Source: Candidatus Poribacteria bacterium (GTDB lineage: Bacteria; Poribacteria; WGA-4E; JAJDTR01). From it: DNA of 34,028 bases. This document shows positions 1 to 34,028 of the stretch, one piece after another. The notes beneath the pieces are model-generated. The model searched no databases. It worked only from the letters and a program-made list of their open reading frames with translations, and was not told the DNA's origin. The DNA lies in NCBI GenBank assembly GCA_028820655.1, contig JAPPIK010000027.1, forward strand, positions 1 to 34,028, in the 5' to 3' direction. Numbering within the stretch: the first letter of the stretch is position 1; each line of letters begins with the position of its first letter. Made by a program: the position numbers and the translations under genes.

Positions 1-58
1 GCATGCCTAATCCACGCCGCCAGCGTTCGTCCTGAGCCGGTATCATACTCTCCAAAAA
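1..58 (-). rRNA. rrs: 16S rRNA, 5' end only (runs off window)
   Basis: Read on the minus strand from about 58 down to 1, the sequence matches the start of bacterial 16S rRNA: AGAGT at 51-47, then GGCTCAG, GACGAACGCTGGCGGCGTG and a final GCATGC. Matching to E. coli numbering from memory puts 16S position 1 near 58, so about 56 nucleotides are inside the window. The gene continues to the left outside it. A strong promoter and boxA-like leader lie immediately upstream, which supports a real rrn operon. The phylum cannot be fixed from so short a piece. Confidence 0.88.
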
Positions 59-64
59 ATCGGT

Positions 65-81
65 GCTAACCAATGGTTAGC
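65..81. repeat. 17-nt palindrome just upstream of 16S
   Basis: GCTAACCA, one centre base, TGGTTAGC: a perfect inverted repeat ending about six bases upstream of the mature 16S 5' end. A second small inverted repeat, CTCTTT-TT-AAAGAG, lies at 91-104. Both would be in the transcribed rRNA leader. A hairpin used in folding or processing is the simplest reading; a DNA operator is possible. Confidence 0.5.
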
Positions 82-140
82 GAAACCTTACTCTTTTTAA
101 AGAGAAACTTCAAGATTCGAAGGACATGTCACAAATCACT

Positions 141-169
141 ATTCAGTTTTCAAAGAGCACCTTTTGTGC
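141..169 (-). promoter_or_regulatory. boxB/boxA-like rRNA antitermination leader
   Basis: On the minus strand a small hairpin GCAC-(5 nt)-GTGC (169-157) runs directly into TGCTCTTTGAAAACTGAAT (159-141). The second part closely resembles the boxA element that recruits Nus factors for rRNA antitermination, and the hairpin sits where boxB would be. It lies between the promoter at 190-218 and the 16S start near 58, as expected for an rrn leader. Confidence 0.65.
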
Positions 170-189
170 CTCCATTTTGGAAGCAGGGA

Positions 190-218
190 ATTATACCACG
201 TAGACATATGAGTGTCAA
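190..218 (-). promoter_or_regulatory. rrn promoter, perfect sigma-70 consensus
   Basis: Minus strand: TTGACA at 218-213, a spacer of exactly 17 nt, TATAAT at 195-190. The region upstream (219-250) is A/T-rich and could act as an UP element. Expected transcription start is about 182-184, giving a leader of roughly 125 nt before 16S. The rest of 219-436 shows no gene. Confidence 0.85.
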
Positions 219-436
219 GCAATAATTTCACTTTTTTTCCGTATAAATTTAGATTGGTGAAAATCTGGAGGAATCATGTGCTCCGCCCGGCAAATTTGAC
301 GATGTGCTCCCTAAGGTTCCGGTATTAACCCGTACACGCTATCCCCAATTAGTCCGATTTGAAGGTACAGTCGTGTTTGGGTGCAGACTTCGATAGAAGG
401 TAAGCATTTCCACCCGTCTTCTGTTCTTCGCCCGAT

Positions 437-1240
437 CTAGAATCCAAATGCGACATTGGAAAAACTGTCATACCAATGGGCGAAGGCGACTTCATCAATC
501 ACCAGTTGTAGGTCATTGTCGACAACGACTTTCTCCGGATCCCCGTGATGGTTGAGTATTGTCTTTTCCGAGTGGCAAAAATGCCTCACCAACACGGTAC
601 GGCCCGCCTCGGTGACGTAACTTACAGTCTGGTGAGTGTCATGCGATTCGAGAGGAATACCTAACTCCAATACGCGGAGACAAGTGAAGTGTCTCTCCCC
701 TATTGTCACGGAAAAAACACCGGCCGCACTAGGTGTGTCGCCTTCCAGACAATGTAGCCGCATAATCGAACCATCTGTCTGGGTGGTGAAAAGTCCGTGG
801 TCCTCCAACAGTCGAGGTATTATTCCCCAGTCGTAGTCAAAATCTCTGTCGAGGTGCGTATATAATAGTCTCTTACCGTCGTGAACTTGTGATACGGCTA
901 GGTATTCCGCAGTTTTGCGTGTGAGCCGACCATACATGTTCCATGGCGGCGAACACCATCCATCGTGCGTTTTCCAGGTTTGGATCGCAATTTCAACCCC
1001 CTCCATACCGTGTACGCTGGCGGCTGCGGTCACCTCCATCTCATTAACTTCGGAAAGTTCCCAAGCATTTGCGGAATAGTCCGCATATAGTGCACGTTCG
1101 CCAATTTTCGGAACGATGAACCACCATCGAAGTTCGGGACAATCCACTGGAAAAGGTTTTGTATGGCTTGGCGCAATGACAACCTCCGGTCTCCGGCGTG
1201 GGAAAGGCTGTTTCGTAGTTCCAGGCGTGTGCCTCGGCAT
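437..1240 (-). CDS. Stand-alone paralog of the sigma-factor C-terminal domain
   Basis: About 267 residues. From 'RRRPEVV' to the terminal 'FGF' it aligns with the C-terminal part of the sigma factor encoded at 1937-3289; by eye about half the residues are identical (for example PELRWWFI, EYLAVS, FTCLRV, HWYDS). It has no sigma region 2 or 4. I recognise no named family, signal peptide or membrane segment; the domain is rich in Trp and Tyr and looks cytosolic. I chose the ATG at 1240 because AGGAG at 1255-1251 lies 10 nt upstream; the frame stays open to a TTG at 1342. The upstream DNA keeps promoter-like boxes shared with the sigma gene, so it probably arose by duplication and loss of the sigma region. 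It could be a regulator or sensor, or a decaying copy, although the frame is intact. Confidence 0.7.
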   Translation of the reverse strand: MPRHTPGTTKQPFPRRRPEVVIAPSHTKPFPVDCPELRWWFIVPKIGERALYADYSANAWELSEVNEMEVTAAASVHGMEGVEIAIQTWKTHDGWCSPPWNMYGRLTRKTAEYLAVSQVHDGKRLLYTHLDRDFDYDWGIIPRLLEDHGLFTTQTDGSIMRLHCLEGDTPSAAGVFSVTIGERHFTCLRVLELGIPLESHDTHQTVSYVTEAGRTVLVRHFCHSEKTILNHHGDPEKVVVDNDLQLVIDEVAFAHWYDSFSNVAFGF

Positions 1241-1246
1241 TCGATC

Positions 1247-1270
1247 ATATCTCCTTTCATATCTCCTTTC
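1247..1270 (-). repeat. Tandem duplicated ribosome-binding site
   Basis: Two perfect 12-bp copies of GAAAGGAGATAT (minus strand), each with an AAAGGAG Shine-Dalgarno core. The proximal copy is well spaced for the ATG at 1240. Each copy also carries an out-of-frame ATG (GAGATATG). Confidence 0.7.
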
Positions 1271-1334
1271 AAAATTAGATCTATCCAAAAATGACGGATG
1301 TAAATCTCTGCGGTCGGGGGCATCATTAAGAATA

Positions 1335-1360
1335 GGCGACAATGGAAAGCAAAAGGTTCG
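1335..1360 (-). promoter_or_regulatory. Putative ECF-type promoter of the paralog
   Basis: Minus strand: CGAACCTTTT (from 1360) and TCGCCTATT (from 1339). The same two boxes at the same spacing, 26 nt overall, occur at 3341-3316 upstream of the sigma gene. A GAAC-type -35 with a C/G-containing -10 is typical of ECF sigma promoters. The assignment is inference from the shared spacing. Confidence 0.4.
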
Positions 1361-1485
1361 GAGAATAGGGTTTTTGCGAGGAAATAAGCGAAATTCGTTG
1401 TGTACGTTTACCTTCCGAAGAGAACGGGTAGGATTACATTGGAAGAATGAAAGTGTGAAAGATTCGCTGCAGGGGGTCGCCCTTA

Positions 1486-1795
1486 GAACCTGTTTGAATA
1501 ATCGGAAGCAAAGTCATTTTGGTCATTTGTAGAAAGTCCTTTCGTGTTTTTATTGTCGTCTGTCACGTACCTGTGGGATCTCTATCGCACTCGTTATCCA
1601 CCCGCTTGATCCCCTCTGGGGCTTAGATGCGTGGGGGTTCGGTGTTTCTATGCACCTTCAAGATCTCTATCGCACTCACTATCCGTTCGCTTGATCCCCT
1701 CTGGGGCTTTTAGAGGCTGGTGCGCGGGATTTCTATCGCGCTCGCTATCCACTCGCTTGATTGCACCCTACAAATTGTATTTTTCAAACAGGCTC
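1486..1795. mobile_element. MITE, 310 bp, TTA target duplication
   Basis: The left end GAACCTGTTTGAA and the right end (reverse complement GAGCCTGTTTGAA) form terminal inverted repeats, flanked by direct TTA at 1483-1485 and 1796-1798. There is no transposase. Inside are three 36-bp copies of an interspersed repeat (1576-1611, 1661-1696, 1727-1762; consensus near GGATCTCTATCGCACTCG then TTATCCACTCGCTTGATC). A TNA-type target and GAGCC-type ends are what I recall for IS5-family relatives (ISL2/IS1031 groups). A second copy is at 7991-8251. Confidence 0.75.
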
Positions 1796-1936
1796 TTAGT
1801 CCTCCCGAACGAAAGAAAAAGCTTGAATGAACTTGTCAATATATCTGCCAGATTCCACAATCCAGCGAATGCCGCCGGGGTGGACCTGCACGTTGCGGAA
1901 AATATTCGAAATCTGAAATTCATTGCTGCCGGTTCC

Positions 1937-3289
1937 TTAGAATCCGAACACTAGGTTGGATATGCTGTCATACCAGTGGTAGTATTCGACGCCGTCGATA
2001 ATATGCCGCAGACGGTAATCAGCCGCGATGCTTTGCGTTTCGCCGGACATCGCCGTTTCAGGACGACGGAAATGCCGCACCATGATCGTCCGCCCAGATT
2101 CGGTCACGTAGCTTTCCGTAATCGTCGCGTCAAGCGCGGTGGGTAGAGCTTCCAACTGAAATACGCGAAGGCAGGTAAAGTTCCTTTCGCCAACCGAAAC
2201 CGAGAAAATACCGGCGCCGCTAGCCTCCATGCTCTCAACATTTTTGATTTGTCTGGGTGAGCCGTCTGCTTGAGTGGAAAAATACCCGCGATCTTCCAAC
2301 TTTCGCGGCATCTGCCCCCAGTCGAAGTCAAAACCTTCGTCAAGGAACGTATTCAGTATTCGCTTGTCATCGTCAAATAGAGATACTGCCAAATACTCCG
2401 TTGTTGTTTCGGTCAGTCGTCCGCACATTTCCCACGTCGACGGCGACCAGCCGTATTCGGGTTCCCAAGTGTGAATCTCAATCTCAATCCCGTCTACGTC
2501 GTGCACGACTGCAGCTCTTACCGTCCGAATATCATGTGCCTTGGAAAGTTCCCACGTCGTGGACTCATAGTCCGCGAACTGCGAACGTTCTCCAATTACG
2601 GGTATGATGAACCACCATCGAAGTTCGGGGCGATCTACGGAGAACGGATCCCCGTTTATTTTCGTGATAACAACCTCTGGTCGACGTACAGGGAACGACT
2701 GTTTCTTGGTGTCGAGTCTGTCAAGGGACGCTGGGACTGTCTTCTCCTTCCGGGAAATTCCAAAGGATTCGCGGAGGTACACCCGTGCGTGAAACAGGCG
2801 CTGTTTGACCGTACCTTCGGGGCAACGACGCCGTGCGGCAATCTCGGAAACCGAAAACCCTTCGAGGTAAAACATTTGTGCTACTTCCCGTTGATCCTCC
2901 GGAGCATGAGCCAGCGCTTCCACCGCATCATCAACCATTTGTCTCTGTCGAATATGTTTATGGCCGAATCGATCTACAAATTGGGTCAATTCGTCTGATT
3001 CGACAGGTAAGTCTCGTCGCTGAGCGGACTTGAGAAAGTCGAAGCACCTATTCCGAGCGATTTGCAGGAGCCATCTTCTCACGGCTTTTGGTTCGCGAAG
3101 ATGGCGAATGCCGAGCCACGCCTGAATCAGTGTCTCCTGCAACACATCATCCACGTGATCGTTGTTCCCTAGTTGGTAGCGAATCTGTGCCACCAACTGC
3201 TGTTCATGTCGGCGAACTAACTCGGCGAATGCGCGTTCGTTTTGCTGCGAGCATAAACGTACTAATGTTTCAACCTCTAGATTTTCCAC
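1937..3289 (-). CDS. ECF-type sigma factor with C-terminal fusion domain
   Basis: About 450 residues. The first 180 or so form a sigma-70 ECF core: region 2 with 'DDVLQETLIQAWLGI' and 'RRWLLQIARNRCFD', then region 4 with 'VAQMFYLEGFSVSEIAARR' and 'PEGTVKQRLFHARVYLRE', the -35-recognising helix-turn-helix. A linker leads to a C-terminal domain of about 265 residues beginning 'RRPEVV', the same domain as the stand-alone paralog at 437-1240. ECF factors usually have under 220 residues, so this is a fusion, possibly with built-in control in place of an anti-sigma factor. I prefer the GTG at 3289: AAGGAG (3304-3299) lies 9 nt upstream, and the putative promoter would start transcription near 3307. 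The ATG codons at 3307 and 3298 are alternatives without proper RBS spacing. No anti-sigma gene is adjacent. Confidence 0.85.
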   Translation of the reverse strand: MENLEVETLVRLCSQQNERAFAELVRRHEQQLVAQIRYQLGNNDHVDDVLQETLIQAWLGIRHLREPKAVRRWLLQIARNRCFDFLKSAQRRDLPVESDELTQFVDRFGHKHIRQRQMVDDAVEALAHAPEDQREVAQMFYLEGFSVSEIAARRRCPEGTVKQRLFHARVYLRESFGISRKEKTVPASLDRLDTKKQSFPVRRPEVVITKINGDPFSVDRPELRWWFIIPVIGERSQFADYESTTWELSKAHDIRTVRAAVVHDVDGIEIEIHTWEPEYGWSPSTWEMCGRLTETTTEYLAVSLFDDDKRILNTFLDEGFDFDWGQMPRKLEDRGYFSTQADGSPRQIKNVESMEASGAGIFSVSVGERNFTCLRVFQLEALPTALDATITESYVTESGRTIMVRHFRRPETAMSGETQSIAADYRLRHIIDGVEYYHWYDSISNLVFGF

Positions 3290-3315
3290 TACGTTCATCT
3301 CCTTCATTTATAAAA

Positions 3316-3341
3316 GGCGAGACACAGAGCAAAAAAGTTCG
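3316..3341 (-). promoter_or_regulatory. Putative autoregulated ECF promoter
   Basis: Minus strand: CGAACTTTTTT (from 3341) and TCGCCTTTT (from 3320), matching the boxes at 1360-1335 with equal spacing. Start of transcription would be near 3307, leaving a leader of about 18 nt that contains AAGGAG. Sharing between the two paralogs suggests the sigma factor may drive both genes. Confidence 0.42.
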
Positions 3342-3419
3342 CGAGGTTTGGCTTTTTTCGAAATAGGACACACGGCTGCACTATCTCTCAACCGCAAATC
3401 CGATAATGATGGGAAAGTA

Positions 3420-3701
3420 TCAAGAGTGTTCCGGTGAGGAACCTCCACTGATGGCGGGCAGGAAGTGTACTTCGCTATCCTCGGAAATCTGTTGACGCAT
3501 GCCCTCGCGCGTGAGAGCACCGTCCACATAGACGGCAATATTGGGACGGATCTGATCGTCGTCACAGATGCGCGCCTTAAACCCCGGGTAGATTGACTCC
3601 AAGTTGTTAAGGACTTCGCGTATCGTGCTGCCCTTTACCGTGGCTTTCTCTTTGCCATCTGTCAGTTCTTGCATAAGGGATGGGATTGCTACGGTTGCCA
3701 T
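3420..3701 (-). CDS. ThiS/MoaD-like ubiquitin-fold sulfur carrier
   Basis: 93 residues with the beta-grasp pattern of MoaD/ThiS/CysO proteins: 'ATVKGSTIREVLNNLESIYPGF' (helix 1 region), 'IRPNIAVYVDG', then 'EDSEVHFLPAISGG'. These small proteins carry sulfur as a C-terminal Gly-Gly thiocarboxylate for molybdopterin, thiamin or cysteine synthesis. Here Gly-Gly is followed by six more residues, SSPEHS, so the tail would have to be removed before activation, as described for QbsE-type carriers processed by a JAMM protease. It lies downstream of the molybdenum hydroxylase operon on the same strand but about 300 bp away and beyond a terminator-like hairpin. A role in molybdopterin synthesis is plausible from context; a CysO-type role is equally possible. 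Confidence 0.8.
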   Translation of the reverse strand: MATVAIPSLMQELTDGKEKATVKGSTIREVLNNLESIYPGFKARICDDDQIRPNIAVYVDGALTREGMRQQISEDSEVHFLPAISGGSSPEHS

Positions 3702-3935
3702 GAGAGAATTTACCTTTCATTGATATTAGGACTTTCGCGGACACTCAGCAGTTTCTGTATCAAAGATTATTACCTAAATCCCTCCCAAAAAACAAATTGG
3801 AAGGATGGAAGAGTGGAATGGTGGATGTTCACCTACCAGTCCCAGTGTGGTAGGTTGGGTTGAACGGTAAAGAGTGAATGTCTATCACGACACAATGTTG
3901 ATTATGGCTATGACTACTATTCAAATCAAATAGAA
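3702..3935. other. Intergenic stretch, no gene seen
   Basis: About 230 bp between the ThiS/MoaD-like gene and the terminator hairpin. It holds only the region upstream of the minus-strand ThiS/MoaD-like gene (AAAGG at 3718-3714, 12 nt before its ATG). I see no RNA gene, repeat-family member or convincing promoter. Confidence 0.4.
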
Positions 3936-3971
3936 ATGGGGCATTGGAGAAAAACTACCCCAATACCCCAT
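3936..3971 (-). terminator. Terminator-like hairpin after the Mo hydroxylase operon
   Basis: Minus-strand RNA forms a 12-bp stem, AUGGGGUAUUGG with CCAAUGCCCCAU, with one G-U pair and a 12-nt loop, followed by a moderately U-rich tail. On the plus strand the same position would be an A-C mismatch, so the minus orientation fits better. It lies about 30 bp past the stop of the Mo subunit gene. Confidence 0.6.
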
Positions 3972-4002
3972 TAATTTTACAGTTCAATTTCCTACTGGGA
4001 TT

Positions 4003-6258
4003 TTAGATTTTCCCCAGCGCTTTGAGGACACGCTCCGGTGACATCGGTAGTTCCGTCAGCCGAACACCAACCGCGTCGTAGATTGCGTTCGCGATGGCCG
4101 CGGGCGGCGCCACGATCGGGGTTTCGCCGACCCCCCTGACGCCGAAGGGATGACTGGGGTTCGGGACTTCTACGATTACCGCGTCAATCATCGGCAAATC
4201 GTAGGTCGTCGGTATCCGATAATCGAGGAAACTCGCGTTGGTCATCTGACCGTCTTCGTTGTATATGTATTCCTCGTTCAGCGCCCATCCGATGCCTTGA
4301 ACCGCTCCGCCCTGGATTTGACCTTCAACATAGCTCGGGTGGATGGCTTTACCGGCATCCTGCGTCGCTGTATAGCGCAGGATTTCGACTTTTCCCGTCT
4401 CCGGATCGACCTCGACATCGACGATATGCGTCCCGATTGACGAACCTGCGCCCGACGGAGCAACGCTGGCGCGCCCCATCAACGGTCCGCCGGTTTGACC
4501 GAGTTTTTCAGCCAAGCCCTTAAAGTCGATTTCTTCCTCTTTGCCGTTGACGTACCGGAATATGCCGTCGGAGAACTCGATTTCATCTGCATCTACTTCC
4601 CACAACTTCGCGGCACGTTCGATCATCTGCTGCTTCACGTCTTGGGCGGCTTCGTAGGCGGCTAGGCCGGTCGTGAAAGTAGTATGACTTCCACCCGTTA
4701 CGTCCGTGTAGCCAACAGAATTGGTGTCGACCACCGTGGGATGCACGGATTCAGCGGAGATGCCCAGAACTTCCGCAGCTTGCATGGCGATGGAAGCGCG
4801 TGAACCACCGATATCTGTGGAGCCTTCAACAAGACTTATCGTCCCATCCGGATTCACGTTGATCGACACGCTCGATTGAAACGCGAAATTGGGCCAAAAA
4901 CCGGTGGCGACGCCTCGCCCTCGGTATTTGCCTTCTAACGGCGCTGAGTAATGCGGGTGATCTTTTGCCGCTTCGACCGTCTCAACAAAGCCGATTCGCG
5001 GGAAAACCGGACCATCGACACGTGAGTCTCCCTCTTTTGCACTATTCAGGAGCCGGAATTCGATGGGATCCATTCCAATCTTTTTGCATATCTCGTCAAT
5101 AACCGTCTCCGTAGCAAAAGCCACGTTCGTCGAGCCCGGAGCGCGATAGGCATTCGATTTCGGTTTATTGACGAGAACATCGTATGCGTCAATGAATCCG
5201 TTCTCAATTTTGTACGGGGAGAATACGCACATCGCCGCAGCGCCAACGGGAGAACCGGGGTACGCTCCAGCTTCAAAGGCGATGTATGCTTCCGCTGCGG
5301 TGATGCGGCCATCGTTGGTGGCGCCGATTTTCACACGCACGTAGGAAGCAGGTGTGGGACCGGTACTCTCGAACACATCTTCGCGGCTCATCAGAACCTT
5401 GACGGGGCGACCTGACTTCTTCGAGAGAAGCGCGGCGAGAGGTTCAAGGTACACACTGATCTTTCCGCCAAAACCGCCGCCAATCTCCATTGGCACAACT
5501 TTGACCTTGGACACGGGGTGCTGAAGAATCTCCGCCACCTGACCGCGCGCGTTGAACGCACCTTGGGTACTACACCAGATGGTGATTTCACCGTCCGCGT
5601 TATATACGGCGCTTGCGTTGTGGGGTTCGATGTAGCCCTGATGCACGGTGCCGGTCACGTAGTCGTGTTCAATGACAACGTCAGCTTCTGCAAAACCCTT
5701 TTCGATATCCCCTTTCTTGTGTTGAAAATGACTGGCGATGTTGCTCGACTTGTCGGACGCTTTCCCCATTTCGTCTGTCTTCATATCTTCGTGGACGAGG
5801 GGGGCATCGTCTTGCATTGCCGCCCGAACTTCCATGGCAGGCGGCAACACTTCGTATTCAACATCGATAAGTTCTAGCGCTTCTTCGGCAATGTGACCGT
5901 TCAGTGCGGCGACAGCGGCAACGGCGTGTCCCTGATACAGCGCTTTTTCGCGTGCCAAAATGTTGTCACACATGAACTTTAGATTGACGGCACCTTCGCC
6001 GAGGTCAACGATTTTATCTTGCGAAGCGGTCAAATCTCCCGCCGTTACAACCGCCTTGACCCCGGGGTAGGCTTCCGCACGACTCGTATTAATTGATTTA
6101 ATTCGAGCGTGGGCATGGGGGCTTCGCAACACACGTCCGTGCAACAATCCTGCAGCTTGGTAATCCGCACCGTAAAGCGCTCGACCTGTTACCTTATCCA
6201 CCCCATCATGCCGAATGGGACGAGTTCCGATTACCTTGTATTCTTTCTCCACTGCCAT
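4003..6258 (-). CDS. Molybdenum hydroxylase large (Mo-binding) subunit, xanthine dehydrogenase family
   Basis: 751 residues. It binds the molybdopterin cofactor and hydroxylates a carbon of the substrate using water; electrons pass to the 2Fe-2S and FAD subunits encoded just upstream. Visible motifs: 'QGAFNARGQ' (about 231), the glycine loop 'GGGFGGK' (about 261), 'AYRAPGS' (about 367) and 'GVRGVGE' (about 709) with the catalytic Glu. 'AYRAPG' is the xanthine dehydrogenase/aldehyde oxidase type; form I CO dehydrogenase has 'AYRCSFR', so it is not CoxL. Length is normal for the stand-alone large subunit. Its ATG overlaps the stop of the 2Fe-2S gene by one base (TAATG), indicating translational coupling. 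The substrate cannot be told: purine, aldehyde and hydroxybenzoyl-CoA-type enzymes remain open. Confidence 0.92.
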   Translation of the reverse strand: MAVEKEYKVIGTRPIRHDGVDKVTGRALYGADYQAAGLLHGRVLRSPHAHARIKSINTSRAEAYPGVKAVVTAGDLTASQDKIVDLGEGAVNLKFMCDNILAREKALYQGHAVAAVAALNGHIAEEALELIDVEYEVLPPAMEVRAAMQDDAPLVHEDMKTDEMGKASDKSSNIASHFQHKKGDIEKGFAEADVVIEHDYVTGTVHQGYIEPHNASAVYNADGEITIWCSTQGAFNARGQVAEILQHPVSKVKVVPMEIGGGFGGKISVYLEPLAALLSKKSGRPVKVLMSREDVFESTGPTPASYVRVKIGATNDGRITAAEAYIAFEAGAYPGSPVGAAAMCVFSPYKIENGFIDAYDVLVNKPKSNAYRAPGSTNVAFATETVIDEICKKIGMDPIEFRLLNSAKEGDSRVDGPVFPRIGFVETVEAAKDHPHYSAPLEGKYRGRGVATGFWPNFAFQSSVSINVNPDGTISLVEGSTDIGGSRASIAMQAAEVLGISAESVHPTVVDTNSVGYTDVTGGSHTTFTTGLAAYEAAQDVKQQMIERAAKLWEVDADEIEFSDGIFRYVNGKEEEIDFKGLAEKLGQTGGPLMGRASVAPSGAGSSIGTHIVDVEVDPETGKVEILRYTATQDAGKAIHPSYVEGQIQGGAVQGIGWALNEEYIYNEDGQMTNASFLDYRIPTTYDLPMIDAVIVEVPNPSHPFGVRGVGETPIVAPPAAIANAIYDAVGVRLTELPMSPERVLKALGKI

Positions 6259-6746
6259 TACACATTCACCTCCGTAGACATGGTTTCCGCCGCATCAAGC
6301 ACGGCACGGACAATTTTGTCATAGCCGGTGCAGCGGCACAGATTGCCTGCTAGCCAGAAGCGGACATCGTGTTCGGTCGGATTAGGGTTCTCGTTCAACA
6401 ACGCTTTTGCAGCCATGAGGAAACCGGGGGTGCATACACCGCACTGGAGTGCGGCGTTTTCAAGAAACGCATCCTGTATCGGATGGAGTTTATTGTGTTC
6501 TGCCAATCCCTCTACGGTTTCCACCTCTTTGCCCTCAATCTCGGCACCCAGCACTATGCAAGAATTGACGAGCCGCCCGTCCAGAATAACACTGCACGCG
6601 CCGCAGTTGCCGTTGTTACACCCTTCTTTGGCACCTGTCAGCATCAAATTGTCTCTCAACACTTCGAGCAGACTATCACGCGGTTCGCATAGGAACTCCA
6701 CCGCTTCACCGTTAATCACTGTTTTAACATGAACTTTGTCGGGCAT
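6258..6746 (-). CDS. Molybdenum hydroxylase 2Fe-2S subunit
   Basis: 162 residues, the usual size. It carries two [2Fe-2S] clusters that relay electrons from the Mo centre to FAD. The plant-type ferredoxin domain has Cys43, Cys48, Cys51 and Cys63 ('GCNNGNCGAC', then 'NSC'); the C-terminal helical domain has Cys102, Cys105, Cys137 and Cys139 ('QCGVCTPG', 'NLCRCTGY'), so all eight ligands are present. It is the middle gene of the operon: five bases separate its ATG from the stop of the FAD subunit gene, and its stop overlaps the next ATG by one base. The 'CNNGNC' spacing is as in most relatives, though 'GEGQ' is the commoner wording. Confidence 0.93.
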   Translation of the reverse strand: MPDKVHVKTVINGEAVEFLCEPRDSLLEVLRDNLMLTGAKEGCNNGNCGACSVILDGRLVNSCIVLGAEIEGKEVETVEGLAEHNKLHPIQDAFLENAALQCGVCTPGFLMAAKALLNENPNPTEHDVRFWLAGNLCRCTGYDKIVRAVLDAAETMSTEVNV

Positions 6747-6751
6747 TTGGT

Positions 6752-7630
6752 CTATGACTCCTTCACTCTTTGAATCGCGCCGTTGAGCGCACGCTTGGTC
6801 AACACACCGACGAGATGCACTCTCTGCTCGGCGCTGCCGCGCATGTCGCTAATCGGACGAGCTATAGCTTTTGCCGCTTCGGCAGCTTCTTCAATGGCCG
6901 ATTCATCGGAAGCCGACCGACCGGCGAGCAATGCGCTGGCTTCCTCGGCGAACAGAGGAGTAGGGGCAACTGCCGCGAGGGCAATGCGGGCAGAGACAAT
7001 CGACTCTTTGGCATCGTCAAGCACGACAGAAGCACCCGCCCCGACAACTGCGATGTCCATTTCATTGCGTGGAATAAAACGAAGATAAAAAGAACTCGAA
7101 TGACTCTTTGGGGCGGGAATCTTCAAGGATTCGAGAAATTCTCCGTTCTCCAGCACGGTTGTGCCCGGCCCGGTGCAAAACTGTTCGACCGGCACTTCGC
7201 GCGTTCCGTTCGTTCCCGCAATAACACAAATGCCTTCCAAAACAATTAAAGCCGGTATTGTATCTGCTGCGGGGGAAGCATTGCACAAATTGCCGCCGAC
7301 TGCGGCTCTGCCTTGAATCGCCGTGCCGCCGATGATATGGGTTGAATCCGCAAGTGCGGGATAGGCGGATGCTATCGCCTTGTCTCCATATATCTTATAA
7401 CACGGGACAGCCGATCCAAGATGCAAACCTGCCTGTGCGTCACACGTCAATACGTTGGCTTCAGGTATATCCTTGATATCTACAATCCGTTCTAAGTGTC
7501 GTTTGCCTTCACGCACCTGAACGATAAGGTCTGTTCCGCCAGCCAAGACTCTCGCTTGGTCTCCTTTTTCCGCGAGCAAGTCAGCTGCTGCACTGACAGT
7601 CTTGGGGGAAGTATATTCAAACGCTCGCAA
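6752..7630 (-). CDS. Molybdenum hydroxylase FAD-binding subunit
   Basis: About 292 residues. It accepts electrons from the 2Fe-2S subunit and passes them to NAD+ or another acceptor. The N-terminal PCMH-type FAD domain shows 'VLAGGTDLI' and 'GGTAIQGRAAVGGNLCNASPAAD', which hold the FAD pyrophosphate; a CO dehydrogenase flavoprotein-type C-terminal domain follows. I place the start at the TTG at 7630: AAAGGAG (7645-7639) lies 8 nt upstream, whereas the longer reading begins at a TTG that would place that ribosome-binding site inside the gene. It is the first gene of the operon, about 60 nt after the predicted transcription start. No Walker-type or XdhC-like maturation gene is present in the window. 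Confidence 0.9.
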   Translation of the reverse strand: MRAFEYTSPKTVSAAADLLAEKGDQARVLAGGTDLIVQVREGKRHLERIVDIKDIPEANVLTCDAQAGLHLGSAVPCYKIYGDKAIASAYPALADSTHIIGGTAIQGRAAVGGNLCNASPAADTIPALIVLEGICVIAGTNGTREVPVEQFCTGPGTTVLENGEFLESLKIPAPKSHSSSFYLRFIPRNEMDIAVVGAGASVVLDDAKESIVSARIALAAVAPTPLFAEEASALLAGRSASDESAIEEAAEAAKAIARPISDMRGSAEQRVHLVGVLTKRALNGAIQRVKES

Positions 7631-7697
7631 GGTATGATCTCCTTTCAAAATGATGATTTATTCCGTTTGGAGTGTAGTGTTCAATAGATGTGTCTTA

Positions 7698-7727
7698 TCT
7701 TAAATCGAATGCACGTGGATTGTCAAG
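7698..7727 (-). promoter_or_regulatory. Sigma-70 promoter of the Mo hydroxylase operon
   Basis: Minus strand: perfect TTGACA at 7727-7722, 18-nt spacer, TAAGAT at 7703-7698 (4 of 6 consensus). Predicted start near 7690, about 60 nt before the TTG start codon. Confidence 0.55.
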
Positions 7728-7990
7728 GGAAAAAATTGGGGGTAACTAATGCGTAATAAAGTAGTGCGTAAGAAAATCGTAGTGTCAAGACACAATCGTG
7801 GATTTGACGATGAAAGAGGGATTTCTTTAGTGTTGTGATGTGTGGGGTCTGGATTTGGCAATCCAGGCCGAGCAGTGATGTAGCCCGCCACCGGTGTTTT
7901 CAAAGACTGAGACCAGTAAGAGAAGACATCGGCGATTTTAATGTTGCGGCGAATTCCTTTGGGAATTTCATCTCGCCCGATAACCACTTA
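7728..7990. other. Intergenic stretch next to the MITE
   Basis: No supported gene. A minus-strand frame (7987-7700) begins with protein-like wording ('GRDEIPKGIRRNIKIADVFS') but starts exactly at the MITE target site, runs through the promoter and reads as noise at its end. It could be a fragment cut by the insertion. An inverted repeat, GAATTCC-TTT-GGGAATT, lies within 7949-7971. Confidence 0.3.
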
Positions 7991-8251
7991 GAGCCTTCTT
8001 GAAGAATCGTAGCAAAGCCATTTTTTGCCACTTTTACGGCGTTATTTCATTTGTTAATTGCAATCTACTACGTACCTGTGGGATCTCTATCGCACTCGTT
8101 ATCCACTCGCTTGATCCCTGCCGGAGCTTTTAGAGGCTGGTGCGCAGAAGATTTGCTATGGGATCTCCATCGCGTTCGCTATTCACTCACTTGATCACTC
8201 GTTATCCACTCGCTTGATTGCACCTTACAGATGCACTCTTCAAACAGGTTC
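7991..8251. mobile_element. MITE, 261 bp, TTA target duplication
   Basis: Same family as 1486-1795. The left end GAGCCTTCTTGAAGAAT and the reverse-complemented right end GAACCTGTTTGAAGAGT form imperfect inverted repeats, flanked by direct TTA at 7988-7990 and 8252-8254. Shared interior: GCAAAGCCATTTT after the left end, then CGTACCTGTGGGATCTC, 36-bp repeats at 8081-8116 and 8161-8196 plus a partial copy to 8219, and TTTTAGAGGCTGGTGCGC between them. No coding capacity. It lies 30 bp past the stop of the metalloprotease gene. Confidence 0.72.
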
Positions 8252-8280
8252 TTAGGTGACCGCTCGCAGCCGTTTTCGTT

Positions 8281-11200
8281 CTACTTCAAAACGACCATGC
8301 GGCGCAATTGGCGAAAGTACGGTGTTCTCAGTTGGTAGAAGTAGATTCCGGTGGCAACTGTCTCTCCGATTATGTTTCGACCATCCCAATAGGCTGCCTT
8401 CCCGCGTTCAGTGTAAAACCCGGCCGGCTGATACCCCATCTCCAATCGACGGACGACCTTGCCTTTGGTATCATAAATCGTCAACGCGACAGTCGCGTCT
8501 CGTGCTAATTGATAGGGTATCCATGTCTCCGGGTTGAACGGGTTCGGGTAGTTCATCAACAGCGCTGTGTTCGTCGGGACTTCGTACAGGAACAATTCTG
8601 GCAATTTAATTCGGCTATTCTTCACGTCAGTGGGTGTCACCGTATGACGTACGGGCTCGGCACGAAGGTGCGGATCTGGGGATTGCATGGCGACTTCGAG
8701 TATGTCTCTCACTTGAGCCGCGCGTCCGATATCGACATCCACCACGGTCAATTGATAGCCGAACGACTCAGACTGCAGCGCATCTCCTTTGGTTGCTCGA
8801 ATCGTATGCGCCTTGCCGTTTGTGAGGTTTTTCACGATTACACTCAATCCTAACCTCGACAGAGGTACGTGCTTTTCTCGACACTTCGCCTGGTAGACAA
8901 TCGAACCGGTCAAGCACAGGACAGGGGAAGCATTTTGGAATTGACTGACGGCGAGCGCTACAGGCGGTGCAGCTAACGATCTAGAAAAACTGCCCCAGCC
9001 ATCCCCCGAGATAGAGACCGTCGCCTCCTGCTGTGCCTCCATGATAAACGACTGACCGCCAGCGATGGGAACATCACCGTCATCGCCCGCACGTTCAACC
9101 ACTTTGAATTTTCCGTTAACAGAAACGGTGATTTTAGGGACATTGTCTCGAATTCCTTCAAGTGCCAATAGATCGCTGACTCGCGTGATTCGTGAATCTC
9201 TAAGCGGCACTCCTACCAGGTTCGTACCCCGCTGCAACCTAATTGCGCTGGCTCCGTCTTCTCCCAATTCGTCGCCAAACAGATGGAGATCCACCGGCAC
9301 CTTCATACTTGCCATGACGCCCTTGTCAATGGTCAATAGTGGATCGGAAATCATGCCTCTATTCATGTCTCCCAAATAGCTGTGCCATTGATTCGTTTGA
9401 GAGCTACGAGTTGTAAGGTGATTGACCCTCTCCGCACCGCCTAAGGCGTCGTAGAGGTCGCCGACGGATTCCATAGTTATCTCTACATCGTCAACCGTGG
9501 TTACCTTTAAGGGAACGTGAATCAGGCTGGTGCCTGATGGGACGGTGAGAATGAACTCTCGTCTTTTTATAGCGACGCTAAAAATTACCGTTGCGTCAAT
9601 TCCCTCGGCAGACGCCTCAATCAAATGTCTTCCCGGTCTCAATCCTAATGTAAAGGTACTCTCCGCTCTTCCGTTGGACGCAGTTTCCGTGCTCGCGGCG
9701 CTGAGCGTTCCATCACCCGCGGTGACAACAAACGTGACCGGCACTCCCTCAAGTGGGGAGCCGGTTTTGTCTTGTACTTCAACCTTTAACGGGTCGGCGA
9801 GTGTGGCGCCCGACAAACCCTCTTGAGGATCCTCCGAGATTCTCAAAATAATCTCCGGTGTTCGGACGCCTTCCGCATTGAATGACCGTGAACGCTCGAT
9901 ACCGGGAGCGGTTACGGAGACCGTGTTTGTTCCCGGGTCGGGCCCCAGTGTGAGTTCGCTCTCTGCTCTACCGTTTCTATCAGTCTTCTTGGATCGGGAA
10001 GTCAGTGTTCCTCCACCCGCAGTTACGGCAAAGGTCACTTGGACGTTTCTCAGGGGTTTATCGAACTGATCTCTTACCTCGACCTTGAGCGGGCCTGAAA
10101 GTGTCTCGCCGGGGAAACCCTCTTGATTGTTGCCAGAGATTATCGAAAGTGCTCCGGGCACCCGAATGCCGTCGGCGTTGAACGTCACAGGTGCCGAAAT
10201 CGACTTCACATTCACGCGGACGGTATTCGTTCCCGGATTGCCCCCCAGTGTGAGTATGTCCGTCGCTCTGCCGTTTGAATCTGTCGTTGCGGTGCGCTTG
10301 GCGAGTATCCCGCCGCCAGCTGTCACGGCAAATGTCACCGGTACCCCCTCGAACACTGAACCGTTCTCATCCTTTACTTCGACAATAAACGGCTTGGCTA
10401 ACGCTTTTCCGGGCAAACCTTCCTGATCATCACCGGAGATCGGCTCTAGGGTCGTTGGCGTGCGGTTATCGAAGTAGATCTCAACGCCTCTCTCCTGCAA
10501 GGCTGGAATATGTACATGGATAGACGGGTAGCTTAACGGATTTTCCCGCACATATATCTTGGTTTCATCCACCAGTCCCTGATTCTCTATCAACGGCGAC
10601 AGGTCTGAAATTTTGTTATCGGTAAGTCGCACCACTTTCAGTCCGCTCAATCCAGTTAGCGCCGAGACATCCTTGATATCGTTGTTTTCAAGGTACAGTA
10701 ACTCCATATTGATTAAATCTCGCACAGCTGAGATGTCTGATATTGCGTTATTTCGGAGCGAAAGCCTTGCCAAAGCCGTTAAATTAGCCAACGCCGCGAC
10801 ATCCGAGATGGAATTGTTAGCTAGCTGGAGCAGCCAGAGGTCGCTTAAACTCGCCAGAGGTGAGATATCCGAAACCGAGTTGCTTCGCAGGGAGAGGCGT
10901 TTCAGTCTGGACAAATTTTCAAGCGGAGAAATGTCTGATATTGAATTCTCGCTAAGATCTAGATGCATGAAATTGAATGCAAACTCAAGACCAGTTAGAT
11001 CGCTGATTCCCGAACTCCACGGCCCGCGTACCGTCTCGGTTAATGTTGCCATGTCAGCTTCGGAAATCGGTGTTCCCGATACCCTCTTGAGAGTCTTCTC
11101 AACAGCGGCGCGGAGGCGAGAATCTGGGAGGTTGACGGGCGAGCCCGCCATCGCATTGAAGGTTGTTGTATGTCCTAGAGCAGATACCTCCACGGTGTTT

Positions 11201-12537
11201 TTTCCTCGGTGGGGACCAAGAATGAAGTCTGTCTCTGCTCTACCAAACTTATCTGTCAAGTTACCGGTATCGCTGACTCTTCCACCGCCGGCTGTGACGG
11301 AAAATGAGACCCAAACGTCTTTATACGGGTAACCGTCGTTTACATTTCGCAGTTCAACTTCAAGAGACACAGGCAATTGAGAATTGGGTAGTCCAGGAGG
11401 CGGGTTGTCGCCCGCAATCTTGGTCAAGGATTGAAGCGTTTCGGGAAATAAGTTGAAGTGGGTATGGGTCACATTTCCGTCCGTATCAACCACTCGGAGA
11501 CGAATCGGATGTACTGCGTGGTGCGCAAGACTGACAAAGGCAGTGTTAATGCCAGTATGCATGAAAACGCCTCCATAGTCGAATTTCACTATGGGGTTCA
11601 GTTTATCTGCGAATTCGTGGCAAGCGCTTACATTGTTACCAAAGCCTAACAGGAGCACTTGATGAATCCCTTCATGATCGTTGACTTTAAGTTGAATAGG
11701 AACACTGGTAGAACCTACTGCATATCTGCGCGGCGAGATGAGATCGATAGTGGGAAAATTCCACGGTCGGAGTTGGGTTTCGGGATTGAAATAGCGTTGA
11801 ATCTCCAACCATTTCGCAGTACATTCCGATAATTTTGTGGTGCGCTTCCAATTCCATGGTCCGTAAGACATGACATGTTCAGTTGACCGGAAATCGTGAT
11901 CTAAGCCGAAGGAATGTCCAAGTTCGTGGGCTGCAAGAGGGTGATTAAAATATCTACCGGAGGCGGGGATGGCAGCCAGACCGCCCCAATCTCCGTTAGT
12001 TGCTCCGGCACCAGCCACACTGCCAATTCGCTCATTTCCGACATCTACTACGGCAAAATAGATATTCTGCCTTGTGTCAAACCGGTTTTGGATTTCACGT
12101 TCGATTTTTGAAAAAACTTCCCTGTAGTCCCCGTAATAATATTTGTCGGGAAACTGGCCGTTGACCCGATGCACAATAGCCGCTCCATTGTGGTCAGATT
12201 CAAGATTAAAGGTTTTTCGCCCGTAGCCGTGCGCTTGCATCTGGTCACCGTAGAATTTCCGGACATCTTTGATTAGCGCTTCAATTTTTTCTTCAATACC
12301 TAGTCTTGGTTGACGGTCAGCGGGCAAAAAGTAAATTAACCGTACCGTGCGGAGCGTCCCGGAGTTAAAAAATGCCAAGCTTCTGGCGTAGCGGCGGTTA
12401 TCCGCCGTATTTTCGCCATACCCGCACAAATGGATTCCGTTACCAGTGGATGGCGTGAAAGAACCACACACGGGAAAGATGCAGGTGAAATATACCGCCA
12501 GTGAGTATAGCGCCGGATGAAGGAATCGTGTTTTCAT
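8281..12537 (-). CDS. Secreted metalloprotease with Big-1, LRR and T9SS-type sorting domains
   Basis: 1,418 residues from the ATG at 12537. Numbering here follows a longer in-frame reading from a GTG at 12633 (subtract 32). The chosen start puts a signal peptide ('MKTRFLHPALYSLAVYFT...CG') at the N-terminus. Domains in order: zinc metalloprotease with HELGHSFGLDH at 236-246 (metzincin HExxHxxGxxH) and a Met-turn 'VMSYG' at 254-258; an invasin/intimin-type Big-1 domain (about 405-495, 'VSFSVTAGGG'); six or so leucine-rich repeats of internalin type ('SISDISPLxxLxxL', about 550-690); three more Big-1 domains (about 729-1020); a module with two 'GTxLIxVPL'-like halves (about 1030-1215); and a C-terminal FlgD-like sorting domain (about 1358-1450, 'NYPNPFNPETWIPYQLA' to 'GIYFYQL'). 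It is probably exported by type IX secretion through a SprA-like translocon such as the one at 23701. The start lies 8 bp after an mscS remnant; no strong RBS is visible. The protease substrate is unknown. Confidence 0.88.
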   Translation of the reverse strand: MKTRFLHPALYSLAVYFTCIFPVCGSFTPSTGNGIHLCGYGENTADNRRYARSLAFFNSGTLRTVRLIYFLPADRQPRLGIEEKIEALIKDVRKFYGDQMQAHGYGRKTFNLESDHNGAAIVHRVNGQFPDKYYYGDYREVFSKIEREIQNRFDTRQNIYFAVVDVGNERIGSVAGAGATNGDWGGLAAIPASGRYFNHPLAAHELGHSFGLDHDFRSTEHVMSYGPWNWKRTTKLSECTAKWLEIQRYFNPETQLRPWNFPTIDLISPRRYAVGSTSVPIQLKVNDHEGIHQVLLLGFGNNVSACHEFADKLNPIVKFDYGGVFMHTGINTAFVSLAHHAVHPIRLRVVDTDGNVTHTHFNLFPETLQSLTKIAGDNPPPGLPNSQLPVSLEVELRNVNDGYPYKDVWVSFSVTAGGGRVSDTGNLTDKFGRAETDFILGPHRGKNTVEVSALGHTTTFNAMAGSPVNLPDSRLRAAVEKTLKRVSGTPISEADMATLTETVRGPWSSGISDLTGLEFAFNFMHLDLSENSISDISPLENLSRLKRLSLRSNSVSDISPLASLSDLWLLQLANNSISDVAALANLTALARLSLRNNAISDISAVRDLINMELLYLENNDIKDVSALTGLSGLKVVRLTDNKISDLSPLIENQGLVDETKIYVRENPLSYPSIHVHIPALQERGVEIYFDNRTPTTLEPISGDDQEGLPGKALAKPFIVEVKDENGSVFEGVPVTFAVTAGGGILAKRTATTDSNGRATDILTLGGNPGTNTVRVNVKSISAPVTFNADGIRVPGALSIISGNNQEGFPGETLSGPLKVEVRDQFDKPLRNVQVTFAVTAGGGTLTSRSKKTDRNGRAESELTLGPDPGTNTVSVTAPGIERSRSFNAEGVRTPEIILRISEDPQEGLSGATLADPLKVEVQDKTGSPLEGVPVTFVVTAGDGTLSAASTETASNGRAESTFTLGLRPGRHLIEASAEGIDATVIFSVAIKRREFILTVPSGTSLIHVPLKVTTVDDVEITMESVGDLYDALGGAERVNHLTTRSSQTNQWHSYLGDMNRGMISDPLLTIDKGVMASMKVPVDLHLFGDELGEDGASAIRLQRGTNLVGVPLRDSRITRVSDLLALEGIRDNVPKITVSVNGKFKVVERAGDDGDVPIAGGQSFIMEAQQEATVSISGDGWGSFSRSLAAPPVALAVSQFQNASPVLCLTGSIVYQAKCREKHVPLSRLGLSVIVKNLTNGKAHTIRATKGDALQSESFGYQLTVVDVDIGRAAQVRDILEVAMQSPDPHLRAEPVRHTVTPTDVKNSRIKLPELFLYEVPTNTALLMNYPNPFNPETWIPYQLARDATVALTIYDTKGKVVRRLEMGYQPAGFYTERGKAAYWDGRNIIGETVATGIYFYQLRTPYFRQLRRMVVLK

Positions 12538-12545
12538 CAATAAGT

Positions 12546-13131
12546 CTAGCGTTTTCCGGTGTATGGACGGCAGTGATGTTGTGTCTTCATCGTGTAGCAC
12601 ATTACCCTCTTGCGTTGCCGGGAGGAAATGCACACGCGTTGGGGATAGGGTACCCCAATCCCGTGCTCTCGGAACTTTTTGCGAATCGTAAAATGCAAAT
12701 CGCTTACAATCTCAAAGCGATTCATCACGTCGGGAATCCACGCCAGAAATTCAAAATCGAGCGATGAGTCGCCAAATCGTACAAAACGCACGAACGGCAC
12801 TTGCACTTCACGTGCATCAGTTTCAATGTCTTTGAGTATATCCGGGGGAGAATTGGCGGATTCAAGCAATACCTTTTTCACCAAATCTTCATTAGATCCG
12901 TACGACACGCCGACGGATATTTTTATGCGTGTTCGTTTGTTGCGGTGCGTCATATTGGTGACCACCTCGGATATGAACTTGGAATTGGGTACGATAATGT
13001 CTTCTGGCGTGGTAACCACCGTTGACCGCAAATTGATCGCCGCAACGATGCCCAACGTGTCGCCAACGCTCACTCTATCGCCGAGTTTTTATAGGGCGTT
13101 CAAACATGAGCATGATACTCGAAGCGAATTT
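12546..13131 (-). pseudogene. mscS: Decayed MscS mechanosensitive channel fragment
   Basis: The minus strand reads 'KFASSIMLMFERPIK', then continues in the next frame as 'LGDRVSVGDTLGIVAAINLRST', 'IVPNSKFISEVVTN', 'FGDSSLDFEFLAWI' and 'KKFREHGIGVPYPQR', the beta and C-terminal cytosolic domains of MscS-family channels. One extra A in an A5 run (13086-13090) breaks the frame between the two parts. A stop codon sits just before 'KFAS', and the transmembrane segments expected upstream are absent. About 190 codons remain, so this is a 5'-truncated, frameshifted remnant. An in-frame ATG-like start after the frameshift would give a soluble fragment without a pore. Confidence 0.78.
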
Positions 13132-13204
13132 TCAGCGTGCACTATGGAATTCGTACGGGAGTGACCAGTTGGGATTTCGCGCGATTTTACCGAGATTGTG
13201 CGTG

Positions 13205-14566
13205 CTATTTGCTTGACTTCAGCTCACTCAGGAGGCGAGTCACACCCTCCTTGATTATCTTTTCACATGATGGATGCGGCGGAAGCCAGGGTTTGACGCT
13301 AGACGGGTGGCGCAAAGCCTCGTAGCCGCCTGCTGGCCCTAGATCGTAATCTGCTTTCGTTGCGACATACCCGTCGTACCCGTTCGTGTGGTTGAACACT
13401 AACGTGTGTTTGAACGGTGACACCTTGTCAGTGAACAACTGGTATTCGGCAAACATCTCACCTGAAAAGGAGAAAAAGCACAAATCATCCCCGACGGCGA
13501 GGGCGCGCATCGAAAATGGCTTGAACTGTGGTTCGCCGCTTTCGGCGGCCTTTAACAGATGCGAGTAACGTCCTCGACCTTCATCGTCGGTCTGTTGAGA
13601 CAGCAATGTTCTACACTCGTCGGCTGGCGGCGGATCTTGAAGCGGAAGTGACAGCTCCATCGAACGACACTTTAGTGCGGCGGGAGCGACAACTTGAGAT
13701 TCCGCCAGAGCGCAACTGACCGCATTCGCCAAGGAAAGTCCCGCAACATCGCAGGCGTTGAAGCCGCCGCGCAACGGATAACCGTTTATGTCGCCGCAGC
13801 AGCCCTGCGCGAACATATATATCCCCTCTGGCTCGTTACCTTTATCAAGCAAATTGCGCAAGTGTTTAATTGTGTAGCCCGGAAAGTCCGGGCCAATCTT
13901 CGAACTGGATTCGTGGATAATCACGGGGTGGGCTGCGTGGAGAAACAGCACGGAAACTCGCCGCCCATCGCGGCCGTATACCCCGAGTACGTCTACCCAT
14001 GGAACGACCGCGCCGTTAAAATTGGGTTCCATCACGATTTGACCATCTCGCATCACTCGTCGATTATAACCGATCTGTGCCGGCTCTCGCGCGGCGCGCA
14101 ATTCGACGGGCCGAAGGTTTTGAACCGCACGATTGGCAACATCAACTATGCTCCCCGCCAGCCATCTGGAGTACGGTCCCAACTCAAGGTCACAATCCGC
14201 TAACCATGTTTCGTAAGATACGTCCGTATCATCAATCGCGGACATGTCAATGCGGTTTTCCCAAGCATCGCCGGGTTCGTGAAAATGCGGGTCGGGCCAA
14301 CAGCCGTTGTGTGTCTGACTGGGATTTATGAGGATGTTCTCCTTGGGAATACCGGTGGCTTTGTCAATCGCATCCAACAAAACATCCATATAGGGGCGAT
14401 GAAAGATAAGAAAATCTGTCGTGACGATAGCGAGTTGCCGCATTCCATCGGCAAGCACCAACACCCGGACGTATAAGTCATCGTATGCTTCCTCTCCTTC
14501 AATAACGGGTGTCACGATTGCCTCGGCGGCGCCACCGGAAAGACCATTTTTTGATTTGGATTGCAC
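13205..14566 (-). CDS. Neutral/alkaline ceramidase-family protein
   Basis: 453 residues from a GTG with AAGGAG 7-8 nt upstream. The pattern fits the N-terminal catalytic domain of neutral (non-lysosomal) ceramidase: 'DDLYVRVLVLADG' and 'LAIVTTDF', 'NPSQTHNG' with His86 in the place of the zinc ligand of 'ATHTHSGP', 'NRR' (168-170), 'FLHAAHPVII' with His213, 'IGPDFPGY', and 'FAQGCCGDING' near 260. Classical ceramidases cleave ceramide to sphingosine and fatty acid and have about 650-700 residues with a C-terminal Ig-like domain; that part and a signal peptide are missing here. Shorter cytosolic relatives are common in environmental bacteria and their substrates are mostly unknown, so I would not claim ceramide hydrolysis. 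It is transcribed away from sodA. Confidence 0.72.
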   Translation of the reverse strand: MQSKSKNGLSGGAAEAIVTPVIEGEEAYDDLYVRVLVLADGMRQLAIVTTDFLIFHRPYMDVLLDAIDKATGIPKENILINPSQTHNGCWPDPHFHEPGDAWENRIDMSAIDDTDVSYETWLADCDLELGPYSRWLAGSIVDVANRAVQNLRPVELRAAREPAQIGYNRRVMRDGQIVMEPNFNGAVVPWVDVLGVYGRDGRRVSVLFLHAAHPVIIHESSSKIGPDFPGYTIKHLRNLLDKGNEPEGIYMFAQGCCGDINGYPLRGGFNACDVAGLSLANAVSCALAESQVVAPAALKCRSMELSLPLQDPPPADECRTLLSQQTDDEGRGRYSHLLKAAESGEPQFKPFSMRALAVGDDLCFFSFSGEMFAEYQLFTDKVSPFKHTLVFNHTNGYDGYVATKADYDLGPAGGYEALRHPSSVKPWLPPHPSCEKIIKEGVTRLLSELKSSK

Positions 14567-14795
14567 GATATTTCTCCTTCTCGAGGTAATGGTTGCATGT
14601 TTGGAATATATCTTCCGATCTCCGATTTTACCCGTCCAGATTTCCCGCTGTTAAATTCGGATTCCAATGACTGTAACATTTCCGTTTCTTTTGCGTTAAT
14701 CCTAAGCAGGTGAACCATAGGTATTTGGCTAAAACACGGATTCATTTTAGCACGGCGTGAAGCGTAGGTTCAACGAAAAAGGCGGAGAATTTCAT
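14567..14795. other. Divergent upstream region, no gene assigned
   Basis: Spacer between the ceramidase-like gene (minus) and the sodA promoter (plus). It contains the AAGGAG ribosome-binding site for the former at 14580-14574. A minus-strand frame from 14745 could be read but overlaps the start of the ceramidase-like gene and resembles no protein I know. Confidence 0.35.
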
Positions 14796-14824
14796 TTGGT
14801 TTTTGCCAATTGATGTGTTATACT
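14796..14824 (+). promoter_or_regulatory. Putative sodA promoter
   Basis: TTGGTT (14796-14801), 17-nt spacer, TATACT (14819-14824; 5 of 6 consensus). The start would be near 14831, leaving a leader of about 95 nt before the sodA ATG. Confidence 0.45.
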
Positions 14825-14925
14825 TTAGCTTTAATGAAGTCACTTCATTTCGGATTTCTGTATCTCAATAGCATCTGTTACACGTACCAAAATTTGAGTC
14901 CGTTTTCTAAGGAGGCGTAATCGCT

Positions 14926-15540
14926 ATGGCACATCAATTACCCGACCTGCCTTACGCTCATAACGCGTTAGAACCTCATATCGACACCCAAACGATGCAA
15001 ATCCACCACGGCAAGCATCATCAAGCTTATATAGATAAACTCAATGCCGCCCTTGAAGGCCTTGACGATCTTGCCGCCTTATCCGTCGAGGATTTGCTGC
15101 GCAACATCGACGACGTGCCGGAAGCGCAAAGACAGGCCGTCATCAACAACGGTGGAGGCCATGCGAATCATTGCTTGTTCTGGACCGTTATGAGTCCAAA
15201 CGGGGGAGGCGACCCGTCAAGCGAAGTGATGAGTGCAATCGAGTCGTCTTTTGGATCCGCCGATGCGGCGCGCGACCAATTTGTGGATGCCGCCACAACG
15301 CGTTTTGGATCCGGTTGGGCGTGGCTTGTGGTCAATGAAACTGGCGGGCTGGAGATATACTCGACGGCAAATCAGGATAGTCCGCTCATGCAAGGTCATA
15401 CTCCCATACTCGGTCTTGATGTTTGGGAACATGCATACTATCTGAATTACCAAAACAGACGCCCCGATTATATTGAAGCCTGGGGGAATGTTATAAATTG
15501 GGATGAGGTCGCGGCGCGCTATGCTGCGGCGATTGGTTAG
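14926..15540 (+). CDS. sodA: Superoxide dismutase, Mn type
   Basis: 204 residues, standard length. It converts superoxide to oxygen and hydrogen peroxide in the cytoplasm. The metal ligands are present: His27 ('MQIHHGKHH'), His82 ('[11 protein letters not shown]'), Asp165 and His169 ('[12 protein letters not shown]'). Gln150 in 'TANQDSPLM' and the 'GGGHANH' wording indicate manganese rather than iron. The start is fixed by AAGGAGG at 14909-14915, about 10 nt before the ATG. Its own promoter lies upstream. The stop overlaps a GAATTGG-C-CCAATTC palindrome (15540-15554) without a T-run, so no clear terminator is seen before the T-box leader. Confidence 0.96.
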
Positions 15541-15640
15541 AATTGGCCCAATTCCTGCAGATTCGGGTGTGTGCCCGCAATATCTTGCACATCTGATGCA
15601 TGGTGAGTGGACTTTAATCTCAAAATCAAAAAACTATCAA

Positions 15641-15920
15641 AAGCGATGAAGGGGAAGAGTAAGTCACCCAAGTCTTGACAGAGAGGGAGATTCAAAGGCT
15701 GAGAAGTCTCCTCAAACGACTTTGACTGAATGTCGCCCCGGAGCTGCTTGCCTGAAGATATTACACAAGTAGGGTTCGCCGGTTGATGCTCGTTAACGCA
15801 TCCCAATGAGTGCCCTTGCATAGTTTGGAAAGGGAATTGGAGTGGTACCGCGGTAAGGTCTTTGGTAAAAAGCCCTACTCGTCTCCAAATTCGGAACGGG
15901 AAGGGCTTTTTTGTTTTTTC
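15641..15920 (+). promoter_or_regulatory. T-box riboswitch controlling ilvBNC, probable tRNA-Val sensor
   Basis: Stem I is complete: AAGC/GCTT base, kink-turn strands GATGAA and GGAGCT, GGGG/CCCC, specifier loop AAGAGTA against GAATGTCG (15728-15735), then AGTCA/TGACT and AAGTC/GACTT helices, the AGAGAG bulge, GGAGA/TCTCC and a distal loop with GGCTGAGA. The T-box core TGGTACCGCG is at 15843-15852, followed by a terminator (15867-15920). When uncharged tRNA pairs with the specifier and its ACCA end pairs with TGGT, the terminator should not form and ilvBNC is transcribed. The specifier is read here as GTC (Val, 15732-15734); the T after TGG demands discriminator base A, which fits tRNA-Val and excludes the alternative TGT (Cys) register. 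Confidence 0.92.
15867..15920 (+). terminator. T-box regulated intrinsic terminator
   Basis: Stem AAAAAGCCCT (15867-15876) with AGGGCTTTTTT (15902-15912), followed by GTTTTTTC. The 5' side overlaps the region after the T-box core, as required for mutually exclusive antiterminator and terminator. Confidence 0.88.
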
Positions 15921-15994
15921 AGTGGTTTGCCGAAACGCTGAGTCGCCGCGGGAGGTACGGCGGATCACTGATTCTTGTGGAGGTGAGGTCGATT

Positions 15995-17674
15995 ATGGCA
16001 ACAACGTCAGGTGCCAACATTCTTATTGAAAGTCTGAAACGCGCAGACGTCGAGTATATTTTCGGGGTAAACGGCGGTGCAGCGATGCCGATTTTTGACG
16101 CGCTCTATGACGCTGAAGGCATTTCCCTGATACCGATGCGCCATGAACAGGGCGCTGCCCATGCCGCTGACGGCTACGCGAGAGCAACGGGAAAAGTGGG
16201 GGTGACACTCGCTACGTCAGGCCCTGGCGCTACAAATCTCGTCACCGGAATCGCGACAGCTTTCATGGATTCCATTCCAATGGTAGCAATCACCGGCCAG
16301 GTTTACACTCACCTTATCGGCAACGACGCCTTCCAAGAATCAGATGTCATCGGTGTCACTCGACCCGTCTGCAAACATAGCTATTTGATCAAAAGTAGCG
16401 ACGAAGTTGCAGAAGTTGTGGCTAGCGCGATGCACATTGCCAGCACCGGACGACCGGGACCGGTGGTAATCGACTTTGCAAAAGACGCTCAGATTCATGA
16501 GTCTTTATTCCATTACCCGGAACAGGTCAACATCCGCAGCTATAAACCGAAAGTTGATGGACATCCTCGGCAGATCGCCAAAGCCGTGGAACTGATTCAT
16601 AGCGCCGAACGACCCATGCTTTATGCGGGCGGCGGCGTTGTTCTATCTAATGCATCGGACGAACTGCGCGAGTTGGCGATAAAAACAGGTATTCCCGTCA
16701 CCGTGACTCTCATGGGCCTTGGCGCCTTTCCCGAGACGCATCCTCTGTCGATGCAAATGCCCGGTATGCACGGCTCCTGCTGCGCAAATTATGCCTTCAC
16801 CGATTCTGATCTGATAATCGCTATCGGAGCACGATTTGACGATCGCGTAACCGGAAATTTGGACAAGTTTGCTCCGAACGCTAAAAAAATTCATATCGAT
16901 ATCGACGCCTCCTGCATCAGTAAGAACGTTCCGGTTGATGTGCCGATTGTCGGTGATGCAAAGCGCGTACTGGCAGAGATGAATAAGCTGGTGCATCACG
17001 TGGAAATTGAACCTTGGATGCGGCAGATTGACGAATGGAAGGAAAAATACCCGTTTGAATATCAACAAAAAGGCGACAAAGTCATGCCGCAGTATGTCAT
17101 CGAACAGATTTACGACATTTTTCCCGATGCAACGGTCGTTGCTGATGTCGGGCAGCACCAAATGTGGGCCGCCCAGCACTTTATGTACACCGAGCCGCGC
17201 CAATTCATAAACTCTGGCGGGTTGGGAACAATGGGATTTAGTTTGCCTGCCGCAATCGGTGCACAGTTCGGATGTCCTGACAAGACGGTGATCAACATCA
17301 ACGGTGACGGATCATATATCATGACGATTCAAGAGCTTATCCCTGCGATTACCTACAAACTACCGCTTAAAATCTTCATTATTAACAACATGTACCTCGG
17401 TATGGTGCGTCAGTGGCAGGAACTGTTCCACAATAAGCGTTATGCGGCCGTTGATTATCACGACAATCCCGACTTTGCGCTCTTGGCCCAAGCGTTCGGC
17501 GCGACCGGTTTACGAGTCGAACGCGTTGAGGATGTTCGCCCCGCGCTGGAGAAGGCGAAAGGCGTAGATGACGGTCCGGTTGTCATTGACTTCATAGTGG
17601 ACGAGGAAGAGAATGTGTTCCCGATGGTCCCCGCGGGCGCAGGGCTCGGCGATGTGATACGAGGGTTGGCGTAA
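15995..17674 (+). CDS. ilvB: Acetolactate synthase large (catalytic) subunit
   Basis: 560 residues. It joins two pyruvates, or pyruvate and 2-oxobutyrate, to make the first committed intermediate of valine, leucine and isoleucine synthesis, using thiamin diphosphate, Mg2+ and FAD. Seen: the N-terminal Pyr domain with the catalytic Glu in 'MRHEQGAAHAADGYAR' and 'SGPGATNLVTG', the central domain, and the C-terminal ThDP motif 'GDGSYIMTIQEL...INN' followed by 'GMVRQWQELFHNKRY', typical of acetohydroxyacid synthase. The ATG at 15995 follows GGAGGTGAG (15979-15987) closely; an upstream in-frame ATG at 15911 lies inside the T-box terminator and can be discarded. First gene of ilvB-ilvN-ilvC; its stop overlaps the ilvN start (TAATG). 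Confidence 0.97.
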   Translation: MATTSGANILIESLKRADVEYIFGVNGGAAMPIFDALYDAEGISLIPMRHEQGAAHAADGYARATGKVGVTLATSGPGATNLVTGIATAFMDSIPMVAITGQVYTHLIGNDAFQESDVIGVTRPVCKHSYLIKSSDEVAEVVASAMHIASTGRPGPVVIDFAKDAQIHESLFHYPEQVNIRSYKPKVDGHPRQIAKAVELIHSAERPMLYAGGGVVLSNASDELRELAIKTGIPVTVTLMGLGAFPETHPLSMQMPGMHGSCCANYAFTDSDLIIAIGARFDDRVTGNLDKFAPNAKKIHIDIDASCISKNVPVDVPIVGDAKRVLAEMNKLVHHVEIEPWMRQIDEWKEKYPFEYQQKGDKVMPQYVIEQIYDIFPDATVVADVGQHQMWAAQHFMYTEPRQFINSGGLGTMGFSLPAAIGAQFGCPDKTVININGDGSYIMTIQELIPAITYKLPLKIFIINNMYLGMVRQWQELFHNKRYAAVDYHDNPDFALLAQAFGATGLRVERVEDVRPALEKAKGVDDGPVVIDFIVDEEENVFPMVPAGAGLGDVIRGLA

Positions 17675-18165
17675 TGGCTGAGGAGAGACATATCTTTTCC
17701 GTGTTCGTCGAAAATCGGTTCGGGGTGCTCGCACGAGTGTCAGGTTTGTTCAGCGGACGCGGCTATAACATTGACAGCTTGAATGTCGGCGAAACGGACG
17801 ATCCGCAGATTTCGCACATGACAATCGTCACCCACGGGGATGCACAGATTATCGAACAAATTTACAAACACTTGAATAAACTCATCGATGTCATTAAGGT
17901 CACGGACCTAACAACCGAAAACCACGTCGAACGAGAATTGGTGTTAATCAAAGTGCATGCGGAACCGCAAAAGCGCGGCGAAATCCTTCAGATTGTGGAG
18001 ATTTTTCGGGGTCGTACCGTAGACGTTAACCCTACGACGTTAACCATTGAAGTCACGGGGGATGAAGGAAAGCTGAGAGCGGCAGTCGATATGCTCCGTC
18101 CCTACGGCATACGTGACTTGGTGCGTACCGGCAAAATCGCGACGATGCGTGGGGGCGTAAGGTAA
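17674..18165 (+). CDS. ilvN: Acetolactate synthase small (regulatory) subunit
   Basis: 163 residues, the normal long form. An N-terminal ACT domain ('HIFSVFVENRFGVLARVSGLF', 'RGYNIDSLNVGET') would bind valine for feedback inhibition, and a C-terminal domain ('ELVLIKVHAEPQKRGEILQIVEIF', 'LRPYGIRDLVRTGKIA') contacts and activates the large subunit. The ATG overlaps the ilvB stop by one base, so the two subunits are translationally coupled, as usual for this heteromer. Confidence 0.97.
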   Translation: MAEERHIFSVFVENRFGVLARVSGLFSGRGYNIDSLNVGETDDPQISHMTIVTHGDAQIIEQIYKHLNKLIDVIKVTDLTTENHVERELVLIKVHAEPQKRGEILQIVEIFRGRTVDVNPTTLTIEVTGDEGKLRAAVDMLRPYGIRDLVRTGKIATMRGGVR

Positions 18166-18204
18166 TCAGCAAGGGAAACCTACGGGCGATTAAGGAGGAA
18201 ATTG

Positions 18205-19197
18205 ATGGCAACTATTTACTACGATAGTGACGCAAATTTTGATGTATTGAAAGAGCGATCTGTTGCGGTTATCGGTTACGGAGCGCAGGGACGCGCCCAA
18301 GCATTGAATCTTAACGATAGCGGTGCCAATGTCGTTGTTGGGCTGCGTTCCAACAGCGCTTCAAGAAATGAGGCGGAGGCCGCGGGGTTGACCGTAAAAA
18401 CCATCGAGGAAGCCGCTGCCTCGGCGGATGTCGTGCAGATTCTCATTCCGGATGAACAACACGGCGCCGTTTATCGGAATCAGATAGAACCGAATCTACA
18501 GACTGGCAACATGGTCATGGTTTCACACGGCTTCAGCATTCATTTTGGGCAAATTGTCGCGTCAAACGATGTCGATGTGGCGATGATTGCTCCCAAGGCG
18601 CCGGGCGATCTCGTTAGGGATGTGTTCGTGGAAGGCGGCGGCACCCCCTGTCTAATCGCGATACATCAAGACACAACCGGACATGCAAGAGACCTCGCTC
18701 TGGCTTATGCGAAGGGCATCGGGGGGACTCGCGCCGGTGTCATTGAAACCACGTTCCGCGAAGAAACTGAAACAGACTTGTTTGGCGAACAGGCTGTCCT
18801 TTGCGGCGGCACATCAGCGCTCATCAAGGCATCGTTCGACACACTCGTTGAAGCCGGATATCAGCCTGAAATGGCTTACTTCGAGTGCATGCACGAACTG
18901 AAGTTGATTGTAGATCTTATCTACACAGGCGGTCTTACCAAAATGCGCCGCGTTGTTAGCAATACAGCAGAATTCGGAGATCTCACGCGTGGCCCACGGA
19001 TCGTCAATGACAGTGTCCGCGATCGAATGCGTGAAATCCTTAAAGAGGTACAGAGTGGCGAATTCGCGCGCGAATGGGTACAGGAAAATCAAGCTAGTCA
19101 ACCCGTGTTGCAGGCGCTTCGTCGCGGCGAAGAGGAGTTGGAGATCGAAAAAGTTGGTAAGGGGTTGCGAAACATGATGAGTTGGCTGAATGAATAG
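18205..19197 (+). CDS. ilvC: Ketol-acid reductoisomerase, class I
   Basis: 330 residues, the short class I form. It isomerises and reduces acetolactate to 2,3-dihydroxy-isovalerate, the second step of branched-chain amino acid synthesis. The Rossmann motif '[13 protein letters not shown]' and the 'LRSNSAS' loop, with Arg and Ser residues that bind the 2'-phosphate, point to NADPH. The Mg2+ site lies in '[11 protein letters not shown]', and the C-terminal helical domain has '[16 protein letters not shown]'. The usual 'APKGPGH' is 'APKAPGD' here, a variant near the nicotinamide site. AAGGAGG (18192-18198) fixes the ATG at 18205; a TTG directly before it is in frame. 39 bp separate it from ilvN; a terminator follows. 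Confidence 0.97.
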
Positions 19198-19218
19198 TCT
19201 CTAAATCACAAATCGCCT

Positions 19219-19270
19219 AAAAGCCGTCACTGTGGGTTGCTTATTTCACCGGGGCGGCTTTTTGCTTTTT
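19219..19270 (+). terminator. ilv operon terminator
   Basis: AAAAGCCG (19219-19226) pairs with CGGCTTTTT (19255-19263), with a long loop, followed by GCTTTTTAA. It lies 22 bp after the ilvC stop. Confidence 0.7.
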
Positions 19271-19402
19271 AATGTTCCGGTGTCATCGCCTACGAATTCT
19301 CTGACCGGATTGCACCATGTTTCTAATGTAAGTGCGCTAATTAGGCCGACCAAGAAAAAAACTTACTTGAATCGCAGTATCGAGTCTTGCCCCGGTACCG
19401 GT

Positions 19403-19448
19403 CGGTAGAGAAGGGGTTCTCTATCGCCGCCGCTATCCAATCAGTTAG
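19403..19448. repeat. Hairpin plus degenerate copy of the interspersed repeat
   Basis: CGGTAGAGAA-GGGG-TTCTCTATCG (19403-19426) forms a 10-bp stem with one G-T pair. Its right arm continues as CTCTATCGCCGCCGCTATCC then AATCAGTTAG, a diverged copy of the 36-bp repeat found in the MITEs. The rest of 19271-19552 shows no gene. Confidence 0.45.
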
Positions 19449-19552
19449 TTTCTGCCTACGGAGAAAGTGAACAACGCCATTAAGACAATGTACGCGTTAT
19501 GATTTCAGGCGACATCGGATTAACATTTGGGATAATGCTTGCAAACGGGTTT

Positions 19553-20509
19553 ATGGAAACTGAAAAAGAGGTGGCAATCAACGCGGTCTTGAAGGCTGCA
19601 CAACTGTGTCAAGAAGTGCAATCTGACATGGTACAGACAGATGCGATTAAGAAACCCGACCGCAGCCCCGTGACAGTCGCAGATTTCGGTTCGCAGGCTC
19701 TCATTTGTAGTGCGCTGGGCGAGGCTTTTCCAAAAGATTGCATTGTCGCAGAAGAGGACGCCGAGGAACTAAGGGAAAATCCGCAGTTGCGGTCAAGAGT
19801 TACGGATTACGTCAATCGATTTGAGGACGTATCGTCCCATCAGGTCTGTGAGTGGATAAATCGAGGAAAAGGCGAGGTCAACAAGCGCTACTGGACGCTC
19901 GATCCCATTGATGGAACGAAAGGCTTTCTGCGGCGAAATCAGTATGCCATTGCGCTTGCGTTGATTATCGATGGCGAGGTGGAGTTCGGCCTACTCGCCT
20001 GCCCAAATCTGCCAAAGGAATGGGACAAGCCGAATTTGGGACAAGGCTGTCTCCTTGTCGCAGTTCGGGGTGAAGGCGCGTATATGGGCGCGTTGGATGG
20101 ACGCCCCATAAAGCAAATTCAAGTTGCCGATACTCCGCTCCGGTTTGCCGATAGTGTTGAGACCTTGCACGGAGATCACGGTGCACACTTCAGGATTACC
20201 CAAGAACTGGGTATTACCGACCCGCCAATACAGATTGATAGCCAAGCCAAGTACGGGCTTGTTGCACGGGGCGAGGCGTCGGTCTATCTGCGCCTGCCGA
20301 ATCCACGGACACCAAATTACCGAGAGTGTATCTGGGATCATGCCGCCGGGATAATTATAGTGGAGGAAGCAGGAGGAAAAGTGACGGACATGCACGGCCA
20401 ATCCGTGAATCTCTTGGAGGGGAGACGGATGACGTCCAATCGCGGGATCGTGGCGACAAACGGAAAACTTCATGAGCGAGTGTTAGAGATCATCCGGAAT
20501 GCGAAGTGA
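19553..20509 (+). CDS. SAL1/HAL2-like 3'(2'),5'-bisphosphate nucleotidase
   Basis: About 318 residues from the ATG at 19553, where the homology-like sequence 'KEVAINAVLKAAQLC' begins; ATGs at 19499 and 19535 are in frame, and no start has a good ribosome-binding site. It is a lithium-sensitive-type phosphatase of the inositol monophosphatase superfamily that removes the 3'-phosphate of PAP or PAPS, by-products of sulfate assimilation and sulfotransferases. Metal-binding motifs are present: 'VAEED', 'LDPIDGTKGF' and 'WDHAAG'. The length and the 'YAIALALIIDGEVEFGLLACPNLP' wording match the eukaryotic HAL2/SAL1 branch and its bacterial relatives better than the shorter E. coli CysQ. It has no sulfur-pathway neighbours and stands alone between the ilv operon and a TPR gene. 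Confidence 0.85.
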   Translation: METEKEVAINAVLKAAQLCQEVQSDMVQTDAIKKPDRSPVTVADFGSQALICSALGEAFPKDCIVAEEDAEELRENPQLRSRVTDYVNRFEDVSSHQVCEWINRGKGEVNKRYWTLDPIDGTKGFLRRNQYAIALALIIDGEVEFGLLACPNLPKEWDKPNLGQGCLLVAVRGEGAYMGALDGRPIKQIQVADTPLRFADSVETLHGDHGAHFRITQELGITDPPIQIDSQAKYGLVARGEASVYLRLPNPRTPNYRECIWDHAAGIIIVEEAGGKVTDMHGQSVNLLEGRRMTSNRGIVATNGKLHERVLEIIRNAK

Positions 20510-20617
20510 TGAATTAGTGTCGCGTCCAATCAGGCGGCACCCCAAATCTGGATATATGGCTTTCCATTTTAAGGGCTCAACCATCCGAACATAACAATAT
20601 TCGAGGTTTCTCGGTTC

Positions 20618-21187
20618 ATGAAAAACCTGATGATGATATTCTGCCTCTTGGTTACGGCAGTCTTCATCTGGGTCTGGCATCATCAAACCCAGTTCAACGA
20701 CAATTCGCGTAAGGCTCGATTTCACTTGAAAAACGGTGAATTAGAGTCAGCGGTCGACGCCTATACAAAAGCCATCCGCCACAAGAAGTACACACTGTTT
20801 TTCACGAACGCTCCTTCAGTCTACAACAATCTTGGCCAAGTCTATTTGCAACAAGGGAAGTATGAGAGGGCAATTGAAACCTTTGAGGAAGTAATTGAAC
20901 TCAAGCCGGATGCGATTCAAGCATACATTAACTTGGCGACCACTCACCTCAAACAGAACGAACCCGATCAAGCCATCGAATCTTGCCAAAAAGCGCTCTG
21001 GATTGCTCCGAACACGGCATTAACCCATTACAATCTCGCCTGCGCTTATGCCATCAAAACTGAAAACACGGAGGCAATTAACGCCCTTAGAAAGGCAATA
21101 CACCTCGACCCTAGAATCAAAGAATTGGCAAATCGGGAACCCGTGTTTGATGTTTTGAAGTCAGACCCGCGGTACCCGGCAGATTGA
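20618..21187 (+). CDS. Membrane-anchored TPR protein
   Basis: 189 residues. An N-terminal hydrophobic helix ('MKNLMMIFCLLVTAVFIWVW') without an evident cleavage site probably anchors it in the inner membrane with the repeats outside. About four tetratricopeptide repeats follow ('ARFHLKNGELESAVDAYTKAI', 'VYNNLGQVYLQQGKYERAIE', 'AYINLATTHLKQNEPDQAIE', 'THYNLACAYAIKTENTEAIN'), a protein-protein interaction scaffold. The end 'REPVFDVLKSDPRYPAD' resembles the C-terminal cap seen in many TPR proteins. The partner is unknown; it is 108 bp after the nucleotidase and could be cotranscribed with it. Confidence 0.85.
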   Translation: MKNLMMIFCLLVTAVFIWVWHHQTQFNDNSRKARFHLKNGELESAVDAYTKAIRHKKYTLFFTNAPSVYNNLGQVYLQQGKYERAIETFEEVIELKPDAIQAYINLATTHLKQNEPDQAIESCQKALWIAPNTALTHYNLACAYAIKTENTEAINALRKAIHLDPRIKELANREPVFDVLKSDPRYPAD

Positions 21188-21937
21188 GTTTCATACTTGC
21201 AACCGCATACACTGGATGAGTCATCGGGATGGTCCCCTCCTGTATCCATAGAATGCCGTCATTGTTTCTCGATTCGCCAAGCATCGATTGGCATGTTTCC
21301 ACAATAGCTTTTTCTAGTCGCGCTAATCCTGCGGATTGGAATAGCCATACTCGGCGCCGCTGTGTCAAAGAATTCCATAGCTGGACGAATATAACAGCCA
21401 AATTTCATGTCTTCTCATTGCCGTGATGTTTGCCTCAATAAATGACTTTCATGGCGGCGAAAAACCTTGGGCCGGTTGCGGATATGAGTCGATAACAGCC
21501 GCTTCGTGCTGTCAACTTTCGATTGTTTTTTCCGTCCAAAGTCAGGCGCAGGTTCCGATGTTCCTTGAGGGCGCCGGTCCGGTGGCGCGTGGTCTGGCTG
21601 CACGCTTATATCCACAGTCGGCAAACTTCTCTTTCCTTTTGAAACTCGTCAACTTTAGATTCAACACTTAACAGTTGTGTAGTATAGTTTTGCGTACCAT
21701 GACAATCCGTTACGGAGGTGGATTATTTTTCTGTAGGCAATCCGTTGGAATTGAGGTTCGCGAGGCCCGCTCTACCAAAGGAGACCTCTATTTCAGAATG
21801 TGCCAATGCATTGCATTAAACGGTGCTCCGTTGGCGTCTTTATTCACCGCCCTGAAAGGTAATCACGAAGAGAATCTCGCAAGTGGAGATCAACGGTTGT
21901 TCGGTCACTGCAATACGTTGACTCGGCACACGAGGGT
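21188..21937. other. Gene-poor stretch of unknown content
   Basis: 750 bp without a recognisable gene. The best-looking frame is on the minus strand, 21401-21117 (includes 'LARLEKAIVETCQSMLGES'), but it runs 71 bp into the TPR gene and has no Shine-Dalgarno; it may be a gene remnant. Plus-strand frames at 21423-21671 and 21675-21941 match nothing I know. No tRNA, repeat-family member or terminator was recognised. Confidence 0.35.
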
Positions 21938-22168
21938 ATGAAGATAAGCGGCCCAACAAAAAAAACAAGTGCATTTCCACTATCTGATGTCTTCGCATTT
22001 GCTCTTTGGGTGGCTCAATGCTGGGAAAAAATGCGTGACCCGGCCGACATAATTTTGGAGAATGGTCCAATTCGAGAAAAATGGATTTTCAAGCAGGCTC
22101 TTGCGTACGACGCATTACGATATAAATCTCGCTATGAAAACACATCCCGTTGTTGCCATCGTCGGTAG
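21938..22168 (+). CDS. Hypothetical small protein upstream of der
   Basis: A possible 76-residue protein. Its composition is protein-like ('LSDVFAFALWVAQCWEKM', 'DIILENGPIREKWIFKQALA') but I recognise no family, signal peptide or membrane helix. GAGG lies only a few bases before the ATG, which is a poor ribosome-binding arrangement. It overlaps the first 35 bp of der in another frame, which argues against it or suggests coupling. It could also be a chance frame. Confidence 0.3.
   Translation: MKISGPTKKTSAFPLSDVFAFALWVAQCWEKMRDPADIILENGPIREKWIFKQALAYDALRYKSRYENTSRCCHRR
22121..22126 (+). promoter_or_regulatory. Possible -10 box for a leaderless der transcript
   Basis: TATAAA lies 7 nt before the der ATG, and no Shine-Dalgarno precedes that ATG. 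Transcription would start at or next to the start codon. No good -35 is present at 17 nt (TTGCGT is only 14 nt away). Confidence 0.25.
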
Positions 22169-23471
22169 GCCCAATGTGGGCAAATCCTCGCTATTCAATT
22201 GCATTACGAAGAAACGGATCGCCGTTGTCCATGACGAACCCGGAGTGACGCGGGATCGCAATTATGCCGACGTGGATTGGGGTGACTTTCGTTTCACAAT
22301 CGTTGATACGGGAGGATTGGATCTCGATCCGGACGACTCATTGATTGACTCGGTGCAGTTTCAAGTCGAAAATGCCATTGACGAAGCCGCAGTCATTCTC
22401 TTTGTTGTCGATGCGCAAACTGGAATTCTGGCACAGGACCTTGTTGTTGCCGATAAACTAAGAGGAGCGGACAAGCCTATCCTTGTGGTCGTAAATAAAT
22501 CTGACAATGAGCGACTCCGAAATGCGGGAAGCGAGTTCTATGAACTTGGACTAGCGGAACCATTCTACGTTTCCTGTGCCCACAATCGCGGAATCGGTGA
22601 ACTACTTGATGAGGTTACGCTTAATCTTCCGGCACCGGACACGGAAGTGTCGGAACCGCCTCGAAGCATCAAAATCGCCATTGTTGGACGTCCAAACGTG
22701 GGAAAATCATCCATCATCAACACAATTCTTGGCGAAGAGCGCATGATCGTTGACCACTGTCCCGGCACCACTCGGGACGCGGTCAATATTCGCTTTGTCT
22801 ATGATAACATTCCGTTTGAGCTAACAGACACGGCGGGCATGCGCCGCAGGTCCGCGATCGATGACGAACTTGAAGAAGTGATTGTGCAGAGGGCGATTCG
22901 CAGCATTCGCCAAAGCGACATCGCTTGGTTAATCCTTGATGCCACCCAAGAAGTGGCACGTCAAGACAAGGTAATAGCCAGTTTTATCGCTCGGCAAGGA
23001 GTGGCGAGCATATTGGGCGTCAACAAATGGGATCTCATTCAGAAAGACAATATGACCCATGGCACGTTCGTCGAAGAGATTTATCGTCAACTTCCGCAAC
23101 TCACCTATGTCCCCGCAGTGTTCACATCCGCTGAAACAGGTCAGCGTGTGAGGAAATTGCTGGAGTTAAGTTTGACGGTCCACCGCGAATACTGCACGCG
23201 CGTACCAACACATGCTCTTAATGAACTTCTGCTGCAATTGAAAAGCGCCCACCAGCCGCCGCGAGCAGGTAAGGTCCGTCCGACGCTGAAATATATGACG
23301 CAAATCAGGACCGAACCGCCGACTTTTCTAATATTCGCCCGCTATCCGAACAAGATTTCTCAGCCATATGAATCCTACCTAATCAACGGAATCCGGGATG
23401 CCTTCGGCTTTCACGGAACCCCGATACGAATCTACTATCGCTCTTCCGATGCAAAGGAGTCGAGGCGTTGA
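22134..23471 (+). CDS. der: Ribosome-assembly GTPase Der (EngA)
   Basis: 445 residues, typical length. This double-GTPase is needed for 50S subunit maturation. The first G domain shows 'GRPNVGKSS', 'DEPGVTRDR', 'DTGG' and 'NKSD'; the second shows 'GRPNVGKSS', 'CPGTTRD', 'DTAGMRRR' and 'NKWD'; a KH-like C-terminal domain ends in 'PNKISQPYESYLINGIRDAFGFHGTPIRIYYR'. The ATG at 22134 matches the family start ('VVAIVGRPNVGKS'). No ribosome-binding site is seen before it. It is near a second ribosome-maturation GTPase, era, on the other side of the SprA-like gene. Confidence 0.97.
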   Translation: MKTHPVVAIVGRPNVGKSSLFNCITKKRIAVVHDEPGVTRDRNYADVDWGDFRFTIVDTGGLDLDPDDSLIDSVQFQVENAIDEAAVILFVVDAQTGILAQDLVVADKLRGADKPILVVVNKSDNERLRNAGSEFYELGLAEPFYVSCAHNRGIGELLDEVTLNLPAPDTEVSEPPRSIKIAIVGRPNVGKSSIINTILGEERMIVDHCPGTTRDAVNIRFVYDNIPFELTDTAGMRRRSAIDDELEEVIVQRAIRSIRQSDIAWLILDATQEVARQDKVIASFIARQGVASILGVNKWDLIQKDNMTHGTFVEEIYRQLPQLTYVPAVFTSAETGQRVRKLLELSLTVHREYCTRVPTHALNELLLQLKSAHQPPRAGKVRPTLKYMTQIRTEPPTFLIFARYPNKISQPYESYLINGIRDAFGFHGTPIRIYYRSSDAKESRR

Positions 23472-23494
23472 GCCTCTCGCCGGCCTCGTCACAG

Positions 23495-23691
23495 CTACAA
23501 CTCCACGCGACCGTATATTACCGGTACCCGCACCAATCGAAAATCTATCGAGCACGGTTTCGTCACGTCATCATAGGTTAATTCGGCTCCTACAGCAAAC
23601 CCGCTCCAAGAATCTGTAAACCGCCATCCTTGTATTCCCGTTTACTTCCATATCAGACTTGCCGCCCCGAGTTTGCCTGTTTGTATTAAGG
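23495..23691 (-). pseudogene. Possible gene remnant, barrel-like C-terminus
   Basis: The minus strand from about 23634 to a TAG at 23497-23495 reads as about 48 strongly protein-like residues ('GWRFTDSWSGFAVGAELTY', then 'SIDFRLVRVPVIYGRVEL'), with alternating polar and hydrophobic residues as in outer-membrane beta strands. A stop lies just upstream in that frame, while another frame continues upstream ('GGKSDMEVNGN'). This suggests a frameshifted, 5'-truncated relic squeezed between der and the SprA-like gene. I cannot name the family; it may be chance. Confidence 0.3.
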
Positions 23692-23700
23692 AGATAGGCG

Positions 23701-26700
23701 TTGTATTCAAATGCCACCAGAGGCTATTTCTACCATACCGCTTTAGTCATCCTTCTCATATTTTCCCTCCTTTATTTCGGCGCACATGCGAAACCCGTTA
23801 CTAAGGATTCCAAGTTAACTCAATATTACTCGGAACTGCGAGAAGATTCAGCGAAATCGGCAGAGGCTGATGTTGAATCCGAGAAAAATTCAGAAGACTC
23901 CGGTTGGGAAACCGAATCCGACGAACCAGCAGAAGCCGCCGATCAGCATGATGAAGATGCTTGGTGGAAACGTCCCTCCGAGCCAAAGCCCGCGATCCCG
24001 CCTCCCCTAGACCCTTTTGCACCAGACGCGGAAGATGCTTCCATCCGCTCCAAGATTTTGGCTCCATATAATGAATCGTTGCAAAGATGGAAAGATGCGC
24101 CCCTCCTGATTGAGCCTCGAATGCTACTCGACCTCAAGGAGAGTGAATTCGGGACTGAGAAGGAAAAAGGGCTAGCTCTGCCACTCCAGTCCAATCTTCA
24201 GATTACCGGACACAAGTCTGTTACGGTTGAAGGCAACGTGACACACTATTTTGGTGAGAGTGACGCCAACCGATACGCCGGTTACAGTAGTTACGGAGGT
24301 TATAGTTCAGGGCTCGATCTCGGTTTAACATCATCCTATGGGTATGACGATTTTGGAAGTTTTGGAGGCGGTTACGGAGGCGGTTATGGGGGCGAATATG
24401 GTGGAGGATTCGGCGGCGGGTATGGGGGCGGCTACGGAAGTGGTGGATACGGTGGAAGGTTCAGCACATTCGGTAGAGGTGGAGTGGCGCGTGCCACGGG
24501 ATTTAACCTGAGACAGACGCTTCGGGTTGGGTTGCATGGCCGAGTTGGCGAACGTACCCATGTTGCCGTCGATTACAGCGATTCGGACGATTCATTTGGA
24601 GGAGGATATGGCGGATACGGCGGATACGGCGGCGGTTTGGGTGGTGCAAAAGAACAGAAGATTAAAGTGTGGTATGAGGGCAAGCCGGACAGCATTCTCA
24701 AAACCGTGTCATTCGGTGATATAACCCTAAATCTGCCGAATACTCGATTCTTGAACATCAATCGAAATCTCTTTGGACTCGAAGCCGTTGCAGAATTAGG
24801 GGGGCTCAAAATGACGACCTTCGGTTCTCGAAGCAAAGGGATTTCAGACACGCGGCGTTTCCGAGGGGAATCAACTAGAGCCGGGTACGGTCGAGGCGTC
24901 CAAATTGCTGATGCCAATTACGTCAAAGGACGATTCTATTCCATCCACCGCGGTGATGACGACGTGTTACACGAATCTTATCTGCCAATAAAAAGCGGCA
25001 GCGAGGAAATCTATATCGATGACAACGTCGCAGGCAACAATCAAGGAGGGCAACGCACCGTACGTGGATACTTCAACCTCCAATTCCCGGGGCAAGACTA
25101 CAATATTAACTATGAGACCGGAGAAATTGAGTTTCTAACACAAATCTCTCCAAACTACACTATTGTCGTGGCTTACGAATATCTCGGCGACGGCGGAGGA
25201 CAGGTTGGAAATCCCGGCGCTGTTTTCGAGGATGAAAATGGGGATGGGTCGATTGATGAGGAGGGAGAGGAAATCGGATACGTTGTACTCAAAGACAAAG
25301 GATACCGAGGAACGGAAGCACGTCGCGTGTACAACCTAGGCAACCGAAACATCAATCCGCGGGACTATCAGATTACAATTTGGCAGCAGGGAGCCGGAGA
25401 AGCATTTGAAACCGATGATGGCCCCGTACTTTATATTGACATCTTCGGGCTGGATACGGATGGCGATGGTAGCATCGATCCGGAATTTATCGACTTTGAC
25501 CGTGGCTTGCTAACCTTTCCATCACCGCGTCCATTTGTAATCGACGACCCGGAAAGCCCATACTACAAATACCGAGATCAACTGAACAACGAAGCAATCT
25601 ATCTTGAAAACCCGCGTACAACCGATCAAGTTTATACTATCGTCGCTGACTACGCCTACCAGTCAGGGACGTACAGTGTCGGGCTATTTGTGATTCCCGG
25701 CAGCGAAACTGTAAGATTGAACGGCAGAAGGCTGCGGCGAGATGTCGATTACATGATGGTGTACGAAGTTGGGAGCCTTACCTTCTTCACACAGCTTGAT
25801 GAGTTTGATGTGATTGAAGTTGAGTTTGAAAGAACACCGTTCGGAGGTTCTCTGCAACAAACTGTCGCGGGTGTTTGGCTAGAATACTCCTACGTACCGA
25901 AACAGAAAGCGCCGGAAGAACGGGAACAGGAAGACCGATTTGGAAGACTCGGAGGAGCTCAGGATTCTCTTGGCGGGAGAGATCGATTCGGAAGCGGAAG
26001 TTCCTTCGGCAGAGGCAGCGGAGGTTTTGGTGGTGGGTTTGGCGGAGGTTATGGAGGCGGGCGCGGCTCTTACTCAAGCCTTGGTGGTCGCTCCAGATAC
26101 GGACTTACGTCAGGGAGAAGTAGCTATTTTAATCCAGTGTACAAGAAAGGGTTTAGCCTATCAACGGGTTATATTCTTAACACGGGAAGCAAACCGAGCA
26201 CCATTCCGGATGTGAACAATGCCCCAAGTCGCCTACAAGCGTTCAACATTAATACCAGCGCCGGACGAAATTTTAATCTCGCTTGGTTCGTGAATCCGCT
26301 GCCGTTTGTGTCAGTGGAATATTTTCCGCTATCGATTGACTTTAGCGGCGAATCCGCGTTTTCTCATAACAATCCCAACAGCGTTTCAGTGGCGCTAATC
26401 GATAGCATGGAGGGAGCACGTGACTCATCAAACATTCCTACCTTCAAATACAACTGGCGCATGGCGGGCCCTCCGGCGGTGGATGGATTAACGCCCGATA
26501 ACCGCGCTCTCTTTCACGTGCTGCTGAAAGATAAAGACGAATCCAAAGCGGTTGGCAATTATATGCGAAATCGAGAAGTGCCGGGTTCCGCAATCAACCC
26601 GTTGTTGCAATCCACGGAACAGCGTCTTGTGATGGAAGTCGGCTATGATTTCTCCGATGTGGTTGAAGAGTGGGGTGGTTTTTCTTACGGTATCTCGGCT

Positions 26701-29700
26701 TCGGGTACAGATTTCTCTGAACGTGAATTTCTCGAGATTTGGCTGCGTGTCCAAGGTGACGACGATGTTACGCTGTTGCTTGATCTTGGGATTGTCAATG
26801 AAGACACAGACCAAGATGGTAGGCTCGACAGCGAAGACCTGCCTCTAGATCTTGAGGACCTCAATGGTGACGACAAGATTGATACGTTGGATCTTGATTT
26901 GGAAAATTTGCCGGAATCCCAAAAATACAGCGCCAACGGTTCCCTCGACACGGGCGAGGATGAAGGATGGATCTATGACGGAGCTCTCCAACCCACGCCA
27001 TTTGGGCGCGGAAACCAAGTCTTGGATACCGAAGATCTCAACGGAGACGGCGTGTTAGACACCGTTGATGCATACCTTGAAATTCCCATTTCATTAAATG
27101 ATGTGCCGGAAGAATGGGTCAAAAAGCGGAATGATAACGGGTGGGTTTTTCTAAGCATTCCCCTTCGTGAGGCAAATGTATATGGCAGCCGCCAGCCGAA
27201 TCTCGGGTTCGTTCAACACTTCCGATTTTGGCTATTGAAAAACAAACCCGGTAATGTGCGCGGAAAGCTGGAATGGGCATCGATTGAAATCGTGGGAAAC
27301 CGATGGGAACGAGGCGTGGTTACACAGAACGGCACCATCGTCACGAATACGAATGAAAAATTCACAGTCGGTACGAAGGACAATTACAACTTTAACGATT
27401 ATCAGAAAGCCTACGAGGAAATCAAAGACAATAGCGCCTTCAAGAGATTGCATCCGTACACCGATGTCACGTTTGGATTCGGCACCCGCCAACAGCGAGA
27501 ACAGACACTCGTGTTAGATTATAACCTTCTACCCAACTCGTTTGGTGTTACATCGCAACGGTTACGCGGTATTCAACAAGGTGAGGGACAAGACTTTTCC
27601 AAACACAACAAGCTAAAATTTTGGGTCTACGGGGACAAAAATCGCGAAACGCTTGTATTGCGATTGGCACCGAGTGTCCGAACGAGCTATCGATCGTTTT
27701 ACGGCTCGACAGACCCGTTTTCCGATCCGCGTTCACAGCAGCAGGATGACGTGGACATCTTCGAGAATCTAACGAACTTCTACGAATTCACGAGGGAAAT
27801 TGACTTTGATGGTTGGAAACTCATTGAAATCAATCTGGAGGATGTTCAGCGAAATGAATACCCAGATGTTCAGTCAACAACGGATTCACCTGAGGAACTA
27901 CTTCAAGGATCATCACACGCAGAGCAGGCGTTCACGCCTCAGCCTGATGGTCATCCCGACGGATTCGTCGTCCGGGGAACAAATAGCGCTCAGCTCTCCA
28001 TCAAGAATATAGGCGGGATCTTACTCGGCATCCGGAACGACCGCGGCGAGGAAATTAGCGGAGAGGTGTGGGTGAACGAAATTCATTTGAGCGATCCGTT
28101 GGTGCGCTCCGGTTGGGCACGGCGTGGAAATGTGTCCGTTTCACTCGGAAATTTATTGAGCGTGCGGGGAGGATACGCCAGTCAGGACAAGGACTTTGAG
28201 AGTTCCGCCGGCGAAACCGGCCGTCATCGTCGACAACAGCGGGGCTTCAGCACTACGAACAACGATTTCAATATCGATACCAGTCTCAATCTCTTTCGGT
28301 GGCTTCCGATCAGCTACAGCATCCGAGAAAGTGAGTCCGAAACCGAGAGCCGACGGGGTTCATTCAGTTCCTTTCAAAGCGGCAAGAGTAAGACCAAAAA
28401 CCAAGACCTTTCCGTGCGATTTAACCTACCTCCGTTTCCGTCTATCGGGATTGCCTACAATTTTCAGGATTTTTGGAATGAACGTCAAGGCACGCAAATT
28501 AGCGACCTTTACACAGGGACTTTCCAATATAACCTTGGATCGAAGCTAGGCTTGAACCTCCAATACCGGCACGAGGATGTCGACGCCGATACCGGAACGG
28601 CAGTCGGCGCTTCGTCGAGTAGCGGATATTCCAGCTACGGCTCAAGTTACGGATCTAGCTACAACTCTGGGTACAGTTCCGGTTACGGTTACGGATACAG
28701 TAGAAACCGAGACGAAAGAGTTGATGACGGCTCAATTTCACTCAATATTAGTCCAATCTCCAGTTTTAGCTTGAATCCAACCTACGATGTTCGGCGGATT
28801 CTGGAGAAGCGCGAAAGTTCGGCTGAAGATCCCCCTTCGCAACCGGAGTTTACTATCGCGAGCCGTGAACATCGATTCTCAATGACGCCGCGTCTCAACC
28901 GCGACCTTTTGGGAATGCGTCCAACTATCAACAACCGAGTTAGCCTACGCGAAAATTGGTTTAGCAAGCAGAAAGACATCTCGGTTAATGCGAATATCGG
29001 GTTTGGAGTAAATTTACGCCCCCATGTCTGGTTTGGATGGTTGCTGAATAAACCGGAAGAGGAACCGGAAGAACTTGAATCTGTGGATAAACCCGAGGAC
29101 GAATTGCGAACGAAATCTCCGCGCGATCCTCCTGATTCGTTCGATGAACAAGTGGAGATGGAGGAACGACGGCGACAGCGGCTTGACAGAATGGAGCGGA
29201 TGGGGGTGGACACGGAAAGAGTCCAGGATCTCGAAGATGAAAGAGGGGATTGGATTAGCCGAGATTCGGCTGAACTCGAACGAAAGTTGAGAGAGCGGCG
29301 AGGAAAGAAGAAAGATGCAGACGCGGGGGTTTGGCAGAAAAGTCTCAAGAGTTTTGCCCTGAACACCAACGTAAGTTTCGATATTCAGGATTCCTTTCGC
29401 CGGTTGGACGCGGGGCAATCGGTGCTCGACGTATTGAGTCTTCCAGATGATGATGAACGGCGAACCCAATCGCGTCAAGGGCAACGCTACACTTTCCGCG
29501 GCTCTGTCGACCCGTTGTCATGGGCATCGTTGGGCACAAATGTATCTTTTACAAATAACTTCCAGAAGACCTCAAGCACGACGTCACGCGCCAAGTCGAA
29601 AAACTACGAAGGCGATGTTAAGTTTTTCAATTCCAGAAATACTTCAAGTTTTCAGGTCCGCTATGGCTTCACGCAGAGAGATAGACGCAACCTTGCGACT

Positions 29701-30165
29701 TTGATTAGCGAGAGTTCAGCCCACAATCCTTCAATCAGTTGGAGACAGTCGTGGGGACAGGAAACTAGCAGCTCCCTTGGAATTCGTGTGACGCTTCGGG
29801 AGCAGCAAAGAAGCGGCGGCTCCATCATGAGTACTTCTCTGATTGTTACGCCCAATCTAAGTATTGACTATAGCCTTAATGTAGAACGAGGTGTTTGGAT
29901 GCCCTTCTTCGGTAGGATAAAACTCAGACACGACCTTAGAATGACCAATACTTTCTCGACCGCAGTTCGACGCGAGCGCTTCGGCGCGAATCAGGAGGAA
30001 AAATCGGAGCGATACGAGACAAAAGTACGCGCAAATTATAAACTGAGCACTCGTTTGAGTGCGGAACTCAATCTTGGGTTAAACTACAACAACGACCGTG
30101 TGGAGGAGGGAAGAGATTTCTTTTCGGTCGCTAGCGCCCTCTCAGTACGAGGCGAGTTTCAGTGA
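23701..30165 (+). CDS. sprA: SprA-like outer-membrane translocon protein (type IX secretion)
   Basis: 2,154 residues. TTG start with AAGGAG 7 nt upstream; signal peptide ending 'YFGAHA' (residue 30). SprA forms the very large outer-membrane barrel through which type IX cargo leaves the cell. Family-like stretches: 'LPLQSNLQITGHKSVTVEG' (161-179), 'SFGDITLNLPNTRFLNINRN' (337-356), 'NLFGLEAVAELGGLKMTTFG', and 'EVWVNEIHLSD' (about 1456-1466). Unusual insertions: Gly/Tyr-rich tracts at about 193-262, 298-315, 765-810 and 1634-1672; Asp-rich calcium-binding-like loops ('DENGDGSIDEE' near 515, 'DTDGDGSIDPE' near 590, others near 1035-1065 and 1110-1125); a charged Glu/Arg segment at about 1783-1880. 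Bacteroidota SprA has about 2,400 residues. The window also encodes a protein with a T9SS-type C-terminal domain (8281-12537). Other T9SS parts are not present here. Confidence 0.85.
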   Translation: MYSNATRGYFYHTALVILLIFSLLYFGAHAKPVTKDSKLTQYYSELREDSAKSAEADVESEKNSEDSGWETESDEPAEAADQHDEDAWWKRPSEPKPAIPPPLDPFAPDAEDASIRSKILAPYNESLQRWKDAPLLIEPRMLLDLKESEFGTEKEKGLALPLQSNLQITGHKSVTVEGNVTHYFGESDANRYAGYSSYGGYSSGLDLGLTSSYGYDDFGSFGGGYGGGYGGEYGGGFGGGYGGGYGSGGYGGRFSTFGRGGVARATGFNLRQTLRVGLHGRVGERTHVAVDYSDSDDSFGGGYGGYGGYGGGLGGAKEQKIKVWYEGKPDSILKTVSFGDITLNLPNTRFLNINRNLFGLEAVAELGGLKMTTFGSRSKGISDTRRFRGESTRAGYGRGVQIADANYVKGRFYSIHRGDDDVLHESYLPIKSGSEEIYIDDNVAGNNQGGQRTVRGYFNLQFPGQDYNINYETGEIEFLTQISPNYTIVVAYEYLGDGGGQVGNPGAVFEDENGDGSIDEEGEEIGYVVLKDKGYRGTEARRVYNLGNRNINPRDYQITIWQQGAGEAFETDDGPVLYIDIFGLDTDGDGSIDPEFIDFDRGLLTFPSPRPFVIDDPESPYYKYRDQLNNEAIYLENPRTTDQVYTIVADYAYQSGTYSVGLFVIPGSETVRLNGRRLRRDVDYMMVYEVGSLTFFTQLDEFDVIEVEFERTPFGGSLQQTVAGVWLEYSYVPKQKAPEEREQEDRFGRLGGAQDSLGGRDRFGSGSSFGRGSGGFGGGFGGGYGGGRGSYSSLGGRSRYGLTSGRSSYFNPVYKKGFSLSTGYILNTGSKPSTIPDVNNAPSRLQAFNINTSAGRNFNLAWFVNPLPFVSVEYFPLSIDFSGESAFSHNNPNSVSVALIDSMEGARDSSNIPTFKYNWRMAGPPAVDGLTPDNRALFHVLLKDKDESKAVGNYMRNREVPGSAINPLLQSTEQRLVMEVGYDFSDVVEEWGGFSYGISASGTDFSEREFLEIWLRVQGDDDVTLLLDLGIVNEDTDQDGRLDSEDLPLDLEDLNGDDKIDTLDLDLENLPESQKYSANGSLDTGEDEGWIYDGALQPTPFGRGNQVLDTEDLNGDGVLDTVDAYLEIPISLNDVPEEWVKKRNDNGWVFLSIPLREANVYGSRQPNLGFVQHFRFWLLKNKPGNVRGKLEWASIEIVGNRWERGVVTQNGTIVTNTNEKFTVGTKDNYNFNDYQKAYEEIKDNSAFKRLHPYTDVTFGFGTRQQREQTLVLDYNLLPNSFGVTSQRLRGIQQGEGQDFSKHNKLKFWVYGDKNRETLVLRLAPSVRTSYRSFYGSTDPFSDPRSQQQDDVDIFENLTNFYEFTREIDFDGWKLIEINLEDVQRNEYPDVQSTTDSPEELLQGSSHAEQAFTPQPDGHPDGFVVRGTNSAQLSIKNIGGILLGIRNDRGEEISGEVWVNEIHLSDPLVRSGWARRGNVSVSLGNLLSVRGGYASQDKDFESSAGETGRHRRQQRGFSTTNNDFNIDTSLNLFRWLPISYSIRESESETESRRGSFSSFQSGKSKTKNQDLSVRFNLPPFPSIGIAYNFQDFWNERQGTQISDLYTGTFQYNLGSKLGLNLQYRHEDVDADTGTAVGASSSSGYSSYGSSYGSSYNSGYSSGYGYGYSRNRDERVDDGSISLNISPISSFSLNPTYDVRRILEKRESSAEDPPSQPEFTIASREHRFSMTPRLNRDLLGMRPTINNRVSLRENWFSKQKDISVNANIGFGVNLRPHVWFGWLLNKPEEEPEELESVDKPEDELRTKSPRDPPDSFDEQVEMEERRRQRLDRMERMGVDTERVQDLEDERGDWISRDSAELERKLRERRGKKKDADAGVWQKSLKSFALNTNVSFDIQDSFRRLDAGQSVLDVLSLPDDDERRTQSRQGQRYTFRGSVDPLSWASLGTNVSFTNNFQKTSSTTSRAKSKNYEGDVKFFNSRNTSSFQVRYGFTQRDRRNLATLISESSAHNPSISWRQSWGQETSSSLGIRVTLREQQRSGGSIMSTSLIVTPNLSIDYSLNVERGVWMPFFGRIKLRHDLRMTNTFSTAVRRERFGANQEEKSERYETKVRANYKLSTRLSAELNLGLNYNNDRVEEGRDFFSVASALSVRGEFQ

Positions 30166-30231
30166 AAGATAGGTCAGAAATACATTCAGAATTCTAGACA
30201 CCTTTGCGGCGGCTAATTCGAAGGTCGCCAC

Positions 30232-30249
30232 GAACGCAAATCTGCGTTC
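30232..30249 (+). terminator. Weak terminator between convergent genes
   Basis: GAACGCA-AATC-TGCGTTC is a perfect 7-bp stem between the SprA-like gene (plus) and era (minus), followed on the plus strand by AATCTTGATTT. The T-run is poor. Confidence 0.35.
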
Positions 30250-30299
30250 AATCTTGATTTAACGAGGGATACATCTATACCCGCCGAATGGCAGATGTT

Positions 30300-31205
30300 T
30301 CAAGCGTAGCCCATATCCTTCAGTTTTCGAGCATCACGCCGCCAGTCTCCTTTAACGGATACTTGCAATTCCAGAAAAACTGGAGCGTTAAGAAACTGTT
30401 CAATCTCCTCCCTAGCAAGCTTACCGATCTGCTTAATCATCCCGCCACGATCGCCAATCAGGATTCTTTTTTGGGACAAGCGTTCAGTGTAGATTATAGC
30501 ACGAATGTAGACTTTACCGTTCGAGCGATGTTTGAACTCTTCGACCGTAACCCCGGACGCATAAGGAATCTCCTGTTGAGTCTTCAGGAAAATCTTCTCC
30601 CGCACCGTTTCGGATACAAAGAAACGTTCGGGTAAATCGCTAATTTGATCATCGGGGAAATAGTGCGGTCCGATCGGCAGGTGTGCAACAATTTGATCGC
30701 GAAGCTGTAAAACATCGGAAGATTTCCGGGCCGAAATCGGGACAATCTCAACAAAGGAAAATTTGCCACTGTACTCGGCAATTATAGGTAGCAGCGCCGA
30801 CGCCCCAAGAAGGTCAATCTTGTTGATGACCAAGAACACTGTTTTTGACTCGGTTTCGCGTATACGCTCAAATATTTGCGTTTCAAGTGCCGGAGGCAAC
30901 TGGCTGCCATCGACCATATATATGATTAAGTCCGCGTCCTTAATCGCATGGTAGGCTGTCGTAACCATCGCGTCGTGAAGCAGATATTTCGGTGCAACTA
31001 TTCCGGGTGTATCCAGAAAAATAATCTGGTAACCCTCCGTCGTGACGATTCCCATTATCCGATTGCGCGTCGTCTGCGGCTTGGGGGTGACAATTGCCAA
31101 CTTCTCGCCCATCATCCCGTTCAGCAGCGTAGATTTGCCAACATTTGGTTCCCCGATGATGCTGACATAACCGGATCTGAAAGATTCCTGATTGGGGGCG
31201 TTCAT
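30300..31205 (-). CDS. era: GTPase Era
   Basis: 301 residues, normal length. It binds the 3' end of 16S rRNA and helps 30S assembly. G domain: 'GEPNVGKSTLLN', 'PKPQTTRNRIMGI', 'DTPGI', 'NKIDLL', 'ISARK'. C-terminal KH domain: 'GDRGGMIKQIGKLAREEIEQ' and 'VFLELQVSVKGDWRRD'. The ATG (31205-31203) overlaps the stop of the upstream TIGR03032 gene (ATGA), so the two are translationally coupled. Convergent with the SprA-like gene. Confidence 0.97.
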   Translation of the reverse strand: MNAPNQESFRSGYVSIIGEPNVGKSTLLNGMMGEKLAIVTPKPQTTRNRIMGIVTTEGYQIIFLDTPGIVAPKYLLHDAMVTTAYHAIKDADLIIYMVDGSQLPPALETQIFERIRETESKTVFLVINKIDLLGASALLPIIAEYSGKFSFVEIVPISARKSSDVLQLRDQIVAHLPIGPHYFPDDQISDLPERFFVSETVREKIFLKTQQEIPYASGVTVEEFKHRSNGKVYIRAIIYTERLSQKRILIGDRGGMIKQIGKLAREEIEQFLNAPVFLELQVSVKGDWRRDARKLKDMGYA

Positions 31206-32284
31206 TTTCTTGTACCACCAATTAGCGATGGGAATTCACTGCGTGAAGTAAGCGGCTTAAGACGCCAGTCGCTCCACTCGCCCGATGTCGACGGGCCAAT
31301 GAGTCCGGGGCGCCGCAAACCGGACAAAGCTTGCACGTCATAAATTTCCTGACAGACGCTATCATACCTAAGTTGGCCAATCGTAGTTCCGCTTCGTAAG
31401 TTGATCGCCACGATACCGCAAAACGGCGACTCCCGCGCGATTGGTATATCGCTAAACGTCGGGCTTTTACGGCGCAATTGCGACAGCCCGACGAACAGGT
31501 AGTCGCCATAGCGCGCCATACCGCGTACGAAACCGGGCAATCGCGTGACCACCTCATAATCGCTTCGCCCCATGTCGACACGAGCCACTTCGCCTGTCGC
31601 CGACAACAACACATAGAGATCATCTTCGTACACCCTCGGGGTGTGCGGCATCGGTAATCCTCTCAGAACAACCTCGTCACTCGGGACGTGGATGACAATC
31701 CCGCCGGACGTTTTGCCGGGCCGCCACCCTTCAGATGTATTTGTTTCACCAAGCGCGGTGACATACTCGGGGTAACCATCAACCATTGCGACGCCGTTGA
31801 GGTGGCACCGATCCTCAGGTGCGAGTTCGCTGATGAATCGCGGCCGCCACCGGGGATTGAAGTTGCCCTCATCATCCTTCAGAGAGAGGCATGAGAACAG
31901 TGTGTTGACTTTCCATAGCCCCGCCTGCCCCCATACGAGGTCATGGGCTTTTAGTTCACCGCAATAAATCGCCGCATGTGGTACGTATTGCCCATCGGAG
32001 GTGTTCGATCGACGTGGATAGCTGCTAGCCAATGCGCGGACGTAGGAAAGCATAATCACTTCGTCTTTCGTTGCGACGGCGAGGCGATTGTCCTCGGCAG
32101 CCAGCCCCATGGGCGCGTCGAAATCTTGAGGCAACTGAACGAGACTCTCGGAACTTCCCGCGCTAATATAGATAATCTTGTTTGCCTGATAGATACTAAT
32201 TACAAGTGTGCATTGGAGTTTCCACAGCAGATCGGAAAATTCTGCGGAATGCCTGCACACAAAAGGGGGCAGTGATTGATTCAT
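31202..32284 (-). CDS. TIGR03032/DUF4915 family protein
   Basis: 360 residues. The sequence follows the family pattern as I remember it: 'FSDLLWKLQCTLVISIYQANKI', 'DAPMGLAAEDNRLAVAT', 'HDLVWGQAGLWKVNTLFSCL', 'NPRWRPRFISELAPEDRCHLNG', 'YVTALGETNTSEGWR', 'GLPMPHTPRV' and 'LPGFVRGMA..DYLFVGLS'. This suggests a beta-propeller-like fold. The function is not established; relatives are sometimes fused or adjacent to TPR or glycosyltransferase proteins. No signal peptide, so probably cytosolic. It overlaps the start of era by 4 bp and lies 149 bp after the DUF815 ATPase on the same strand. The ATG has only a close-set AAGG upstream. Confidence 0.85.
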   Translation of the reverse strand: MNQSLPPFVCRHSAEFSDLLWKLQCTLVISIYQANKIIYISAGSSESLVQLPQDFDAPMGLAAEDNRLAVATKDEVIMLSYVRALASSYPRRSNTSDGQYVPHAAIYCGELKAHDLVWGQAGLWKVNTLFSCLSLKDDEGNFNPRWRPRFISELAPEDRCHLNGVAMVDGYPEYVTALGETNTSEGWRPGKTSGGIVIHVPSDEVVLRGLPMPHTPRVYEDDLYVLLSATGEVARVDMGRSDYEVVTRLPGFVRGMARYGDYLFVGLSQLRRKSPTFSDIPIARESPFCGIVAINLRSGTTIGQLRYDSVCQEIYDVQALSGLRRPGLIGPSTSGEWSDWRLKPLTSRSEFPSLIGGTRK

Positions 32285-32433
32285 ACCTTGGCTCGAGTTG
32301 AGAACTTGCTTGAAAATCTATTTGCCTCAGCACGATGTGAAAACAACTGTTTTTCCCTTCATGCTCCGTGTAACACGGGGTTTTTGCAGAACGTCATTGA
32401 TCCTGCTTTTGGCGAAAGTCCTAATAACCTAAA

Positions 32434-33423
32434 TCACTGGTTGACGTTATCCTCAGACACCGCCGTGCCGACATCTCGTCCCTCTCCCGACTCCAGTCCC
32501 AGACGCCCCTTTAGGTTGTCAACAAACTGGCGGGCGACGCGCCCCGAACGACCGCTAGATGACGCCTCCCACTCCAACGCAGCACGATGCAATTCCTCGG
32601 TCGGAATCGATATGCCGTGCTTCCGGGCGTAGTGCGAGACCATCTGCAGATATGTGGTTTGAGGAATCCTATAGAATGCGAGGCGCAGCCCAAATCGGTC
32701 GCTGAGGGAAACTTTCTCTTCCGTCGCTTCACGAGGATACAATTCATCTTCATCGGTACCGGGAAATTGATTTTCCTTCACCTGACGCGGCATGAGGTGG
32801 CGACGATTTGACGTGGCGTAAATGAGCACATTCTCCGGACGCGCCGCAATTCCGCCCTCCAACATAGCTTTCAATTCTCGGTACTCGGGTTCCCCTTCAC
32901 TGAAGGCGAGATCATCGCAAAACAGGATGTACCGTTCGGGCCGCGACCATAACACATCGGCAATCTCCTGAAGATGAAGCAAACCATCTCTATTTACCTC
33001 AACCAACCGCAGTCCATGGCTTTCGTATTGCCGAAGCATGCCCTTGATGAGTGAGGATTTGCCCGTTCCGCGGTCACCCCAAAGCAGAACGTGGTTGGCA
33101 GGCAAACCGTGTAGAAACTGGAGCGTATTTCGATTGACCCCCTCTATTTGGCGAGCGATGCCGATAAGATCGCCAAGTTCTACGAGATCAGGGTGTTTAA
33201 TCGGAAGCAAATTCCCTGAGCCGTTCCAGCTACACCATCGGAACGCAATGTGTTCGTCAAGCAGGTCGTCTGCCGATGTAATTTGCAGACGCGAAGTCGC
33301 CGAGTTTAGTAACGCCTCGGCTCTGTCGAGAAGCCGCTCAAGGCGGCATATTACTGATTTCCAATCGGAGGCTGACTCGTCGATTTCTCTATCTCCTTTG
33401 TGAATTTCGCATTTTGACTGCAC
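32434..33423 (-). CDS. DUF815 AAA+ ATPase
   Basis: About 329 residues. Walker A 'GDRGTGKSS', Walker B 'YILFCDDLAF', then 'ELKAMLEGGIAARPENVLIYATSNRRHLMP' and 'EKVSLSDRFGLRLAFY', the pattern of the DUF815 family of AAA+ proteins; the exact role is unknown. The N-terminal 90 residues are helical, as in relatives. I prefer the GTG at 33423, with GGGAG about 8 nt upstream (33436-33432). The frame is open to a TTG at 33471, and an internal AAAGGAG near 33400-33394 is followed only by non-standard start codons. Probably first in a group with TIGR03032 and era. Confidence 0.85.
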   Translation of the reverse strand: MQSKCEIHKGDREIDESASDWKSVICRLERLLDRAEALLNSATSRLQITSADDLLDEHIAFRWCSWNGSGNLLPIKHPDLVELGDLIGIARQIEGVNRNTLQFLHGLPANHVLLWGDRGTGKSSLIKGMLRQYESHGLRLVEVNRDGLLHLQEIADVLWSRPERYILFCDDLAFSEGEPEYRELKAMLEGGIAARPENVLIYATSNRRHLMPRQVKENQFPGTDEDELYPREATEEKVSLSDRFGLRLAFYRIPQTTYLQMVSHYARKHGISIPTEELHRAALEWEASSSGRSGRVARQFVDNLKGRLGLESGEGRDVGTAVSEDNVNQ

Positions 33424-33603
33424 GGCAAACGCTCCCTGAGTTCGACTTTGCACATTTGAGCTACACAACAAACTGTATCAATAAAGCGTTGAAGAAAGAA
33501 GGAGGAGATTTCAGCCATGCGGTTTTTTAGCCAATCGAAACGTGTCCAACGATTTCTGATTTCATTCAACCTTCTAGGATCTTTGTCGCCTTGGAATCCC
33601 TAT
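33424..33603. other. Upstream region of the DUF815 gene, nothing else seen
   Basis: No gene, RNA or strong promoter was recognised between the DUF815 start and the repeats that fill the right edge. Confidence 0.35.
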
Positions 33604-33660
33604 GGGAGTTCAATCGCGTTCGTTATTCACTCACTTGATCATTCGCTATTCGCTCGCTTG
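33604..33660. repeat. Interspersed repeat copy
   Basis: GGGAGTTCAATCGCGTTCG then TTATTCACTCACTTGATC (33604-33640), followed by a half copy to 33660. It is the same family as the 36-bp repeats inside both MITEs and is likewise followed by a GGGGCTTT tract. No MITE terminal repeat is recognisable here. Confidence 0.6.
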
Positions 33661-33720
33661 CTATATCCGCTGAGTTGATCCCACCCCGGGGCTTTAGTGT
33701 TGGATGGCTTGGCGTTACTA

Positions 33721-34028
33721 CACACCTTTTGTACCGCCGGCGCTTTCAAAGGCTGGTGCGCAATGCGCACCCTACGAATGACAATTTGAGAATCCATCGC
33801 TTTCCACGGTTGTATGATTGGAACTTTACAGAAGTAGGTTGCGTCCACCGCTATTTCTACACACCTTTTGTGCCGCTGGCGCTTTCAAAGGCCGGTGCGC
33901 AGTGTGCACCCTACGAATGACAATTCGAGAATCCATCGCTTTCCACGGTTGTATGATTGGAACTTCACAGAAATAGGTTGCGTCCACCGCTATTTCTACA
34001 CACCTTTTGTGCCGCTGGCGCTTTCAAA
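33721..34028. repeat. 139-bp tandem repeat, 2.2 copies, open at window end
   Basis: Units start with CACACCTTTTGT at 33721, 33860 and 33999, so the period is exactly 139 bp. Copies differ by a few substitutions. Each unit holds a 17-nt palindrome: GGTGCGCA-A-TGCGCACC at 33755-33771 and GGTGCGCA-G-TGTGCACC at 33894-33910. The short frames that can be read through it are not proteins I would support. The array continues beyond the window. Confidence 0.9.

Follow-up and report, generated by a model that had tools for sequence, protein, structure and literature searches.

An ECF sigma factor with a C-terminal beta domain and a free copy of the same domain are encoded by two neighbouring genes, each lying behind the same predicted ECF-type promoter. 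With moderate confidence, we regard the pair as a self-controlled ECF system that makes the fused and free forms together, the domain acting as sensor or regulator in place of an anti-sigma factor. The sequences show four features: an ECF architecture with a C-terminal domain, a conserved predicted promoter, recurrent pairing of fused and free domain, and a conserved Shine-Dalgarno (SD) sequence with an ATG at the joint between sigma part and domain. The analysed stretch of 34,028 nucleotides, referred to as the window, opens contig 1 in a 61-contig, 5.9-Mb Candidatus Poribacteria assembly.

Table 1. Positions of the fused gene, its stand-alone paralog and associated elements in the window.
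Feature	Position	Strand	Remarks
ECF-type promoter of fused gene, GAAC-N17-CGCC	3316..3340	-	predicted; GAACTTTTTTGCTCTGTGTCTCGCC at 3340-3316
ECF sigma factor + C-terminal domain, fused gene	1937..3307	-	456 aa as listed
Sigma70 region 2 (residues 30-98, fused protein)	3014..3220	-	PF04542, 8.8e-13
Sigma70 region 4 (residues 130-176, fused protein)	2780..2920	-	PF08281, 4.1e-10
Joint of window fused gene	2735..2749	-	SD AAGGAG 2749-2744; GTC 2737-2735, 6 nt further, in place of the ATG of orthologs
C-terminal domain of fused protein	1940..2710	-	257 aa, all-beta; nearest solved folds YmcC-like, at low TM-score
Interspersed repeat with inverted ends, between fused gene and paralog	1482..1799	.	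318 bp
ECF-type promoter of paralog, same boxes and spacing	1335..1359	-	predicted; GAACCTTTTGCTTTCCATTGTCGCC at 1359-1335
Stand-alone domain paralog	437..1240	-	267 aa, ATG start, SD AAGGAG 1256-1251

In the fused protein, Pfam names Sigma70_r2 and Sigma70_r4_2 at the residues given in Table 1. Sigma2 and sigma4 without sigma3 is the architecture of ECF factors, and the score of the protein against TIGR02937 was 75.9 bits (cut-off 42.9). The true start is probably the GTG at 3289 and not the listed one at 3307, because this GTG is common to the ortholog in genome G015, which is 59% identical over the full length, and AAGGAG lies just upstream. The paralog, located downstream of the fused gene, is 51–52% identical to the fused domain over about 260 aa (E 3e-93). 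The preliminary description had stated that two tandem genes share the domain and only one keeps the sigma regions, and that no anti-sigma gene is nearby; both statements hold. Neither gene is adjoined by an anti-sigma gene, the upstream neighbour being a ThiS-type gene. This gene for a small protein (profile match) lies within 3420-7648 on the same strand, together with genes that by appearance only encode molybdenum-hydroxylase subunits; in G015, the genes upstream of the fused gene differ from those in the window.

The open reading frame list gives the paralog as 437-1342 with a TTG start at 1342. This start is disfavoured because it sits at the -10 box, and the ATG at 1240 is the likely one: AAGGAG is found ten bases upstream of it, and it aligns with an internal Met of the G015 ortholog. 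There is no third copy of the domain in the 5.9-Mb assembly, which thus holds two in total. The element between the two genes has 21-nt inverted arms (86% complementary) and internal repeats, and a genome search with it found 75 matching pieces spread over many contigs. It resembles a MITE-type repeat and has no part in the sigma/domain mechanism.

The domain of about 257 aa gave no significant match in sequence searches of Pfam, NCBIfam and PDB, carried out with the domain or its alignment, in agreement with the earlier claim that it is new. AlphaFold models it as a confident all-beta fold (pLDDT 84, pTM 0.84). In Foldseek comparisons the nearest solved folds were YmcC-like lipoproteins (PDB 4fvs and 3fzx; E 3e-4 to 7e-4, probability 1.0), with TM-scores of 0.37–0.46, below 0.5, and 6–8% identity. 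The profile and structure searches called for at the outset therefore gave no known family and a fold likeness at low TM-score; these lipoproteins are exported, whereas the domain here would be cytoplasmic in the fusion. From the all-beta model and the low-scoring YmcC-like matches one may reasonably guess, though not claim more firmly, that the domain is a beta structure that binds a ligand. The domain shows no recognised catalytic motif, and the extension of the models contains no long helix, as a transmembrane segment would require. The whole fused protein was modelled as separate confident modules joined by a disordered linker; with a pTM of 0.59, docking of the domain on the sigma part is not claimed.

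Both genes have the box pair upstream at identical spacing, as had been noted before. Within the window, GAACYTT-N14-CGCC occurs at these two sites only (0.07 expected; 0 of 100 shuffles reached two). The upstream flanks of the two genes show little similarity beyond the boxes, which are therefore not merely a fresh duplicate. The proposed genome scan for a regulon was carried out with exact-pattern searches. The longer pattern GAACNTTTTN11TCGCC has three exact matches in the 5.9-Mb genome, and the only two promoter-placed sites are those of the fused gene and the paralog. The third match (L215) lies inside a coding frame, antisense, and was rejected as a regulon site, as was a 25-mer common to the window genome and G015 (L218/L230), which is within coding sequence. 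With up to one mismatch the genome held 16 matches compared to 10 for a reversed-pattern control; the 13 one-mismatch matches, being this close to the control, were not taken as regulon sites.

To extend the comparison to relatives, 300 bases upstream were searched with the pattern GAAC[CT]TT-N14-C[GT][CT]C. It was present in 8/8 intact members or operons, with about 0.001 expected for each: the window fused gene and paralog, the genes in G015, L166, L167 and L208, and the operon heads in L169 and L175. As L169 and L175 are close relatives, the eight cases are not fully independent and are nearer seven. Upstream of stand-alone genes the same pattern was found in 0/35. The positive members span Poribacteria, Armatimonadota and bins labelled Gemmatimonadota, and the -10 element deviates to CGTC in L167 and to CTCC in L208. 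A frameshifted sigma region 2 with a domain remnant (L042 in G005, 2249-2920), which is without the box pair, was left out of the count. Absence of the pair before orthologs, looked for as evidence against a promoter, was not encountered in any of the eight, and the boxes thus appear to behave as the ECF promoter that had been suggested. A GAAC-type -35 with a CGTC-like -10 before the factor's own gene is characteristic of ECF factors. Since the boxes have this shape and are kept in orthologs, the sequences strongly suggest that the sigma factor autoregulates its own gene.

The domain is present in 43 of the 85 genomes of the phylum and absent from the same-genus genome G013, a patchy distribution. 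Among the roughly 30 best phylum matches, inspected together with some 1.5 kb of flanking DNA to either side, a sigma fusion was seen only in G015, which belongs to another family. The remaining ones were stand-alone genes of about 270–300 aa, and the clusters that were inspected in detail had PhyH, glyoxalase-type, Rieske and amidohydrolase genes as neighbours. When fused and stand-alone copies were surveyed more widely by an alignment search with one genome per species (84,980 species), the fusion was found again in an Armatimonadetes bin (L166), in Gemmatimonadota-labelled bins (L167, L169 and L175) and, with the domain cut short, in a Hebobacteria bin (L208; Armatimonadota by taxonomy).

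Phylogenetic analysis separated a fused clade from a stand-alone clade with support of 100/99. The window paralog falls inside the fused clade, with G015 as its neighbour; most simply, it is derived from a fused gene whose sigma part was lost, as the preliminary description had it. In L169 and L175, a single operon behind the same boxes holds the stand-alone gene, which comes first, and the fused gene; these stand-alone partners belong to the stand-alone clade. Fused and free domain thus came to be paired independently at least twice. The details within the fused clade are unsure, since it also contains a stand-alone Poribacteria gene (L173) and several of its fused members are on long branches.

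At the domain border, an in-frame ATG preceded by an SD sequence is found in 6 of 7 fused orthologs, all but the window gene. The window joint reads AAGGAG-AAGACA-GTC, in which the SD is kept and the start codon is absent; the linker at this point is predicted to be disordered (residues 187-198). In the orthologs the ATG lies 11–12 codons past the end of the sigma profile match and coincides with the start of stand-alone homologs. The SD has at least five matching bases in five of the six and four in L175. When codons were resampled synonymously with the peptide preserved, a match of at least five bases appeared with a probability of 0.02–0.22 per gene. In the relatives, the free domain is probably made from this internal start, and in the window the paralog under the same promoter reads as a replacement for the lost joint start, although this is a single case. 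Production of both forms looks like a kept design, given that relatives of other phyla seem to obtain the free copy from an internal start. Gene fusion could account in part for the SD-like joints, as relics of the event.

The closest studied comparison is with ECF41 factors: their SnoaL-like C-terminal extension regulates sigma activity in the absence of an anti-sigma factor, and they control very few targets (PMC3426412). The present system is like ECF41 in having sigma2-sigma4 with a C-terminal extension, no anti-sigma gene nearby and few targets, and the spacing of its boxes is similar to that of the ECF41 elements TGTCACA-n16-CGTC (PMC3426412). It differs in its -35 element, which is GAACCTT in place of TGTCACA, in its unrelated all-beta domain without a SnoaL match in Pfam, in the free domain copy sharing the promoter, and in the internal joint start of relatives. 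By analogy, we propose that the present system works like ECF41, except that the free domain also takes part and may share the ligand or touch the sigma part. ECF56 SigG1-RsfG likewise combines an ECF factor with a C-terminal domain, but that domain is SnoaL_2 and RsfG is a distinct anti-sigma factor without Pfam domains, not a domain copy (PMC7730460). In IutY and ECF48/52/53, too, a regulatory extension is fused to the sigma factor (PMC8999054); those extensions are anti-sigma-like, membrane-bound and activated by proteolysis, whereas the domain here models as soluble and all-beta. Long and short products from one frame are described for two-polypeptide phage endolysins (PMC9430671) and for Cas11b (PMC11899642); here they are only predicted. 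No prior description of Poribacteria ECF factors, or of sigma factors with internal starts, was found in a search that had most subscription journals outside its reach. According to a 2022 review, regulatory extensions occur in at least 26 ECF groups, of which 15 had yet to be studied (PMC8999054). In the present family the extension is soluble by its model, the promoter prediction is sharp, and fused and free domain are found apart in natural variants; what the free copy does to its sigma factor can therefore be tested directly.

In the proposed mechanism, the C-terminal beta domain would stand in for an anti-sigma factor, both sensing and regulating. The sigma factor would read GAAC-N17-CGCC before its own gene and before the free-domain gene and, with the same promoter on both, the fused and free forms would rise together. 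In most relatives the internal SD and ATG at the joint would yield the free form; in the window, where the joint start would have been lost, the neighbouring paralog would supply it. Binding of a small molecule by the domain would change sigma activity, and the free domain would set the response level, either by taking up that ligand as well or by binding the sigma part in trans. We infer that the sigma factor regulates its own gene, that the internal start is translated, that the domain binds a ligand and that the feedback would be negative.

The free domain could instead be the output of the system, a reading that we consider rather unlikely. The fused copy would then sense, and the sigma factor would make more of an enzyme- or carrier-like domain handling the ligand, as ECF41 factors act solely on the COE gene next to them. 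The restriction of promoter-placed exact sites in the genome to these two genes agrees with this, as does the metabolic setting of the stand-alone homologs next to Rieske, amidohydrolase, PhyH and glyoxalase-type genes; COE genes were the detectable targets of ECF41 and had no effect on signalling in the assay used (PMC3426412). However, the domain lacks a recognised catalytic motif, and the tie of the free to the fused form through the joint start is left unexplained. It is less probable still that the internal SD and ATG are a mere relic of a two-gene fusion and the paralog an unselected leftover of duplication. The coincidence of the joint ATG with the start of stand-alone homologs, and its loss from the window copy, would be expected from a relic, yet the joint signal persists in 6/6 other orthologs that are 35–59% identical to the window protein, and the paralog, at 52% identity, keeps an intact frame and exact promoter boxes. 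That the boxes are no promoter and resemble each other by chance or shared ancestry is strongly disfavoured and very improbable: GAAC and CGCC are short and their near matches in the genome barely exceed the control, but the spacing is identical in all eight cases across the three groups, at the low expectation given above, and the flanks have diverged.

The joint was followed across the phylum in a set of 96 different fused ECF genes taken from ten genomes. It was scored as an in-frame ATG with an SD of at least five bases in a linker zone that runs from 2 codons upstream of the sigma end to 45 codons downstream of it. The signal was present in 61 of 96 genes compared to 26.6 +- 4.6 expected from codon resampling (maximum 39 in 200), an effect size that may be somewhat inflated, since the genes were best matches to the window protein and TIGR02937 and the zone was picked after the first junctions had been seen. 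With an SD of at least six bases, 47 of 96 genes were positive (10.3 +- 3.0 expected). After clustering by similarity the values were 8.8/13 against 3.9 +- 1.0, or 16.6/22 against 6.2 +- 1.4. An SD signal accompanied 32% of in-frame ATGs in linkers, 6% elsewhere in the extension and 4% in the sigma part; none of the 48 out-of-frame linker ATGs of this set carried one, which also speaks against a mere relic. The joint signal was lacking in many long membrane-type extensions of G083 and G084. Outside Poribacteria, the same test could draw on just two usable genes among unrelated ECF fusions, too few to be informative.

The fusion partners were diverse, with LRR, WD40, FtsZ, DNA polymerase beta clamp, ankyrin and others. 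It is quite possible, and we suggest it tentatively, that in Poribacteria and some neighbours ECF factors are one-gene, two-product switches in which varied partners are joined and a working ribosome binding site and start are kept at the joint, the window making the same output through a separate gene under the same promoter. If the joint starts are used, many annotated fused ECF proteins of the phylum would hide a second product. Long C-terminal extensions are common on the ECF-type proteins of genome G000, where more than half of about 31 ECF-type matches over the cut-off lie in frames of more than 300 aa. In G083 and G084, ECF factors are fused in frame to FtsZ-type domains (L087, L096, L097 and L103); Pfam finds the Tubulin/FtsZ GTPase domain in L096 and L103 and FtsZ_C in L103, L087 and L097 being assigned by resemblance. 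Fusions to the DNA polymerase III beta-clamp are seen in L106 (G084), with three Pfam domains, and, by resemblance, in L107 (G083).
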